Shown here in pieces: positions 1-64,000 of a stretch of 64,000 nucleotides of DNA. This DNA comes from Nocardioides zeae (GTDB lineage Bacteria > Actinomycetota > Actinomycetes > Propionibacteriales > Nocardioidaceae). Every line of letters begins with the position of its first letter. Position 1 is the first letter of the stretch. The position numbers were made by a program, and so were the translations under genes. The DNA is taken from the NCBI RefSeq assembly GCF_010686755.1, contig NZ_JAAGXA010000008.1, positions 1-64,000 of the forward strand, in the 5' to 3' direction. Under the pieces are notes generated by a model. It saw nothing but the letters and a program-made list of their open reading frames with translations. It made no database searches and was not told the origin of the DNA.

Positions 1-1
1 T

Positions 2-27
2 CGGTTCCCCGGTCAGCCGGGGAACCG
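2..27. terminator. Perfect inverted repeat downstream of proC
   Basis: Arms of 11 bases (2-12 and 17-27) pair perfectly around a four-base loop, starting 24 bases beyond the proC stop on the minus strand. No T tract is visible because the window begins here, so it is either a U-less actinobacterial terminator or a bidirectional one. Confidence 0.55.
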
Positions 28-50
28 ACCGCTGTGGACGCCGAGCGGGC

Positions 51-863
51 TCAGGCGCCGAGCGCGCGGGAGCGGTCGCGGGCGGCCTCCATGGCCGCGA
101 GGAACGCGGCGCGCACCTTGTGGATCTCCAGCTCGCGCAGCGCGGCGGCCGTGGTGCCCGCGGGCGAGGTGACCTGCTCGCGCAGCACGGTCGGGTGGGT
201 GCCGGTCTCGCGCAGCATCGCGGCGGAGCCCACGAGGGTCTGCACGACGAGCTCGGTGGCAGTGGCGCGCGGCAGGCCGAGGTGCACGCCCGCCTCGATC
301 ATCGACTCGACCACGAAGAAGACGTAGGCCGGACCGGACCCGGAGATGGCGGTCACGGCGTCCTGCTGCGCCTCCGGGATGCGCACGACCTTGCCGGTGG
401 CGCTGAGCAGCGCCTCGACCTCGTCGAGGTGCTCGGCCGTGGCGTGCCGGCCCCCGGAGACGGCGTGCATGCCCTGGTCGACGAGCGCGGGGGTGTTGGG
501 CATGACGCGCACGACGGCGACGCCGGCGGGGACCCGCTCCTCGACGTACGCCGTGGTGATGCCCGCGGCGAGGGAGACGACGAGCTGGCCGGGGCGGAGC
601 TCGGGGGCGACCTGCTCGAGCACGGCCGCCATGTCCTGCGGCTTCACCACGAGGGCGACGGTGTCGGCGCGCCGGGCGGCGTCCACGTTGTCGACGACCG
701 CGACGCCGTAGCGGGCGGTGAGCTCCTCGGCGCGCTCCGGGCGCTTCTCCCCCACGACGAGCTCGTCCGGGCGGCGGCCCGCGCGGACGAGGCCCGACAG
801 GAGGGTCTCGCCCATGACGCCGGCACCGATGATGGCGGTCAGACGGGGGGTGGAGCTGCTCAC
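51..863 (-). CDS. proC: Pyrroline-5-carboxylate reductase
   Basis: Last step of proline synthesis: reduces 1-pyrroline-5-carboxylate to proline with NAD(P)H in the cytoplasm. The 270-residue product has normal family length. An N-terminal Rossmann motif GAGVMGE lies near residues 13-19, the VRVMPNTP motif near 118-125, and the C-terminal dimer-domain motifs SGSGPAYVFF and TSPAGTT follow. The GTG start is preceded by a GGAAG-containing ribosome site. It follows the proline dehydrogenase gene by 37 bases on the same strand, so synthesis and degradation enzymes sit together. The order ppx, TIM-barrel gene, proC resembles Rv0496, Rv0498, Rv0500 of M. tuberculosis. Confidence 0.95.
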   Translation of the reverse strand: MSSSTPRLTAIIGAGVMGETLLSGLVRAGRRPDELVVGEKRPERAEELTARYGVAVVDNVDAARRADTVALVVKPQDMAAVLEQVAPELRPGQLVVSLAAGITTAYVEERVPAGVAVVRVMPNTPALVDQGMHAVSGGRHATAEHLDEVEALLSATGKVVRIPEAQQDAVTAISGSGPAYVFFVVESMIEAGVHLGLPRATATELVVQTLVGSAAMLRETGTHPTVLREQVTSPAGTTAAALRELEIHKVRAAFLAAMEAARDRSRALGA

Positions 864-900
864 GTGCTGCCTGCTTCCGGCTCGGGCGAGCCGGGACGGC

Positions 901-1833
901 TCACGACCTGGAGATCAACGACGTGAGGAAGAGTGACAGGTTCGCCGGTCGCTCCGCGAGCCGGCGGGTGAGGTAGCCGTACCAGTCGGTGCCGTAGGGC
1001 ACGTAGACGCGCATCGTCTCGCCCGCCTCCGCGAGGCGGCGCTGCTCGGCCGGGCGGATGCCGTAGAGCATCTGGAACTCGTAGGTGCCGGGACCGCGCC
1101 CGTGCCGGCTGGCCAGGGACGCCGCGATGCGGATGAGGCGTGGGTCGTGCGTCGCCACCATCGGGTAGCCCTGCCCGGCCATGAGGATCCGCAGGCTCCG
1201 CACGAAGGCCCGGTCGACGGCCTCGCCCTGGTGGGCGACGGTCGCGGGGGCGTCGTAGGCGCCCTTGCAGAGGCGCACTCGGGAGCCCTCGTGGGCGAGG
1301 TCGCGGGCGTCGGCCTCGGTGCGGTGCAGGTAGGCCTGCAGCACCGCCCCGACCTCCGGGTGCTCCCGGCGCAGCTCGTGCACGACGGTGAGCGTGTCGT
1401 CGATGATCTCGTGGTGCTCGGCGTCGACGGTGACCGTCGTGCCGACGGCGCGGGCGGCCTCGCAGATCCGGTACGCGTTGGCGAGCGCCAGGTCGATCCC
1501 GTCGTCGCCCAGGGACAGGCCGACCGCGCTGAGCTTGAGCGACACCTCCGCGCGCCGGGCGAGGCCGTGGGCCGCGAGGTCGTCGAGCAGCGCGAGGTAG
1601 ACCTTGGTCGTGTCCTCGGCCCGTCCCGTGTCCGTGGTCAGCTCGCCCAGGTGGTCGATGGTGACCGCGAGGCCCTCGCCCACGAGGTCGGCCGTGACGC
1701 GCACGGCCTCGGCGGTGGACTCGCCCGCGACGTACCCGCGCACGACGGAGGCGGTCAGCGGCATCGTCACGAGCCCCCGCTTCACCTCCTCGCTGCGCGC
1801 CAGGGCGAGCAGGGGGCGACGCAGAAGGGACAT
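901..1833 (-). CDS. Proline dehydrogenase (stand-alone ProDH)
   Basis: FAD-dependent oxidation of proline to pyrroline-5-carboxylate, the first step of proline catabolism. The 310-residue product is a monofunctional ProDH of the actinobacterial type, without the P5C dehydrogenase half of PutA. The barrel core is recognisable by EVSLKLSA, DAEHHE, RLCKGAY and the C-terminal signature YVPYGTDWYGYLTRRLAER, which carries the paired arginines that bind the substrate carboxylate. The ATG at 1833 is chosen because GGAG lies just upstream and homology begins there; the frame stays open further upstream but that part is antisense-like to the neighbouring gene. Coupling to proC is unusual enough to suggest joint control of proline level. 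Confidence 0.92.
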   Translation of the reverse strand: MSLLRRPLLALARSEEVKRGLVTMPLTASVVRGYVAGESTAEAVRVTADLVGEGLAVTIDHLGELTTDTGRAEDTTKVYLALLDDLAAHGLARRAEVSLKLSAVGLSLGDDGIDLALANAYRICEAARAVGTTVTVDAEHHEIIDDTLTVVHELRREHPEVGAVLQAYLHRTEADARDLAHEGSRVRLCKGAYDAPATVAHQGEAVDRAFVRSLRILMAGQGYPMVATHDPRLIRIAASLASRHGRGPGTYEFQMLYGIRPAEQRRLAEAGETMRVYVPYGTDWYGYLTRRLAERPANLSLFLTSLISRS

Positions 1834-1900
1834 GCGCTCCAACCTACCCGGCGTGATCCAGGCGACACCCGACCGCAGCCGGCGGGGGTACGTCGACGGG

Positions 1901-2698
1901 TCAGACCGCCGTCGGACGCAGGTGCTCGCGGGCGAAGGCGAGGGAGTCGGCGAGGTCGGCCCGCCGGTCGTCGGCGGTCTCCGCCTTGCGCGTGTTGATC
2001 TCGAGCACGACGTGACCGTCGAACCCGGTGCGCACGAGGTGGCGCAGCAGCCGCTCGGGCTCCATGCGCCCGCGTCCCGGCACGAGGTGCTCGTCCTTGG
2101 CGGAGCCGGTGCCGTCGGTGAGGTGCACGTGCCGCAGGCGCTCACCGAGGCGCTCGGCCATCGCGACCGGGTCCGAGCCCGCGATCGCGGCGTGCGAGAC
2201 GTCGATCGTGGTGTTGGCGTAGTTCTCCTCGGAGGGGTCCCAGCCCGGGACGTACACCTCCATGCCCCGCGTCGAGCCCTTCCGGGGGGTCGCCTTCCAC
2301 GGATACATGTTCTCGACGGCGAACGCGACGCCGCTCGACTCCTCGAGCGCCGCGATGCCGTTGACGAAGTCGCGGGCGTACTCCCGCTGCCACCGGAACG
2401 GCGGGTGCACGACCACCACGTCCGCACCGAGGGCCGTGGCCATCTCGGCCGACCGCTCCAGCTTCCCCCACGGCTCGAGCCCCCAGACCGCCTGCGTGAA
2501 CAGCAGGCACGGGGCGTGCACCGCACACACCGGTACGTCGTGGTGCTGCGCCAGCTGCTCCACCGCGGCCACCTGCTGGCTGAGCGCGTCGATCCCGACC
2601 ATGACCTCGACCGCGTCGTACCCGAGCTCGGCCGCGTAGGCGAACCCGTGCGCGGTGGACTCGGGGTAGACCGAGGAGGTGGACAGACCGACGAGCAT
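1901..2698 (-). CDS. Sugar phosphate isomerase/epimerase-like TIM-barrel protein
   Basis: A 265-residue AP-endonuclease-2/xylose-isomerase-like barrel. It opens with the beta-strand MLVGLSTSSVYPES and holds metal-ligand-type motifs VHAPC, VVHPPF, AVENMYP, DVSHAA, HVHLTDG and VVLEINTRK near the C-terminus, as expected for a divalent-metal site. Its place between ppx and proC matches Rv0498 of M. tuberculosis. No substrate is known for this clade, so a specific reaction is not assigned. It lies 36 bases downstream of ppx and probably shares its transcript. Confidence 0.85.
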   Translation of the reverse strand: MLVGLSTSSVYPESTAHGFAYAAELGYDAVEVMVGIDALSQQVAAVEQLAQHHDVPVCAVHAPCLLFTQAVWGLEPWGKLERSAEMATALGADVVVVHPPFRWQREYARDFVNGIAALEESSGVAFAVENMYPWKATPRKGSTRGMEVYVPGWDPSEENYANTTIDVSHAAIAGSDPVAMAERLGERLRHVHLTDGTGSAKDEHLVPGRGRMEPERLLRHLVRTGFDGHVVLEINTRKAETADDRRADLADSLAFAREHLRPTAV

Positions 2699-2734
2699 CG
2701 AGCCGCTCCTAGCTGTCGGGGATCGGGGCGGGGG

Positions 2735-3670
2735 TCAGCCCAGGACGCTGAGCTGGTCCAGCCGCTCCAGGATGACGCCCTCCCGAAGGGCCCAGGGACA
2801 GATCTCGAGGCCCTCGAGACCGAAGATGTCCATGACGGCGTCGGCGACGAGGGCTCCGGGCACGACCTGGTGGGTGCGGCTCGGCGAGACGCCGGGCAGC
2901 GCGGCGAGCGCCTCGTGGTCCATCACCATCAGCTTGGGGATCCACTCCCGCAGCTCGGCCGCGGGCAGCACCCGCGGCGCGAGCGGCCCCTCGGACGAGC
3001 CCGGCGCGCCGCAGATGCGGGCCAGGGAGCGGAAGGTCTTGGAGGTGGCCACGGCCTTGTCGGGCGCACCCGCACGTAGCAGGTTGCCGGCGTCCCGGGC
3101 GATCTCGGCCCGGATGGTGCGGCGCAGGTCGCGGACACGGTCCTCGTCGGGCACGCCGTCGGCGAACCAGGCGCGCGAGAGCCGCGCCGCGCCGAGCGGC
3201 AGCGACCACGCGACGTCGGGCGCCTCGTTGGCCCCGCCCGCGATCTCCAGCGAGCCGCCACCGATGTCGAAGACGGCCAGCCGGCCCGCCGACCAGCCGA
3301 ACCAGCGCCGTACGGACAGGAAGGTGAGGCGCGCCTCGTCCTCGCCCGAGAGCACCGTGAGCGGCACGCCGGTGCGGCCCTCGACCTCGGCGAGCACGGC
3401 GTCGGAGTTCGACGCGTCGCGGACCGCGGACGTCGCGAAGGCCAGCATGTCCTCGCAGCCCTTGTCCTCGGCCACGACCTTCGCCTGCTGGGCGAAGGCG
3501 GCGAGGGCGTCGATGCCCGCCGGGGTGACCGCGCCGGACGCGTCGAGGTGCTCGGCGAGGCGCAGCGGCTCCTTGTAGGAGGAAGCGGGCAGCGGCGCCG
3601 CGCCACCGGCGGCGTCGACCACGAGCAGGTGACCCGTGTTCGAGCCGATGTCCAGCACTCCCAACCTCAT
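2735..3670 (-). CDS. ppx: Exopolyphosphatase / guanosine pentaphosphate phosphohydrolase family
   Basis: ASKHA-fold phosphatase of 311 residues, the short single-module Ppx/GppA form typical of actinobacteria (Rv0496 type). Phosphate-binding loops are visible as [11 protein letters not shown] at the N-terminus and [10 protein letters not shown] near residue 137, with the catalytic-glutamate region [11 protein letters not shown] between them. It would release phosphate from polyphosphate or hydrolyse pppGpp; which one cannot be told from sequence. Translation is probably leaderless: a TACCGT box ends seven bases before the ATG. It heads the ppx-TIM-ProDH-proC minus-strand block and diverges from the Rv0495c-like gene. 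Polyphosphate synthesis (ppk) is encoded 9 kb away. Confidence 0.92.
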
Positions 3671-3677
3671 GGGCAGA

Positions 3678-3683
3678 ACGGTA
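3678..3683 (-). promoter_or_regulatory. Leaderless -10 box of ppx
   Basis: TACCGT on the minus strand, followed by seven bases and the ATG at 3670. This is the geometry of actinobacterial leaderless transcripts, in which the start codon is the 5' end of the mRNA. Confidence 0.55.
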
Positions 3684-3715
3684 GCGCCGCGAGGGCCCGC
3701 CGGCGGCGTCGCCCG

Positions 3716-3721
3716 TAGGGT
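3716..3721 (+). promoter_or_regulatory. Leaderless -10 box of the Rv0495c-like gene
   Basis: TAGGGT followed by six bases and the GTG at 3728. With the ppx box it makes a divergent pair of leaderless promoters inside 57 bases, so the two genes share one control region. Confidence 0.55.
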
Positions 3722-3727
3722 GGCCCG

Positions 3728-4513
3728 GTGCCCGACCAGTCCGGCCCCTCCGGCGAGGTGCCCCTCGACTTCCCCCGCGCCTGGGTCGAGTTCGCCGACC
3801 CCGCCGACGAAGGCCAGGTCTTCCGCTGCGACCTGACGTGGCTCACCTCGGCGTACACCTGCATCTTCGGCGCCGGCTGCGCCGGCATCTACGCCTCGGC
3901 CCCCGACGTGGGCTGCTGCACGCTCGGGGCGCACTTCTCCGACCGTGACGACGAGCGCCGGGTCGCCGGGTTCGTCGCGGAGCTGGACGCCGACCTGTGG
4001 CAGCACCGCCCGGACGTCGCGAAGGTGACCCGGAAGGACTGGGTGACCAAGGACGAGGACGGCGCCCGCAAGACGCTGACGATCGTCGTCGACGGGCAGG
4101 AGGCGTGCGTGTTCGCCAACCGTCCCGGCTTCGCCGGGGGCGAGGGCTGCGCCCTGCACGCGCTCGCCCTGCGGCAGGGCCGCAACCCGCTGGAGACCAA
4201 GCCCGACGTCTGCTGGCAGCTGCCCCTGCGCCGCACCTACCGCACCGTCGAGCGGCCCGACGGCACGTCCTACCTCGAGGTGTCGATCGGCGAGTACGAC
4301 CGCCGCGGCTGGGGGCCGGGCGGGCACGACCTCGACTGGTACTGCACCGGCAACCCCGTCGCGCACGTCGCGCCCGAGCCGCTCTACGTGACGAGCGAGG
4401 CCGAGCTGCGGGAGCTGATGGGGGACGCCGGGTACGACGCGCTCCTCCGTCACTGCGAGGCGCACGTGCGCTCGCGGTCGGCCCTGGCGCTCCACCCGGC
4501 CGACCCCCGCTGA
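3728..4513 (+). CDS. Conserved cysteine-rich protein, Rv0495c-like
   Basis: A 261-residue cytoplasmic protein of unknown function. It is rich in cysteine: CIFGAGCAG and [12 protein letters not shown] lie near residues 44-68, with further Cys at GEGCAL, DVCW and DWYCTGN. The spacing suggests a metal or Fe-S site. No signal peptide or membrane segment is seen. The GTG start has no Shine-Dalgarno but a TAGGGT box six bases upstream, supporting a leaderless start. Divergence from ppx matches Rv0495c/Rv0496 of M. tuberculosis, where the pair is also conserved; a role connected to polyphosphate or (p)ppGpp is possible but only inferred from context. Confidence 0.85.
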
Positions 4514-4526
4514 ATCCCTCCGTTAA

Positions 4527-4542
4527 GTCTCGACGTCAAGAC
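4527..4542. promoter_or_regulatory. MarR/TamR-like operator upstream of the VOC gene
   Basis: The imperfect 16-base palindrome GTCTCGACGTCAAGAC resembles the TCTTGACGTCAAGA-type sites bound by TamR/PecS-class MarR regulators of actinomycetes. It sits about 50 bases before the VOC gene start at 4592. No MarR gene is present in the window. Confidence 0.35.
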
Positions 4543-4591
4543 ACCCGACCCCGGTTTCGCGGCGCCGCGGTGTGTCGCACAGAATCGGGCC

Positions 4592-5230
4592 ATGCGCCTC
4601 GACCACGTCTCGTACGCCGCCGGACCCGACGGACTGGCGGCGACCGCCGAGCGCATCGGGAAGCTGCTCGGCCGGGAGTTCACCGACGGCGGCATCCACC
4701 CCCGCTTCGGCACCCGCAACATGACCCTCGGCCTCGCCGGTGACACCTACATCGAGATCGTCGAGGTGCTCGACCACCCGGCGTCCGACAAGGCCCCCTT
4801 CGGCCAGGCGGTGCGGGCGCGGTCCGCGCTCGGCGGCGGTTGGCTCGGCTGGGTCGTCGCCGTCGGCGACCTCTCCCGCATCGAGCGCCGCCTCGGCCGC
4901 GAGGCCGTCAAGGGCAGCCGCCACCGCCCCGACGGCACCGAGCTGGTCTGGAAGCAGCTCGGCGTGAACGGCCTCATCGCCGACCCGCAGCTGCCGTTCT
5001 TCGTGCACTGGGAGTCGCCGCGGGAGCTGCACCCCGGCGCGGGCGCCGACCAGGCGTTCTCGCTGGCCTCGCTGGAGATCGCCGGCGACCCGCACCGCGT
5101 GAGCGAGTGGCTCGGCGAGCCCATCGAGGAGCCCCTCGAGGACATGAAGGTCGAGTGGGTCGCCCCGCACGGCACCCCCGGCCTGCTCGCCGTCCAGGTG
5201 CAGACGCCGGACGGCCTCGTCCGCATCTGA
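4592..5230 (+). CDS. Glyoxalase-like (VOC-fold) domain protein
   Basis: A 212-residue protein beginning MRLDHVSYAA, the first beta-alpha-beta unit of a vicinal-oxygen-chelate fold. The second half (around HWESPRELHPG, SLASLEIAGDP) looks like the paired module of the Glyoxalase_3-type family. Candidate metal ligands are His5, the Glu in YIEIVEVLDH and HWES. The substrate is unknown; related proteins include dioxygenases and isomerases. CAGAAT lies six bases before the ATG, so the start may be leaderless. A methyltransferase gene follows by 19 bases and is probably co-transcribed. Confidence 0.75.
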   Translation: MRLDHVSYAAGPDGLAATAERIGKLLGREFTDGGIHPRFGTRNMTLGLAGDTYIEIVEVLDHPASDKAPFGQAVRARSALGGGWLGWVVAVGDLSRIERRLGREAVKGSRHRPDGTELVWKQLGVNGLIADPQLPFFVHWESPRELHPGAGADQAFSLASLEIAGDPHRVSEWLGEPIEEPLEDMKVEWVAPHGTPGLLAVQVQTPDGLVRI

Positions 5231-5249
5231 GCGCCTGAGCACCCGGCTC

Positions 5250-5981
5250 GTGGCGACGCTGCCGCCCGGCGCCCCCCGCGGCACCATCCCCAGCCCCAAC
5301 ATCTGGGAGCACACGGCCGCCTACGAGCTCGAGAACCGCGGCGTCGACCGCGGCGGGCTCATCGAGCGCACCATGCGCGGGATCCACGACTGGTCCGGCG
5401 CCACGTTCCTCGACCTGGGCTGCGGTGCCGGGTTCCACCTCCCGCGGTGGGCCGGTGCGGAGCCGACCGGCGGACGGGCCGCCCAGGTCGTCGGCGTCGA
5501 GCCCCACCCCGCGCTGGCCGCGCTGGCGCGCCGCCGCGTCCGCACCCTCGAGGGCGTGCGGGTCGAGGTGGGCTCCGCCCAGGAGATCCCGCTGCCCGAC
5601 GCCTCCGTCGACGTGGTCCAGGCCCGCTGGGCCTACTTCTTCGGCCCGGGCTGCGAACCCGGCCTCGCGGAGCTCTCCCGCGTCGTACGGCGCGGGGGCA
5701 CCGCGTTCGTCATCGACAACGACGGGTCGCGCTCGACCTTCGGGACGTGGTTCCGGCGGGGGTACCCGAAGGTCGACCCCCCGGAGGTGATCGAGCGGTT
5801 CTGGGCGTCGCACGGGTGGCACCGGGAGCCGCTCGAGATCGCCTGGGAGCACGACACCCGGGAGGACTTCGAGGCCGTCGTGCGGATCGAGTTCGACCCG
5901 CGCACCGCCGACGCGATCCTCGCCGAGCACCCGGGCACGTCCGTCGACTACGCCGTCAACCTGTGGTGGCGGCGGTTCTGA
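5250..5981 (+). CDS. Class I SAM-dependent methyltransferase
   Basis: A 243-residue Methyltransf_11/25-type enzyme. SAM motif I is FLDLGCGAGFHLP near residues 52-64, motif II VVGVEPHP, motif III IPLPDASVDVVQARW and post-motif GTAFVIDNDGS. Substrate not identifiable. It begins with GTG 19 bases after the VOC gene and ends 24 bases before the convergent LacI gene; a short inverted repeat (5982-5987 with 5995-6000) in that gap may help termination. Confidence 0.82.
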   Translation: MATLPPGAPRGTIPSPNIWEHTAAYELENRGVDRGGLIERTMRGIHDWSGATFLDLGCGAGFHLPRWAGAEPTGGRAAQVVGVEPHPALAALARRRVRTLEGVRVEVGSAQEIPLPDASVDVVQARWAYFFGPGCEPGLAELSRVVRRGGTAFVIDNDGSRSTFGTWFRRGYPKVDPPEVIERFWASHGWHREPLEIAWEHDTREDFEAVVRIEFDPRTADAILAEHPGTSVDYAVNLWWRRF

Positions 5982-6005
5982 CGCTCCTCGTCCCGGAGCG
6001 CGGCC

Positions 6006-7052
6006 TCAGCGCTCGCTGCTGCCGCGCACCACGAGCGTCGGCTCGAGGAGGGTGCCGGACGCGAACACCTCGCGGTGGGTGAGCAGCTTGCCGAGCCGGT
6101 CCACCACCTGCACGGCGACCTCCTCCACCGGCTGGCGCACCGAGGTGAGGCCGCCGGGCAGGAGCTGCGCGAAGGGCGCGTCGTCGAAGCCGGTCACGGC
6201 GACGTCGCGGCCCGGCCGCAGCCCGCGGGCGTGCAGCTGGTGGAGCACCCCCGTCGCGAGTGTGTCCGAGGCGCAGACGAAGGCCGTCGGCCGGGCCTCG
6301 TCCAGCAGCACCCCGGCAGCCTCGACGCCGCTGGCCACGCAGTCCTCGACGCGGGAGGCCAGCCCCGTCGTGGGGAGGCCGTGGCCGTGCATCGTGCGCG
6401 ACCACCCGGCCCGGCGGTCCTCACCGATGGGCGAGTCCTTGCGCCAGCCGATCCAGGCGATGCGGGTGTGCCCCTGGGCGAGCAGGTGCGCGGTCGCCGC
6501 CGACGTGCCCGCCGCGCCGTCGACGTCGACCCACGGGTGCAGCGCGGCCGGCGTCCAGGGGCGGCCGAAGGCCACGAACGGCACCCCGCCGTCCTCGAGG
6601 TAGGCCGCCTGCGGGCTGCCCTTGAAGGTGTCGGTGACGACGAAGGCGTCCACGGCCGTCGAGCGCACGAGGTCGTCGTAGCCCGACGACGGGTCCGCCG
6701 GGTCGTTCCCGTCGAACAGCAGCACGTGGTAGTCGGCCGCCCGCGTCGCCTGCACCAGCGCGTGCACGAACCGGTCGATGGTCGCGTTCGCCGTGTCCTC
6801 GGCGAAGGGGGTCAGCCGCAGGCCGATGAGCCGCGACGACTTCGTGCGGAGGTTCCGGGCGGCGCGGTTCGGCGTGTAGCCGAGGTGCGCGATCGCGGCC
6901 CGCACCCGCTCGAGGGTGTCGGCCCGCAGGAGCGAGGGGTTGTTGAGGGCGTTGGAGACGGTCTGCCGCGAGACGCCCGCCATCGCGGCGACGTCCGCCA
7001 GGGTGGGCAGCGACGTCGCGCCGTCCTGCACCCGGTGGAGCTCGCGACCCAT
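6006..7052 (-). CDS. LacI-family transcriptional regulator
   Basis: A 348-residue regulator: N-terminal helix-turn-helix and hinge (LADVAAMAGVSRQTVSNALNN, then GYTPNRAARNLRT) followed by a periplasmic-binding-protein-like effector domain (IGLRLTPF, VDAFVVTDT, VCASDTLATGVL, DVAVTGFDDAP). The ATG at 7052 has GGAAGAGG upstream. It is divergent from radA and the intergenic region carries a CG-centred palindrome typical of LacI operators, suggesting autoregulation. No sugar transport or catabolic gene lies beside it, so the regulon is elsewhere and the effector is unknown. Confidence 0.9.
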   Translation of the reverse strand: MGRELHRVQDGATSLPTLADVAAMAGVSRQTVSNALNNPSLLRADTLERVRAAIAHLGYTPNRAARNLRTKSSRLIGLRLTPFAEDTANATIDRFVHALVQATRAADYHVLLFDGNDPADPSSGYDDLVRSTAVDAFVVTDTFKGSPQAAYLEDGGVPFVAFGRPWTPAALHPWVDVDGAAGTSAATAHLLAQGHTRIAWIGWRKDSPIGEDRRAGWSRTMHGHGLPTTGLASRVEDCVASGVEAAGVLLDEARPTAFVCASDTLATGVLHQLHARGLRPGRDVAVTGFDDAPFAQLLPGGLTSVRQPVEEVAVQVVDRLGKLLTHREVFASGTLLEPTLVVRGSSER

Positions 7053-7076
7053 GCGTCCTCTTCCGTCCGCTCGCAC

Positions 7077-7088
7077 TAGAACGTTCCA
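7077..7088. promoter_or_regulatory. Candidate LacI-family operator
   Basis: TAGAACGTTCCA is a palindrome centred on CG (GAACGTTC perfect, outer T/A also paired), 25 bases before the LacI gene start. Central-CG palindromes of this kind are the common LacI-family recognition class. Confidence 0.5.
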
Positions 7089-7184
7089 ACGGTACGTCGC
7101 GGCGCGCCCGGGCGCACGGCAACCCCGGGTTGTGGACGACGCGGCCCCTGGGGACGAGGCGCGAGGACTGTCGGCGGCCTCGTC

Positions 7185-7190
7185 TAGCGT
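7185..7190 (+). promoter_or_regulatory. Leaderless -10 box of radA
   Basis: TAGCGT followed by seven bases and the ATG at 7198; no Shine-Dalgarno is present, supporting this start and leaderless translation. Confidence 0.5.
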
Positions 7191-7197
7191 CCTCGCC

Positions 7198-8604
7198 ATG
7201 TCCCGCACCCCCTCGCGCTCCTCGCGTCCGCGCACCGTCCACCGCTGCACCGAGTGCGGGTGGGAGACGGCGAAGTGGGTCGGGCGCTGCGGCGAGTGCC
7301 AGGCGTGGGGCACGGTCGAGGAGGTGGCCCCGGCGGCGTCGGGCACCACCGCGGTCGCCGGCCCCGTGTCGGCGCCCGCGGTCCCGATCGGCGAGGTGCG
7401 CACCGACACGGCCGCCTTCCGCTCGTCGGGCGTGCCCGAGCTCGACCGCGTGCTGGGCGGCGGCCTCGTGCCCGGGGCGGCATTGCTGCTGGCAGGAGAG
7501 CCCGGGGTCGGGAAGTCGACCCTGCTCCTCGAGGTGGCCGCCCAGACCGCGCGGCTCAAGGCACGCACGCTCTACGTGTCGGGCGAGGAGTCCGCGTCGC
7601 AGGTGCGCCTGCGGGCCGACCGCACCCACAACGTCACCGACGAGCTCTACCTGGCGGCGGAGACCGACCTCGGCGCGGTGCTGGGCCACGTCGACGCCGT
7701 CAAGCCGACCCTGCTCGTCGTCGACTCGGTGCAGACCATCCAGGCAGCCGGCGTGGACGGGGTCCCCGGCGGCGTGACCCAGGTGAAGGAGGTCGCCGCC
7801 GCCCTCATCCGGATGGCCAAGACCCGCGGCATCACCACGGTCCTCGTCGGCCACGTGACGAAGGACGGGGCGATCGCCGGCCCCCGTGTGCTCGAGCACC
7901 TCGTCGACGTCGTGCTGCACTTCGAGGGCGACCGCGACTCCCGGCTCCGCATGGTGCGCGCGATGAAGAACCGTTACGGCCCGGTCGACGAGGTGGGCTG
8001 CTTCGAGCTCGCGAGCGACGGCATCGTCGCCGTGTCCGACCCGACCGGCCTGTTCGTCGAGCACCACGAGCGGCAGGTCCCCGGCACGTGCGTGGCCGTC
8101 GCGATGGAGGGTCGTCGTCCCCTGCTCGCCGAGGTGCAGGCGCTGGTGACGCCGACGTCGGCCGACCGGCCGCGCCGCACGACGTCGGGGCTCGACGGGT
8201 CCCGGATCGCGATGGTCATCGCCGTCCTCGCGCAGCACTGCGGCATCCGGTTGCACAACATGGACGTCTTCGCCTCGACCGTGGGCGGGGCTCGCCTCCA
8301 CGAGCCGGCGAGCGACCTCGCCGTCGCCGTCGCGCTGGCCTCCGCGACGCAGGGCCGCGCCGCCCCGCTCGGCGTGGTCGCCATGGGCGAGATCGGCCTC
8401 GCTGGCGAGCTCCGGCGCGTGCGTGACCTCGACCAGCGCCTGGGCGAGGCCGCCCGCCTGGGCTTCCGGCTCGCGATCGTGCCCGGCCGCTCGCCCAACG
8501 GGCGGGCCCGCACCCCGGAGTCCTGGACCGTCGACGGCATGAAGGTCATCGACTCCAGCGACGTGCAGTCCGCCCTCCGCCTGCTCAACCTCCTCCCGGG
8601 CTGA
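7198..8604 (+). CDS. radA: DNA repair protein RadA (Sms)
   Basis: A RecA-like helicase of recombinational repair that extends D-loops and helps process branched intermediates. The 468-residue product has the full RadA layout: N-terminal C4 zinc finger (CTECGWETAKWVGRCGEC, residues 18-35), Walker A GEPGVGKST near residue 100, Walker B LLVVDSVQT, the RadA-specific KNRYG motif near 260, and a C-terminal Lon-protease-like domain (NMDVFASTVGG, GEIGLAGELRRV). The frame is open upstream, but the ATG at 7198 is where the zinc finger begins and follows a leaderless -10 box. It converges with the MoaD-like gene. Confidence 0.95.
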   Translation: MSRTPSRSSRPRTVHRCTECGWETAKWVGRCGECQAWGTVEEVAPAASGTTAVAGPVSAPAVPIGEVRTDTAAFRSSGVPELDRVLGGGLVPGAALLLAGEPGVGKSTLLLEVAAQTARLKARTLYVSGEESASQVRLRADRTHNVTDELYLAAETDLGAVLGHVDAVKPTLLVVDSVQTIQAAGVDGVPGGVTQVKEVAAALIRMAKTRGITTVLVGHVTKDGAIAGPRVLEHLVDVVLHFEGDRDSRLRMVRAMKNRYGPVDEVGCFELASDGIVAVSDPTGLFVEHHERQVPGTCVAVAMEGRRPLLAEVQALVTPTSADRPRRTTSGLDGSRIAMVIAVLAQHCGIRLHNMDVFASTVGGARLHEPASDLAVAVALASATQGRAAPLGVVAMGEIGLAGELRRVRDLDQRLGEAARLGFRLAIVPGRSPNGRARTPESWTVDGMKVIDSSDVQSALRLLNLLPG

Positions 8605-8642
8605 GGGAGCCGTCCGGGGCGGGCCGCGGCGTACGAGGGTTC

Positions 8643-8945
8643 TCAGCCCCCCGCGAACGGCGGGAGGAACTGCACGACGCTGCCCGGGCTGACGACGACC
8701 TCGCCCGGATCGTCGGAGCTGACCGGTCGTTCGTCGACCAGCACCGAGCAGACGGCCAGGACGTCCCCGAGCCGCGCACCCGGGTGCAGTCCGAGGAGCC
8801 GTTGCTGCAGGTCAGCCAGGGTCACCGGCCCCTCGACCTCGACCCGGTCGGCGTCGGTTCCGGCCGCCTGCTTCGCCGACGCCCAGTAGCGCGCCTCGAT
8901 GACGTGCGTCTCACTTCGCGGGGATTCCGGTGGTGTGTCGCCCAT
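8643..8945 (-). CDS. MoaD/ThiS-family sulfur-carrier-like protein
   Basis: A 100-residue ubiquitin-like protein ending in Gly-Gly (PPFAGG), the thiocarboxylate-forming tail of MoaD/ThiS carriers. The region [16 protein letters not shown] matches the first strand and helix of MoaD, and DEVV-like strands ([14 protein letters not shown]) lead to the tail. Roles could be molybdopterin synthesis or another sulfur transfer; no moaE, thiG or activating E1-like gene is adjacent. The start has GGGAG upstream. Its 5' end faces glnR, so the two genes are divergent over an 83-base interval. Confidence 0.85.
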
Positions 8946-9028
8946 GTTTCTGTATTCTCCCGTTCACTTGTGCTGGCCGAAGCTCAACGTCGTGTTTCGG
9001 TCCCCACCCCCTCAGGGAGGAGACCATC

Positions 9029-9745
9029 GTGAGTGCACTTCTGCTCCTCACCAGCGCCCTGCAGCCCTCGGTCGAGGTCCTGCCGGGCCTCGCGCTGCTC
9101 GGCCACTCCGTCAAGATTCTTCCAGCCGAGGGCAGCGCCCTGCTGGAGGCCCCCGACGCCGACCTCGTGCTGGTCGACGGCCGCCAGGAGCTGGCCCACG
9201 CCCGCGACCTGTGCCGCCTGATCCGCACCACCGGTTCCGACGTCCCCGTCCTCCTCATCGTCACGGAGGGCGGCCTCGCCGTCGTGGCCGCCGACTGGGG
9301 CATGGACGACGTCCTGCTCCACACCTGCGGCCCGGCCGAGCTCGAGGCGCGCATCCGGCTCTCCATCGGACGTCTCGCCGCGCAGCGCGAGGCGGACGAC
9401 CCCGAGGCCCACGTCATCCGCTCCGGCGAGGTCGTCGTCGACGACGCGACCTACACCGCGAAGCTCGGCGGGCGCCCGCTCGACCTCACGTTCAAGGAGT
9501 TCGAGCTCCTCAAGTTCCTCGCCCAGCACCCCGGCCGCGTCTTCAGCCGCCAGCAGCTGCTGCAGGAGGTCTGGGGCTACGACTACTTCGGCGGCACCCG
9601 CACGGTCGACGTCCACGTGCGTCGCCTCCGCGCCAAGCTCGGTCCCGAGCACGAGACGCTCATCGGCACCGTCCGCAACGTGGGCTACCGCTTCGTGCTG
9701 CCGACCAAGGAGAAGGCCGAGACCGCGGTCTCCGCTGACGCCTGA
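9029..9745 (+). CDS. glnR: GlnR-type orphan OmpR regulator of nitrogen metabolism
   Basis: A 238-residue OmpR/PhoB-class response regulator. The receiver domain keeps Asp50 ([10 protein letters not shown]) but lacks the usual N-terminal acidic pair, as in GlnR proteins, which act without a partner kinase; none is adjacent. The winged-helix DNA-binding domain is typical ([18 protein letters not shown], then [27 protein letters not shown]). It closely resembles my recollection of Rv0818 and is followed, as there, by mshD. Expected targets are glnA, amtB and other nitrogen genes, none of them in this window. The GTG at 9029 is fixed by the strong GGGAGGAG site seven bases upstream; the frame extends further but homology does not. 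Confidence 0.88.
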
Positions 9746-9766
9746 GCAGGCACCCGCTCGTCCGAC

Positions 9767-9794
9767 GGCCCTCCGACCCCGTGGTCGGGGGGCC
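9767..9794 (+). terminator. Hairpin terminator after glnR
   Basis: Twelve-base arms (9767-9778 and 9783-9794, one mismatch) around a four-base loop, 21 bases after the glnR stop and just before the mshD -10 box. It separates the two transcription units. Confidence 0.6.
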
Positions 9795-9798
9795 GCCG

Positions 9799-9804
9799 TA
9801 CGCT
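9799..9804 (+). promoter_or_regulatory. Leaderless -10 box of mshD
   Basis: TACGCT followed by six bases and the ATG at 9811; no Shine-Dalgarno. It overlaps the downstream flank of the glnR terminator hairpin. Confidence 0.5.
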
Positions 9805-9810
9805 CGGGCC

Positions 9811-10773
9811 ATGGTCGAGACGCGCGACACGACGACGTTCACCGTCCGCGAGGTCGACGACCTCGACTCCCGTGCGCGTGACGAGGTCGTGGGCGTCGAC
9901 GCCGACGTCCGCGCCGCCTTCGGCGGTGGGGCGCTCGACGAGGCCGGTCAGCGCCACCTCGAGCACCGTGGCCTCGAGGGCGCGCGCCTGTGGGTCGCCG
10001 CCGCGACGGGACCCGACGGCCGTGGGCGCCCCGGCGGCTTCGCCCTCCTGCGGGACACCGGCGCCGAGCACGACCTGACCCTCGCCGTGCGACCCGCCGT
10101 GGCCGGTCACGGCGTGGGTACGGCGCTGGCGGAGGCCGCGCTCGCCGACGCACCCGCGGGCCGGGTCGTCGCGTGGCGCCACACGACGGACGAGCACGCC
10201 GACCGGTTGGCGGACCGCCTCGGCTTCGCGGTCGTGCGGGAGCTGCTCGTCATGGAGCGGCCCGCCACCGGTCTGCCGCCGGTCGCCGAGCGCGACGACG
10301 TGCGGATCCGCACCTACACCCCGGACGACCGGGACGACCTGCTCCGCATCAACGCGGCCGCGTTCGCCCGCCACCCCGAGCAGGGCGCCATGGACGAGCG
10401 CGACCTGGCGGAGCGGATGGCCCAGGACTGGTACGACCCCGCCGGCCTCCTGGTCGCCGAGGACGCCGCCACCGGCGCCGTGCTCGGGTTCCACTGGACC
10501 AAGACCGCCCGGCGGCCCGGTGACGGCGGTCCGGTCGGCGACGGCGCGGACGGTGAGGTGTACGTCGTCGGCGTCGCCCCCGAGGCGCAGGGCCGCGGGC
10601 TCGGCACGCTGCTCACGCTCGCGGGACTGCACCACCTGGCGTCGTGGGGCGTGCAGCGGATCGAGCTGTACGTCGAGGGCGACAACGCCGGCGCCCGGGC
10701 CGTCTACGCGGGGCTCGGCTTCGCGGTGGTCGCGACGCACGTGCAGTACGCCCGGGAGGCGCCGACCGCCTGA
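9811..10773 (+). CDS. mshD: Mycothiol synthase (acetyltransferase)
   Basis: Final step of mycothiol synthesis: acetyl-CoA-dependent N-acetylation of Cys-GlcN-Ins. The 320-residue protein is a tandem GNAT. The N-terminal module has LAVRPAVAGHGVGTALAEAAL near residue 90; the C-terminal module carries the intact CoA-binding segment VAPEAQGRGLGTLLTLAG near 252 and ends IELYVEGDNAGARAVY. The conserved HPEQG motif of MshD is present as RHPEQGAMDERDLAERM. Mycothiol is restricted to Actinobacteria, so this gene supports the taxonomic call. The glnR-mshD order matches Rv0818-Rv0819. Confidence 0.92.
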   Translation: MVETRDTTTFTVREVDDLDSRARDEVVGVDADVRAAFGGGALDEAGQRHLEHRGLEGARLWVAAATGPDGRGRPGGFALLRDTGAEHDLTLAVRPAVAGHGVGTALAEAALADAPAGRVVAWRHTTDEHADRLADRLGFAVVRELLVMERPATGLPPVAERDDVRIRTYTPDDRDDLLRINAAAFARHPEQGAMDERDLAERMAQDWYDPAGLLVAEDAATGAVLGFHWTKTARRPGDGGPVGDGADGEVYVVGVAPEAQGRGLGTLLTLAGLHHLASWGVQRIELYVEGDNAGARAVYAGLGFAVVATHVQYAREAPTA

Positions 10774-10778
10774 CCGGT

Positions 10779-10803
10779 CGCCGGGCTGGGGGTCAGCCCG
10801 GCG
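10779..10803. terminator. Bidirectional hairpin between mshD and the SGNH gene
   Basis: Nine-base perfect arms (10779-10787 and 10795-10803) around seven bases lie between two convergent stops, overlapping the minus-strand stop codon. Confidence 0.5.
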
Positions 10804-11464
10804 CGCCGACGGCCGCGAGCACGGCGGCCGCGATGGCCCGGGCGCCCTCCCGCGTGGGGTGGGCCCCGTCGTCCGAGAGGCCCGGCCGCCAGCGGTCCTC
10901 CCCGCCCTGGCCGACGGCATCGACGGTCTCGACGAACGGCACCTCGAGCTCCGCCGCCAGCTCGCGCTCGGCGGCGATGAGCGGACCCACGTCCCCCCAG
11001 TCGTCGCGGTCGAGGGGCGGCGGCGAGATGACCCAGACCTCGGCTCTCGCTGCCTGGGCGGACGTGACCATCGAGCGCAGCGAGTCGAGCGACTCCTCGA
11101 CGGGGATCCCGAGCCGGACGTCGTTGGTGCCGCCCATGATGACGACCGCATGCGGATCGCGCTCGAGCACGTCCTCGTCGAACCGAGCCTCCATCTGGCC
11201 CAGCGTCTCGCCGGAGATGGCGGCGTTCGCGACGTACCGCCACGGGGTGCGGTCGTCGACCACGACGTACCGCAGCCACGACGCCTTGCCCGGCAGGTCG
11301 GTGAACGCGTCGGTGTCGGCCTGGCTGATCGAGTCGCCGATGAAGACGGTGGGCACCCCGTGGGTGCTGGCCTCGACGCGGACCGCCTCGTGCACCAGCA
11401 GCCCCGTGAGCGCCGCCAGCGCCACGCCGCCGGTGGCGACGCGGCGGACGAGCGGGCGGTTCAC
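10793..11464 (-). CDS. SGNH/GDSL-type hydrolase, membrane-anchored
   Basis: A 223-residue lipase/esterase-fold protein with an N-terminal hydrophobic segment (VATGGVALAALTGLLVHEAV), probably a signal anchor. SGNH blocks are visible: block I FIGDSISQADT with the catalytic Ser, block II Gly in ISGETLGQM, block III GGTNDVR with the oxyanion Asn, and block V DDGAHPT with the catalytic Asp-His. Substrate unknown. Its start overlaps the stop of the upstream alpha/beta hydrolase by four bases, so the two are translationally coupled and may act on the same ester class. Confidence 0.85.
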   Translation of the reverse strand: MNRPLVRRVATGGVALAALTGLLVHEAVRVEASTHGVPTVFIGDSISQADTDAFTDLPGKASWLRYVVVDDRTPWRYVANAAISGETLGQMEARFDEDVLERDPHAVVIMGGTNDVRLGIPVEESLDSLRSMVTSAQAARAEVWVISPPPLDRDDWGDVGPLIAAERELAAELEVPFVETVDAVGQGGEDRWRPGLSDDGAHPTREGARAIAAAVLAAVGAPG

Positions 11465-12540
11465 GCGCCGGTCTCCGCGAGACCCCCGGCCAGCGCGTCC
11501 GCCACCTCCGCCACGGCTGCGGTGTTGCTGGCCCCGAGGGCGACCCAGTTCGCGAAGCCGTGGATCAGCCCGTCGAACCGGCGGACCCGGACGGGCACGC
11601 CGGCGTCGGCCAGCTTCGCGGCGTAGGCCTCCCCCTCGTCGCGCAGGGGGTCGAAGCCCGCCGTCGCGACGTAGGCCGGGGCGAGCCCCGCGGGCAGGTC
11701 GGCGAAGAGCGGCGAGGCGGCCGGGTCGGTGCGCTGCTCCTCGACGGGCAGGTAGTGCGACGCCACCCCGTCCATGAACTCCGTCGTCAGGTAGAACCCC
11801 TGGCCGAAGAGCCGGTGGGAGGCGCTCCCCCGGGTCATGTCGGTCGCGGGGTAGACCAGCAGCTGGAAGGCGAGCGGGATCTCGCGGCGAGCGGCCTCGA
11901 TCGCCACCGCCGCCGCCAGGTTGCCGCCGGCGGAGTCACCGCCCACCGCGATCCGGCGGGCGTCGGCGCCGAGCCACCCGGCGTTGGCGCTCACCCACTC
12001 CAGGGCGGCGAGGGCGTCCTCGTACGCCGCGGGGAACGGGTGCTCCGGGGCCAGGCGGTAGGCCACCGAGAGCACCCGCACCCCGGCCCGCTCGGCGAGG
12101 AACCGGCAGAGCGGGTCGTGGCTGTCGAGGTCGCCGTAGAGCCACCCGCCCCCGTGGAAGAACACCAGCAGGGGATCCCCGGCGTCGCCGTCGCGGACGA
12201 GGCGGCCGCTCGGGACGTAGAGCCGACCCGGCAGGTCGGCGACCCGGCACGGGCGCGTGGCGCCGATCGGCTGGTCGCCGCCGGCCAGGACCGCCTGGGC
12301 GCGCAGCACCGCCCGTCCGCGGGCGACCGGCAGGTCCTCGACGACCGGTTCCCGGGCGAGGCGGCGCAGCCGCAGGACGAGCTGCGTGTCGAGGTCGAGC
12401 TCGAGCCCGTCGACCCGCACGGGCGGGCCGGCGAGGCGGCGCTTGACCGGCTCGGGCAGCCGCAGCAGCGCCGTGACCGACGCTCGGCGGGCCGCGGCGA
12501 CGACGTCGGCGGGGCGGGTCGGGAGGGACACGGCGGTCAC
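11461..12540 (-). CDS. Alpha/beta hydrolase of the hormone-sensitive-lipase family
   Basis: A 359-residue cytosolic esterase. The oxyanion motif HGGGW is seen in [14 protein letters not shown], the nucleophile in [12 protein letters not shown], the acid near FDPLRDEG and the His in GLIHGFANW: a complete HSL triad. Two in-frame GTG codons (12540 and 12531) are possible; the first follows GGCGGG and is used here. Four-base overlap with the downstream SGNH hydrolase gene. Confidence 0.85.
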
Positions 12541-12632
12541 GTTACCCGCCGGTTCGGCCACGCGCTGGCGGTCCTCCGGACCCTGTGGAGAACGACACCG
12601 GCCGTTCACCCGGCAGTGGGAGGATCATCGAC

Positions 12633-14813
12633 ATGACCGACCCGTCCGCCCTCGCAGCCCACGTCTCCGGCTCCCTCGACGACGGACCGCCCGAGGCTGC
12701 TCTGGCCGCCGTGGGCGGTGACACGTTCGACGTGGACCCGCCCTACACGCCCGACCCCGAGGCCCTCGCCGCCGTCGAGGAGCACGGTGACCGCTTCCTC
12801 GACCGCGAGGTCTCGTGGCTGAAGTTCAACCAGCGGGTGCTGGAGCTGGCGGAGGACCCGTCGCTGCCGCTGCTCGAGCGGGCGCGCTTCCTCGCCATCT
12901 TCGCGAGCAACCTCGACGAGTTCTTCATGGTGCGCGTCGCCGGTCTCAAGCGGCGGATCGCCGCGGGCGTGGCGGTGCGCGCCGCGTCGGGCCTGCTCCC
13001 GCGCGAGGTGCTGAAGGAGATCTGGGCGACGACCAGCGAGCTGATGGAGCGGCACGCGCGCGTCTTCCGGGAGGACATCACGCCGGCGCTCGAGGCGGAG
13101 GGCATCCAGCTGGTGCGGTGGGAGGACCTCGACCGCGAGGAGCAGAAGCACTGCAAGCGGCTGTTCCGTGACCGCGTGTTCCCCGTGCTGACCCCGCTCG
13201 CGGTCGACCCGGCGCACCCGTTCCCCTACATCTCGGGCCTGTCCCTCAACCTCGCCGTCCTGGTGCGCAACCCGAAGTCGGGCAAGGAGCAGTTCGCGCG
13301 GGTGAAGGTCCCGCCGATCTTCGACCGCTTCGTGGCGGTGGGCAACCAGCGGTTCGTGCCGTTGGAGGACGTGATCCGCGAGCACCTCAAGCGGCTCTTC
13401 CCCGGCATGGAGGTGCTGCAGGTCCACACGTTCCGCGTGACCCGCAACGAGGACCTCGAGGTGGAGGAGGACGACGCGGAGAACCTGCTGGCCGCGCTGG
13501 AGAAGGAGCTGCTCCGCCGTCGCTTCGGCCCCGCGGTGCGCCTGGAGGTCGAGGAGTCCATCGACCCCGCCGTGCTCGAGCTGCTCATGTCGGAGCTGGG
13601 GGTGCGGGAGGAGGAGGTCTTCCGGCTGACCGGGCCGCTCGACCTCCGCGGGCTCAACGACATCGCCGACCTCGACCGCGAGGACCTGAAGTACCGGGCC
13701 TTCGTGCCCACGACCCACACGCTCCTGGCGGAGGTCGAGTCGAGCTCGCCGGTGGACGTCTTCAAGGCGGTGCGCCGCAACGACGTGCTCCTGCACCACC
13801 CCTACGACTCGTTCGCCACCTCGGTGCAGCGCTTCCTCGAGCAGGCGGCCGCCGACCCGCACGTGCTGGCCATCAAGCAGACGCTCTACCGCACGTCCGG
13901 CGACTCCCCGATCATCGACGCCCTCATCGACGCGGCGGAGGCCGGCAAGCAGGTGCTCGTCATCGTCGAGATCAAGGCGCGGTTCGACGAGACCAACAAC
14001 ATCCGGTGGGCCCGCAAGCTGGAGCACGCGGGCTGCCACGTCGTCTACGGGCTCGTCGGCCTCAAGACCCACTGCAAGCTCTCGCTCGTGGTGCGCGACG
14101 AGCCCGACGGCATCCGTCGCTACACCCACATCGGCACGGGCAACTACAACCCGAAGACGGCGCGGCTCTACGAGGACCTCGGCCTGCTCACTGCCGACCC
14201 GCGCATCGGCGAGGACGTCGCCCACCTGTTCAACAACCTTTCCGGCTTCTCGCGCAACGCGTCCTACGACGAGCTCCTCGTCGCCCCCGACTCCGTCCGC
14301 ACCGGCCTCGTCGAGCAGATCCACGCCGAGATCGCCCACCACCAGGCGGGGCGCCCCGCGCGGATCCGCCTCAAGGCGAACTCCGTCGTCGACGAGGCGA
14401 TCATCGACGCGCTCTACCTGGCGTCGCAGGAGGGCGTTCCCGTCGAGCTGCTCGTGCGGGGCATCTGCGCGCTCCGGCCCGGGGTGCCCGGCCTGTCCGA
14501 GACCATCACGGTGCGCTCCGTGCTGGGCCGGTTCCTCGAGCACAGCCGCGTCTTCACGTTCGCCGGCGGCGGCGAGCCCCAGGCCTGGATCGGTTCGGCC
14601 GACATGATGCACCGCAACCTCGACCGGCGCGTCGAGGTGCTGGTGCGCCTGCCGGCCGCGCTCGGCACCCGCGTCGAGGGCCTGCTCGACCTCGCCTTCG
14701 ACCCCGACACCGACGCGTGGGAGCTCGACGCCGACGGCGTCTGGAACCGCAACGCCGGGTCGGTGCACCTGCAGGAGACGCTCGTGGACCGTCAGCGCCG
14801 CCGCCGGGCCTGA
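12633..14813 (+). CDS. ppk: Polyphosphate kinase
   Basis: Reversible transfer of ATP gamma-phosphate onto polyphosphate. The 726-residue PPK1 has the four expected parts: N domain ([19 protein letters not shown]), head domain, and two phospholipase-D-like C domains with [30 protein letters not shown] and the catalytic-histidine segment [20 protein letters not shown], ending with [15 protein letters not shown]. The ATG at 12633 has GGGAGG upstream. It stands alone, followed by a strong terminator, then DUF47-pit, and is part of the phosphate island together with pst and a MutT1-like gene. Confidence 0.96.
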
Positions 14814-14829
14814 CAGCCCTTCGGACATG

Positions 14830-14864
14830 CCGGTACGGCGCGGGCTCGCCCCGCGTCGTACCGG
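14830..14864 (+). terminator. Terminator of ppk
   Basis: Fifteen-base arms (14830-14844 and 14850-14864, one mismatch) with a five-base loop, 16 bases after the ppk stop. Confidence 0.65.
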
Positions 14865-14893
14865 GGGAACGCGCGTGCGACCCCCCGCGGTTT

Positions 14894-14922
14894 GTGACGC
14901 CGGAGTGACGTGCCCCTAGCAT
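14894..14922 (+). promoter_or_regulatory. Promoter of the DUF47-pit operon
   Basis: GTGACG (14894-14899), a 17-base spacer and TAGCAT (14917-14922) form a plausible sigma-70-type promoter 34 bases before the GTG. The GTGAC word recurs 11 bases later (14905-14909), the period of PHO-box units, but the match to the PhoP consensus is weak. Confidence 0.45.
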
Positions 14923-14955
14923 GGGGCGGCCGGTTCCCATCCAGCAGGAGAAGTC

Positions 14956-15573
14956 GTGGCTTTTCGTTTTCGCCCGGTCGAGGGTGCGTTCTTCGACCTC
15001 TTCGCCCAGCAGGCCCAGCACCTGACCGTCGGAGCCGGCCTCCTCGCCGAGATGCTCGCCGATGGCGCCGACCACGAGGACGTGGCCCGGCGCATGCGGG
15101 ATGCCGAGCATGCGGCCGACGAGACCACCCACGAGATCGTGCGGAAGGTGAACAGCACGTTCATCACGCCGTTCGACCGCGAGGACATCTACGGCCTGGC
15201 GTCAGGGCTCGACGACGTCATGGACGAGATGGACGAGGTCGTCGACATGATCCTGCTCTACGAGGTGAAGTCGCTGCCCGCGGAGCTCGGCGCCCAGGTC
15301 GAGGTGCTGCAGCGCTGCGCCGAGCTGACCGCCGAGGCCATGCCGCGCCTGCGCACGATGCAGGACCTCTCGGAGTACTGGATCGAGATCAACCGCCTCG
15401 AGAACGCCGGCGACAAGAACCACCGCCGCACGCTCGCGAACCTGTTCAGCGGCAACTACAAGGCGCTCGAGGTGCTCAAGCTGAAGGACATCGTCGAGGC
15501 GCTCGAGCGTGCCGTCGACGCCTTCGAGACCGTGGCGAACACCGTGGAGCAGATCGCGGTCAAGGAGTCCTGA
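14956..15573 (+). CDS. DUF47/PhoU-like regulator of the Pit transporter
   Basis: A 205-residue all-helical protein of the DUF47 family (PhoU-related), normally encoded directly before a Pit transporter. It has the acidic metal-site helices of the family: DAEHAADETTHEIV and DREDIYGLASGLDDVMDEMDE around residues 48-100. In this family the protein gates or supports low-affinity phosphate uptake; the exact mechanism is inferred. The GTG start follows CAGGAGAAG. The pit gene begins four bases after its stop, with its ribosome site inside this gene. Confidence 0.88.
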   Translation: MAFRFRPVEGAFFDLFAQQAQHLTVGAGLLAEMLADGADHEDVARRMRDAEHAADETTHEIVRKVNSTFITPFDREDIYGLASGLDDVMDEMDEVVDMILLYEVKSLPAELGAQVEVLQRCAELTAEAMPRLRTMQDLSEYWIEINRLENAGDKNHRRTLANLFSGNYKALEVLKLKDIVEALERAVDAFETVANTVEQIAVKES

Positions 15574-15577
15574 CGAC

Positions 15578-16600
15578 GTGGAGCTCACCATCGTCATCGT
15601 GGTGGTCGTCGTCGCGCTGGTCTTCGACTACACGAACGGCTTCCACGACGCGGCCAACGCGATCGCGACGTCGGTCTCCACCCGGGCGCTGACGCCGCGC
15701 GTGGCGCTCGGCATGGCCGCCGTCATGAACTTCGTCGGAGCGTTCCTCGGGCAGGAGATCGCCAACACCGTCGCGTCGGTGATCACGATCCCCGACCCGA
15801 CGACGACCTCAGCCGCGGTGCACGGCCTGGTGATCGTGCTCGCGGGCCTCCTCGGCGCGATCACCTGGAACCTCGTCACCTGGTACTTCGGCCTCCCCTC
15901 CTCCTCGTCCCACGCCCTCATCGGCGGTCTCGTCGGTGCCGCCATCGCCGGCGGCGCGGGCGTGAAGTGGGACGTCATCGTCGAGAAGGTCGTCATCCCG
16001 ATGATCGCCTCACCGCTCTTCGGCTTCGCCGCGGCGTTCCTCGTGATGCTGGCGATCATGTGGATCTTCCGCCGCCGCAAGCCGGGGCCGACGCAGCGCG
16101 GGTTCCGGGTCGCGCAGACCATCTCGGCCGCCGCGATGGCCCTCGGCCACGGCCTCCAGGACGCCCAGAAGACGATGGGCGTGATCTTCCTGGCGCTCGT
16201 CACCGGCGGCTTCGCCGCCCAGTCCGACGGCCTCCCGTTCTGGGTGATCTTCGCGGCCGCCGCGGCGATCTCGCTGGGCACGTACGCCGGCGGCTGGCGC
16301 ATCATGCGCACGCTCGGCCGCCGCATCATCGACCTCGACCCCGCCCGCGGCTTCGCGTCGGAGACCGTCGCGGCCGGCGTGCTCTACACGACCGCGTTCG
16401 TGTTCGAGGCCCCCATCTCCACGACGCACACCATCACCTCCGCCGTCATGGGCGCCGGCGCGACGAAGCGGTTCTCGGCCGTGCGCTGGGGCGTCGCGAA
16501 GTCGATCGTCGCCGCGTGGGTGCTCACCTTCCCCGCCGCCGGCCTCGTCGGCGCCGCCGGCTACTGGGTCGCCCACGTGCTGTTCGAGGTCGCTCCCTGA
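15578..16600 (+). CDS. pit: Low-affinity inorganic phosphate transporter Pit
   Basis: Proton- or cation-coupled phosphate permease of the inner membrane, 340 residues with about ten hydrophobic segments. The two inverted-repeat signatures of the PiT family are present: FDYTNGFHDAANAIATSV near residues 14-31 and GHGLQDAQKTMGV near 192, with the GLPSSSSHALIGGLVGA and ISTTHTITSAVMGAGATKR motifs. The GTG at 15578 begins four bases after the DUF47 stop. It complements the high-affinity Pst system encoded 1.4 kb away on the other strand. Confidence 0.95.
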   Translation: MELTIVIVVVVVALVFDYTNGFHDAANAIATSVSTRALTPRVALGMAAVMNFVGAFLGQEIANTVASVITIPDPTTTSAAVHGLVIVLAGLLGAITWNLVTWYFGLPSSSSHALIGGLVGAAIAGGAGVKWDVIVEKVVIPMIASPLFGFAAAFLVMLAIMWIFRRRKPGPTQRGFRVAQTISAAAMALGHGLQDAQKTMGVIFLALVTGGFAAQSDGLPFWVIFAAAAAISLGTYAGGWRIMRTLGRRIIDLDPARGFASETVAAGVLYTTAFVFEAPISTTHTITSAVMGAGATKRFSAVRWGVAKSIVAAWVLTFPAAGLVGAAGYWVAHVLFEVAP

Positions 16601-16617
16601 CCTCCTGACCCGCTCCC

Positions 16618-16665
16618 GGACGTCATGCGCCTCGGTGGCCCCAGGCAGCGGGACGCATGACGTCC
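16618..16665. repeat. Inverted-repeat element, copy A
   Basis: Twelve-base perfect arms (16618-16629 and 16654-16665; GGACGTCATGCG and its complement) enclose 24 bases. It lies 17 bases after the pit stop and shares about 50 bases of sequence with copy B, 73 bases further on. Confidence 0.85.
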
Positions 16666-16690
16666 CGCGCGATGCGGTGTGGCCGCTCCC

Positions 16691-16738
16691 GGACGTCATG
16701 CACTTCGGCGCCGGGGGGCAGCGGCACGCATGACGTCC
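16691..16738. repeat. Inverted-repeat element, copy B
   Basis: Eleven-base perfect arms (16691-16701 and 16728-16738) enclose 26 bases, ending eight bases from the stop of the DUF559 gene. Its loop shares the GGCAGCGG word with copy A, in the same orientation. Confidence 0.85.
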
Positions 16739-16746
16739 CACGCATG

Positions 16747-17724
16747 TCAGGCTGCCGCCGCAGGTACGTCGCGGCACCAGCCGCCACGGCGCAGGCCCGC
16801 CTCGATCTGGTCGAAGAACGCGTCCGCAGCGAAGCGCAGTCCCAACAGCGGCAGCCGGAGCACGGTGTCGGCGCCGGACAACGTCACCGCGTTGTGACGG
16901 ATCGCGTCGGCGACGACGTTCTCCGCCCACGCGTGGTGGATGCCGTCGATCTCCACCACGAGGCCGTACCCCTCCCACCAGACGTCGAGGAAGTAGCTGC
17001 CGTCGCGGGCACGGCGACGTGACTGCCGCGTCGGCTCCGGCAGCCCCCGCCGCCGACACTCGCGGGCCACGTCGATCTCGCCGAGCGACTCCGCTCCGCC
17101 AGCGAGCTCCAGGAGGACGGTGCCGACCAACCGGCGCCGACGGTCACGCCGGATCCGTAGGAGCTCGGTCGCGATGCGCTCCGTCGTCGTGACTCCCTGC
17201 TGCACGCTCATCGTGAGGAGCAGCGTCGCCTGACGGTCGCTGTCCGCCCAGAGCGCGCCGCGCACGGCAGCGACCTCGGGACGGCTGCGGGGGATCCCCG
17301 TGCCGACCACGTCTGCCGGATCGAACCGGCGGGTCTGGCGCACCGCGACGCCCCGGGCCCGGCGCACCCGGGCTCCCCGCGGCACGCTGACGCGAATGTC
17401 GCCGCCCGCGAACCGACGGAGACCGGCTACCTCCAGCGCAGCGACGCCGTCGAGGTACGCACGCGGCCCGGCGCCGAGCACCGCAGCCCACAGCTCCGCG
17501 GCGCGCGGCAGCGGGCCCGTGTGCACGATGACGCACTGCGATCCCCGCCGCCGCCAGCGCTCCCCGGCCAGCTCGGCGCGCAGCTGCGCGCGGGTGACGC
17601 CTGCGCCGTACAGCTGCCGCAGGCTGAGCACTCCCTCCTGACCGGAGGCGACCTCGAGCGCGCGGACGCGCGCCGCTGCTCGGACCGATCGTGCTGCCTG
17701 ACGCTGTGCGGGGGTGAGGGGCAT
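16747..17724 (-). CDS. DUF559 (Vsr-like endonuclease fold) protein with AbiEi-type N-terminal domain
   Basis: A 325-residue protein. Residues about 25-65 (GVLSLRQLYGAGVTRAQLRA, then GERWRRRGSQC) look like the winged-helix domain shared with AbiEi antitoxins. The C-terminal 100 residues match DUF559, a PD-(D/E)XK-like fold related to very-short-patch repair nucleases, with SLGEIDVARECRRRG, YFLDVWWEGYGLVVEIDGIHH and LRLPLLGLRF; the VVEIDG strand carries candidate catalytic residues. The function is unproven. The ATG at 17724 follows GAGGATG. Two inverted-repeat elements sit on each side and the gene interrupts an otherwise phosphate-only region, suggesting a mobile or selfish arrangement. Confidence 0.8.
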   Translation of the reverse strand: MPLTPAQRQAARSVRAAARVRALEVASGQEGVLSLRQLYGAGVTRAQLRAELAGERWRRRGSQCVIVHTGPLPRAAELWAAVLGAGPRAYLDGVAALEVAGLRRFAGGDIRVSVPRGARVRRARGVAVRQTRRFDPADVVGTGIPRSRPEVAAVRGALWADSDRQATLLLTMSVQQGVTTTERIATELLRIRRDRRRRLVGTVLLELAGGAESLGEIDVARECRRRGLPEPTRQSRRRARDGSYFLDVWWEGYGLVVEIDGIHHAWAENVVADAIRHNAVTLSGADTVLRLPLLGLRFAADAFFDQIEAGLRRGGWCRDVPAAAA

Positions 17725-17825
17725 GGCGGCATCCTCGGCGGCGGTACTGCTCCGCGGCCGCCCGCCGGGGCCGCCTGTGCACAGGTCCGTCGGGGTCCGG
17801 ACCTGTGGACCGCAGACGGGCCCGC

Positions 17826-17875
17826 CGGACGTCATGCGCGGCGGCCGCCCCGGCCACCGGATCGCATGACGTCCG
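17826..17875. repeat. Inverted-repeat element, copy C
   Basis: Thirteen-base perfect arms (17826-17838 and 17863-17875) around 24 bases, 101 bases upstream of the DUF559 start. Reverse-complemented, its loop aligns with copy A (shared CGGTGGCC), so the pair on this side is inverted relative to A and B. Confidence 0.85.
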
Positions 17876-17889
17876 CAAGGGGTTCCCCG

Positions 17890-17937
17890 GGACGTCATGC
17901 ACGGCGGCCACCCCGGCCACCGGATCGCATGACATCC
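17890..17937. repeat. Inverted-repeat element, copy D
   Basis: Eleven-base arms (17890-17900 and 17927-17937) with one mismatch (GACATCC for GACGTCC) around 26 bases. It shares GGCGGCCaCCCCGGCCACCG with copy C and is the most decayed copy. Confidence 0.8.
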
Positions 17938-17955
17938 GCGAGGGAGAAGCACGAA

Positions 17956-17992
17956 GGCCCGGCCGACCACGACGTGCGTGGCGGGCCGGGCC
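17956..17992 (-). terminator. Terminator of the pst operon
   Basis: GGCCCGGCC (17956-17964) pairs with GGCCGGGCC (17984-17992) 14 bases beyond the pstB stop; on the minus strand the stem is followed by TTCGTGCTT. Confidence 0.6.
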
Positions 17993-18005
17993 CTCGGGCG
18001 GCGGA

Positions 18006-18785
18006 TCAGCCGAAGCGACCCGAGATGTAGGCCTCGGTCGCGTCGTTGTCCGGGTTAGCGAACATCTTCTCGGTCGAGTTGAACTCGACCAGGTGGCCGG
18101 GCTGGCCGGCCCCCTTGAGGTTGAAGAAGCCCGTCTCGTCGGACACGCGGGCCGCCTGCTGCATGTTGTGCGTGACGATGACGATCGTGAACTGGGTCTT
18201 CAGCTCGTGGATGAGGTCCTCGATCGCCGAGGTCGAGATCGGGTCGAGGGCCGAGCAGGGCTCGTCCATCAGGAGGACCTGCGGCTCGACCGCGATGGCC
18301 CGGGCGATGCAGAGGCGCTGCTGCTGACCGCCGGACAGGCCCATGCCGGGCTTGCCGAGGCGGTCCTTGACCTCGCCCCACAGGTTGGCGCCCTTGAGGG
18401 AGCGCTCGACGATCGCGTCGGCCTCGCTCTTCTTCATGCGCTTGCTGTTGAGGCGGTTGCCGGCCAGCACGTTGTCGTAGATCGACATCGTCGGGAACGG
18501 GTTCGGGCGCTGGAAGACCATGCCGATCTGACGGCGCACGGCCACCGGGTCGACGTTGGCGTCGTAGAGCGACTGCCCGTCGACGGACACCTTGCCCTCG
18601 ACGCGAGCGCCGGGGATGACCTCGTGCATGCGGTTGAGCGAGCGGAGGAAGGTCGACTTGCCGCAACCGGAGGGGCCGATGAAGGCGGTGACCGAACGCG
18701 CCCGGATGGTCATGTTGACACCCTGCACGGCGAGGAAGTCGCCGTAGTAGATGTCGAGGTCGGAGACGTCGATGCTCTTAGCCAT
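18006..18785 (-). CDS. pstB: Phosphate ABC transporter ATP-binding protein
   Basis: ATPase of the high-affinity PstSCAB phosphate importer, 259 residues as usual. Walker [10 protein letters not shown] near residue 37, Q-loop [10 protein letters not shown], signature [14 protein letters not shown], Walker [14 protein letters not shown] and switch His in [14 protein letters not shown] are all intact. It is the last gene of the pst operon, 18 bases after pstA, and precedes a terminator hairpin. No classical phoU follows; the DUF47 protein beside pit is the only PhoU-related protein in the window. Confidence 0.97.
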
Positions 18786-18803
18786 GGTGGTGGGAGTTCC
18801 CTC

Positions 18804-19844
18804 TCAGCCCTGCTTGGGCGCCAGAATCTTGCCGAGTACGCGAGCGATCACGTTGAGCAGCATGACCAGCACCATCAGCACCAGCGCAGCTCCCCAGACG
18901 ATCTCGATGTTGCCCTTGTTGCGCTCCGAGAAGATCAGCACGGGCAGGGTGGTCATGCTCCCGTCGAACGGGTTGAAGTTGGTGCGCTGCACGATGCCGG
19001 CGATGAGCAGCAGCGGCGCCGTCTCACCGATCACACGGGCCACGGCGAGCGTGACACCGGCGATGATGCCACCGACCGAGGTCGGCAGCACGACGCGCAC
19101 GATCGTGCGCCACCGCGGGGTGCCGAGGGCGTACGCCGCCTCGCGCAGGTCGTCCGGGACCAGACGCAGCATCTCCTCGGTCGCGCGCACCACCGTCGGG
19201 ATCATCAGGAGCGACAGCGCGACCGCGCCGCCCAGGCCCGACTGGTGGCCCGGTCCGAAGATGAGGGTGAAGAGCGCGAAGGCGAAGAGGCCGGCGACGA
19301 TCGACGGGATGCCGGTCATCACGTCGACGAGGAACGTGACGACGCGGGAGAAGGTGTTCTTCTTGCCGTACTCGATGAGGTAGATCGCCGTGAGGATGCC
19401 GACGGGCACCGAGATCAGCGCGGCGACGCCGGTGATGACGAGCGTGCCCATGATCGCGTGGTAGACGCCGACGGGCTGGTCCAGCGACGTGCGGTAGAAG
19501 CTGTAGGTGAAGAACGTGCCGCTGAGCGCCTGCGAGCCCTCGGCGACGACGGTCCACACCAGGCTGACCAGAGGCGCGAGGGCCACGAAGAAGGTCGCCC
19601 AGATCAGGCCGGTCATCATGCGGTCCGTCGCGGAGCGCCGGTTCTCGACGGCGAGCGACCACACGGGCAGCACGACGAGGAACACCAGCGCGCCGATGAG
19701 CACGGCGGCGACGCTCCCGAGGCCGAGCACCAGGCCGATGGCGGTGACGGCCACGGCCACGGCGCCCACCATCAGCGGCGCCTGCCGGGGCAGGCGCGCG
19801 TGGGTGAGCGTCGGGGACGACGCGGGCGGGGACTGGATGCTCAT
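18804..19844 (-). CDS. pstA: Phosphate ABC transporter permease PstA
   Basis: Inner-membrane subunit of the Pst importer, 346 residues. The BPD_transp_1 domain with the EAA loop (REAAYALGTPRWRTIVRVVLP) occupies the C-terminal two thirds. An N-terminal extension of about 60 residues contains two extra hydrophobic segments. The ATG at 19844 overlaps the pstC stop by four bases, a translationally coupled pair. Confidence 0.95.
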   Translation of the reverse strand: MSIQSPPASSPTLTHARLPRQAPLMVGAVAVAVTAIGLVLGLGSVAAVLIGALVFLVVLPVWSLAVENRRSATDRMMTGLIWATFFVALAPLVSLVWTVVAEGSQALSGTFFTYSFYRTSLDQPVGVYHAIMGTLVITGVAALISVPVGILTAIYLIEYGKKNTFSRVVTFLVDVMTGIPSIVAGLFAFALFTLIFGPGHQSGLGGAVALSLLMIPTVVRATEEMLRLVPDDLREAAYALGTPRWRTIVRVVLPTSVGGIIAGVTLAVARVIGETAPLLLIAGIVQRTNFNPFDGSMTTLPVLIFSERNKGNIEIVWGAALVLMVLVMLLNVIARVLGKILAPKQG

Positions 19845-20812
19845 CCGGCAAGCTTCCTCTCGCTGCGAGCCACGGCCCACCGGGCCGCGAAGTTGATGGC
19901 GAACGTCAGCAGGAAGAGCACGAGACCCGTGGCGATGAGCACCTCGAGGGTGCCCTCCGACCGCTCCTTGTAGCGCAGCGCGATGTTGGCCGCGATGGAG
20001 GGAGTGTTCGAGCCGCTGAACAGGTTGAAGGTGAAGAGCGTGCCGGGCGACAGCACCATCACGACCGCCATCGTCTCGCCGAGGGCGCGACCGAGGCCGA
20101 GCATGACGGCGGAGATGACGCCCGAGCGGCCGTAGGGGAAGACCGTCATCCGGATCATCTCCCACCGGGTGGCCCCCAGGGCGAGGGCGGCCTCGCGGTG
20201 GAGCCGCGGGGTGCGGGAGAAGACCTCGCGGCTGATCGCCGTGATGATCGGCAGGATCATGATCGCGAGCACGAGGCCGGCGGTCGAGATCGAGCGGCCG
20301 CTGCTGACGACGTCGCCGAAGAGCGGGATGAAGCCGAGGTGCTCGTGGAGCCACTCGTAGATCGGCACGAGCTTCGGCGCCAAGTAGATGCCGGCCCAGA
20401 GGCCGTACACGACGGAGGGCACGGCGGCGAGCAGGTCGATCACGTACGCCACGGGCGTGCTGAGCCACGACGGGGCGTACTGCGTGATGACGAGCGCGAT
20501 GCCGATCGCCAGCGGCACCGCGATGATCAGCGCGATGAGCGAGGCCACGATCGTGCTGGCCAGCAGCGGCCACACGTAACCCCAGAAGCTGGAGCCGTAC
20601 TTCGAGTACACCTCGGCCGGCTGCGTGAAGCCCGCGAAGCCCTGGGTGAACAGGAAGATGAAGACGCTGGCCAGGGCCAGGAGGATGAGCGCGGCAGCGG
20701 CGATCGTGAGGCCCTTGAAGATCGCGTCGCCGCGGCCCGAGCGCTCGGAGATCCAGGACGGCGACGGGTCACCGCCGGCTGGCGCTTCCTTGGTGGTCAG
20801 GGTGGTGCTCAC
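19841..20812 (-). CDS. pstC: Phosphate ABC transporter permease PstC
   Basis: Partner permease of PstA, 323 residues with six predicted membrane helices and the EAA loop HREAALALGATRWEMIRMTV. The GTG at 20812 is chosen because GGAGGAG lies nine bases upstream; an in-frame start at 20863 would place the beginning next to the attenuator hairpin and adds residues with no family match. Confidence 0.94.
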   Translation of the reverse strand: MSTTLTTKEAPAGGDPSPSWISERSGRGDAIFKGLTIAAAALILLALASVFIFLFTQGFAGFTQPAEVYSKYGSSFWGYVWPLLASTIVASLIALIIAVPLAIGIALVITQYAPSWLSTPVAYVIDLLAAVPSVVYGLWAGIYLAPKLVPIYEWLHEHLGFIPLFGDVVSSGRSISTAGLVLAIMILPIITAISREVFSRTPRLHREAALALGATRWEMIRMTVFPYGRSGVISAVMLGLGRALGETMAVVMVLSPGTLFTFNLFSGSNTPSIAANIALRYKERSEGTLEVLIATGLVLFLLTFAINFAARWAVARSERKLAG

Positions 20813-20866
20813 GGGCGAGGTCTCCTCCGGGCGACGTGAGAATCGGTGCAGTGGTCCGGGCACGCG

Positions 20867-20897
20867 CCCGGGGGTGTGACGGCGTCACACCCCCGGG
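20867..20897 (-). terminator. Intra-operon hairpin between pstS and pstC
   Basis: Fourteen-base perfect arms (20867-20880 and 20884-20897) around a three-base loop, 24 bases after the pstS stop. It is positioned to terminate part of the transcripts or protect the pstS mRNA end, giving more binding protein than permease. Confidence 0.7.
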
Positions 20898-20921
20898 AGC
20901 CCGGATCAGGAGCTGGTCGGA

Positions 20922-22043
20922 TCAGCCGGCGGAGATGTTCTCGACGATCCCCTGGGCCTCGGTCGCGACCTCGTCCGAGAGCGGCGCCGAGCCGGCGGCG
21001 TCCGCAGCGGCCTGCTGGCCCTCGTCCGACACGATGTAGGACAGGTAGCCCTTCACGTTCGCGGCCTCGGTGTCGTCGTCGTAGTTCTCGCACGCGATCA
21101 GGTAGGACAGCAGGATCACCGGGTAGGCGCCCTCCTCCGTCGTCGTGCGGTCGACGTCGGTCGCCATGTCGGTGGCGTCGCGGCCCTCGACCCGGGTCGA
21201 CACGGCGACGACCTTGGCGGCACCGTCGGCGGTCGGGGCGCTGAACGTGTCGCCCACGCCCACGGACACCGTGCCGAGGTCACCGATCTGGCTCTCGTCG
21301 GCGTAGCCGATCGTGTTCTCGGTGTTCGTGATCAGCTCGACGACGCCCGACGTGCCCTCGGCCGCCTGCGACTTGCCGCCGGAGACGGGGAACGCGTCCT
21401 CGGCCTCGTAGGACCAGTTGTCCGGCGCGGCCTTGCCGAGGTAGTCCGTGAAGTTCTTCGTCGTGCCCGAGTCGTCCGAGCGGTGCACCGGCGAGATGTC
21501 GGCGTCCGGGAGCTCGACACCCTGGTTGTCGGCGACGATCGCCGGGTCGTTCCACTTCGTGATCTTGTTGTTGAAGATGTCCGCGATGACCGCGGGGCTC
21601 AGGTTGAGGCTGTCGATGCCCGGCAGGTTGAACGCGATCGCGATCGGCGAGACGTACGCCGGGACCTCGATGACGTTGCCGTTGCAGCGCTCGCGCGCCG
21701 ACTCCAGCTCCTCGTCCTTGAGGTACGAGTCCGAGCCGGCGAAGGAGGTCGCGCCGTCGATGAACTGGCCACGACCGTCGGTCGAGCCGATGCCCTGGTA
21801 GTCGACCGTCAGGTTGCCGTCGTTGAGGCCCTGGATCGCGGTCGCCCACGCCTCCTGCGCCTTCTCCTGCGAGGTGGCGCCCGCGCCACGGAGCTCGCCC
21901 GACAGGCCGGAGGCGGCCGAGGGGGCGTCGCTGTTGCCGGAGCCGTTGGAGCTGCTGCCCTCGTTGCCGGCACCGCAGGCCGAGAGGGTGAGGGCCAGAG
22001 CGGCAACACCGGGCACGACGTACCGGAAGGAAGTGCGCTTCAC
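20922..22043 (-). CDS. pstS: Phosphate ABC transporter substrate-binding lipoprotein
   Basis: Extracytoplasmic phosphate-binding protein of 373 residues. The signal peptide ends in the lipobox LSAC with Cys23 as the lipidation site, followed by a Ser/Gly/Asn-rich tether. Phosphate-binding segments are recognisable: GAGATSQEKAQEAW, GSTDGRGQF, SFAGSDSYL and VHRSDDSGTTKNFTDYL. It is first in the pstS-C-A-B operon and is preceded by an array of PHO boxes, so induction under phosphate limitation by PhoPR is expected. Confidence 0.96.
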   Translation of the reverse strand: MKRTSFRYVVPGVAALALTLSACGAGNEGSSSNGSGNSDAPSAASGLSGELRGAGATSQEKAQEAWATAIQGLNDGNLTVDYQGIGSTDGRGQFIDGATSFAGSDSYLKDEELESARERCNGNVIEVPAYVSPIAIAFNLPGIDSLNLSPAVIADIFNNKITKWNDPAIVADNQGVELPDADISPVHRSDDSGTTKNFTDYLGKAAPDNWSYEAEDAFPVSGGKSQAAEGTSGVVELITNTENTIGYADESQIGDLGTVSVGVGDTFSAPTADGAAKVVAVSTRVEGRDATDMATDVDRTTTEEGAYPVILLSYLIACENYDDDTEAANVKGYLSYIVSDEGQQAAADAAGSAPLSDEVATEAQGIVENISAG

Positions 22044-22130
22044 TGCGGGTCTCCTGAAGTCTGCTGAGGTTCACTGAACGAACTGACGCAGGGAACGTAA
22101 GGAGGCTTGGTGTACGGATCCGTCGGCGTC

Positions 22131-22203
22131 AGTGAACGAGCAGTGAACGGTGGTGACCCATCGGCGAACGCGACGTCGGGCAGACGGTGAGCATCGGGTG
22201 AAC
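22131..22203 (-). promoter_or_regulatory. PHO-box array controlling pstS
   Basis: Read on the minus strand, GTTCACC-type units recur about every 11 bases: GTTCACC (22197-22203), GCTCACC (22186-22192), GTTCGCC (22163-22169), GGTCACC (22152-22158), GTTCACT (22142-22148) and GTTCACT (22131-22137). This is the direct-repeat pattern bound by PhoP in actinomycetes, here 90-160 bases upstream of pstS. One slot (about 22175) lacks a recognisable unit. Confidence 0.8.
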
Positions 22204-22249
22204 TAGACCGGTGCGCCCTTGACGGCATGACCTGGACCACACTCACCCG

Positions 22250-23185
22250 TTACGTGCCCGTGACCTCCGTGGCCACGACCCGCCCGCGACGGTGGTGCAC
22301 GACCAGCGCCTCGCCCTTCTCGAGGACGACCGGCTCGACCCCGAGCGCCTCCAGCACGAGCGGCAGCACCGGCCGGTGGGTGCACAGGACCGTGCGGGGC
22401 TCGTCGAGCAGGCGCGTCACGAGGTGGCGCACGCCGGGCGCGCTCGCGTCCTCCTCGCTCAGCACCGGCTCGAGCCGCGGCGTGAGGTCGTGCGCGTCGA
22501 GGAAAGGCTGCACGCTCTGCACGCACCGCGTGCTCGGGGAGGTCACGACGGAGCCCACGCCGTACGCCGCGAGCAGCGCCACCCAGCGGCGCGCCTGCTC
22601 GTGGCCACCCGCCAGCAGGGGTCGCACCCGGTCGTCGGCGCGCCACCGGTCCCGCGAGCGGGCGGTGCCGTGGCGGAGGACGACGAGCGTCGACGTACGC
22701 CGCGGTCGGGCCATCGCCTCGTCGAGGGTGGCGACGTCGTGAGGATAGGTCAGGCGCTCGCGGGCCTCGCGCACCGGCACCCAGGCGACCTCGTCGATCT
22801 CGTCGCCGCGCCGGTAGCCGACCACGTCGTCGTCGCCGACCACGCGGGCGGACCAGTACGACACGGTCTTCCGTCGCGGGCCGTTGCGACCGGCCACGCG
22901 GTAGTGCTGCTCGGCCAGGGGCGCGCCCAGGCGGACCCGGAGACCGGTCTCCTCCTCGACCTCGCGCACCGCCGTCGCCACGACGTGCTCCCCCCGGTCG
23001 ACCTTGCCCTTGGGGAAGGACCAGTCGTCGTACCGCGGTCGGTGGACGAGCAGGACCTCCTTGCCGGGCCGCGTCACGACGGCACCCGCGGCACGCACGG
23101 TGGGGCGGTCGGTCTCCCCCGCGCCGGGTTCGGCGGAGGGCGGCAGCTGCTCGCGGGAGACGGACCCGGGGAGGCGGCGCGACAT
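22250..23185 (-). CDS. Nudix hydrolase-SixA histidine phosphatase fusion (MutT1-like)
   Basis: A 311-residue two-domain protein. The N-terminal Nudix domain carries a complete Nudix box (GKVDRGEHVVATAVREVEEE, then TGL). The C-terminal histidine-phosphatase domain starts with VVLRHGTARS, whose His is the phospho-acceptor, with a second catalytic His in LCTHRPVLP. This architecture is that of mycobacterial MutT1, which cleans 8-oxo-dGTP and hydrolyses diadenosine polyphosphates. Start uncertain: ATG 23185 or upstream GTGs at 23191 and 23200. It sits just upstream of pstS but the PHO-box array separates them. Confidence 0.85.
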   Translation of the reverse strand: MSRRLPGSVSREQLPPSAEPGAGETDRPTVRAAGAVVTRPGKEVLLVHRPRYDDWSFPKGKVDRGEHVVATAVREVEEETGLRVRLGAPLAEQHYRVAGRNGPRRKTVSYWSARVVGDDDVVGYRRGDEIDEVAWVPVREARERLTYPHDVATLDEAMARPRRTSTLVVLRHGTARSRDRWRADDRVRPLLAGGHEQARRWVALLAAYGVGSVVTSPSTRCVQSVQPFLDAHDLTPRLEPVLSEEDASAPGVRHLVTRLLDEPRTVLCTHRPVLPLVLEALGVEPVVLEKGEALVVHHRRGRVVATEVTGT

Positions 23186-23249
23186 GCGCACCAGTCTCAC
23201 ACCCGCGCCGGCGAGCCGGACGGGCGCCGACCGGTGGAGAGGGGGTGAC

Positions 23250-23405
23250 TCAGTCGTCGTCGGGAGCGACGCCGAGGATGCGGTCGATCTCCTCGGTCGT
23301 CAGGTGCCGCTCGGAACGGCTGGCCGCGACCATCAGGTTGGTGGTCAGCTCGACCTCGCCCAGCAGCACCGAGTCCTCGAGAGTCACGTCGAACTGGTCG
23401 TTCAC
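23250..23405 (-). CDS. Small conserved-looking protein, 51 residues
   Basis: A short gene: GTG at 23405 with a strong GGGAGGAG site, stop at 23250. The product is acidic, without membrane segment, reading MNDQFDVTLEDSVLLGE at the start and ending EEIDRILGVAPDDD. It follows the BldG-like gene by 121 bases on the same strand. The excellent ribosome site and the codon pattern make it a real gene; function unknown. Its position suggests a link with the anti-sigma antagonist, but that is inference. Confidence 0.75.
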   Translation of the reverse strand: MNDQFDVTLEDSVLLGEVELTTNLMVAASRSERHLTTEEIDRILGVAPDDD

Positions 23406-23466
23406 GGGCTCTCCTCCCTCGCGCGCGTGGACACGGGGAGGACGGTGCCCGCGGCTACCGGGGGGA

Positions 23467-23482
23467 AACCTCCGCGGAGGTT
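23467..23482. terminator. Sixteen-base palindrome downstream of the bldG-like gene
   Basis: AACCTCCGCGGAGGTT is a perfect palindrome 45 bases past the bldG-like stop. It could fold as a short terminator or act as a protein-binding site for the small gene that follows. Confidence 0.4.
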
Positions 23483-23526
23483 AAGGAACGCGGTGCTCCC
23501 GGTCACCCGGGGGCGAGCGGACGCGG

Positions 23527-23874
23527 TCAGGACGCGTCGGCCGACGCGAGCGCGGCCGCGAGCGAGTCGTGGATGACGAAGACCTTGGCGAGGCCCGTGA
23601 TCCGGAAGATCTTGAGGAGCCGGTCCTGGCTGCAGATCAGCTGCAGGGAGCCGTTGTTGGCCCGCACCTTCTTCAGGCCGCCGACGAGGACGCCCAGCCC
23701 GGTCGAGTCGAGGAACTCGACGCCCTCCATGTCGATCACGAGGTCGTAGGTGCCGGCGGCGACGAGCTCGGTGATGCGGTCGCGGAGGCGCGGCGCCGTG
23801 TAGACGTCGATCTCGCCACCGACGGCGACGATGGTCTTGCCATCGGCCTCGCTGGTCGCAAGAGTCAGGTCCAC
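23527..23874 (-). CDS. BldG-like anti-sigma factor antagonist (STAS domain)
   Basis: A 115-residue STAS protein. The phosphorylatable serine is in the motif [20 protein letters not shown] near residue 57, preceded by [16 protein letters not shown]. It closely resembles Streptomyces BldG, which frees sigma factors by binding anti-sigma kinases when unphosphorylated. As near bldG in Streptomyces, a DEAD/DEAH helicase gene is divergent. No anti-sigma kinase gene is adjacent here. The GTG start has GAGGAGACGAC upstream. Confidence 0.9.
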
Positions 23875-23917
23875 GTCGTCTCCTCAGGCACGCGGGTGCA
23901 TGCATCGGGCCACTTGC

Positions 23918-23944
23918 CGGGCACCGTACCCGAGATGGTGCCCG
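23918..23944. promoter_or_regulatory. Inverted repeat over the bldG-like promoter
   Basis: CGGGCACC (23918-23925) and GGTGCCCG (23937-23944) are perfect eight-base arms with 11 bases between. On the minus strand a TACGGT -10 candidate (23923-23928) lies within it and TTGATA (23948-23953) is a possible -35, 19 bases away. It is suitably placed for an operator. Confidence 0.4.
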
Positions 23945-24052
23945 ACCTATCAAACCATGTTCCTCCGAGGAGCCGCAGGAGGACGGCGGAACCGCTGTGC
24001 CCGGCCCCGCCGATGCGAGCACCGTCGGTGGTGCTTGCCAGACTGCCGGGTC

Positions 24053-26473
24053 ATGGACGGTCACGGCGAGCACGAGGCGGAGGACGGCTCCTCCCCCGCC
24101 GCGTCGCTGGCGCGCCTGACCTTCCCGCACGGCCGCGCCGAACGCCTGCGGCACGTGCGCGTGCTGCCGCGACGGGAGGCCGTGACCGCCGCGTGGCCGG
24201 ACTGGGCGCACCCGGTGGTGCGCGACGGTTACGCCGCGGAGGGCGTCGCCGCGCCCTGGGCCCACCAACGCGCCGCCGCGGACCTCGCCCACGCGGGGAC
24301 CCACGTCGTGCTCGCGACGGGCACGGCCTCGGGCAAGTCGATGGGCTACCTGCTGCCGGCGCTCACCACGCTGCTGGACGCGCGCACGTCGCGCGGCACC
24401 CGAGGGGCCTCGACCCTGTACGTCGCGCCGACCAAGGCGCTCGCCTCCGACCAGCTCGCTGCCGTGCAGCGCCTGGGCACCGGCGTGCGCGCGGTCACCC
24501 ACGACGGGGACAGCCCGCCGGAGCTGCGGGACTGGACCCGCGACCACGCCGAGTACGTCCTCACCAACCCCGACATGCTCCACCACTCCCTCCTGCCGGC
24601 CCACCAGCGCTGGCCGGCGTTCTGGCGGGGGCTGCGGTTCGTCGTGGTCGACGAGTGCCACCACTACCGCGGGGTGTTCGGCGCCCACGTCGCGCAGGTG
24701 CTGCGCCGCGTGCGCCGTATCGCGGCCCACCATGGCAGCGAGCCCACCTTCGTGCTCGCCTCGGCCACGGCGGCCGAGCCCGCCGACACCGCGCGCCGCC
24801 TGACCGGGCTCGAGGTCACGCCGGTCACGGAGGACGCGTCCCCGCGGGGCAGCGTCACCCTCGGCATGTGGCAGCCCCCTCTGACGTCCCACCAGGGCGA
24901 GAACGGAGCACCCGTGCGGCGCGCCGCGGGCTCCGAGGCGGCCGACCTCCTCACCGACCTCGTCGTCGACGGCGTGCGCACGCTCGCCTTCGTGCGCTCC
25001 CGGCGGGGCGCCGAGCAGGTGGCCCGCACGGCGCGGGAGCACCTCGCCGACGTGGACCCGGCCCTGCCCGCGCGGGTGTCGTCGTACCGCGGCGGCTACC
25101 TGCCCGAGGAGCGTCGCGAGATCGAGCGGGCCCTGCGCTCCGGCGAGCTCCTCGGCCTCGCGGCCACGAACGCCCTGGAGCTCGGCATCGACGTGGCCGG
25201 GCTCGACGCGGTGCTGGTCGTCGGCTTCCCCGGCACCCGCGCGGCGCTGTGGCAGCAGGTGGGTCGCGCGGGCCGGGCGCGGCAGGACTCGTTGGGGCTG
25301 CTCGTCGCCCGGGACGACCCGCTCGACACCTACCTCGTCGCCCACCCCGAAGCGCTCCTGGACGCACCGGTCGAGCAGACGGTCTTCGACCCCGACAACC
25401 CCTACGTGCTGGCCCCGCACCTGTGCGCGGCTGCCGCCGACCACCCCCTCACCGACGCCGACCTCGGCCTGTTCGGGCCCACGGCCCCCGTGCTCCTCGA
25501 CCAGCTCCTCGCGACCGGCCTCCTCCGACGCCGGCCGGCCGGCTACTTCTGGACCGACCGCCGTCGGGCCAGCGACCTCGCCGACCTGCGGTCGAGCGGC
25601 GGGTCGCCCGTGCAGCTCGTCGAGGCCGGCAGTGGCCGCGTCATCGGCACGGTCGACGCCGCCCGGGCGCACGGCGAGGCCCACGAGGGGGCGGTCTACG
25701 TGCACCTCGGCGAGACCTGGCTCGTCGAGAGCCTCGACCTCGACGAGCACGTCGCGGTGCTGCGACGGGCGGACCCGCCGTACTCCACCTCGGCCCGCGA
25801 GGTCACCGACATCCGGATCGTCGAGGAGCAGCGCGGCGTCGACTGGGGCGGGTGCCGCCTCGCCTTCGGGACGGTCGACGTCAGCCACCAGGTGGTCGCC
25901 TACCTCCGCCGCCGCGAGCCGGGCGGCGAGGTGATCGGCGAGCAGGGCCTCGACCTGCCCGTGCGCTCCCTGCGCACGGCCGCCGTCTGGTGGACCGTGC
26001 CCTCCTCCGTGCTCGCCGACCTCGAGGGCAGCGGGGTGGACGTCGGCGACCTCCCCGGGGCGGCCCACGCGGCCGAGCACTGCTCCATCGGCCTGCTGCC
26101 GCTCTTCGCCACCTGCGACCGGTGGGACATCGGCGGCGTGTCCACCGTCGTGCACCCCGACACCGGGAGACTGACGGTCTTCGTCCACGACGGCCACCCC
26201 GGCGGGGCGGGCTTCGCCGAGCGCGGCTTCGAGGCCGCCCCCGACTGGCTCCGCGCGACCCGGGCGACCATCGCGGACTGCGAGTGCGCGGAGGGCTGCC
26301 CGTCCTGCGTGCAGTCCCCGAAGTGCGGCAACCAGAACAACCCGCTGGACAAGCACGCGGCGCTGCTCCTCCTCGACGCGCTGCTGCGTCACGCTCCACC
26401 TCCGGCGGCCGGGGAGCCCACCGGACCGGCTCGGGCCGTGCCCTCGACGACGGCCTCCCGGCCGCCCGGATAG
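24053..26473 (+). CDS. MrfA-type DEAD/DEAH-box helicase with DUF1998
   Basis: An 806-residue superfamily 2 helicase (Rv3649/YprA type). Motif I ATGTASGKS near residue 90, motif II DECHHYRG, motif III ASATAAEP and motif VI QQVGRAGRARQDS are present. The C-terminal DUF1998 region ends with a four-cysteine cluster, CECAEGCPSCVQSPKCGN, that could hold a metal or Fe-S centre. B. subtilis MrfA works with a nuclease in mitomycin repair; no MrfB-like nuclease is adjacent. The ATG at 24053 is the first plausible start after the divergent bldG promoter. The 3' end overlaps the tadG-like gene by 85 bases, tail to tail. Confidence 0.9.
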   Translation: MDGHGEHEAEDGSSPAASLARLTFPHGRAERLRHVRVLPRREAVTAAWPDWAHPVVRDGYAAEGVAAPWAHQRAAADLAHAGTHVVLATGTASGKSMGYLLPALTTLLDARTSRGTRGASTLYVAPTKALASDQLAAVQRLGTGVRAVTHDGDSPPELRDWTRDHAEYVLTNPDMLHHSLLPAHQRWPAFWRGLRFVVVDECHHYRGVFGAHVAQVLRRVRRIAAHHGSEPTFVLASATAAEPADTARRLTGLEVTPVTEDASPRGSVTLGMWQPPLTSHQGENGAPVRRAAGSEAADLLTDLVVDGVRTLAFVRSRRGAEQVARTAREHLADVDPALPARVSSYRGGYLPEERREIERALRSGELLGLAATNALELGIDVAGLDAVLVVGFPGTRAALWQQVGRAGRARQDSLGLLVARDDPLDTYLVAHPEALLDAPVEQTVFDPDNPYVLAPHLCAAAADHPLTDADLGLFGPTAPVLLDQLLATGLLRRRPAGYFWTDRRRASDLADLRSSGGSPVQLVEAGSGRVIGTVDAARAHGEAHEGAVYVHLGETWLVESLDLDEHVAVLRRADPPYSTSAREVTDIRIVEEQRGVDWGGCRLAFGTVDVSHQVVAYLRRREPGGEVIGEQGLDLPVRSLRTAAVWWTVPSSVLADLEGSGVDVGDLPGAAHAAEHCSIGLLPLFATCDRWDIGGVSTVVHPDTGRLTVFVHDGHPGGAGFAERGFEAAPDWLRATRATIADCECAEGCPSCVQSPKCGNQNNPLDKHAALLLLDALLRHAPPPAAGEPTGPARAVPSTTASRPPG

Positions 26474-26781
26474 CTGCGGCGCACCGCCACCACCACCCGC
26501 ACGTCGCGGTCCAGCACCTCGCACGAGGTCAGCTCGGCGCCGTTGCGCCGCGCCGTCGCGGTCGCCGCCGCACACGGGTCGCCGTCCCCCACGGCACCGG
26601 CACCGGCGAGCGCCGCCAGGTCGGCGGCCGCCTGGGCCCGACGGTGCTCCACGAACAGCCCCGCCCCCACCGCGAGGACGACCGCGACCGCGCCCAGCAC
26701 CGCGACCAGGGCGAGCGCGGTCACCGTGGCCGCACCCCGTTGGCCGCGACGGGCGCGACGGGCGCGACCCGACCTCCTCAC
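26389..26781 (-). CDS. TadG/Rv3654c-like Flp-pilus assembly protein
   Basis: A 130-residue protein with a TadE/G-type N-terminus: a basic stretch, RGAATVTALALVAVLGAV and one membrane helix, then a small extracytoplasmic domain with two cysteines (GDPCAAA and LTSCEVL) likely to form a disulfide. It is the last gene of the Tad operon and overlaps the tadE stop by four bases. Its final 85 bases overlap the convergent helicase gene. Synteny points to Rv3654c. Confidence 0.82.
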   Translation of the reverse strand: MRRSGRARRARRGQRGAATVTALALVAVLGAVAVVLAVGAGLFVEHRRAQAAADLAALAGAGAVGDGDPCAAATATARRNGAELTSCEVLDRDVRVVVAVRRSYPGGREAVVEGTARAGPVGSPAAGGGA

Positions 26782-27188
26782 CGCTCCTCCCGAGCCGCCA
26801 CCGCGGTGGCGCTCAGGGGCACCGCAGGCGCCCAGGCCAGGACCGAGGGGCCCTGCACCCGGACCCGGACCGTCGCGGTCACCTCGGACCCGCCGGTCGC
26901 CACGGTCACCGTCGCGCCCTCCGGGGCCACGCGTCGGCCGGCGGCGACGCTCGCGGCCGTGCCGTCGTCCCGCGCCGCGGCGCGAGCGGCCTCGCGCGCC
27001 GCGTCGACGACCTGGACCTGCACGAACGCCAGCCCCACCATCCAGGTCAGCGCGAGGGTGAGCAGCACCAGCAGCGGGAGCACCATGACGGTCTCGGCCG
27101 TCACCGCGCCGCGCTGGTCGCGACGCCGACCCGCGGTGACACGGGCCGGCACGGCGCGGCCGCGCCGGGCGGGTCGGCGCCCGCCCAT
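26778..27188 (-). CDS. tadE: TadE-like pseudopilin
   Basis: A 136-residue minor pilin-like protein. A TadE motif with the conserved glutamate (RGAVTAETVMVLPLLVLLTL) begins near residue 28, followed by one membrane helix and a beta-rich domain. Processing by a TadV-type peptidase would be expected at the GAVTAE junction, but no such gene is in this window. The ATG overlaps the flp stop by one base. Confidence 0.85.
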   Translation of the reverse strand: MGGRRPARRGRAVPARVTAGRRRDQRGAVTAETVMVLPLLVLLTLALTWMVGLAFVQVQVVDAAREAARAAARDDGTAASVAAGRRVAPEGATVTVATGGSEVTATVRVRVQGPSVLAWAPAVPLSATAVAAREER

Positions 27189-27412
27189 CAGCCGATGCCG
27201 ATCAGGCCGAGCACGTGCTCGAACATCGACGTCAGCATCTGGTTGCCGAGCCCGCCGGTGAGCAGCTGGTAGGCCAGGCCCGCGAGCCCGGCCCCGGCGG
27301 CGGTGCCCACGGCGTACTCCGCCGTCGTGATGCCCCGCTGGTCCCGGGTGCCGCCGGCGCACCGGCCCACCAGTCGCCCGGCCCGGCGCCGCAGGATCCT
27401 CGTGACGTGCAT
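27188..27412 (-). CDS. Flp-type pilin (DUF4244)
   Basis: The 74-residue presumptive major pilin subunit. A basic leader (RILRRRAGRLVGR) precedes the processing-type motif RGITTAEYAVGTAAGAG with the invariant Glu and Tyr, then a single hydrophobic helix. DUF4244 proteins are the Flp equivalents of actinobacterial Tad loci (Rv3656c). A hairpin lies in its 5' leader after tadC, which could allow separate, higher expression of the pilin. Confidence 0.88.
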   Translation of the reverse strand: MHVTRILRRRAGRLVGRCAGGTRDQRGITTAEYAVGTAAGAGLAGLAYQLLTGGLGNQMLTSMFEHVLGLIGIG

Positions 27413-27427
27413 GGTTCTCCCCCTTCC

Positions 27428-27452
27428 GGTCGGTGGGACCGTCCCGCCGACC
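27428..27452 (-). promoter_or_regulatory. Stem-loop in the tadC-flp gap
   Basis: Twelve-base arms (27428-27439 and 27441-27452, one G-T pair) flank a single base, 16 bases before the flp start in a 137-base gap. It is the only large gap in an otherwise overlapping operon, consistent with transcript processing or partial termination that sets pilin level. Confidence 0.5.
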
Positions 27453-27549
27453 TGGGACGACCCTCCCGCGCCGGAGGGCTGCACGGGCGGCCCGACGACC
27501 CGGCTGGGGACGACGGGCGTCACGGACGCACCTGGGGAGAGCCAGCGGG

Positions 27550-28281
27550 TCACCACTGGAGTCCCTCCACAGCGGCAGCCACGAGCGGGACGATCCCGAG
27601 GAGCAGGAACGCGGGCAGGAGGCACAGCCCGAGCGGCACGGCGGCACGCACGCCGACGGCGCGTGCCCGGTCCTCGACCCGGGCACGGGCCTGCTCGTCG
27701 AGCTCCTCGGCCAGCGCTGCGACGGCGTCGGTGACGACCATGCCCGCCTCGTGGGAGCGCGCCATGACCCGGGCGAGCGGCGCCAGACCGGGGCTGTCGG
27801 TGGCGAGCCGGGTCCACACCAGCCCGGCGTCGAGGCCGAGCTCCAGACGGGCGGCGACCGGCGCCAGCTCGTCGGCCGCGGCGCCCGGCAGCGCCGAGCG
27901 CGCCGCGCCCAGGGCGGCGGCGGGCCCGGCGCCCGACGCGAGGGCCGCTCCGAACAGCTCGACGAAGGCCGGGAGCTCACGGGCGAGACGCGCCCTCCGC
28001 CGTCGCGCCTCCGCCGGCTCCGCCCGGCGCAGCAGCACCCACAGCCCCACCGCGGCGGCTGCCGCCGCCGGCCACGCGAGCGGCCCGTCGAGGAAGGTGC
28101 CGACCCCGAGGGCCGCGGAGGCGCACCACAGCGGCGCCAGGCGCCGCACCCGGTCGTCGCGCGGCGTCGCCGGAGCCGGCTCGGCCGGGGTCGGGTCGCT
28201 GACCTGCGGCGGTACGGCGAGGGCGATCGCCGCTGCGGCGCTCGCGGCTGCCAGCAGCACGAGGCCGTCCGCGCCGCTCAC
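27550..28281 (-). CDS. tadC: Tad platform protein TadC (T2SSF)
   Basis: A 243-residue inner-membrane platform component of the Flp pilus machine with a GspF/T2SSF core (ARELPAFVELFGAALASGAG, later MARSHEAGMVVTDAVAALAE) and C-terminal membrane helices (LGLCLLPAFLLLGIVPLV). The GTG start overlaps the tadB stop by four bases. Confidence 0.88.
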   Translation of the reverse strand: MSGADGLVLLAAASAAAAIALAVPPQVSDPTPAEPAPATPRDDRVRRLAPLWCASAALGVGTFLDGPLAWPAAAAAAVGLWVLLRRAEPAEARRRRARLARELPAFVELFGAALASGAGPAAALGAARSALPGAAADELAPVAARLELGLDAGLVWTRLATDSPGLAPLARVMARSHEAGMVVTDAVAALAEELDEQARARVEDRARAVGVRAAVPLGLCLLPAFLLLGIVPLVAAAVEGLQW

Positions 28282-29108
28282 CGGACCTCCAGGACGTCGT
28301 CGGCGATCCGCTCGATCCAGAGGAGGCCCGCGGCCCCGAACGCCAGCCCACCGGCCAGGCAGCCGAGACCCAGGGGCGTGACGAGGAGGAAGTGGAGCGG
28401 GTTGCCACCCGTCGTGCCACCGATGAGGAGAGCCACGAGCGGCAGCCCCGCCATGAGGCGTGCCGTGGCGCGGGCCGATGCGAGCTCGGACGCCACCACC
28501 CGACGGGTCGCCTCGGTCGCCCGCACGAGGCGGGCGACCCGCGTGAGGGCGTCGGCGAGCCCGGCCCCCGTGCGCGCACTGACCTGCCAGGCCGCGGCGA
28601 CCAGGCCGAGGGCGTCCGCCCCGGGTGTGGCGGCCAACGTCCGCCACGCGGCGACGGTGTCCGCCCCGAGGGCGTCGGCGCGGCGCACCACGTCGACGGC
28701 GGGCCACTCCCGGGCGGCGGCCGCGAGCGCCACCGACGGCGCGCGACCGGCGCGCAGCTCGCCCGCCAGGAGCTCGCAGAGCCCGACCACCCGCTCCCGG
28801 TTCGCGGCCGCCGCGCGGCCCTCGCGGCGGCGCCGCGCGAGCGCTCTCGCCCCCAGCGCCACGCCGGTGGCCAGCAGCGCCCAGGCAGCGGCCCGCATCC
28901 CGCCGACCACGGCCGCGGTGGCGCCCAGGGCAGCGGCGGCCGCGACGAGCGCGCCACGTCGGCCGCCCCTCGGCGTGACCGAGCCCGCTCGCGCCGGCCC
29001 CGGCTCCCGGACCGCCGTCGCGGGCTCCGGCCGCCACGCGACCAGCACGGCCAGGGCCGCCGCCAGCGCGGCGAGCAGCAGGCTCGACGCACCGGGGGCG
29101 GCGCTCAC
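28278..29108 (-). CDS. tadB: Tad platform protein TadB (T2SSF)
   Basis: A 276-residue T2SSF membrane protein. The cytoplasmic helical core reads LCELLAGELRAGRAPSVALA and SARTGAGLADALTRVARLVR; hydrophobic helices lie at both ends. It pairs with TadC to form the platform driven by TadA. The GTG at 29108 overlaps the tadA stop by four bases. Confidence 0.88.
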   Translation of the reverse strand: MSAAPGASSLLLAALAAALAVLVAWRPEPATAVREPGPARAGSVTPRGGRRGALVAAAAALGATAAVVGGMRAAAWALLATGVALGARALARRRREGRAAAANRERVVGLCELLAGELRAGRAPSVALAAAAREWPAVDVVRRADALGADTVAAWRTLAATPGADALGLVAAAWQVSARTGAGLADALTRVARLVRATEATRRVVASELASARATARLMAGLPLVALLIGGTTGGNPLHFLLVTPLGLGCLAGGLAFGAAGLLWIERIADDVLEVR

Positions 29109-30340
29109 GAGGACTCCCCCGGGGCGCGGTCGAGCAGGAGCGCGAGCCGCTCGGCGCCCTCGTGCTCGACGAGGCGACCGGCGGCGTCGAACGCGACGGC
29201 GACCCGGGTCTCGACGAGGCCGTCGTCGCGGCGTACGGGAACGGCCACCTGGGCGAGCCGACGGCGGCCGTCGCGACCGCGTGCCACGTGGACCACGACG
29301 TCGAGCGCGGCGGCGACCTGCGCGTGGGCCGCCGCGCGGCTGAGGCCCGCGGCCTGCGCGAGCGCCTCGATGCGGGCGACGACGTCGCCGGCCCCGTTGG
29401 CGTGGATGGTGCCGCACCCGCCCTCGTGACCGGTGTTGAGCGCCGCCAGCAGGTCGACCACCTCGCCGCCGCGCACCTCGCCCACGACGAGGCGGTCCGG
29501 CCGCATGCGGAGCGCCTGCCGCACGAGCGTGCGGACCGTGACCTCGCCGGCGCCCTCGACGTTCGGCGGGCGCGCCTCGAGGGCCACCACGTGGGGGTGC
29601 GCCGGCCGCAGCTCGCTCGCGTCCTCGACGACGACGATCCGCTCTGCCGCGGGCACCAGGCCGAGCAGCGCACCGAGCAGGGTCGTCTTCCCCGTGCCGG
29701 TGCCGCCACTGACGAGGAAGGCGAGGCGCTGCGCCACGACGCGGCGGAGCAGCCGGGCTCCCGGACCGCTGACCGCACCGCGGGCCTCGAGGTCCTCGAG
29801 ACCGAAGCGGCCGCGCGGGGGGACCCGCAGGCTGACCAGGGTGCCGGGCCGCGCGACCGGCGCCAGCACGGCGTGGAACCGCGTGCCGTCCGCGAGGCGG
29901 GCGTCGACGTGGGGCACGGCGTCGTCGAGCCGGCGACCCGCCTGCGCCGCGAGCCGCTGGGCGAGCCGACGCACCGCCGCCTCGTCGGTGAACCGCACGT
30001 CGGTGAGCTCCAGCCCCCGGCCGACGTCGACGTAGACCTCCGTCGGGCCGTTCACCAGGACGTCGGACACCCCGGGACGGAGGAGGAGCGGGTCGAGCGG
30101 ACCCGCCCCCAGCACCTCGCGGCGGAGCTCCTCGTGCACCGCCAGCACCGTCGCGTCGCCGACCGGGCGACCGTGGGCCCGCAGGGCCGCCGCCACCCGC
30201 GCCGGCGTGACGTCGCCGCCCTCACCGGCGAGCCGCTCGCGCACCAGGTCCACCAGGCCGCTGACCGGCGACCGCGCCCCGCCGGCCTCCCCGCCGACCA
30301 GCCCGCCGGTCAGCCCGCCGGCCAGCCCGCCGCCCGTCAC
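29105..30340 (-). CDS. tadA: Tad secretion ATPase TadA/CpaF
   Basis: Hexameric type II/IV secretion ATPase that powers Flp pilin assembly. The 411-residue protein has an N-terminal helical domain, then the ATPase core with Walker A GGTGTGKTTLL, Asp box VVVEDASELR, Walker B RLVVGEVRGGEVVDLL and His box TGHEGGCGTIHANG. The start at 30340 is preferred over 30349 because it makes the same four-base GTGA overlap used throughout this operon. The first 25 residues are a Gly-rich low-complexity tract. Confidence 0.93.
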   Translation of the reverse strand: MTGGGLAGGLTGGLVGGEAGGARSPVSGLVDLVRERLAGEGGDVTPARVAAALRAHGRPVGDATVLAVHEELRREVLGAGPLDPLLLRPGVSDVLVNGPTEVYVDVGRGLELTDVRFTDEAAVRRLAQRLAAQAGRRLDDAVPHVDARLADGTRFHAVLAPVARPGTLVSLRVPPRGRFGLEDLEARGAVSGPGARLLRRVVAQRLAFLVSGGTGTGKTTLLGALLGLVPAAERIVVVEDASELRPAHPHVVALEARPPNVEGAGEVTVRTLVRQALRMRPDRLVVGEVRGGEVVDLLAALNTGHEGGCGTIHANGAGDVVARIEALAQAAGLSRAAAHAQVAAALDVVVHVARGRDGRRRLAQVAVPVRRDDGLVETRVAVAFDAAGRLVEHEGAERLALLLDRAPGESS

Positions 30341-31515
30341 GCCGCCCACCGGGGGGCGTGCTCGGGGAGCAGGGCGAGCACGTCCTGCGCGGCGCGCACG
30401 AGGCCCCGCGACGGGCGGAGCCCCCCGATGCCGAGGTGGACGTCCTCGACCGCGCGCGCCTGCTCGGGCAGGCGCGCGACGACGGGGACGCCGACGGCAC
30501 CCGCGACCGCCACCTCGTCCGCCGCCCGCCCGCGGAGCACGACGCCCACGGGGACGCGGGCACCGAGCGCCTCGACTCGGTGGCGTGCCGCCACGAGGCC
30601 GGGCGCCGTGCCCGGCACCACCACCACGGCGAGGTCGCTGCGCGCGAGCACGTCGTCGACCGCGGCGTCGTCGCGCCGCCCCACGTCGACGACGACCGTG
30701 GCGTGCGCCTTCACACCGGCGGCGAGCACCTCGGCCAGCACCGTCGGCCGCGGCGGCGGCGGCCGGTCGGGCAGGTCGGGCCGGTCGGGCAGGTCGGGCC
30801 GGTCGGGCAGGTCGGGCCGGTCACGACCGGCACGGCGGGCCGCGTCGTCCCAGGCGAGCACCCGGAGACCTCCCCGCCCGGGCAACGCGTCGCGCAGCGC
30901 CGGACCGCTGAGGCGACCGACGAGCTCGTCGAGCGCCGACCACCGGATCCCCGGTGCCGCCTCCAGCCCGAGCACCCGGTCGACGCCGGCGCCGGCCGGA
31001 TCGAGGTCCACGACCAGGGCCGGTGCCTCCTCGGCGGACACGGCCCCCAGCAGGCAGGCCAGGGTCGTCGCACCCGCCCCGCCGCTCGCCCCGGCCACGG
31101 CGACGGTGCGGGCGACGTGCGGCGCCGTCTCGTGCGCGGTGAGCAGCTCGCCCACCCACGCGTCGCCGTCGGGCAGCACCACGACGCCCTCGGCCCCCAG
31201 CACCAGAGCGGCCCGCAGCACGGCGGTCCCGACCTCCCCGCTCGCGACCACGTGCACGTCGGCGCGCCGGACGGGGCACCGCTCCGCGAGCTCGATCGCG
31301 ACGTCCGCCCCCACGAGCACCACGGGCGCCCGGCGCCAGGCGGCCAGCGCCTCGGCGGCGTCTCCGGTCGCCTGCACGCTCGTGCCCGACCCGGCCGCCA
31401 GGCGCTCCACCCGCGCCGCTAGCTCCGGGGACCGGGTCACGAGCACGGGACGGCCCGTGGGCGGCGGCGCGGCGTGGAGGTCGGGGGCGGTCGGACCGGG
31501 GCGACGACGTCTCAT
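30337..31515 (-). CDS. CpaE/Ssd-like MinD-family ATPase
   Basis: A 392-residue Ssd-type protein (Rv3660c position) thought to place the Tad apparatus or the septum. The N-terminal half is a degenerate receiver-like domain; the C-terminal half is a MinD/ParA ATPase with VAVAGASGGAGATTLACLLG as deviant Walker A (the usual GGVGKT lysine is absent, as in Ssd proteins) and LVVDLDPAGAGVDRVLGLE. An in-frame minisatellite codes three copies of a six-residue RPDLPD-type unit in a surface loop. It is the first gene of the Tad operon. Confidence 0.85.
   Translation of the reverse strand: MRRRRPGPTAPDLHAAPPPTGRPVLVTRSPELAARVERLAAGSGTSVQATGDAAEALAAWRRAPVVLVGADVAIELAERCPVRRADVHVVASGEVGTAVLRAALVLGAEGVVVLPDGDAWVGELLTAHETAPHVARTVAVAGASGGAGATTLACLLGAVSAEEAPALVVDLDPAGAGVDRVLGLEAAPGIRWSALDELVGRLSGPALRDALPGRGGLRVLAWDDAARRAGRDRPDLPDRPDLPDRPDLPDRPPPPRPTVLAEVLAAGVKAHATVVVDVGRRDDAAVDDVLARSDLAVVVVPGTAPGLVAARHRVEALGARVPVGVVLRGRAADEVAVAGAVGVPVVARLPEQARAVEDVHLGIGGLRPSRGLVRAAQDVLALLPEHAPRWAA
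30765..30818. repeat. Tandem repeat 3 x 18 bases inside the Ssd-like gene
   Basis: Three perfect copies of GGTCGGGCAGGTCGGGCC. The 18-base period keeps the reading frame and encodes a Pro/Asp-rich linker; copy number could vary between strains. Confidence 0.9.
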
Positions 31516-31519
31516 GGCT

Positions 31520-31534
31520 CCGACGATGCGTCGG
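31520..31534. promoter_or_regulatory. Palindrome at the head of the Tad operon
   Basis: CCGACG and CGTCGG are perfect arms around ATG, five bases upstream of the Ssd start and overlapping its ribosome site. It could be an operator or an mRNA hairpin that hides the start. Confidence 0.35.
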
Positions 31535-31602
31535 CGACGGGCCGCGGCGTACCGCTCGGCGTGGACCTGGGGACGAGCGCACCCTGCGGATCGGCTGGGG
31601 AC

Positions 31603-31638
31603 GGGGAGCGGGCCGGGGAGCGGGCCGGGGAGCGGGTG
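31603..31638. repeat. Tandem repeat of a 12-base unit in the Tad/WXG intergenic region
   Basis: GGGGAGCGGGCC twice perfectly and a third copy with two changes, in the divergent region between the Tad operon and the WXG cassette. No function is evident. Confidence 0.75.
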
Positions 31639-31747
31639 GACGACCCGGAACCTTCCACCTCCCCAAGGCGCGGCCGAGGAGGGAGCGTGGGCTGCCTGGC
31701 CCCGCAGCTCCCCACGGGCCCCGACCCTCCGTCGAAAGGCGGCAACC

Positions 31748-32353
31748 GTGCCCGACGTCCCGTCCTCCGCGCTCCCCCCGCACGTCTCGCTCCGGATCGC
31801 GGTCACCACGGGCCGGCGCACGACGCGCAGCGACCTCGTGATCGTGGGCAGCCGCGGCTCCGTCCACACCCCGCTGGGCTCGCCGGACGCGACCATCAGC
31901 GAGTTCCCCGTCAGCCGGCTCTGGCCCACCGTCCGCGCGCTGCTGCCCGCCGACAGCGTCGCGCGCAGCGCGCCGGCCGTCACCCGCGCTGCCGAGCGTG
32001 TGCCCGTGAGCGCGGAGGAGGCGGCGATCCTGCCGGCCCTCGTGCGGCACGCCGTCACCGTGACGGTCACGGCCCGCGCGGGCGGGACCGCCGAGACCCC
32101 CGGGACCGCCGAGACCCCCGGGACCCCCGGGACCCCCGGGGGCGGAGACGTGGGGGCCGCCGCCGAGGACGCCCTCGCGCTCCGCACGTGGCTGCTGACC
32201 GCGCGGGACCTCTACGCGGTGACGTCCGCCCCGGACGGCACGACCACGGTGCTGCGGGAGCGCGCCGGTGCGCTCGCGGCGACCCTGCAGTGGGACGTGG
32301 CGGGGGCGCTGGACCACCTCGTCGGCGCCCTCGCCACAACGGGAGCCGCGTGA
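31748..32353 (+). CDS. Uncharacterised protein, first gene of the WXG-hydrolase cassette
   Basis: A 201-residue soluble protein that I do not recognise. Conserved-looking parts are SLRIAVTTGRRTTRSDLVIV at the N-terminus and LRTWLLTARDLYAVTS with LQWDVAGALDHLVGAL at the C-terminus, separated by a TAETPG-type repetitive linker of about 18 residues. The end of the gene overlaps the next start by one base (TGATG), so the two products are probably made together. By position it could be a dedicated chaperone, as EspG-like proteins are for WXG substrates, but no clear EspG similarity is visible. Confidence 0.65.
   Translation: MPDVPSSALPPHVSLRIAVTTGRRTTRSDLVIVGSRGSVHTPLGSPDATISEFPVSRLWPTVRALLPADSVARSAPAVTRAAERVPVSAEEAAILPALVRHAVTVTVTARAGGTAETPGTAETPGTPGTPGGGDVGAAAEDALALRTWLLTARDLYAVTSAPDGTTTVLRERAGALAATLQWDVAGALDHLVGALATTGAA
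32084..32137. repeat. Tandem GGGACCGCCGAGACCCCC-type repeat inside the cassette gene
   Basis: Two perfect 18-base units (32084-32101 and 32102-32119) and two 9-base half-units GGGACCCCC follow in frame, encoding a Thr-Pro-Gly-rich linker. Confidence 0.85.
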
Positions 32354-33714
32354 TGAGCACCGTCACCCACGGGATGGACACGGCGGCCGGCCTGGCCGCT
32401 GCGGACGACCTGACGGGCGGGGCCGCGCAGATCGACGCCCTCGCCGCGCGCCTCGACGCCGCGCTCGCCGACTTCGACTGGTGGGGCCCCGACGCCGAAC
32501 GGGTGCGCTCGGAGTGGTCGTTCACCCAGCGTCCCCACCTCGAGCTCGTGGCCGAGCACCTGTCCGAGCTCGCCCTCCGGCTCCGGGCCGAGGCGGACGA
32601 GCAGGACCGCGCGTCCGGCGGCACGGGAGAGGGCGGCGCGGGCCCCACCGCCCCGGGCGCAGCGACGCAGCGGGGGCTCCTCGACCGGATCGGCTCGTGG
32701 ATCGGCGACCGCCTCCAGGCCGGCGGGGTCGCTCTCGGACGCTTCCTCGGGGCCGCGACCGACCTCCAGGGCAAGATCGTCGACGTCCTCACCGGTCAGC
32801 GCGACTGGAGCGTGTCCGCGATCGCGGCGAGCGCGCTCGGCACGCTCGGCACCGCGCTCGGGGTCGGCGCGAACCTCGGCACCGGCGTGGACCAGCGTTG
32901 GCTGGCGAGCGGCCGGGGCGCGGCGGGCGACCCCGTCGCCGTGCCGACCTCCGACACCGGGCTCAGCCACCGCCCCGCCCTCGAGCAGCCGCGCTCCCTC
33001 GACACGATCATGCAGTCGGTCACGGACGCCTACGCCAACGGCACGGCCGAGGGCAGCAACGGCGAGGTGCGCATCGTGCGGGTCGACAACGGGGCCGGTC
33101 CCCCGGCGTACATCGTCAACGTCCCCGGCACCGAGACCTGGACCCCGTCGGCGGGCAGCATGCCGCGCGACCTCTCGGCCAACCTGCACCTCATGGCCGG
33201 CAACCCGACGGCGGCGGCCGAGAGCGTGCGGGCCGCGATGGAGCGGGCCGGCATCCCGGCGGACTCCCCCGTGCTGCTCGTGGGCCACTCCCAGGGCGGC
33301 ATGATCACGGGCCACCTGGCGACCGACCCCGCCTTCCGCGAGCGGTTCAACGTGACCAACATGGTCACCTACGGCGCCCCGATCGACCACCTGGACGTGC
33401 GCGGCGTCGACGTGCTCCAGATGGGCCACGCGCTCGACCCGGTCCCCCGCACCGACCTGGAGGGACTCGGCACGTCCCCCACCCCGACGAGCCGGCACGT
33501 GGACCTGCCGAGCCCCGGCGCCTGGAACGACGTGCTCACCAACCACAGCCACGAGGCCTACATCCGCTCCGTGCACGACGCGCTCGCGTCCGACACGCCC
33601 CTCGGGGCGGAGCTCCGCGCCTACCAGGCGTCGGGATCGATGGCGCCGTTCCTCGTCGGGCCGGGCGGTGCGGCGACCGCCGTCGACGTACCGGTCGAGC
33701 GACTCCCCGACTGA
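32353..33714 (+). CDS. WXG100-like N-terminal domain fused to an alpha/beta hydrolase
   Basis: A 453-residue protein. The first 85 residues form a WXG100/ESAT-6-like helical hairpin with the turn FDWWGPDAERVR. A Gly/Ala-rich middle region with a hydrophobic stretch follows. From about residue 220 there is a lipase-like domain: VNVPGTETW, nucleophile elbow VLLVGHSQGGMITG, candidate acid in LDPVPRTD and His in NHSHEAYI, a full triad. WXG fusions to enzymes are typical of type VII-secreted polymorphic effectors, but no EccC or other ESX gene is in this window and the YxxxD/E export motif is not obvious. The substrate is unknown. Confidence 0.75.
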   Translation: MSTVTHGMDTAAGLAAADDLTGGAAQIDALAARLDAALADFDWWGPDAERVRSEWSFTQRPHLELVAEHLSELALRLRAEADEQDRASGGTGEGGAGPTAPGAATQRGLLDRIGSWIGDRLQAGGVALGRFLGAATDLQGKIVDVLTGQRDWSVSAIAASALGTLGTALGVGANLGTGVDQRWLASGRGAAGDPVAVPTSDTGLSHRPALEQPRSLDTIMQSVTDAYANGTAEGSNGEVRIVRVDNGAGPPAYIVNVPGTETWTPSAGSMPRDLSANLHLMAGNPTAAAESVRAAMERAGIPADSPVLLVGHSQGGMITGHLATDPAFRERFNVTNMVTYGAPIDHLDVRGVDVLQMGHALDPVPRTDLEGLGTSPTPTSRHVDLPSPGAWNDVLTNHSHEAYIRSVHDALASDTPLGAELRAYQASGSMAPFLVGPGGAATAVDVPVERLPD

Positions 33715-33752
33715 GGGTCCCGCCCACCGCGCGGATCGGCGAGGATGGCCCG

Positions 33753-34097
33753 ATGGGGTGGATGACGCGGTTGCTGGGCGGTTCCGGGCGCAGCGACGCG
33801 CAGGTCGAGGCGCAGCTCGTCAGCGCCGTGCGCGCCCTGCCGGGCGTCACCGACTCCGACCTCGTGCTCCGCACGGACGCCAGCGGTGGCGGATCCCTGC
33901 GCGGACACGTCGCGGTCACCGGTCCCGCTGCCTTCGAGCAGGCCCTCGCGGCCGTCGGGCGGGTGCTCGGTCGGGACGGGGGCCGGATCGCCGTGTACGC
34001 CGTGGGGCGGCTCCCCGACGGCAGCGTGGTGGCGCCCACCGACGTCGGGTTCCGGTCGCGACCCTCGGGTGCGGAGCTCCACGAGCGCTACCGCTGA
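33753..34097 (+). CDS. Small conserved-looking protein, third gene of the WXG cassette
   Basis: A 114-residue protein starting MGWMTRLLGGSGRSDAQV with an alpha-beta pattern (VSAVRALPGVTDSDLVL, VAVTGPAAFEQALAAVGRVL, IAVYAVGRLPDGSVVAP). No signal peptide or membrane helix. It starts 38 bases after the hydrolase gene, with GAGGATG upstream. A role as immunity or accessory protein is possible from context only. Confidence 0.65.
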   Translation: MGWMTRLLGGSGRSDAQVEAQLVSAVRALPGVTDSDLVLRTDASGGGSLRGHVAVTGPAAFEQALAAVGRVLGRDGGRIAVYAVGRLPDGSVVAPTDVGFRSRPSGAELHERYR

Positions 34098-34142
34098 CCC
34101 TCCGGCGACCGGGGAGCGGCACCTCCGACCGGGTGAGACGGC

Positions 34143-34148
34143 TATCCT
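34143..34148 (+). promoter_or_regulatory. Leaderless -10 box of the HAD gene
   Basis: TATCCT followed by seven bases and the ATG at 34156; no Shine-Dalgarno is present. Confidence 0.55.
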
Positions 34149-34155
34149 CGGGACC

Positions 34156-34968
34156 ATGCCGGAGCGCACCGGAGCCCAGGGCGGCCGCACCGCGGCGTTC
34201 TTCGACCTCGACAAGACGATCATCGCGAAGTCGAGCACGCTCGCCTTCTCGAAGCCCTTCCAGGCGGGCGGCCTCATCTCCCGGCGCGCGGTGCTGCGCT
34301 CGGCGTACGCGCAGTTCGTCTACCTCGTCGGCGGCGCCGACCACGACCAGATGGAGAAGATGCGGCAGTTCCTCTCCGCGCTCACCGCGGGCTGGGACGT
34401 CGCGACGGTGCGCGAGATCGTCGCCGACACGCTCCACAACGTGGTCGACCCGTTGGTGTACGACGAGGCCGTCACCCTCATCGAGGAGCACCGCCTCGCG
34501 GGTCGCGACGTCGTCATCGTCTCGACCTCGGGCTCCGAGGTGGTGGAGCCGATCGGCGCGATGCTCGGTGCCGACCGGGTCGTGGCGACCCGGCTGGTCG
34601 AGGAGGAGGGCCGGTACACCGGGGAGATCGCCTACTACGCGTACGCCGAGGAGAAGGCCAACGCCGTGCGCGCCCTCGCCGAGGAGCGGGGCTACGACCT
34701 GGACGCGAGCTACGCCTACAGCGACTCGATCACCGACGTGCCCATGCTGGAGGCGGTGGGTCACCCGTACGCCGTGAACCCGGACCGCGAGCTGCGCAAG
34801 GTCGCGCTCGCGAACGAGTGGCCGGTCCTCGTCTTCACGAAGCCCGTGGCGCTGCGGAGCCAGCTGCCGCCGGCCGGGCCGACGCTCGCGGCCCTCGCGG
34901 TGGGCGGGGCGCTGACGGTGGCGGGCGTGGTCTGGACCCAGGTGCGCAAGCGCCGGCAGCCGGCCTGA
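34156..34968 (+). CDS. SerB-like HAD-superfamily phosphatase (Rv3661 type)
   Basis: A 270-residue HAD subfamily IB hydrolase. Motif I is FFDLDKTII with the nucleophile Asp near residue 16, motif II IVSTSGSE, and motif III-IV YAYSDSITDVPMLEAVG. A C-terminal hydrophobic segment (LAALAVGGALTVAGVVW) suggests membrane association. The substrate is not proven for this clade; a phosphoserine or lysolipid-type phosphate is possible. It lies downstream of the Tad region as Rv3661 does, and is followed by the Ms1-like sRNA interval. Confidence 0.88.
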   Translation: MPERTGAQGGRTAAFFDLDKTIIAKSSTLAFSKPFQAGGLISRRAVLRSAYAQFVYLVGGADHDQMEKMRQFLSALTAGWDVATVREIVADTLHNVVDPLVYDEAVTLIEEHRLAGRDVVIVSTSGSEVVEPIGAMLGADRVVATRLVEEEGRYTGEIAYYAYAEEKANAVRALAEERGYDLDASYAYSDSITDVPMLEAVGHPYAVNPDRELRKVALANEWPVLVFTKPVALRSQLPPAGPTLAALAVGGALTVAGVVWTQVRKRRQPA

Positions 34969-35007
34969 GCGGATCCCGTCAGGCCGGAAGTTACCGCCCA
35001 GGAACCC

Positions 35008-35036
35008 TTGCGTGACCCAGGTCACAGAGGCACAGT
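35008..35036 (+). promoter_or_regulatory. Candidate promoter with CRP-type site for the sRNA
   Basis: TTGCGT (35008-35013), a 17-base spacer and CACAGT (35031-35036) form a plausible promoter. A near-perfect CRP-type palindrome CGTGACCCAGGTCACA (35011-35026; consensus TGTGA-N6-TCACA) overlaps the -35. No protein-coding gene starts here: both flanking genes end into this interval. Confidence 0.5.
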
Positions 35037-35042
35037 GGGAGC

Positions 35043-35240
35043 CACGCAGCACCCCGGATCCGGACCGGAAAATCCACAGAGGCTTCACGCTCCACCCAGG
35101 TACCCACGCGGCGACCCACCCTTCTGACAGGGCGCATGTCGACGGGAGACTCCCGAGGCTGCATACGAGTGCACGCTTGGTAGCCAGTGGCGGTGCGTGT
35201 CAGCGACGGCCCCCGGATCCACGCGATTCCGGGGGCCGTC
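35043..35240 (+). ncRNA. Candidate Ms1/MTS2823-like small RNA (RNA polymerase-binding)
   Basis: The 297-base interval between the Rv3661-like HAD gene and the convergent Rv3662c-like Fic gene is where mycobacteria encode Ms1 (MTS2823), a stationary-phase RNA that binds core RNA polymerase. Here it holds a promoter-like element with a CRP-type site, a self-complementary CGGGAG-A-CTCCCG hairpin (35143-35155) and a 13-bp terminator stem. The predicted transcript is about 200 nucleotides. Both boundaries are estimates and sequence homology could not be tested; the call rests mainly on synteny and signals. Confidence 0.55.
35205..35240. terminator. Strong hairpin ending the sRNA and the Fic-like gene
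   Basis: Thirteen-base perfect arms (35205-35217 and 35228-35240) around ten bases. It serves plus-strand transcripts from the sRNA interval and minus-strand transcripts from the Fic-like gene, whose stop lies 26 bases away. Confidence 0.75.
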
Positions 35241-35265
35241 TGCTGTGCTCGGGCAGCGCTCCCCG

Positions 35266-36003
35266 TCAGCTCGCGTCGCGTCGCAAGGGGCTCGCCTCGG
35301 CCCCCGCCGCGTAGGCCTCGGCGGCGTAGAGCAGCCAGGCGTGCACACCGGACGCGCTGCCGCTGCGGTAGCCCCGCAGGTTGGACTCGTACTCGGCACG
35401 CACCGCCAGGTGTCCCGCCTCCGGGACCACCAGCGACTTCTCGTCGAGCCCGCGGGCGACGAGCACCAGGCGCTCGGCCGCCCGGGCCACGATGCCGTTG
35501 TGGGACGGGAACGGGGCGGCGCAGGCGATCTCGGCGTGGACGACGGCCGCCACGACCAGCGCCGGCACCTCCCGCGAGGTGAGGAGCAGCTCGGCGGTGC
35601 TCCGCAGCCGTGCCGCGCTCTCGGCGTCCCTCGGTCGCCCGCGGCGCTCGTCGGGGAGCGAGCCCGTCGCTGCCAGCGCGTGCAGCCGCGCGAAGGCCAT
35701 GAGCGGTGCCGTGCGCAGCTGGGGGGCGAGCCCGAGCAGCTCGGTGGAGACCCGCACGGCGTCCTGGGCGATCTCGTCGCCCGTGCCCTCGCGCACCTCC
35801 GCGAGCGTCGAGCCCGATCCCTCCAGCACCGCGCTGGCGTGCGCACCCCGCAGCAGCGACTCGGCGGTGAGCTCCGGGGACGTGCGGCGCAGCCCCCGGT
35901 CGCGGAGCATCACGTCGATGCCGTCCCGCGCCGCGGCGTACGCCGAGCCCACCCCCTCGAGGGCGACGAGGTGGATGAGCGGGTCGGGCGCGACGTCGGG
36001 CAC
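35266..36003 (-). CDS. Fic-like / Rv3662c-type protein, probable independent gene
   Basis: A 245-residue Fic-family-like helical protein. It has AESLLRGAHASAVLEGSGS (N-terminal inhibitory-helix-like), APLMAFARLHALAATGSLP and the core region ALVVAAVVHAEIACAAPFPSHNGIVARAAERLVL, a degenerate HPFxxGNGR: His and Asn survive, but the Gly/Arg pattern is altered, so AMPylation activity is doubtful. The GTG at 36003 is proposed because TACCCT lies seven bases upstream, the leaderless signature, and because related genes stand alone next to the HAD phosphatase. The frame also continues upstream into the 5'-nucleotidase through homopolymer runs, which I regard as suspect. Confidence 0.7.
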   Translation of the reverse strand: MPDVAPDPLIHLVALEGVGSAYAAARDGIDVMLRDRGLRRTSPELTAESLLRGAHASAVLEGSGSTLAEVREGTGDEIAQDAVRVSTELLGLAPQLRTAPLMAFARLHALAATGSLPDERRGRPRDAESAARLRSTAELLLTSREVPALVVAAVVHAEIACAAPFPSHNGIVARAAERLVLVARGLDEKSLVVPEAGHLAVRAEYESNLRGYRSGSASGVHAWLLYAAEAYAAGAEASPLRRDAS

Positions 36004-38619
36004 GAGCGCGAGGGTAGCGACCGACCGCCGGAACACGTCGGTCGTGGGGGGGGGGGGGGGGGAAGAAGCCGGCGGACGCCACCCCCCCCCGGGGGGGTCG
36101 ACGCCGGGGGGGGGGCGGATGATGCGGACCCCGCGGGTCGAGGCCGACGGCGCCGTGAGGGCGTTGCCGTCGATCCAGACCGTGATCAGGTGGTTGCCCA
36201 CCCGGCCGGGGGGCATCTTGAAGTTCGCGCGACCGCTGACGACGAGGACCTGGTAGCCCTTGCCGCCGTAGGAGATGTTCGCGCGACCCGTGTAGGGGAC
36301 CCCGCTGGAGTTGCCGACCTGGATCCCGAGGGTCGGCGTGGCGCCGGCCTTCACCGGGTTCGGCACCGTCAGCAGGACCACGGACGGCGCACGGCCGATC
36401 GTGACCCGCACGCCGACGGCGGAGCGGGCGGTCTGGGCGTCACCGCTGTAGTAGAAGCCGATGTTGTAGGTGCCCGGCTTCCAGTTGCTCGGCACGGTGG
36501 GACGGGCGACGCCGTTGACGACCGTGGCCGTCTGGCGGTAGCCGTTCCAGCGCATCTCGACCGTGCCGGTCGCGGTGGCGTCCGACGTGATGCGGATCGG
36601 GACCTGCACGCCCTTGCCGACGGTGGTGGTGACGGCCGTGGCCGGACCGGTGGCGGTGGAGGCGGTGCGCTCGTCGACGACGGCGATCGGGCCGACGGCC
36701 GTGCCCGTGGGCTCGGCGACCAGGTAGATCTCGTCGCCCTCGTAGGCCGACAGCGGGACCTCGACGGCGATCGTCGCCGCGCCGGCGGTGACCGTGGCCT
36801 CGCCGGCGACGTCGACGACCTCGCCCTCCTCGTCGACCACGTAGGCCGTGAGGTCGGTGTTCGCGGGCGAGCCCAGCGAGGTGAGGTCGAGGTTGCTCAC
36901 GCTGATCTCGGCGGCGTCGCCGATCCCGAGCACGGTGGGCATGCCGGGCGCGACGATCTGGTGCTTGGCGAAGTCGGGCTCGATCGGGCTGGCGTCGTCG
37001 AGGTAGGAGAACCAGAGCTCACGGTCGACGAGACCGGTGTCGCGCGTGGTGCCCTCCTTGAAGGCAGTGAAGCTGTCGCCGCCGCCCGCGAGGAAGCTGA
37101 ACGTCGAGACCGTGTAGGTCTCCTCGGGCTGGACGAGCACGCCGTCGACCCAGATGTTCTCGACGCGGCTGCCGGCCGGGGCCGACGGGTTCGTCGTGAT
37201 CGCGACGTTGTCGGACGTGCCGAGGCGCAGCGTCGAGCTGCGACCCTCGACGGGCCACTGCTGCTCGAAGACCTGCGCGAGCTCGGCACCCGTGAGCTCG
37301 ACGAGCGAGACGTTGTTGAGGAAGGGCAGCACGTTGTTGGCCTCGGCGACGGTGACGACGCCGTCGGTGTTGGCCGGGTTGCTCGCCGTGTTGCCCGCGA
37401 ACAGCAGGTCGTCGCGCAGGCCACCGGGGTTGGTGATGCCGAGGTCGGGCGTGCCGATGTTCTCCGGGACGCCGTCGCGCAGCGCGTTGCCGACGAGGGT
37501 GCCGAGGGTCGACTCGACGGAGCGGTCCGTCGTGCCCGGGGCGCTGTAGGCGCGGGTGATGTCGGCCGTGATCTCGCCGACCGGCTCGTTGCCCACCTCG
37601 GCCGCGTACTCCAGGGCCTCCTTGGTGATCGCGTCGACCGCGGCCACGCGCGGCAGCGTGGTGTCGGCGGTGGCGACGCGGGCGACGTTCTGCTGCGTGT
37701 ACGCCGTGACCTCGCCGGTCTCGCTGTCGACCGTGAGGTTGACCTGGCCGATGTTCTCGCCGTACTGGCCCGTCTGCAGCACCGGACGCGTGCGCTCCGT
37801 GCCGGGGACCGGCGCGTCGTACGCGTACTTCTGGTGGGTGTGGCCCGTGAAGATCACGTCGACCGCGGCGCTCGTCCCGTCGACGATCTCGGCGAACTCG
37901 GGACGGTCGGCCTTGGCCGCGTCGAGCCCGGTCGTCAGGTTCGCGCCCTCGTGGTACTGCGCGACGATGACGTCGGCCTCGCCGTTGCTGGCGTCGCCGT
38001 CGGAGAGCTGGGCCGCGACGCGGTTGACCGCCTCGACGGGGTCGCCGAAGTCGATGGTCTCGATGCCCGAGGGCGAGACGATGTCGGCCGTCTCGAGCGT
38101 CACGGCGCCGACGACGCCGACGGTCAGGCCGCCGACCTCGAACTCGGCGTACTCCGGCAGGGCCGGCGTGTCCGTGCCCTTCTCGTAGACGTTCGCCCCG
38201 AGGTAGTCGAAGTCGACCGTGTCCGCGACGAGACCGGTGAGGTTGTCGTAGCCCTGGTCGAACTCGTGGTTGCCCACGCCCGACGTCGCGACCTCGAGGG
38301 CGTTGAGCACCTCGAGCGTCGGCACGTCCTCCTGCACGGCCGAGGCGAAGATGCTCGCCCCGATGCTGTCGCCGTTGCTCATGAGGAGCGTGTTCGGGTT
38401 CTGCGCCCTCAGCTGCTCGATCGTGGTCGCGAACTTGGTGGTGTTCGCGTCGATGCGGCCGTGGAAGTCGTTGAAGTTGAGGAGCTGGATCGAGACGGGA
38501 GCTGCACTCGCGGACGGCGCGAGCGCCACCGGCACGACGGCGCACAGACCGGCCGTGACGGCGAGCGCCGACAGCCGGGCAGCGCTCACGCGCAGGCGGT
38601 GGGTCTGGGAACGGGACAA
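35266..38619 (-). CDS. Secreted 5'-nucleotidase with Ig-like domains, open frame running into the Fic-like gene
   Basis: As it stands this is a single 1117-residue frame. Residues 1-40 are a signal peptide (LAVTAGLCAVVPVALAPSASA). Residues about 41-320 are a metallophosphatase domain with NFNDFHGR, NGDSIGAS, GNHEFDQGY and FTGHTHQKYAY. The UDP-sugar hydrolase/5'-nucleotidase C-terminal domain follows (NPGGLRDDL, TFSFLAGGGDSF). Two or three Ig-like modules end near GVRIIRPPPG (codons near 36110). The enzyme would release phosphate from extracellular nucleotides. Beyond that, poly-G/C runs join it to a cytoplasmic-type Fic-like protein, a combination that makes little sense for an exported enzyme. 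Start is TTG at 38619 with GAGAGG upstream. The true nucleotidase end probably lies between 36016 and 36120. Confidence 0.75.
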   Translation of the reverse strand: MSRSQTHRLRVSAARLSALAVTAGLCAVVPVALAPSASAAPVSIQLLNFNDFHGRIDANTTKFATTIEQLRAQNPNTLLMSNGDSIGASIFASAVQEDVPTLEVLNALEVATSGVGNHEFDQGYDNLTGLVADTVDFDYLGANVYEKGTDTPALPEYAEFEVGGLTVGVVGAVTLETADIVSPSGIETIDFGDPVEAVNRVAAQLSDGDASNGEADVIVAQYHEGANLTTGLDAAKADRPEFAEIVDGTSAAVDVIFTGHTHQKYAYDAPVPGTERTRPVLQTGQYGENIGQVNLTVDSETGEVTAYTQQNVARVATADTTLPRVAAVDAITKEALEYAAEVGNEPVGEITADITRAYSAPGTTDRSVESTLGTLVGNALRDGVPENIGTPDLGITNPGGLRDDLLFAGNTASNPANTDGVVTVAEANNVLPFLNNVSLVELTGAELAQVFEQQWPVEGRSSTLRLGTSDNVAITTNPSAPAGSRVENIWVDGVLVQPEETYTVSTFSFLAGGGDSFTAFKEGTTRDTGLVDRELWFSYLDDASPIEPDFAKHQIVAPGMPTVLGIGDAAEISVSNLDLTSLGSPANTDLTAYVVDEEGEVVDVAGEATVTAGAATIAVEVPLSAYEGDEIYLVAEPTGTAVGPIAVVDERTASTATGPATAVTTTVGKGVQVPIRITSDATATGTVEMRWNGYRQTATVVNGVARPTVPSNWKPGTYNIGFYYSGDAQTARSAVGVRVTIGRAPSVVLLTVPNPVKAGATPTLGIQVGNSSGVPYTGRANISYGGKGYQVLVVSGRANFKMPPGRVGNHLITVWIDGNALTAPSASTRGVRIIRPPPGVDPPGGGWRPPASSPPPPPTTDVFRRSVATLALVPDVAPDPLIHLVALEGVGSAYAAARDGIDVMLRDRGLRRTSPELTAESLLRGAHASAVLEGSGSTLAEVREGTGDEIAQDAVRVSTELLGLAPQLRTAPLMAFARLHALAATGSLPDERRGRPRDAESAARLRSTAELLLTSREVPALVVAAVVHAEIACAAPFPSHNGIVARAAERLVLVARGLDEKSLVVPEAGHLAVRAEYESNLRGYRSGSASGVHAWLLYAAEAYAAGAEASPLRRDAS
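36011..36016 (-). promoter_or_regulatory. Leaderless -10 box of the Fic-like gene
   Basis: TACCCT on the minus strand, seven bases before the GTG at 36003. Its presence inside the apparent fusion frame argues that the Fic-like gene has its own transcript. Confidence 0.5.
36046..36115. other. Homopolymer cluster at the nucleotidase/Fic junction
   Basis: Seventeen G (36046-36062), nine C then seven G (36082-36097) and ten G (36106-36115) occur within 70 bases. Nothing comparable exists elsewhere in the window. Runs of this length are prone to sequencing and assembly error, and the reading frame across them is unreliable. Confidence 0.9.
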
Positions 38620-38835
38620 CGGTCTACCTCTCGGAAGGTAAGGGGTGGCCTCGGCACGCTAACCCGTGAATCTCCTGAGGGATACGTGTACGGAGATGAA
38701 GGATCCGTAACGAACTGAGAAAGCGGACGGCCCGAGTCCGTGGCCGACGGAGCGTCAGGAGCGTCGCCTCGACCGTCGAGGCGACGGCGTGGCGAGCGAC
38801 CGCGTCCCGCGTCCGCCGGTAGCCTCGGGCGCACC

Positions 38836-40020
<1,185 letters not shown>

Positions 40021-40023
40021 CCC

Positions 40024-41178
40024 GTGGCCCGCTGGAGCCGGCGGCGCACCGAGCTCGGCACCGAGGCCGACCGCGCCACCTTCCGCACGCTGCACACCGC
40101 GTCGCTCGCCGCTCCCGCCCTGCGCGAGGGGCTGCGGCCCGACAGCGCCGCCCGCGCGGTCGGCCACCTGCGCGCGCTCCTCGGCACGCCCGGCGTGGGC
40201 CTGACCGGTCCGGCCGCGGTGCTCGCCTGGGACGGCGCGGGCTCCCACCACGAGGAGCACCTCGCCGCGCTCGCCGCGCGGGCCGTCGCCGCGGGCAGCA
40301 CGGCGCTGGCCACCTCGGCGGACCTCCGCTGCGCCGCCGCCGACTGCGTGCTGCGCGGCGCGATCGCGAGCCCCCTCGTCGTCGAGGACGACGTGGTGGG
40401 CACCCTCGCCGTGCTCGCCCCGCAGGTGACGGGGCGGCTCGTGCGCGCCACCGACGAGGTGGCCGTGTGGGTCTCCGGCCAGCTCGAGCTCGCGGAGCTG
40501 GACGCCTCGCGCACCCGGCTCGTCGAGGCCGAGGTGCGGGCGCTGCGCGCCCAGATCAGCCCGCACTTCATCTACAACTCGCTCGGCGCCATCGCCTCCT
40601 TCGTGCGCACCGACCCCGACCGCGCCCGCGAGCTGCTGCTCGAGTTCGCCGACTTCACGCGCTACTCCTTCCGTCGCCACGGCGAGTTCACGACGCTGGC
40701 CGAGGAGCTGCGGGCCATCGAGCGCTACCTGGTGCTCGAGCAGGCGCGCTTCGGCGACCGGCTCGCGGTGCGGCTCCGGATCGCTCCCGAGGTGCTCGGC
40801 GTGACCGTGCCGTTCCTGTGCCTGCAGCCCCTCGTCGAGAACGCCGTGCGCCACGGCCTCGCCGGCTCGCCGCGACCGGTCACGACCGTCTCCATCGTGG
40901 CCCGCGACCTCGGACGCACCTGCGTCGTCGAGATCGAGGACGACGGGGCCGGCGAGGACCCCACCCGCATCGCGCGCGTGCTGGCCGGCACGGCGGGCTC
41001 CGCCGACTCCCCCGGCACGTCGGAGGGCGCCCACCCCTCCGTGGGGCTCGGCAACGTGGACGCACGCCTGCGCGCGACGTACGGCGAGGACGCGGGCCTC
41101 GTCGTCGAGACCGCGCCCGGCGCCGGGACCAAGGTGGTCGTGCAGATCCCGAAGTTCGCGCCGGGCGTCCACGCGTGA
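40024..41178 (+). CDS. LytS/YehU-type sensor histidine kinase
   Basis: A 384-residue kinase of the His_kinase (LytS) family without visible membrane helices. A GAF-like domain occupies about residues 30-155. The phospho-acceptor His is in LRAQISPHFIYNSLGAIASF near residue 181, and the HATPase_c domain has the N box LCLQPLVENAVRHGL, then EIEDDGAG and VGLGNVDARL. It is encoded 28 bases before the LytTR regulator and upstream of a Na+ symporter, the arrangement of BtsSR/YpdAB-like systems that control carboxylate transporters. The GTG start is three bases after the preceding stop. Confidence 0.88.
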   Translation: MARWSRRRTELGTEADRATFRTLHTASLAAPALREGLRPDSAARAVGHLRALLGTPGVGLTGPAAVLAWDGAGSHHEEHLAALAARAVAAGSTALATSADLRCAAADCVLRGAIASPLVVEDDVVGTLAVLAPQVTGRLVRATDEVAVWVSGQLELAELDASRTRLVEAEVRALRAQISPHFIYNSLGAIASFVRTDPDRARELLLEFADFTRYSFRRHGEFTTLAEELRAIERYLVLEQARFGDRLAVRLRIAPEVLGVTVPFLCLQPLVENAVRHGLAGSPRPVTTVSIVARDLGRTCVVEIEDDGAGEDPTRIARVLAGTAGSADSPGTSEGAHPSVGLGNVDARLRATYGEDAGLVVETAPGAGTKVVVQIPKFAPGVHA

Positions 41179-41193
41179 TCCGGCCGCTCCCGC

Positions 41194-41199
41194 TACCGT
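41194..41199 (+). promoter_or_regulatory. Possible leaderless promoter of the LytTR gene
   Basis: TACCGT followed by seven bases and the GTG at 41207, in the 28-base gap after the kinase gene. It would let the regulator-transporter part be transcribed separately. Confidence 0.35.
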
Positions 41200-41206
41200 C
41201 GCCCCC

Positions 41207-42025
41207 GTGACCCAGGCCACTCCGCCCGCAGCTCCGGGGACGCCGGGGCTCGTCGCGCTCGTCGTCGACGACGAGCAGCCCGCCCGCGACGAGCTCGCCT
41301 GGCTGCTCGAGCGGCACCCCCGGATCGGCCGCGTGGTGACGAGCCCGTCCGCGACCGAGGCGCTCCGCGTGCTCCACGACGGCGGCCCCGAGGGCCCCGA
41401 CGGGACCGCCCGCGGCATCGACGTCGTCTTCCTCGACATCGCCATGCCCGGCCTCACGGGACTCGAGCTGGCCGGTGTGCTCGCCGCCTTCCGCGAGCCG
41501 CCCGCGGTCGTGTTCGTGACCGCCCACGAGGAGCACGCCCTCGAGGCGTTCGACCTCAGCGCCGTCGACTACCTCCTCAAGCCGCTGCGGGAGGACCGCC
41601 TCGCCGAGGCCGTGCGCCGCGTGCTCGACCGCCGTGCACGGGCCACGCCCGCGCAGGCCGGCCCCCGCCCGGTCCCCGACGAGCAGGTCCGCGTGGAGCG
41701 GGGCGGGGTCACCCGGTTCCTGCCCCGCTCGGCGATCACCCACGTCGAGGCCCAGGGCGACTACGCGCGGCTCCACGCCCGTGTGGAGGGCGAGTCCGCG
41801 TCGTACCTGGTGCGGACGCCGCTCGCCACCCTCGAGGAGGAGTGGGCCGACGCCGGGTTCGTGCGGGTGCACCGCTCGCTGCTGGTGGCGCTCGGCCACG
41901 TGCAGGAGGTGCGGATGGAGGCGGGGCGGTGCACCGTCCTCGTCGACGGCACCGAGCTGGGCGTCAGCCGCCGGCACACGCGGACGCTGCGCGAGGTGCT
42001 GGCCGGGTACGTCGGGGCACGCTGA
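41207..42025 (+). CDS. LytTR-family response regulator
   Basis: A 272-residue regulator. The receiver domain has the acidic pair VVDDEQPARDEL, phospho-acceptor Asp in VVFLDIAMPGLTG and the conserved Lys in VDYLLKPL. The LytTR DNA-binding domain (HVEAQGDYARLHARVEG, FVRVHRSLLVALGHV, VSRRHTRTLREVL) follows. It is the cognate of the LytS-type kinase and very likely controls the symporter genes directly downstream. Confidence 0.9.
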   Translation: MTQATPPAAPGTPGLVALVVDDEQPARDELAWLLERHPRIGRVVTSPSATEALRVLHDGGPEGPDGTARGIDVVFLDIAMPGLTGLELAGVLAAFREPPAVVFVTAHEEHALEAFDLSAVDYLLKPLREDRLAEAVRRVLDRRARATPAQAGPRPVPDEQVRVERGGVTRFLPRSAITHVEAQGDYARLHARVEGESASYLVRTPLATLEEEWADAGFVRVHRSLLVALGHVQEVRMEAGRCTVLVDGTELGVSRRHTRTLREVLAGYVGAR

Positions 42026-42026
42026 C

Positions 42027-42467
42027 GTGCCGGACGTCCCAGGCACGCCCGGTCCCCGGCCCCCGTCGGAGCGCGTGCGGGTCACGGGCCCGCCACGGCG
42101 GGGCGCCCGTCGCGCCACCGGCGCGGAGCAGATCGACGCGGGCACGGCGGTCGGCGAGGTGTACCTGCGCTCGCTGCTCGCCGAGCAGCTGCGGCTCGGG
42201 CTGGCGGTCGTGGGGGCGCTCGCCCTGACGCTCGGCTCGCTGCCCGCCGTGTTCTACCTCGCGCCCGGTCTCGCCGACGTACGGGTGCTGGGGGTGCCCC
42301 TGGCGTGGGCGGTGCTGGCGGGGGCGGTCTACCCGTTCCTGTTCGTGCTCGGCTGGCTCCACGTGCGGCGCTCCGAGTCCAACGAGCGGGACTTCGCCGA
42401 GCTCGTCGCGCGCGACGAGCCGCCGGGGCCACCGGGGCCACCGGGGCCACCGGGAGCCGACGCGTGA
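42027..42467 (+). CDS. DUF485-like small membrane protein
   Basis: A 146-residue protein with two membrane helices (LGLAVVGALALTLGSLPAVF and LAWAVLAGAVYPFLFVLGWL) ending in RRSESNERDFAELV, similar in layout to YjcH/DUF485, the partner of acetate permease ActP. The C-terminal tail is a short Gly-Pro-Pro repeat. Its stop overlaps the symporter start by four bases, supporting a functional pair. Confidence 0.75.
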   Translation: MPDVPGTPGPRPPSERVRVTGPPRRGARRATGAEQIDAGTAVGEVYLRSLLAEQLRLGLAVVGALALTLGSLPAVFYLAPGLADVRVLGVPLAWAVLAGAVYPFLFVLGWLHVRRSESNERDFAELVARDEPPGPPGPPGPPGADA

Positions 42468-44089
42468 GCGACCCGCTCGACCCGCGCTGGGGGGCCGCGG
42501 CGGTCGCGGCGGTCGTCGCCGTGACGCTGGTGATCTCCGCCTGGGGGCTCCGGTCGTCGCGCACGACGAGCGACTTCTTCGTCGCCTCGCGCCGGGTGCG
42601 ACCGATGCTCAACGCGTCGGCCATCGGCGGGGAGTACGTCTCGGCGGCGTCCTTCCTCGGTGTCGCGGGGCTCGTGCTCGCCTACGGCGCGGAGATGCTC
42701 TGGTACCCGGTCGGCTGGACCGCCGGCTACCTCGTGCTGCTCGCCCTCGTCGCGGCCCCGCTCCGCCGGTCGGGGGCCTACACGTTGCCCGACTTCGCCG
42801 AGGCGCGCCTGGCGTCGGGGCGGGTCCGTGCGGTCTCCGCGCTGCTCGTGGTGACGATCGGGTGGCTCTACCTGCTGCCGCAGTTCCAGGGCGCGGGACT
42901 GACGCTCGCGGTCGTGACGGGCGCGCCGTCGTGGCTCGGCGGACCGGTCGTCGCGCTCGTTGTGCTCGTCGGCGTGGCCTCGGGCGGGATGCGGTCGATC
43001 ACCTTCGTGCAGGCGTTCCAGTACTGGCTCAAGCTCACCGCCCTCCTCGCCCCGCTGGCGGTGCTCGTCGTGGTGTGGCACGGCGACGGCCGCCCGCTGC
43101 CGCGGGACCTCGGCACCGGGATCGCCGGCGGCGGGGACGGCGGCGGGGACAGCTGGTCGACGCCGTTCGGCGGCGGCATCTCCGGGCTGGCCGCCGGGCC
43201 GGAGGGGCTCTACCTCACCTATTCGGTCATGGTCGCCACGTTCCTCGGCGCCATGGGCCTGCCGCACGTGGTCGTGCGCTTCTACACCAACCCCGACGGG
43301 CGCGCCGCCCGCCGGACGACCCTCGGGGTGCTCGGCCTGCTGGGGTTCTTCTACCTGCTTCCCCCCGTGTACGGCGCGCTCGGCCGCGCCTACGACACCG
43401 ACGGCGGGCTGGACGGCGCCGACACGATGGTGCTGCGCCTGCCGGGCCTCATGACCGACGGGCTGCTCGCCGACTCCCTCACGGCCGTGCTGACCGCGGG
43501 GGCGTTCGCCGCGTTCCTCTCCACCTCCTCGGGCCTCACCATCGCCGTCGCGGGGGTGCTGAGCCAGGCGGTGACCCCCTCGGGACGCGGGGGGCGCACG
43601 GTGGCGGGGCGCGGCGTACCGGCTCCGGTGCGACAGCGGCTGCCGCGTTGGCGGGTCGAGCCCGTGACGGCCTTCCGGGTCGGCGCGGTGCTGGCGGTGA
43701 CGGTCCCCTGCGCGGCCGCCCTCGTCTCCCCCGGTCTCCCCGTGGCGCGCTCCGTGGGCCTCGCCTTCGCCGTGGCCGCCTCCACGTTCTGCCCGCTCCT
43801 CGTCCTGGGGATCTGGTGGCGCGGCCTCACCGACGTCGGCGCGCTCGCCGGGCTCGTCGTGGGCGGGGTCGGCTCCGGCGTCGGTGTGGTCGCCGCGCTG
43901 CTGGTGCCCGACGCGGGCGGCGGGTGGGGCACGGCGCTGCTCACCCAGCCCGCCGCCTGGAGCGTGCCGCTCGCGTTCGCCGTCATGGTGCTCGTCAGCC
44001 GGGCGACGCCGCGCCGCGTGCCGGCCGGGGTCGACCGGTTCATGGTGCGGTTGCACACGCCCGAGAACGTGCCGCTGGACCGGGGGTGA
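42464..44089 (+). CDS. Sodium:solute symporter (acetate/pyruvate-type, SSS family)
   Basis: A 541-residue permease with about 13 membrane helices. SSS-family signatures include ASRRVRPMLNASAIGGEYVS near residue 36, YPVGWTAGYLVL, and the Na+-site region AFAAFLSTSSGLTIAVAG. It groups by organisation with ActP/MctC-type carriers of short monocarboxylates; the exact substrate is not visible. Expression is probably controlled by the upstream LytS/LytTR pair. Confidence 0.88.
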   Translation: MSDPLDPRWGAAAVAAVVAVTLVISAWGLRSSRTTSDFFVASRRVRPMLNASAIGGEYVSAASFLGVAGLVLAYGAEMLWYPVGWTAGYLVLLALVAAPLRRSGAYTLPDFAEARLASGRVRAVSALLVVTIGWLYLLPQFQGAGLTLAVVTGAPSWLGGPVVALVVLVGVASGGMRSITFVQAFQYWLKLTALLAPLAVLVVVWHGDGRPLPRDLGTGIAGGGDGGGDSWSTPFGGGISGLAAGPEGLYLTYSVMVATFLGAMGLPHVVVRFYTNPDGRAARRTTLGVLGLLGFFYLLPPVYGALGRAYDTDGGLDGADTMVLRLPGLMTDGLLADSLTAVLTAGAFAAFLSTSSGLTIAVAGVLSQAVTPSGRGGRTVAGRGVPAPVRQRLPRWRVEPVTAFRVGAVLAVTVPCAAALVSPGLPVARSVGLAFAVAASTFCPLLVLGIWWRGLTDVGALAGLVVGGVGSGVGVVAALLVPDAGGGWGTALLTQPAAWSVPLAFAVMVLVSRATPRRVPAGVDRFMVRLHTPENVPLDRG

Positions 44090-44126
44090 GGCGGGCGACC
44101 TCCTCGGGGCCGGTCAGCGGGGTCGG

Positions 44127-45266
44127 TCAGCGGGGCGCGACGAGCAGCGTGCCGCGGTGGATCCCGCGCAGCGTGCGCGCGGCGACCGTGGCCCAGGCAC
44201 CGAGGAGGAGGACGAGGAGCAGCCCCGCGAGGACCTGCAGCGCCACGAGGTGCGTGACGTCCGCGAGCCCCGCGACACCGGTGACGAGGGTGCCCACCGG
44301 GAAGGTGAACGACCACCAGGCGAGGCCGAACGGCATCCCGACCCGGGCCGTGCGGAGCGTGAGGGCCGACGCGAGCGCCAGCCACAGCAGCGCGAACCCG
44401 AGCACCGGCAGGCCGTAGAGCAGCGAGGCCACCTCGAGCACCCGTCCGGTGGGCCCGCCGACCACGTCGGGGGCGAGCCGACCCAGGTGGTGCGTCGCCG
44501 TGATCGACTGCCCGAGCGGCCCCAGCACGATCCACAAGGTCGGGACGGCGGCTGCGGCGCCGACACCGTGACGCAGCAGCCGGTGCCAGATGAGCACGAT
44601 GGTCGTCGCGCTGGCCAGCAGGCTGACGCCGACGAACATGGCGGCGACCGCCAGCAACGTCTGCTGGGCCTGACCGGCGGGCAGGTGCGGGACGAGCAGG
44701 GCGCCGGTCGCGGCGCTCACCATCGGCGGGACGACGGGCATCAGCCAGGCTCCCGACGCGGCGTCCACGCCGACGTCGTGACGCGTGAACGCCGCGCAGG
44801 GCACGAGCACCGCCGTGACGAGGCCGAGCGCAGTGCCCGCGGTCCAGAGCACCGCGTCCACCGCGAGCGCCGGGCCGGGGCCGAGCACCCGGTGGCCCAC
44901 GAGCAGCGTCGCTGCCCCCACGGTCATCAGCGCCATGGCCGGGGCGCCGTAGAAGTGCGCCATCACCGGGTCGGCGAGGTGGCCGCGCGCGGTGGCGGGG
45001 TGCCGCAGCCAGTGGCCGAGCGTCGCCGCGGCCACGGCGAGCAGCGCGATCGCGGCCAGCAGCCAGAAGGCCAGGGCCGTGGGCACCGCGCCGGGCAGGT
45101 CGAACGGCAACGAGGCGAGCGCGACGGCGACGATGCCGGTGCCCATGACCGGCGCGAACCAGTTGGGCCCGATGTGGCCGAGGGCCGGGGCGCCGCCCAG
45201 GTCGCGCAGGAAGCCGGTGCGCGGGATGCCGGCGCGCGGGTCACGCTCGGCGCTGAGGGTGGTCAT
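44127..45266 (-). CDS. TDT-family transporter (TehA/SLAC1-like)
   Basis: A 379-residue inner-membrane protein with ten hydrophobic helices of the tellurite-resistance/dicarboxylate transporter fold. Conserved parts are IGPNWFAPVMGTGIVAVAL at the N-terminus and FGLAWWSFTFPVGTLVTG near the C-terminus. Family members carry sulfite, C4-dicarboxylates or act as anion channels; the substrate is not assigned. It is divergent from a LysR gene with a palindrome between them. Confidence 0.88.
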   Translation of the reverse strand: MTTLSAERDPRAGIPRTGFLRDLGGAPALGHIGPNWFAPVMGTGIVAVALASLPFDLPGAVPTALAFWLLAAIALLAVAAATLGHWLRHPATARGHLADPVMAHFYGAPAMALMTVGAATLLVGHRVLGPGPALAVDAVLWTAGTALGLVTAVLVPCAAFTRHDVGVDAASGAWLMPVVPPMVSAATGALLVPHLPAGQAQQTLLAVAAMFVGVSLLASATTIVLIWHRLLRHGVGAAAAVPTLWIVLGPLGQSITATHHLGRLAPDVVGGPTGRVLEVASLLYGLPVLGFALLWLALASALTLRTARVGMPFGLAWWSFTFPVGTLVTGVAGLADVTHLVALQVLAGLLLVLLLGAWATVAARTLRGIHRGTLLVAPR

Positions 45267-45312
45267 GGCACCAGCGTGCTGGCGGCAGGCCCCGGCGAGA
45301 ACCCGCTCCGCG

Positions 45313-45328
45313 CTTGTGACCTCACAAG
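45313..45328. promoter_or_regulatory. LysR-type operator palindrome
   Basis: CTTGTGACCTCACAAG has seven-base perfect arms around CC. It lies in the 93-base region between the divergent TDT and LysR genes, where LysR regulators usually bind. Confidence 0.65.
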
Positions 45329-45347
45329 GGGATCCTGTGGCCAGCGG

Positions 45348-45353
45348 TAAGGT
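45348..45353 (+). promoter_or_regulatory. Leaderless -10 box of the LysR gene
   Basis: TAAGGT followed by six bases and the GTG at 45360. The LysR palindrome lies 20-35 bases upstream, around the -35 position, consistent with autoregulation. Confidence 0.55.
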
Positions 45354-45359
45354 CGGCTT

Positions 45360-46286
45360 GTGGCTCTCCCCGACCTGGACTCGCTCCGCCTGCTCGAGGC
45401 CGTGGCGCGCACGGGCAGCATCGGGACGGCCGCGCGCGAGGCCGGGGTGTCGCAGCAGGCGGCGTCGCAACGGCTGCGCACCATGGAGGCCGAGCTGCGG
45501 CTGCCGCTCCTGCAGCGCGGCCCGTCGGGCTCGACGCTGACCCCGTCCGGTCGCCTCGTCGTGGAGTGGAGCACCGCGCTGCTGGCGCGGGCCGACGAGA
45601 TGGAGGCCGCGGTGCAGACCCTCCGCGACCAACGCTCCGGCGAGCTGCACGTCTATGCGTCCATGACGACCGCCGAGCACCTCGTGCCCCGGTGGCTCGT
45701 GCGGCTGAGGAGCGAGCGCGCCGTGCACGCCTCGCTCGTCGCGGCCAACACCGGCGCCGTGCTCGACGCGGTGCGCCGCGGCGAGGCCGACGTCGGGTTC
45801 ACCGAGGGATCGGGCGACCTCGTCGGCCTCGCCCGCCGGGTCGTGGGGAACGACCGGCTCACCCTGGTCGTCGCCCCCGACGACCCGTGGGCGGGGCGGC
45901 GCACGGTGACGGCCGCGGCGGTCAGCGGCCGCCGGCTCACCAGCCGCGAACCCGGGTCCGGCACCCGCCAGGTCGCGGAGGACGCGTTCCGCGCCGCCGG
46001 GCACGCCCTCGCCGCGCCGGAGGTGGAGCTCACCACCAACGCCGCCGTCGTCGCGACGGTACGGGCGGGTGGCGCCCCGGCCCTGCTCAGCGACCTCGCC
46101 CTCGCCGGGGCGAGCGACCTCGTCGTGCTGCCCGTGCGGGGCGTCGACCTGACCCGGCACTTCCACGCCGTCTGGCTCGGGGGCAACCCTCCCCCGGCGG
46201 GCCCCGTCCGCGACCTGCTCGGCATCGCCGGGCGCGTGCCGCCGCACCGAGCCCGACCGGCACCGCCGACCGCGACGGCGCGGTAG
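45360..46286 (+). CDS. LysR-family transcriptional regulator
   Basis: A 308-residue regulator with an N-terminal winged helix (LDSLRLLEAVARTGSIGTAA, GVSQQAASQRLRTMEAELRL) and a periplasmic-binding-like effector domain (LHVYASMTTAEHLVPRWL, EADVGFTEGSGD, GSGTRQVAEDAF). It most likely regulates the divergent TDT transporter gene. The effector may be the transported anion; this is inferred from gene order. Confidence 0.9.
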   Translation: MALPDLDSLRLLEAVARTGSIGTAAREAGVSQQAASQRLRTMEAELRLPLLQRGPSGSTLTPSGRLVVEWSTALLARADEMEAAVQTLRDQRSGELHVYASMTTAEHLVPRWLVRLRSERAVHASLVAANTGAVLDAVRRGEADVGFTEGSGDLVGLARRVVGNDRLTLVVAPDDPWAGRRTVTAAAVSGRRLTSREPGSGTRQVAEDAFRAAGHALAAPEVELTTNAAVVATVRAGGAPALLSDLALAGASDLVVLPVRGVDLTRHFHAVWLGGNPPPAGPVRDLLGIAGRVPPHRARPAPPTATAR

Positions 46287-46330
46287 CCGCGGCGTACGCA
46301 ACGGGTTCGTCCCGCGCGGTCCGTCGGGCC

Positions 46331-47362
46331 TCAGCGGCCGCGGGGCAGCTGCTTCTCGCCGGCGGCAGCCGGCGGCGCGAGGTGGGCGGGGAACGCGGCG
46401 GCGGTCGCCTCGTCCTCCGTCGTGAAGCACATGCGCGCGAAGTCCACGCCGAAGGGCGTGAGGTGGAGGCTGCGGCGGAGCACCTTGGGGAACTTCACCG
46501 AGTGCATCGCGGTGAGCACGTCGGGCTGGGCCTCGACGACCTGGTAGCGCAGGAGGTCCTCGAGCGCCTCCGACGACTGCCAGACGAGGCCGAGGCGGGA
46601 GAGGTTGTTGAGGTACTGCGGCACGAGGTCCACGTGCCGCAGACCGGCCCGGGCGCCGATCATGTTGAGGCCGCGCGCGACGAGCTGCGAGTTGACCATG
46701 CCGACCGGTCCACCGGTGCGGACGTCGACGGAGGGCTGCGGGCCGTCCTTGAGGAGCAGCACGATGATGCGCGCCTCGTCGGGGGCGAGGTCGCCGAGGA
46801 TGCGCTCGTAGGCCGGGTGCCCGGTCTCCGGGTGCCACACGTCGCGCGACTGCTCGAGCAGCTTGGCGCCCTTCGCGCGGAGGCGCTCGGCCTCGGACTC
46901 CCGACGGGACAGGCCGCCGCCCTCGGGGACGGGCGGGGTCGCCGTCTCGTCCGGCAGCCGCAGCTGGGCGACCGCCTGCGACAGCGGGAGCCCCGACGAC
47001 ACGCCCTTCGCGATCCCGGCGACCACGGACGCGGCCTCGTTGAGGTCGCGGGACAGCTCGGCGGCCGCCTGCGGGTCCACCATGGCGCGGGCGAGCTTGA
47101 GGCCGGTGCGCGTCGACGCCGTGACCCCCCACTCGGCGGTGTGCAGCGCCGTGGACGCCGCGATCCGGGCGAGCCCGGGCAGCGCGTCGACGGCCGGGCT
47201 CAACGACGCCGGCACCCGGTCGGAGATCGCGTCGGCCAGGGCCGTGGGCATCAGGGCGGTGGGCACGAGCGAGCTGCGCCGAGCGGGGACGAGGGCTGCG
47301 AAGCCGCGGCGGCGCGGCGGGGGCAGGGCGCGCGGAGGACGGTGCTGACCGCTGTCGCTCAC
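46331..47362 (-). CDS. Abi-alpha/DUF4393-like protein
   Basis: A 343-residue cytosolic protein with the Abi_alpha-type core: HPAYERILGDLAPDEARIIV, SQLVARGLNMIGARAGLRHV, VPQYLNNLSRLGLVW and a winged-helix-like C-terminus (VKFPKVLRRSLHLTPFGVDF). The Pfam name comes from an abortive-infection context, but relatives are widespread housekeeping-like genes in actinobacteria. It overlaps the DUF445 gene stop by four bases (GTGA) and is probably made with it. Confidence 0.78.
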   Translation of the reverse strand: MSDSGQHRPPRALPPPRRRGFAALVPARRSSLVPTALMPTALADAISDRVPASLSPAVDALPGLARIAASTALHTAEWGVTASTRTGLKLARAMVDPQAAAELSRDLNEAASVVAGIAKGVSSGLPLSQAVAQLRLPDETATPPVPEGGGLSRRESEAERLRAKGAKLLEQSRDVWHPETGHPAYERILGDLAPDEARIIVLLLKDGPQPSVDVRTGGPVGMVNSQLVARGLNMIGARAGLRHVDLVPQYLNNLSRLGLVWQSSEALEDLLRYQVVEAQPDVLTAMHSVKFPKVLRRSLHLTPFGVDFARMCFTTEDEATAAAFPAHLAPPAAAGEKQLPRGR

Positions 47363-48702
47363 TGACCCCCCACTCCGAAGATCCACAGGTGGAGGAACCC
47401 TCCGGCCGCTCCCATGATCGCGCCGTGAGCGTAGAGCATCCACTCGTCCTCCTTGATCGCCGCTCGCATCATCTCGACGAAGTCCCGCGGCGGGAGCTCC
47501 TTCGTGCGCTGCGCGATCAGGGTGCGGATCTTCTCCGACTGGCGGGCGGAGAACGCGGGATCCTGGAACGGCTTGAGCGTGCGGCCCACCGCCTCCTGGG
47601 CCACGGAGTCCTTGATGGTGTCGAAGCGGGCCGTGCCCACGGCGACCCGCACGGCGGCCCGGGCCGGGCCGATGGCGCCGTCGATGGCGGGCTTGAGCGC
47701 GGTCGCGAGCATCTGCCGGGTGCGGTCGCCGCGGGGGCCGTCGAGGAGGAAGTCGCCGATGCGCTCGAGCGTGATGACGTCGCTCGCGATGTGCTGGGCG
47801 TAGATCTCCGCCGCGGCGGCCTGGCGCTTCGGGAAGAGGCCCTGCAGCGTGACGGGCCCGATCTTGCGCGGCTCCGGCGGGTCGAAGATCAGCCACATGC
47901 CGAGCAGGTTGGTGATCCAGCCGACGATGACGCCCATGACGGGCAGCGCCCACCACTGGCCGAACGCGTGGTCGATGATCGCGACGGGGATGCCGAGCAG
48001 GAAGCCGAAGATCGCCCCGAAGACCACCATCAGCCGCAGCTCGCGCGCACCGAAGTCACGGAAGATCCGGACGACGAGGTCGGGGTTCTGCTCGAAGTGG
48101 TCGATCACCATGATCTTCGGGTCGAGCAGCTGGTCGATGTGGATGCCGATCTCGGTGGTCACGCGGCGTACCACCTGCGGGAGCTGCGCCTGCACCCGCT
48201 CCACGACGGCCGAGCGGACCGGGCGCGGCAGGTCGTGCCACAGCCGCGGGTGCTCGCGCTCCATCACCTGGTTCACGAGGTCCGGGATGTCCGGGGAGAA
48301 CATCTCGACGATGTGCTCGGCGATCTTCTCCGGCTCGAGCTCCTGGTAGAACTCCGCGGGCGTGCCCAGCTTCGCGATCGCCTTGTCGACGGCGATGCTG
48401 CCCATCTTCCCGGCGCGAGCGGGCACGATCCCCTGCCACCCGAGACCGCCCGCGAGGAACCCGGGGATCTCCTGCACCTTGCGCGGCGACACCGTCGCCA
48501 GCTCCTTGAGACCGGGCACGCGGAACCCGTGGAAGTGCGTCGGGGAGAAGAGCATCCACAGGCCCGACCAGTTGATGAGCCAGCCGACGACGGCGGTGAA
48601 GACGGGGATGGACCAGAAGTGGACCCAGTTCATGTGCGCGAGGTAGTCGCGCAGCCAGTCCAGCGCTGCTTCGAGCGTCGACCTCACCACCTCGTGCCGC
48701 AC
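47359..48702 (-). CDS. DUF445-family membrane protein
   Basis: A membrane protein of about 447 residues. The first helix is VHFWSIPVFTAVVGWLINWS, with the related VMGVIVGWITNLLGMWLIF later: the internally repeated DUF445 pattern. A further helix (LMVVFGAIFGFLLGIPVAII) and a C-terminal helix are present, with long amphipathic helices between. The start is uncertain: GTG 48702 is used; GTGs at 48690 and 48687 and an ATG at 48789 are possible and none has a convincing ribosome site. Function unknown. Confidence 0.8.
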   Translation of the reverse strand: MRHEVVRSTLEAALDWLRDYLAHMNWVHFWSIPVFTAVVGWLINWSGLWMLFSPTHFHGFRVPGLKELATVSPRKVQEIPGFLAGGLGWQGIVPARAGKMGSIAVDKAIAKLGTPAEFYQELEPEKIAEHIVEMFSPDIPDLVNQVMEREHPRLWHDLPRPVRSAVVERVQAQLPQVVRRVTTEIGIHIDQLLDPKIMVIDHFEQNPDLVVRIFRDFGARELRLMVVFGAIFGFLLGIPVAIIDHAFGQWWALPVMGVIVGWITNLLGMWLIFDPPEPRKIGPVTLQGLFPKRQAAAAEIYAQHIASDVITLERIGDFLLDGPRGDRTRQMLATALKPAIDGAIGPARAAVRVAVGTARFDTIKDSVAQEAVGRTLKPFQDPAFSARQSEKIRTLIAQRTKELPPRDFVEMMRAAIKEDEWMLYAHGAIMGAAGGFLHLWIFGVGGQ

Positions 48703-48782
48703 GGCGTCGTTGCCGCTGGTCAGTCCTGCCCGCACCGTAGCGTCCGGAGGGGCGTCGCGGACCCGGTCCGACGGGCAGGAAC

Positions 48783-48801
48783 GTGACATCCATGCTGTCA
48801 C
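48783..48801. promoter_or_regulatory. Inverted repeat GTGACA-N7-TGTCAC
   Basis: Perfect six-base arms (48783-48788 and 48796-48801) about 80 bases upstream of the DUF445 start and 100 upstream of the divergent DUF4333 gene. It looks like a dimeric regulator site; the regulator is not identified. Confidence 0.4.
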
Positions 48802-48902
48802 ATCGGTGAACGGCGAGGAGCACGACAGGTCACGGCACCGCGCCGGGTTGCGCGGCGGCACTAGCGTCGGACCCCACCACCACCTCCCGAAGGGCGCACC
48901 CC

Positions 48903-49205
48903 GTGAACCGACTCCTCGCCGCCGCCGCGACCGGCGCCTCCGTCCTCCTGCTCAGCGCCTGCTCCGGCGGCACCGTCGACCAGGGCGACCTCGAGGACCA
49001 GGTGAAGTCGTCCCTCACCGAGACCGTCGGCCAGGCGCCGAAGGACATCGACTGCCCCGACGAGCTCGAGGCCGAGGAGGGCGCGACGACGACCTGCGTC
49101 CTGACCGCGGACGACGACAGCACCATCGACGTCGAGGTCGAGGTGACGAGCGTCGACGGCGACCGCGTCGACCTCGACATCCAGGTCGCCGACGAGGTCA
49201 ACTGA
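48903..49205 (+). CDS. DUF4333 lipoprotein
   Basis: A 100-residue exported lipoprotein. The signal peptide ends in LLLSAC with Cys20 as lipid site. The remaining 80 residues are one acidic DUF4333 domain with a conserved cysteine pair (DIDCPDEL and TTTCVLTADD), likely a disulfide. GTG start. A TAGCGT box at 48862-48867 may be its -10 element. Function unknown. Confidence 0.85.
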   Translation: MNRLLAAAATGASVLLLSACSGGTVDQGDLEDQVKSSLTETVGQAPKDIDCPDELEAEEGATTTCVLTADDDSTIDVEVEVTSVDGDRVDLDIQVADEVN

Positions 49206-49241
49206 CGCGTCGAGCTTGGTCGTACGGCGCGGCAGGAGCGT

Positions 49242-49302
49242 CGAGTTGTCAGGTACGCCGTGGTGCGAGTGGGGGAGGCGTCGCTGCGTACGTGACAACT
49301 CG
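49242..49302. repeat. Inverted-repeat element upstream of the HNH gene
   Basis: Seventeen-base arms (49242-49258 and 49286-49302) with one mismatch enclose 27 bases. Arm and loop sizes are like those of the four elements around the DUF559 gene, though the sequence differs (CGAGTTGTCAGGTACGC). Confidence 0.85.
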
Positions 49303-49381
49303 CCGCTGGTCTCGGGTCGGTCATCCACAGATCACCATCGAGAGGTGGTGTTCGTATGTCTGTTCGACTAGGGTCGGGGGC

Positions 49382-50824
49382 ATGGATCGGGGGACCCACA
49401 CCACAGCGACCGCGTTGATCGACGCGGTCCGCGAGCGCACGGCTGCGGCTCGTGTGGCGGAGGCGGCTGCGTTCGTCGCGGTGGGTGACTGGGCTTCCGC
49501 GCACACCTCGGACGCCGTCGTGGGTGATCCCCTTACGACGCTGGGCGAGTGGGACGCCGAGGCTCTGACTGGAGATCAGTTCCTCGAGCTGGGTGGGCCG
49601 GGGGCGCCGGTGGTCGCGGAGTTCTGCATCAGCGAGATCGCCGCAGCGCGGGGTTGCTCGTTCGACGCCGCGCGGCGGTTGGTCGGGGATGCGGTCGAGC
49701 TGCGGTACCGGCTGCCGCGGGTTCATGCGCGGATGGCTGCGGGTGAGGTCGACGTGTGGCGGGGTCGGCGGGTCGCGCAGGCCACGCGGTCGTTGACGTT
49801 CGAGGGGGCGGGGTTCGTCGACCGGCACATTGCGTACGTCGCGGGCAAGGCCACCGGTCCCGAGGTCGACCGGCTGGTGGCGGAGGCCGCAGCGCGGTTC
49901 GACCCCGAGACCACCGAGGCCGAGCGCCACGAGGCTGACGGCGACCGCTACCTGACGATCGACCTCGGCGACCTCGGCTACGCCGACCCACTGACCGGGA
50001 CCCTGCGCGGCACCGTGAACGTCCACGGCAGCCTCGACCTCGCCGACGCGCTCGACCTCGAACGCTCCATCGCGCACGTCGCCCGCCAGCTCGGCGACCT
50101 CGGCTGCGACCCGAACCTGGATATCCGCCGGTCGATGGCCCTGGGTGAGATGGCGCGGCGCTGCGAGGGTGTCGCGACGTTGGAGTACGACGTGAAGAAG
50201 CCAACGCGGGCGCGGCGGGAGGTGGTGCTGTTCGTGCACCTCGACCAGGCGGCGATCACCGGCACCCTGAACGGGGTCGGTCCCGGGATCGATGCCTGCA
50301 CCGGAATGACGGGCATCGACCTCGCCCGCCTCGACACCCCAGGCGCGCCCCGCGGGGCCGTGACGGTCGAGCAGGTCCAGTCCTGGTGCGGCTCGCCCGA
50401 CACCACCATCACCATCCGGCCGATCATCGACCTCACCACCGAAGACGCCGTGAACGGCTACGCCCCGCCCGACCGGATCGCCGACCACGTCCGGGCCCGC
50501 TGGCCCAGGTGCGTCTTCCCCTACTGCACCCGCTCCTCACGGACCGCCGACCTCGACCACTGCGACGCCTATGAGCAGCACGGAGCGCTCGGCCAGACCT
50601 CCACCCGGAACCTGTTTCCGCTCTGTCGACGTCACCACCGCATGAAGACCCACCGCGAGATGGCGACGGGGAAACGGTGGGTCTACCGTCCCACCGCCCC
50701 CAACAACGGCGAACCACCCCACGCCCTCATCTGGACCAGCCCGCTCGGCCTGCGCTACCTCGTCGACCACGACGGCACCCGACCCTGGCCATCAGAGCCA
50801 GGGCGAGAACCAGACGCCACCTGA
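49382..50824 (+). CDS. 13E12-type DUF222/HNH endonuclease-domain protein
   Basis: A 480-residue protein of the family called the 13E12 repeat in mycobacteria. Residues about 60-330 are DUF222 (EISEIAAARGCSFDAARRLV-like helices, VDRHIAYVAGKATGPEVD). The C-terminal HNH domain has CVFPYCTRSSRTADLDHC and RNLFPLCRRHHRMKTH, with the His, Asn and zinc-type Cys in place. DNA cleavage is expected from the fold but the role is unknown; these genes occur in several copies per actinobacterial genome. A 17-base-arm inverted repeat lies 80 bases upstream. Confidence 0.88.
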   Translation: MDRGTHTTATALIDAVRERTAAARVAEAAAFVAVGDWASAHTSDAVVGDPLTTLGEWDAEALTGDQFLELGGPGAPVVAEFCISEIAAARGCSFDAARRLVGDAVELRYRLPRVHARMAAGEVDVWRGRRVAQATRSLTFEGAGFVDRHIAYVAGKATGPEVDRLVAEAAARFDPETTEAERHEADGDRYLTIDLGDLGYADPLTGTLRGTVNVHGSLDLADALDLERSIAHVARQLGDLGCDPNLDIRRSMALGEMARRCEGVATLEYDVKKPTRARREVVLFVHLDQAAITGTLNGVGPGIDACTGMTGIDLARLDTPGAPRGAVTVEQVQSWCGSPDTTITIRPIIDLTTEDAVNGYAPPDRIADHVRARWPRCVFPYCTRSSRTADLDHCDAYEQHGALGQTSTRNLFPLCRRHHRMKTHREMATGKRWVYRPTAPNNGEPPHALIWTSPLGLRYLVDHDGTRPWPSEPGREPDAT

Positions 50825-50838
50825 GCGACAAGCACACC

Positions 50839-50869
50839 GCCGCCCGCCCACACCCCGTGGCCGGGCGGC
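50839..50869. terminator. Hairpin between convergent HNH and hypothetical genes
   Basis: Eight-base perfect arms (50839-50846 and 50862-50869) around 15 bases in the 67-base gap between two stops. Confidence 0.45.
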
Positions 50870-50891
50870 GCAGCATGCCCGCCGTAGGGCT

Positions 50892-51155
50892 TCAGATCCA
50901 GCGCGCCCCGATCTCGTCGTGGAGCTGCTGGGTCTTCTGCACCAGCAGCACCCCGTCCTCGACCTTCGTCTCGAGCCCGCACGCCTCGGCGATCCCGATG
51001 ATGGCGTCGCGCGTCTCGGGGTCGTCGGCGGAGCTGCCGCCGTCCCACAGCTGCAACCAGCGGTCGGTGGAGTCGTCGCTCCCGCAGTCGGCCCAGACAC
51101 GGCAGATCATGTCGAGCTCGTCCTGGGTCATGGGGCGGGTGGGGGTGGCGTACAC
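50892..51155 (-). CDS. Hypothetical protein, 87 residues
   Basis: A small acidic soluble protein (MYATPTRPMTQDELDMICRV at the start, DETRDAIIG-like and VEDGVLLVQKTQQLHDEIGA later). I do not recognise a family. The GTG at 51155 has a good GAGAGG ribosome site; an alternative GTG at 51191 would add 12 residues without one. It is not clearly part of an operon. Confidence 0.6.
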   Translation of the reverse strand: MYATPTRPMTQDELDMICRVWADCGSDDSTDRWLQLWDGGSSADDPETRDAIIGIAEACGLETKVEDGVLLVQKTQQLHDEIGARWI

Positions 51156-51293
51156 AGCGGTCCTCTCGTCGTGGAGTCGGTCATCGGTCACAGGGCCGAG
51201 CCGCGGCCGCTCGTGCCTCCGCCACCGCGAGCCCGACCCTCCAATTGAGCAGAGGTCCGAGCGCCGGACAAGGAACGCACAGAATCGAGTGCA

Positions 51294-51309
51294 ACTGGTC
51301 TAGTCCACC
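51294..51309. promoter_or_regulatory. DasR-type (dre-like) GntR operator
   Basis: ACTGGTCTAGTCCACC closely matches the dre consensus ACTGGTCTAGACCACT bound by DasR, the GlcNAc-responsive GntR regulator of actinomycetes. It lies 117 bases before the small membrane protein gene at 51426, the nearest plus-strand start. Confidence 0.5.
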
Positions 51310-51425
51310 CGAGCCCAACCCGCCTGAACTGGGCGTTCGCGGTGTGGACTCGCGCGGTCCGGGTACTGAGCGACTCACCGAAAGCCGTTCGACGTCAGCG
51401 AGCGGCTCGACCCGAGGAGACCTGC

Positions 51426-51665
51426 ATGAGCCAGACCGCACCCGCCGCCCCGAGCAGCAGCGCCCGCGTCATGACCATCATCGCCTTCGTGCTCGGCGCC
51501 ATCGGCCTGATCTTCTTTCCCATCGTCTTCGGTCCCGTCGGCGCCGTCCTCGGCTTCATCGGACTCGCGAAGGGCGACCGCCTCGGCCTCTGGGCCGGCA
51601 TCTTCTGCATTGCCGCCACGATCGCCGGCATCGCCCTCAGCTATGCCGTCTACAGCAACATGTGA
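51426..51665 (+). CDS. Small membrane protein, 79 residues
   Basis: Two hydrophobic helices: VMTIIAFVLGAIGLIFFPIV and LGLWAGIFCIAATIAGIALS, joined by GFIGLAKGDR, a pattern common in DUF4190-like small membrane proteins. The ATG has GAGGAG six bases upstream. A DasR-type site lies upstream and a 15-bp perfect terminator stem follows, so it forms a single-gene unit. Function unknown. Confidence 0.75.
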   Translation: MSQTAPAAPSSSARVMTIIAFVLGAIGLIFFPIVFGPVGAVLGFIGLAKGDRLGLWAGIFCIAATIAGIALSYAVYSNM

Positions 51666-51687
51666 GCGCACCTCGCGGATCGCTACG

Positions 51688-51720
51688 ACGACCGGCGCCG
51701 GGACTCCCGGCGCCGGTCGT
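51688..51720. terminator. Strong bidirectional terminator
   Basis: Fifteen-base perfect arms (51688-51702 and 51706-51720) with a three-base loop between the convergent small membrane protein and anti-sigma-like genes. Confidence 0.75.
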
Positions 51721-51736
51721 TCGCGTCACGGGCCGG

Positions 51737-52789
51737 TCAGGGGCACTCGAGCCCCGTCCGCTCGGCGAGCTGGGCCGGGGGGTCGCCGCGGCCGAGGGCG
51801 AGCGCGGTCTCGTCGAGCACGGAGGTGTAGTCGCCCTCGACGTCCATGGCCTGCGCGAACGGCGCCGTGCGGGCGGAGGACAGGGCGGTGACGGCCGCAG
51901 CGCTGTCGCCACCGGTGCCCACCTCCGCCACCCATCCGCAGACGAGGGTGTCGACGGCGGCGACGCCGAGCGTGTAGGTCGTGGCCACCGTCGCACCGTC
52001 GAGATCGGCCACCGCCGTGGACACGGCGACCGAGCGGTCGAGGCCCGGCGGCAGGTCGACGGTCGCGAACAGCGCGTCGAGCGCGGCGGGCTGGTCGGCG
52101 GCGATCACGACGTCGTCGGGGAGGTACGCCGACAGCTCACCGGCCGAGACCGGCTGCAGCACGTCGAGCACCGCGTCCAACCCCGCGGCGTCCACGCCCG
52201 AGACCCGCACCTCGAGGAAGAAGGCACCCACGGGCTCCGCGATGACCGCGTGGTCGTCGGGACCGTAGTCGAACCGCTCCGCGGGGCTGCCGAGCAGCGA
52301 GAGCGGGGTGGGAGCCGACACGTCCGCGCGGTCCACGCGGTAGGAGTCATGGGCGGCGGCGGGTCGCTGGTGGATCTCCACCTGCACCCCGCCGGGAGCG
52401 TCGTAGGCGAGCTCCCGCTCGTCCCCGGCGTCCCACACGTTCGCGATCTCCCACGCGGGGTCGCTCGCGACCACCCAGTCCCCGTCGGCGTACACCTCCG
52501 TCCCGGAGCCCGCCCAGCTGCCGGAGCGGTCGCTCGGCTCCTCGGAACCCCCATCCCCCAGGAACAGCGGACCGAGGCCGATGAGCGCGACGACGGAGGC
52601 GGCGGCGAGACCCACGAGCGCCGTACGCCGCGGGGTCCGCCACGCCGACGGCGTCCGCCGGGTCGCGGGCTCGGCCCGCAGCAGCTCCCCGAGGAGGGCG
52701 TGGCGTCCGTCGTGCAGCGGCAGGTCGCGCACCTGCTCGTCGGTGATCGGCGGCGGCAGCAGCCGTCGGAGGTCGTCGGTGGCGGTCAT
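51737..52789 (-). CDS. Membrane-anchored protein paired with an ECF sigma factor
   Basis: A 350-residue protein: a cytoplasmic N-terminus of about 55 residues, one membrane helix (RTALVGLAAASVVALIGLGP) and a 270-residue extracytoplasmic domain with cysteines near the C-terminus (LVCGWVAEV and GLECP). Its ATG overlaps the sigma gene stop by four bases. Position and topology fit an anti-sigma factor or sensor, although no zinc-type HxxxCxxC anti-sigma motif is present. Confidence 0.75.
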   Translation of the reverse strand: MTATDDLRRLLPPPITDEQVRDLPLHDGRHALLGELLRAEPATRRTPSAWRTPRRTALVGLAAASVVALIGLGPLFLGDGGSEEPSDRSGSWAGSGTEVYADGDWVVASDPAWEIANVWDAGDERELAYDAPGGVQVEIHQRPAAAHDSYRVDRADVSAPTPLSLLGSPAERFDYGPDDHAVIAEPVGAFFLEVRVSGVDAAGLDAVLDVLQPVSAGELSAYLPDDVVIAADQPAALDALFATVDLPPGLDRSVAVSTAVADLDGATVATTYTLGVAAVDTLVCGWVAEVGTGGDSAAAVTALSSARTAPFAQAMDVEGDYTSVLDETALALGRGDPPAQLAERTGLECP

Positions 52790-53370
52790 CGGGACTCCCC
52801 GGGGGTGAGGTCGGTCGTGGGCACGGCGTCGGGCGTGAGCTCACGCAGGCGACGGCGGGAGCGGGAGAGGCGGGTGCGGACGGCGATCGCGGAGGTGCCG
52901 AGCACCTCGGCGATCTCCCGGGGCTCCAGGCCCTCCCAGGCGGCGAGCTCGAGCACCTCGCGGTCGCGGGCGGCGAGCCGCGACAGCGCGTCGGCGGCCG
53001 CCAGGTGCTCCGTCACCGCGGTGGCGTGGTCGGGCACGACGACGCTCAGCTGGTGCCGGAGGCGGTCACCGAGCGCGACGCGGCGCGACCCGCCGCGCCG
53101 GTGGTTGTCGAGGGTGCGGCGGGCGACGCCGTACAACCACAGCCGCGTGCGCGGCTCCGCCGGTACGTCGCCGATCCGCCGCCACGCGACGAGGAACGTC
53201 TCCGCGACCACGTCGGCCGCGTCCTCGCTGACCTCGACGCGCCGCAGCGCGTAGCCCAGCATGGCGTCGAAGTGGGCGGCGTAGAGCCGCTGGAACCTCT
53301 CCTCGACGGGTTCCTCGACGTCGCGCCGGGGTGGCGGGTCGTGGGTCTGGCCGTCGGAGTGCTCGGTCAT
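52786..53370 (-). CDS. ECF-type RNA polymerase sigma factor
   Basis: A 194-residue sigma-70 family protein with region 2 (FQRLYAAHFDAMLGYALRRV, DAADVVAETFLVAWRRI) and region 4 (DREVLELAAWEGLEPREIAE, VLGTSAIAVRTRLSRSRRRL). The ATG at 53370 is used; another at 53379 is nine bases upstream but leaves GGAG only one base away. It is followed by its probable membrane anti-sigma partner and lies 47 bases after hspR. Target genes unknown. Confidence 0.88.
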   Translation of the reverse strand: MTEHSDGQTHDPPPRRDVEEPVEERFQRLYAAHFDAMLGYALRRVEVSEDAADVVAETFLVAWRRIGDVPAEPRTRLWLYGVARRTLDNHRRGGSRRVALGDRLRHQLSVVVPDHATAVTEHLAAADALSRLAARDREVLELAAWEGLEPREIAEVLGTSAIAVRTRLSRSRRRLRELTPDAVPTTDLTPGESR

Positions 53371-53417
53371 CAGGATCATGCTCCGTACGTGTCCGGCACC
53401 CGGCCCGACGTTGCGCG

Positions 53418-53882
53418 TCAGCCGCGGTTGCGTCGCCAGACCACGAGCGACTGGCCGGGGTCGGGACCCCGGAGCACCGGCAGGTTGGCCGGGCGGACCG
53501 CCGGGGCTGCCGTACGGCGCTGCGCCAGCGCCTGCCGCAGCGCGTCCCGGGTCGCCTCGAGCTCGGCCACCAGCTCGTCGTTGCGCGCCCGCAGCGCAGC
53601 GAGGTGGTTCTCCAGGTCGAGGATGCGGCGCACGCCCTCGATGCCCGTCCCGGCGGCGGTGAGCTCGGCGATGTCGCGGAGCCGGTCGACGTCGCGCGCC
53701 GAGTAGCGGCGACCGCCGCCGCCGGTGCGACCGGGGTTGATGAGACCCATGCGCTCGTAGGCGCGCAGCGTCTGCGGGTGCAGCCCCGTCAGCTCGGCGG
53801 CCACCGAGATGACGAAGACGGCGGCGTCGGGGTCCGGCGGCCCGGGACGCCGCGGACCACCCGCACCCCCCGGACCCGCCAT
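53418..53882 (-). CDS. hspR: Heat-shock repressor HspR (MerR family)
   Basis: A 154-residue repressor that binds HAIR sites and uses DnaK as co-repressor. The MerR winged helix is FVISVAAELTGLHPQTLRAY with GGRRYSARDVDRLRDI, followed by a coiled coil (LDLENHLAALRARNDELVAE, LEATRDALRQA). It is the last gene of dnaK-grpE-dnaJ-hspR; its ATG shares one base with the dnaJ stop (TGATG). A HAIR element precedes dnaK, closing a feedback loop. Confidence 0.93.
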   Translation of the reverse strand: MAGPGGAGGPRRPGPPDPDAAVFVISVAAELTGLHPQTLRAYERMGLINPGRTGGGGRRYSARDVDRLRDIAELTAAGTGIEGVRRILDLENHLAALRARNDELVAELEATRDALRQALAQRRTAAPAVRPANLPVLRGPDPGQSLVVWRRNRG

Positions 53883-55024
53883 CACGACTCCTCGAACAGT
53901 CCGGCCCGCAACGGCTTGCCGGCCACGGCAGCACGGTAGTTCTCGATCGCCTCGCGCGCTGCGGGATCCAGCGTGGCGGGCACCTGGACCTCGACGGTCG
54001 CGAGCAGGTCGCCCGTCGTGCCGTCCGCCCGCCGCGCGCCCTTGCCCCGCACGCGGAAGGTGCGGCCGTTCGGCGTCCCCGGCGGGATCCGGAGGGTCAC
54101 CGGCGCACCCCCGAGCGTGGGCACCTTGATCTCCGCGCCGAGGGCGAGCTCGTCGAACCCGACGGGTACGTCGAGGGTGAGGTTGTCGTCCTTGCGGCCG
54201 AACACGCGGTGGCCGGCCACCTTGACGGTGACGAAGAGGTCACCCGCCGGACCGCCGTTCTCCCCCGGCGCGCCCTTGCCCCGCAGCCGGATGCGCTGCC
54301 CGTCCTTCACACCGGCCGGGATGCGGGCCTGGATGGTGCGCGCCGACGTGCCGCGCCCCGAGCCGTGGCAGGTGGGGCAGGACTCGTCGTACACCAGCTG
54401 CCGGCCGTGGCAGACCGGGCAGGTCTCGTTCATGGAGAACGCCCCGCCGACGGAGCCCGTGATGTAGCCCGCGCCCTCGCACTCCGTGCAGATGTGCGGC
54501 TTCGTGCCGGGCTTGCCGCCCGTGCCGCTGCACGTCGAGCAGGCGGCCTCGCTGCTCAGCCGCAGGGAGATCGTGACGCCCTCGAGCGCGTCGGTGAAGC
54601 TGATCGTCGCGGTGCTCTCGACGTCGGCGCCCTTGGTGGCGCGGCTGCGGGTCTGCTGCCGGCGGCCGAAGAGGTCGCCGAACATGTCGCCCAGGCCCCC
54701 GGCGCCGCCGGCGCCACCGCGGTCGCGCAGCAGGTCGGACAGGTCGAACCCGCCCCCGCCGCCACCACCGCCGAAGCCGCCCCCGAAGGACGGTGCGGAC
54801 CGGATGTCGTCGTACTGCTTCCGCTTCGCCGGGTCGCCGATGACGTCGTAGGCCTCGGCGACCTTCTTGAACGTCTCGTGCTTCGCGGTGTCCCCGGGGT
54901 TGGAGTCGGGGTGATTGGCGCGCGCGAGCTTGCGGTAGGCCTTCTTGATGTCGTCGGCGGAGGCGTCCTTGCCCACCCCGAGCACCTTGTAGAAGTCCTT
55001 CGTCGCCCAGTCGGCGTTGCTCAT
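53882..55024 (-). CDS. dnaJ: Chaperone DnaJ
   Basis: Hsp40 co-chaperone of 380 residues. The J domain has the NHPD motif near residue 36, followed by a Gly/Phe-rich region with a run of glycines, and a zinc-binding domain with [24 protein letters not shown] and CPTCHGSG. The third repeat lacks its final Gly-x-Gly but keeps both cysteines. C-terminal substrate-binding domains follow. The ATG has GAGGAGG upstream. An 80-base gap with a strong hairpin separates it from grpE. Confidence 0.95.
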
Positions 55025-55063
55025 CCGCGCACCTCCTCCTCGAGATCACTCATCAGTCGTGGG

Positions 55064-55097
55064 TCCGCCGGGCCCGGGAGGTCCCGGGCCCGGCGGA
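55064..55097 (-). terminator. Intra-operon hairpin between grpE and dnaJ
   Basis: Sixteen-base complementary arms (55064-55079 and 55082-55097) almost adjoin. Such a stem would end or stabilise many dnaK-grpE transcripts before dnaJ-hspR. Confidence 0.65.
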
Positions 55098-55104
55098 ACG
55101 GTCG

Positions 55105-55715
55105 TCAGTCCTCGGGATCGACGACCAGCACCTGCGCCGCGCGCACCACGCGGTCACCCATGCGGTAGCCCGCCTTGGCGACGACCTTCACCGTCTGCAC
55201 GGTGACGTCCGCATCGGTGCCGAGGTGCGACAGCGCCTCGTGCAGGTTGGGGTCGAACGCGTCGCCCGGCGCGCCGAAGCGGGTCAGGCCCTGCGCGCCC
55301 ACGACACGCTCCAGCTGGTCGGCCACCGCCTTGAAGCCGCCCTCGAGGGGGCCGTGCTCCTGGGCGCGGTCGATCGTGTCGAGCACCTCGATCACGGGGG
55401 TGAGCACCTTGTACGCCGCGTTCTGCGCCAGCAGCTCGCGGTCGCGCTCGACCCGTCGCTTGTAGTTGAGGAACTCGGCCTGCAGCCGCTGGAGGTCGGC
55501 CGTGCGCTCGGCCAGCTCCATCTGCGTCACGGCGAGCTCGTCGGACGCCGCCGTGTGCTCGGCGGCGCCGGCGCCCCCGCCGTCGGCCTGCGCGGCGTCG
55601 GGCTGGGCCTCGGGCTCGTGCACGTCCGGGGCGTCACCCTCGGCGATGTGCGACTCCGTCGGCTCCTCCACCGACGGGTCGTTCACCTCCTCGCGGTCAC
55701 CGTCGCCGGGAGCGG

Positions 55716-55719
<4 letters not shown>
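55105..55719 (-). CDS. grpE: Nucleotide exchange factor GrpE
   Basis: A 204-residue exchange factor for DnaK. It has an acidic N-terminal tail of about 65 residues, a long coiled coil ([20 protein letters not shown]) and the beta-domain end signature ([20 protein letters not shown]). Its GTG start overlaps the dnaK stop by four bases. Confidence 0.94.
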
Positions 55720-57566
<1,847 letters not shown>

Positions 57567-57692
57567 GTGTGCCTCCTGCTGCGTGGGTGTGCTGACGTGG
57601 ATGTCCGTCGGGCCGGTCCGTCAGGCGCTGCGAGCGCCTCGGCACCGGGCGTGCTTCCCATGGTGCGTCGCCGGAGGTCGTCTCGCAAGTTA

Positions 57693-57713
57693 CCTGAGTC
57701 AGATCGACTCAAC
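57693..57713 (-). promoter_or_regulatory. HAIR element (HspR operator) of the dnaK operon
   Basis: On the minus strand GTTGAGT-N7-ACTCAGG matches the HAIR consensus CTTGAGT-N7-ACTCAAG with one change in each arm, 127 bases upstream of dnaK. Only this copy was found in the region. Confidence 0.85.
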
Positions 57714-57795
57714 TTTCTTGCCAGGTAGAACGCCGGTGACCGCTGGATCATCCCGACGGCGGGAGTGATGCCGGTCACCGCGCGCCCCACGAACG

Positions 57796-57840
57796 GTCGT
57801 GGCCCCAGCGCGACGGAATCCGGTGCGCGGGGGCCACGAC
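57796..57840 (-). terminator. Terminator after the membrane-anchored gene
   Basis: Eleven-base perfect arms (57796-57806 and 57830-57840) around 23 bases, 20 bases beyond the stop at 57861. Confidence 0.6.
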
Positions 57841-57860
57841 GGCGGTGGTCGGCGGAGGGG

Positions 57861-58463
57861 TCAGCCGATGGTGACGCTGACCTCGTTGGAGGTGACGTCG
57901 GCGGACGGGTCGATCGCGCGGATGCGGTTCTCGCCGGGCCGGCCGAGGGCGATGTAGGTGCTGAACAGCTCGCCCGAGACAGCGGCGTTGGCGGCGATGT
58001 CGTTCCAGCTGCCGTCGGTGAACCGCTGGATGGTGAGGATCGCGCCGTCGCCGCCGGTGTAGATGCCCGACACGTCGATCCGCTCCATGGGGCCGGCCGT
58101 CGTCATGCTCACCTGCAGCGTGATCTCGCCCTCGGCGGCCTCGGTGGTGGTCGTCGTCGGTTCGGTCGGCTCCGTGGGCGCGGACTCCTCGCCGCCCTCG
58201 CCCTCGTCGCCCGGCGTGAGCGTGATGAGGGGACCGCTCGAGGTCGGCGTCTCCGTGACGGGCGGGAGCGAGAGCGTGGGCTCGACGGCCGCACCCCCGC
58301 CGCCACCACCGCCACCACCGTTCAGGCCGAACACGCGGGCACCACCGAGGGCGACGACGCCCACGATGAGACCGACGATGAGGCTCACGCCGACGAGCGC
58401 GATGACGCCCACCAGGACCGGCCGGTCCTCCGTCTCGTCCACCACGTCGTCGACTCCCGTCAC
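57861..58463 (-). CDS. Membrane-anchored protein with Ser/Thr/Pro-rich linker
   Basis: A 200-residue protein with a short cytoplasmic N-terminus, one membrane helix (VLVGVIALVGVSLIVGLIVG), a nine-glycine run, a Pro/Thr/Glu-rich linker and an Ig-like extracellular domain of about 90 residues (TLQVSMTTAGPMERIDVSGI, RIRAIDPSADVTSNEVSV). No family recognised. Its start is 79 bases after the sucrase/ferredoxin-like gene. Confidence 0.75.
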   Translation of the reverse strand: MTGVDDVVDETEDRPVLVGVIALVGVSLIVGLIVGVVALGGARVFGLNGGGGGGGGGAAVEPTLSLPPVTETPTSSGPLITLTPGDEGEGGEESAPTEPTEPTTTTTEAAEGEITLQVSMTTAGPMERIDVSGIYTGGDGAILTIQRFTDGSWNDIAANAAVSGELFSTYIALGRPGENRIRAIDPSADVTSNEVSVTIG

Positions 58464-58542
58464 GTCGGCTCCGGGGCCCCACGGCTCCCGCGTCGGGCCA
58501 TTGTCGTCGGCGGGCGCCCCCGCGCCAACACCGACCCGGACC

Positions 58543-59448
58543 TCAGGGCTCGCGCACCCGCAGCACGACCTCGTGCACGGGCGCCGCCTTCGGCGTCGCG
58601 TCGCCGCAGCTCGCGGGGCTCGGCACGCCGGGGTGCGACGTCACCGCGGCGTACCAACGCACCGCGTCACCGCGCACCTCCAGCTCCACCCAGCCGTCCC
58701 CCCGGCCGACGACCGCGACCTCGTCGACGCCCCGGACCCCGAGGCGGCGCCGCAGCACGAGCTCGGCCGCCTGGACGGTCGCCGGCACCCCGACGCGACC
58801 ACGGGCGACGTCGAGCGGGATCCGGCCCTCCGCGAGCTCCGCGCAGGCGGCCAGCGCCGTCACCGGGTCGAGCCGCCCGAGGGCGACCCCGGCGGGGAGC
58901 GCGAGCAGCGTGGCCGAGAACCGGTGCCCGCCCAGGTGGGTCGTCTCCCAGGTCGCCTCCGGCCAGCGCTCGGCGAGGGCCGCGGCGACCGGACGGCCCA
59001 GCTCCGCGCAGCAGACATCGCGGCGACCGTTGGTGCAGACGAGCCAGAGGGGACCCTCGTACGGCGCCGCCCCGGCCAGGCGCCCGGCCGCCAGGTCCGC
59101 GGGGTCGTGGTCGAGGAGGTCCCGCACGTCGCCGACCTCGAGCCGGGTCACCGCGAGCCCCGGGGCGTCCTCCGCGGGTCGCGCCGCCAGCACCGTGCGG
59201 CGCGACCCGGGCTCGGCGCGGCCGGGGCGACGCACCAGCTGCACCCGCACGTCCGGCGCCCCCGGCGCCACGTGCGCACCCAGCCCGCCGAGCAGCGCCG
59301 CGACGTCGTCGGGCAGCTCGCTCTGCCGGAGGGCCTTGCGGCCCCACGGGCCGGGCTGCTCGACGAGGAGCCAGACGCCCTCCCCCGGCGCGGTGCCGGA
59401 CTGGTCCTCGCCGGCGGCGGCGCTGAGGGCGGTGCAGCGGTCGGTCAC
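58543..59448 (-). CDS. Sucrase/ferredoxin-like family protein
   Basis: A 301-residue thioredoxin-fold ferredoxin-like protein. The cluster-type cysteines are in VCTNGRRDVCCAELGRPVA, with HLGGHRF further on, the usual signature of the Suc_Fer-like family; an N-terminal RCTALS cysteine is also present. A [2Fe-2S] role is inferred from the family. It begins seven bases after the hutI stop and may be part of the hut transcript. Confidence 0.82.
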   Translation of the reverse strand: MTDRCTALSAAAGEDQSGTAPGEGVWLLVEQPGPWGRKALRQSELPDDVAALLGGLGAHVAPGAPDVRVQLVRRPGRAEPGSRRTVLAARPAEDAPGLAVTRLEVGDVRDLLDHDPADLAAGRLAGAAPYEGPLWLVCTNGRRDVCCAELGRPVAAALAERWPEATWETTHLGGHRFSATLLALPAGVALGRLDPVTALAACAELAEGRIPLDVARGRVGVPATVQAAELVLRRRLGVRGVDEVAVVGRGDGWVELEVRGDAVRWYAAVTSHPGVPSPASCGDATPKAAPVHEVVLRVREP

Positions 59449-59455
59449 CCCGCCA

Positions 59456-60667
59456 TCATGACGGGCCCGGCTGCGGCAGGACCGGCCGGCCACGCTGCCA
59501 CACGCCCGCGACGAGAGGCACCCCCGGCCGGTAGGCGAGGTGCCCGTGGCTCGGTGCGTCGAGCAGCACGAGGTCGGCCCGCGCCCCGGGCACGAGCCGG
59601 CCGACGTCGTCGCGCGCCAGGGCCCGTGCGCCCCCGCGCGTCGCGGCCAGCACGGCCTCCGTGGGGGTCATGCCCATCTCGCGGACCGCGAGGGCCACGC
59701 AGAAGGGCAGCGAGCTGGTGAAGCTCGACCCCGGGTTGCAGTCCGAGGCGAGCGCGACGTGGACGCCGGCGTCGAGCAGCCGTCGCGCGTCGGGGTAGGG
59801 CTGCCGCGTCGAGAACTCCACCCCCGGCAGCAGCGTCGCCGTGGTGCCGGAGTCCGCGAGCGCCGCCACGTCGGCGTCGTCGAGGTAGGTGCAGTGGTCG
59901 ACGGCCGCCAGTCCCAGCTCGCAGGCCAGCCGCACCCCCGGACCGGGGCCGAGCTGGTTGGCGTGGAGCCGACCGTCCAGCCCGGCGGCGGCACCCGCCG
60001 CGAGCACCGCCCGGGCCTGGTCGACGTCGAACGCGCCGGTCTCGCAGAAGACGTCGATCCAGCGCGCGTGGGGGGCGCAGGCCGCGAGCATCGGCCCCGT
60101 CACCAGGTCGACGTACGCCGCGACGTCGCCCGGGATGCCGCCGGGGCCGTCCGGGACGACGTGCGCCCCCAGGTACGTCGTCTCCTCCGTCAGCCGTCGA
60201 GCCACGGCCAGGCTGCGGGCCTCGTCGCGCACGGTCAGCCCGTAGCCCGACTTGATCTCGACGGTCGTCGTGCCCTGGCGCAGCATCTCCCCCACCAGCC
60301 GGGCGGCCCCGGCCAGGAGGACCTCGTCGGACGCCGCCCGGGTGGCGGCGACGGTGGTGCGGATGCCGCCCGCGGCGTACGGCTCCCCGGCCACCCGCGC
60401 CGCGAACTCGGCCGACCGGTCGCCCGCGAAGACGAGGTGCGCGTGGGAGTCGACGAACCCGGGGACGACGGCGCGTCCGCCCGCGTCGACGTGGACGTCG
60501 GCCGCGAGCGCGGCGGAGCGCGCCTCCTCCGCGGTGCCGACCCAGGCGACGCGGTCGCCGTCGAGCACCAGCGCGGCCCGCTCGACCACGAGCGGGAGCT
60601 CGGGACCCTCGTCGCCCGGCAGGCGTCCGGTGAGGAGCTCGCCGATGCCGGTGAGGAGGGCGCTCAC
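59456..60667 (-). CDS. hutI: Imidazolonepropionase
   Basis: Third step of histidine degradation: hydrolyses imidazolone-5-propionate to N-formimino-glutamate. The 403-residue amidohydrolase has the metal site [13 protein letters not shown], substrate motif [16 protein letters not shown], the catalytic LHANQL region, AVDHCTYL and [11 protein letters not shown]. The GTG start overlaps the hutF stop by four bases. Confidence 0.94.
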
Positions 60668-62061
60668 GGGCGCTCCCCGAGCGCCGCCAGCGCCGCCAGG
60701 GCCTCCAGGGCCTCCGCGAGGAGCGCGCCCACGGCGGGCGCGTCCGCCGCGCGGTGCACGACCCGCCCGTCGGCGACGACGTGGACCACGTCGGCGGCGC
60801 TCGCGGCGAAGACCGCCGTGTGCTCGTCGGCGCCCGTGCCCGCCGTGCGGGGCGAGGCCGTGTCGAGGGTGACGAGGTCCGCCCGGGCGCCGACCGCGAT
60901 GCGTCCCGCGTCGCGCACCCCGAGCGAGGCGTGGCCGTCGACGGTGCCGGCGCGGAGCAGCTCGGCGGCCGTGAAGTGGCCGCGGCGCTGCGCCGCCAGC
61001 CGCTCGTGCATCTCGACGGCCCGCATCTCCTCGAAGGGGTCGACGACGGCGTGGCTGTCGCTGCCGAGCGTCAGCCGGGCGCCCGCGTCGACGAGCGCGC
61101 GGGCCGGTCCGATGCCGTCGCCCAGGTCGCGCTCGGTCGTGGGGCAGAACGCGACGTACGCCCCCGCGGAGCCGATCGTCCCGACGTCGGCGGGGGTCAG
61201 GTGGGTGGCGTGCACGAGGCTCGTCATCGGCCCCAGCATGCCGTGACGGGCCAGCAGCCCGGTCGGCGTCAGGCCCGTGGCGGCGCGGCACTGCTCGTTC
61301 TCCGCCACCTGCTCGGAGAGGTGGACGTGCACCGGCTCGGCGCCCCCGCCGACCCCGGCCCGGGCCAGCTCCTCCAGCGCGGCCACGGGCACGGCTCGCA
61401 CCGAGTGGAGGGCCGTGCCGACGTGCGCGGTCGCGTCGTGCGCGGCGACCACCTCGCGCAGGTCGGCGTGGCGACGGAGCCAGGCGGCGGCAGAGCCGTC
61501 GTCGAAGCGTCGCTGGACCCCCTCGGTCGGGCGCCCGAACCCGGCGGCCAGGTAGCACGTGTCGAGCAGCGTCACCCGCATCCCCACCTCGGCCGCGGCC
61601 TCCAGCACGGCGAGCGCCATCGCGTGCGGGCCGCCGTCGTCCGCGCCGTACGGCGTGCCGTCGGGCCGGTGGTGCACGTAGTGGAACTCGCCCACGGTCG
61701 TGATCCCGGCGGCGAGCATCTCGCCGAGGACGGCGCGGGCGAGCAGCCGGTACGACGCGGGGTCGAGCCGTGAGGCCAGGCCGTACATGTCGTCGCGCCA
61801 CGTCCAGAACGAGCCCCCGCCGCGCTGCACCCGCCCGCGGAGGGCCCGGTGGAAGAGGTGGGAGTGGGTGTTGGCGAGGCCCGGGAGGGTCAGGCCGACG
61901 AGGCGCTCGGCCCCCGCAGCCACCGCGTCGTCGGGCCCCTCCGCGCGGCGTACCTCGACGAAGCGCCCGCGCTCGATGCGCACGACGACGTCGTCGTGCA
62001 CCCGGGGCGCCTCGCCGGGCAGGGCGAGCCACGCACGCTCGAGGCGGTAGGTCGTCGTCAC
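60664..62061 (-). CDS. hutF: Formimidoylglutamate deiminase
   Basis: Fourth step of the deiminase branch of histidine use: converts N-formimidoyl-glutamate to N-formyl-glutamate and ammonia. The 465-residue amidohydrolase has the zinc motif [29 protein letters not shown], the His of VHATHLTP and the Asp in [11 protein letters not shown]. The GTG at 62061 is favoured over a TTG at 62097. The presence of hutF implies the five-step route; hutH, hutU and hutG are not in the window. Confidence 0.93.
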
Positions 62062-62159
62062 GGTGCCGATCCCACGCCCCGCGAGCGGCGGGGTCAACGC
62101 TCGACCACCTCGCGGCGTCTCGGATGCGAGACGACCGACCGACCTGAGAGTGTGGCCCC

Positions 62160-62774
62160 ATGGAGTTCTCCGAGGTGGTGCGCCGGCGCCGCATGGTGCG
62201 CCGCTACGCCGACCGTCCCGTCGACCCCGCGCTCGTCGACCGCATGCTCGAGCACGCCACCCGCGCGCCCAGTGCGGGCTTCAGCCAGGGCTGGGCCTTC
62301 CTCCGCCTCGACACCCCCGTCGACGTCGCACGGTTCTGGGAGGTGACGACGCCGGAGCACGCCGACCCCGAGAGCCGCTGGCTGGCGGGGATGCGGTCGG
62401 CCCCGGTCGTCATCGTGCCCCTCACGTCGAAGGACGCCTACCTCGACCGCTACGCCGCCCCCGACAAGGGCTGGACCGATCGCGACGAGGCGCGGTGGCC
62501 GGTGCCGTACTGGTACGTCGACGCCGGCATGGCGACCCTCCTGATCCTGCAGACCGTCGTCGAGGAGGGCCTGGGCGCCTGCTTCTTCGGCATCACGCCG
62601 TCGCGCGTCGACGACTTCCGCGCGGCGTTCGGCGTGCCCGCGGCGTACCAGCCCCTCGGCGCCGTCACCATCGGTCACCGCCACCCCGACGACACCGGCT
62701 CGCGCGGGTCACCGGCGCGGCGGGAGCGGCGTGCTGTCGACGAGGTCGTGCACCGGGGCTACTGGGGCGGCTGA
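62160..62774 (+). CDS. Nitroreductase-family protein
   Basis: A 204-residue FMN-dependent oxidoreductase-like protein. It begins with the FMN-phosphate motif [18 protein letters not shown] and contains [19 protein letters not shown] and [11 protein letters not shown], the conserved flavin-site regions. The physiological substrate is unknown. It is divergent from hutF, and its last 66 bases overlap the convergent serine hydrolase gene. Confidence 0.85.
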
Positions 62775-64000
62775 CCGCGCTCCCGGCGGCGCCACGTCGG
62801 TCGCGCACGTCTGGAGCAGGGCCTCCCCCACCAGGGTGTTGAAGGCCGACAGGTCGGGCGTCACCGTGTCGAGGTCACGCCCCGTCACGGCCACCGTCAC
62901 CGACCGCTGCCCGTCGGCCGAGGCGTACGACACCGTCCACGTGCCGTAGCTCGCCCCGTCGTGGCCGTGGAGGTAGCTCCCCGGCTCGCAGGGGTCGGGC
63001 AGGCGGTAGCTGCCCAGCCCGTACTCCATCGGCCCCGCCGCGACCACCTGGCGCATCAGCCGCACCGACCCCGCGCCGAGGAGCTTGCCGGTGCCGAGGG
63101 CCCGCTGGAAGCGGTTGAGGTCCTCCGCCGACGTGACCAGGCCGCCCGCGGCCCCGAACAGCGTCGGGTCGAAGGCGGACAGGTCGACCCGCTCCCCGCC
63201 CACCGTCGCGTACTCCGTCAGCGCGTCCTCGGGCAGCTGCGGGCCGCCGGGCAGCGACGTCCGCCACATGCCGGCCGGCACGAGCACCCAGCTCCGCAGC
63301 AGGTCTCCGAGCCGCTGCCCGGTGACGCGCTGGAGCAGCTCGCCCACGACGACGAAGCCCGTGTTGGAGTAGACGAACTCGCCCCGCGGCGTCCACGGCG
63401 CGCCCGCGCCGTGGTCGATGAGCTCCCCGGGCTCGCGCGGCTCGCCGAGCACCTCGAGGAAGCGCTCGGTCGAGAAGTCGCCGTCGCTCTCCGTCACGAG
63501 GAGCGGCGTCAGGTATTCCGGCAGCCCGGCCGTGTGGCTCAGCAGCTCGCGCACGGTCACATCGCCGTGCTCCCCGAGCAGGCCCGGCGCGACCTCGTCC
63601 ACCGTCGTGTCCAGCCGCCACAGGCCCCGCTCCTGGGCCTTCAGCGCGAGCACGGCGACGAGCATCTTGGTCGTGCTCGCGGAGCGGAACCGGTCGCGGG
63701 CCGCGGCAGGCTCCGACGAGGCCAGGTCGCGCACGCCGTCGGCGCCGGACCACCGGCCCCGCTCGCCCCGGACCTCGCCGACCACGGCGACGTGCTCCTC
63801 GTCGACCGCCGCGGCCATGGCGGCCTCGAGCGCCGCCGTGTCGTAGGGCAGGGGCGCGGCCGCCTGCTGCACCCGCTGCTCCGCGGGGGCCGCCGCACTC
63901 GTGGCGGCCTGGGCGGCGTGGGCGGCCTGGGCGGCGGCCGGCGCCACCAGGGTCAGGACGGCGGCGCTCGCGAGCGTCGCGACCCGGTGCAGGGACCGGC
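62709..64000 (-). CDS. Secreted serine hydrolase (class C beta-lactamase family), 5' end outside window
   Basis: At least 430 residues are encoded and the frame stays open to the right edge. The last visible codons upstream encode a hydrophobic signal-peptide core (RVATLASAAVLTLVAPAAA) ending near AQAAHA, so the true start lies just beyond 64000; the GTG at 63947 would delete the signal. The active-site SxxK is in FRSASTTKMLV, the YxN motif in FVYSNTGFVVVGEL, and HGHDGASYG replaces the third motif. Likely a D-alanyl-D-alanine carboxypeptidase or esterase in the cell envelope. The C-terminus overlaps the nitroreductase gene by 66 bases. Confidence 0.85.
   Translation of the reverse strand, partial: RSLHRVATLASAAVLTLVAPAAAQAAHAAQAATSAAAPAEQRVQQAAAPLPYDTAALEAAMAAAVDEEHVAVVGEVRGERGRWSGADGVRDLASSEPAAARDRFRSASTTKMLVAVLALKAQERGLWRLDTTVDEVAPGLLGEHGDVTVRELLSHTAGLPEYLTPLLVTESDGDFSTERFLEVLGEPREPGELIDHGAGAPWTPRGEFVYSNTGFVVVGELLQRVTGQRLGDLLRSWVLVPAGMWRTSLPGGPQLPEDALTEYATVGGERVDLSAFDPTLFGAAGGLVTSAEDLNRFQRALGTGKLLGAGSVRLMRQVVAAGPMEYGLGSYRLPDPCEPGSYLHGHDGASYGTWTVSYASADGQRSVTVAVTGRDLDTVTPDLSAFNTLVGEALLQTCATDVAPPGARSAAPVAPVHDLVDSTPLPPRR

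Follow-up and report, generated by a model that had tools for sequence, protein, structure and literature searches.

The DUF222/HNH nuclease genes of Nocardioides zeae are associated with a short repeat unit that is dispersed through the genome, and the pairing of such genes with repeats recurs, with different repeats, in two other species of the genus (G088 and G095), though not in two more (G036 and G115). With a probability of about 0.4, these genes are SOS-inducible nuclease cassettes that sit at gene 3′ ends and are tied to species-specific repeats, the repeats probably being places where the enzymes cut or cassettes land, and thereby promoting gene conversion. The evidence comes from the window, that is, the whole stretch of 64,000 nucleotides analyzed here (contig NZ_JAAGXA010000008.1, positions 1 to 64,000), from the genome to which it belongs (G000; 4.40 Mb in 33 contigs), from its sister species (G107), and from a total of 147 Nocardioides genomes examined.

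In the window an inverted-repeat search identified a palindrome with 22-nt arms (49237-49258 and 49286-49307) that are 91% complementary and separated by a 27-nt spacer; its end lies 75 bp before the ATG (49382) of a 480-aa DUF222/HNH gene. The original prediction had described 17-nt arms at 49242-49258 and 49286-49302; these form the core of the palindrome, with one mismatch, and the element is confirmed. Within the window alone the arm has two matches at up to 3 mismatches, a number reached in 12 of 100 shuffles and hence weak evidence; the decisive evidence for the palindrome is provided by genome-wide counts, which place it beyond chance because its arm proves to be a repeat dispersed throughout the genome for which the reversed controls give 0. 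The arm occurs 80 times in G000 at ≤1 mismatch (reversed control 0), and the paired pattern AGTTGTCA-N20-50-TGACAACT matches the genome 21 times, at 19 places, against 0 for the reversed control pattern. The exact 15-mer GAGTTGTCACGTACG is present 57 times in G000 and 27 times in G107; the remaining 145 genus genomes lack it.

The arm is part of a unit 26 nt long that comes mainly in two forms, type I (...TTGTCACGTACGCC...) and type II (...TTGGGTCGTACGGC...), and a 24-letter form of this unit matches G000 at 95 places with ≤2 mismatches (control 0). The palindrome as a whole (49237-49307, no strand) consists of two type I units that face each other across a conserved middle: its left arm is the core of a type I unit on the plus strand (49240-49263; 2 mismatches to the unit pattern), and its right arm is an inverted type I unit on the minus strand (49286-49307; inverted-repeat and arm searches). 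The same element recurs at other cassettes of clade B, the clade of the window gene, and at scars of lost cassettes. Besides the palindrome, the window holds a single type II unit (GTCGAGCTTGGTCGTACGGCGCGG; 49209-49232, plus strand, 0 mismatches to the 24-letter pattern) directly 3′ of the stop codon of the upstream gene; the orthologous site in G107 carries 11 type II units followed by the palindrome and, after it, the cassette. Throughout G107 the units form regular tandem arrays, the spacing being 31 bp in 187 of the 200 same-strand spacings below 80 bp. A small lipoprotein-like gene (48903-49205) lies just upstream of the palindrome in the window, and the orthologous G107 site has tandem 31-bp units instead of this gene.

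The nuclease gene itself (49382-50824, plus strand) encodes a protein that exceeds the curated cut-off for PF02720 (E 3.2e-7; 30.4 against 24.4 bits) with a partial match (profile positions 41-187 of 306); the Pfam HNH profile gives 0.072, below its curated cut-off. An HNH region at residues 377-424 (50510-50653, plus strand; D390, H393, N410, C415, H419) was delineated from alignments of 7 and 35 sequences: D390, H393, N410 and H419 are invariant among the 7 aligned proteins, and in the 35-sequence alignment H393 and H419 are invariant with D390, N410 and C415 conserved at ≥90%. The C-terminal HNH motif is present in all 21 clade-B proteins of G000 and G107. The AlphaFold model of the window protein has a mean pLDDT of 75.7 and a pTM of 0.66; Foldseek comparison of the model with the PDB returned no match at E ≤ 0.001, an NCBIfam search with the protein returned no family, and solved relatives gave weak matches only, the HNH region matching IscB at E 0.11 and worse. 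Relatives of the protein occur in 138 of the 147 genus genomes, often with at least 10 per genome. A contig search with an alignment as query gave 203 relatives, the best 80 of which are all from Nocardioides or Nocardioidaceae, whereas the single window protein as query gave none.

G000 contains 19 PF02720 genes, nine of clade A and ten of clade B, the other nine clade-B proteins being 85-90% identical to the window protein; at least three further genes, found beside arms and with two of them cut by contig ends, belong to clade C, which is 26-29% identical to clade B. As judged by eye, the ten clade-B cassettes have in common a stretch of DNA whose left edge is generally TC[AG]TCCACAG (GTCATCCACAG in the window; 49320-49330, plus strand) and which stops just after a terminator-like hairpin behind the stop codon (GCCGCCCG...CGGGCGGC; 50839-50869, plus strand), and the DNA outside these limits is unrelated from copy to copy.

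A unit (≤5 mismatches in 26) lies within 400 bp upstream of 22 of the 31 DUF222 genes of G000 and G107 (5/9 for G000 clade A, 7/10 for G000 clade B and 10/12 for G107 clade B) and downstream of 0/31, and control gaps contain no unit either in these two genomes (0/146) or in two other species (0/126). Fisher's test on the unit counts gives 3e-21, a value that ignores the kinship of the copies; as paralogues that bring the palindrome with them, the clade-B copies are not independent events. The control gaps, of 80-1000 bp, came from hand-picked 20-kb stretches, 10 each in G000, G107, G088 and G115, with genes called by a simple codon score and seed units drawn from the same repeats that are under study; one G107 stretch (L262) begins inside the end of a clade-A gene, and at 5 mismatches there are two weak type II matches in the G000 sample outside the tested gaps and one match of the reversed pattern in the G107 sample. 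Direction also agrees, the unit pointing the same way as the gene in 15/15 cases upstream of G000 clade A, 16/21 upstream of G000 clade B and 76/83 in G107; the matches counted on the minus strand include the inverted partners of palindromes. Three clade-C loci also lie beside arms; having been found through arms, they are no test of association. With clade B set aside, a clade A or C gene stands at 9 of the 29 G107 loci that were chosen by their repeats. The association of DUF222/HNH genes with the unit, rather than with palindromic geometry, is supported by these counts.

The geometry had been the substance of the original prediction, which proposed that long-loop palindromes accompany nuclease genes generally in this lineage. 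Of that proposal, the comparison of DUF222 flanks with controls leaves standing a more specific tie, to the dispersed unit (22/31 against 0/146); the geometry does not generalize upstream. When inverted repeats with a score ≥ 12 are counted, they occur upstream of 5/10 clade-B genes in G000 and 6/12 in G107 and upstream of 0/9 clade-A genes in G000, and in four other species of only 1/40 genes (G036, G115 and G088 each 0/10, G095 1/10). Palindromic geometry is accordingly rejected as the common factor upstream, although downstream G088 reaches 8/10, compared with 11/61 elsewhere (G000 clade B 4/10, G107 clade B 2/12, G000 clade A 0/9, G036 1/10, G115 3/10, G095 1/10). Control rates of 56/272 in ordinary gaps, 20/36 in convergent gaps and 8/240 in random windows show that gene ends often have inverted repeats in any case. 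Besides clade B, only the downstream side in G088 stands out, and in this respect G088 favors the original prediction.

The same proposal had leaned on another nuclease-type gene in the window, DUF559-like (16747-17970, minus strand; PF04480 at 17.2 bits, under the cut-off of 20.6), with a palindrome described as different in sequence. Different it is: it belongs to a repeat family of its own (GGACGTCATGC...), matched 77 times genome-wide. The two nuclease genes thus have unrelated repeats beside them, and a general palindrome link is not supported. This second family (GGACGTCATGC-N26-GCATGACGTCC) spans 48 bp in every place listed, and its copies at 16618-16738 and 17826-17900 lie on both sides of the DUF559-like gene. 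Relatives of the DUF559-like protein were found neither at 10 opened GGACGTCATGC loci nor at the other G000 loci compared, and a single DUF559 gene exceeds the Pfam cut-off in the genome (contig C11). With an unrelated repeat and no such relatives at the GGACGTCATGC loci, the DUF559 link is rejected.

More than half of the unit clusters lack a full DUF222 gene: 27/40 in G000, 13/23 in G088 and 21/36 among those listed in G095. In 21 of the 27 G000 clusters of this kind (the scar loci L077 and L094 are counted among them) a unit lies ≤60 bp after a co-oriented stop codon, and 15 of the 27 sit between convergent genes; cassettes, like the units, follow stop codons. These positions favor the main rival reading, which takes the repeats for terminators or insulators at gene ends and holds that the cassettes persist mainly where they are shielded from read-through or where insertion is harmless, so that the pairing is ecological and not mechanistic. 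Folding bears on it in both directions. The RNA of the palindrome (71 nt folded alone) has a predicted energy of -42.8 kcal/mol (z -5.0, 0/200 shuffles equal), with a spacer able to pair further as an inner stem that leaves an 11-nt loop in the predicted fold, and facing unit pairs in general fold strongly compared with shuffles (z -5.0, -5.5, -5.6). A lone tandem array with no facing partner, however, reaches only z -1.6; no T-run is seen by eye 3′ of the palindrome, whose strong hairpin thus lacks the second component of an intrinsic terminator (GC hairpin plus T-run); and 0/23 stem pairs among 11 copies show compensatory changes, which is a weak test of structural selection on the hairpin because shuffles do equally well. 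The finding that 0/146 ordinary intergenic gaps contain a unit argues against a general terminator, and the presence of arrays on both sides of the genes in G095 also counts against this rival. The gene-end reading is doubtful.

How the repeat sites themselves evolve can be followed by comparing G000 with G107. At 26 site pairs, a sample that is biased towards sharing because the pairs were found via shared repeats, units are present in both species (82 in G000, 202 in G107); most are of type I in G000 (63/82) and of type II in G107 (158/202). Ten extra site pairs were opened because one species apparently had no units there; six of them have units in both species after all (L080, L095, L097, L100, L107, L277), and four in one species only (L096 in G000; L162, L177 and L165 in G107). 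The G107 partner of L098 was not found, and no clean gain junction was seen in the opened site pairs. Since most pairs have units in both species while array lengths differ, the repeat sites are mostly old and it is the arrays that lengthen or shorten; some sites are gained or lost.

Being short, dispersed, extragenic and palindromic, with doublets in inverted orientation, the repeats have the properties of REP/REPIN sequences, and they might accordingly be non-autonomous mobile units moved by the nuclease or by a tyrosine transposase encoded elsewhere. Spaced facing doublets, extragenic dispersal, tandem clusters and a candidate gene alongside are all features of REPINs and their RAYT (TnpA-REP) partners in the available text of PMC3116915, and the four one-sided pairs among the ten extra ones indicate that repeat sites come and go. 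The neighbor here, however, is an HNH protein, whereas RAYT is described as a HuH/Y1 transposase (available text of PMC8266576); unlike REPINs, the present units stand after stop codons in arrays with a regular 31-bp period, and mobility is not seen in the site pairs, 26 of which have units in both species with no clean gain among those opened. Movement of this kind is improbable as the explanation. A word search of the available text of a further REP paper (PMC3733652) found no actinobacterial or HNH mention.

The arrangement of palindromes around clade-B genes bears on a different possibility, namely that a palindrome stood by accident beside a founder cassette and was then copied along with it. 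The full palindrome lies just ahead of the shared DNA in five of the ten G000 genes (L011, L013, L014, L015, L017); L016 has a decayed palindrome, L012 a unit without palindrome, L018 decayed units and L019 none, and at L010 units lie ~570-630 bp upstream. Four palindromes with the clade-B middle have no full gene: three (L077 and two in L094) adjoin short remnants of cassette ends, and the fourth (L111) lies beside a 147-aa gene fragment. G107 has full genes at both L094 sites and at the L111 site, and no gene at the L077 site; at three sites, then, a complete G107 cassette corresponds in G000 to a scar or gene fragment, with deletion-like junctions. The differences at L094 (twice) and L111 look like losses by deletion, and no clean insertion with a matching empty site was found. 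Among clade-B copies the palindrome, with its distinctive middle, does behave as copied DNA, in keeping with the position of the four gene-less palindromes at scars or a gene fragment (by eye). As a general account, copying from a founder is very improbable, because clades A and C and other species, which do not derive from a G000 clade-B cassette, show the pairing too, in other arrangements or with other repeats. Two clade-B loci on contig C2 of G000 lie beside repeats of another sort, which we take to be CRISPR-like: at L081 (4873-4986) they are 28 nt long, 96% alike and 86 apart, with a repeat unit between them, and at L079 (5079-5162) 23 nt long, 91% alike and 61 apart.

In G088 the repeat flanking ten DUF222 genes is a different one, present 59 times genome-wide (reversed control 1), with 39 copies lying within 700 bp of the ten genes, a space amounting to 0.66% of the genome; its leading flank 11-mers are found in 0/63 control gaps. 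G095 has yet another repeat, with 273 copies (reversed control 3), placed in inverted orientation and pointing inward on both sides of 10/10 genes. Among the 100 exact copies listed (of the 273), 60 lie within 700 bp of known DUF222 genes, five of these genes having been found through the repeats. Five of five facing array pairs 1.4-1.5 kb apart in G095 enclose a clade-A DUF222 gene; four of the pairs were picked from spacing alone and the fifth from one-sided hits, and the other nine opened loci have no such pair. The clade-C-like gene of G095 has one weak repeat match 390 bp upstream, and that of G088 has no repeat nearby. An 11-mer search in G036 and G115 found no shared DUF222-flanking 11-mer above 3/10, despite the perfect SOS boxes of these species. 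Clades A, B and C use one repeat within G000, and clades A and B another in G095; since the repeats do not track the nuclease clade, one-to-one specificity between enzyme and repeat is unlikely. This sharing of a genome's repeat among clades fits equally the reading of repeats as nuclease sites and the gene-end reading.

Clade B evolves in concert. A full clade-B gene is present in both species at eight orthologous sites (L081, L084, L086, L102, L105, L106, L109, L112), and at a ninth (L113) the G107 gene has a frame break. If the copies at these sites had evolved apart, orthologues would be expected to pair in a tree; instead, the 10 genes of G000 and 11 of the 12 of G107 (the gene at 1272574, with a frame break near its start, was left out) fall on the two sides of one branch with 100/100 support, a split by species that points to copying between loci within each genome. 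Blocks flanking the orthologous cassettes are ~86-94% identical, and the cassette blocks, where aligned apart, 80-84%. REP13E12 of M. tuberculosis is listed among five high-burden gene-conversion networks of that species in the available text of PMC13061034.

The promoters of these genes suggest how they may be controlled. The window gene is preceded by a site, TCGTATGTCTGTTCGA (49352-49367, plus strand), that by consensus comparison departs at 2 of 12 positions from TCGAACN4GTTCGA, the SOS-box consensus. In all ten clade-B promoters such a site begins 30 bp ahead of the start codon and differs from the consensus at 1-2 positions, 3/3 clade-C genes have one with one mismatch, and a perfect box lies near the start of 30/30 DUF222 genes in G036, G115 and G088. 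At ≤1 mismatch the box is found at 43 of 71 named loci (those long enough to test, of 80 fetched) compared with 1/500 random windows, and control gaps with 0-2 mismatches number 1 in G088, 3 in G115, 0 in G000 and 2 in G107. Boxes are absent from clade B of G095 and, with the exception of L009, from clade A of G000; L009 (contig C29) has a near-perfect box (TCGAACATGTGTTCGG, one mismatch) ~90 bp before the gene. These sites suggest that many of the DUF222/HNH nucleases may be SOS-inducible through LexA. In M. tuberculosis the LexA regulon includes 13E12 genes (available text of PMC5005354).

SOS boxes would also be expected if the proteins were simply host SOS repair enzymes, with copy number, repeats and homogeneity as by-products, and M. 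tuberculosis network data have led to the proposal that 13E12 HNH proteins act in mismatch repair (available text of PMC4181829). A repeated element accounts better for the many copies, the species-specific sets of sequences, the scars and the gene fragment, and a repair role leaves the pairing with repeats unexplained; we consider this account quite improbable.

In the preferred reading, DNA damage would lift LexA from the SOS-box-like promoter and induce the nuclease, the HNH enzyme would cut DNA at or near the repeats, and recombination repair templated by another copy would homogenize the cassettes; the same repair could restore or spread cassettes between repeat sites, lengthen or shorten the repeat arrays, and keep cassettes beside repeats. 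Association, orientation, stop-codon position, multi-copy cassettes with unrelated flanks, SOS-box-like promoters, HNH conservation and concerted evolution were computed, and beyond them we infer that LexA binds, that the enzyme is an active nuclease which cuts at the repeat, and that it has a causal part in conversion. That the repeats are sites of nuclease action is the simplest reading that joins association, conversion and array changes. Free-standing HNH homing endonucleases are a comparable system. The present genes resemble them in being selfish-looking nuclease genes for which conversion would follow from cutting; they differ in that no clean pair of occupied and empty sites, cut site, intron or intein was seen here, and in their many copies and many sites.

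The nearest known system is REP13E12 of M. tuberculosis, whose DUF222 proteins carry the HNH residues and are encoded in several similar copies per genome, with LexA/SOS control (PMC5005354) where the present genes have SOS-like sites, and with strong conversion between copies (PMC13061034). Comparison is by description only, and flanking 31-bp arrays or palindromes go unmentioned in the available text of its descriptions. The repetitive nature of the 13E12 family is described in the available text of PMC10589994, and an HNH DNase of M. smegmatis in that of PMC9416677, which leaves DUF222 membership unstated; none of the open-licence papers searched was found to describe repeat arrays beside DUF222 genes. 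Already known from mycobacteria, then, are the protein family and its repetitive character, as well as control by LexA and conversion between genes; what is new is the repeat arrays. It is conceivable, if unlikely, that DUF222/HNH genes and species-specific gene-end arrays make up a nuclease-driven counterpart of REPIN-RAYT, in which SOS-induced HNH enzymes would recognize the repeats, and cutting plus repair there would spread and homogenize both. If true, this could explain the purpose of the mycobacterial 13E12 repeats, REP13E12 regions being described as having no defined biological function in the available text of a 2026 preprint (PMC13061034). For a family with no settled job, a cognate-looking repeat is a concrete candidate substrate, available in species that are non-pathogenic, and the finding bears on how such families remain near-identical within one genome.

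Some repeat sites hold other DNA. In G107 a third 31-bp unit form (GTCGAGATGGGA...) stands in tandem beside a type I unit at L165 (3190-3430), a place where the array is absent from G000. L174 (~2930-4560) and L191 (~2200-3700), also of G107, have a common insert of ~1.5 kb between facing arrays; the same sites in G000 (L087 and L088) have only ~240 bp, alike in both loci. At L101 of G000 (5091-5891; contig C29, ~95021-95821) facing repeat arrays enclose a gene of 266 aa whose codon score is low, and its product has a weak match, under the cut-off, to a RecA-dependent nuclease (Ref-like; E 0.021).
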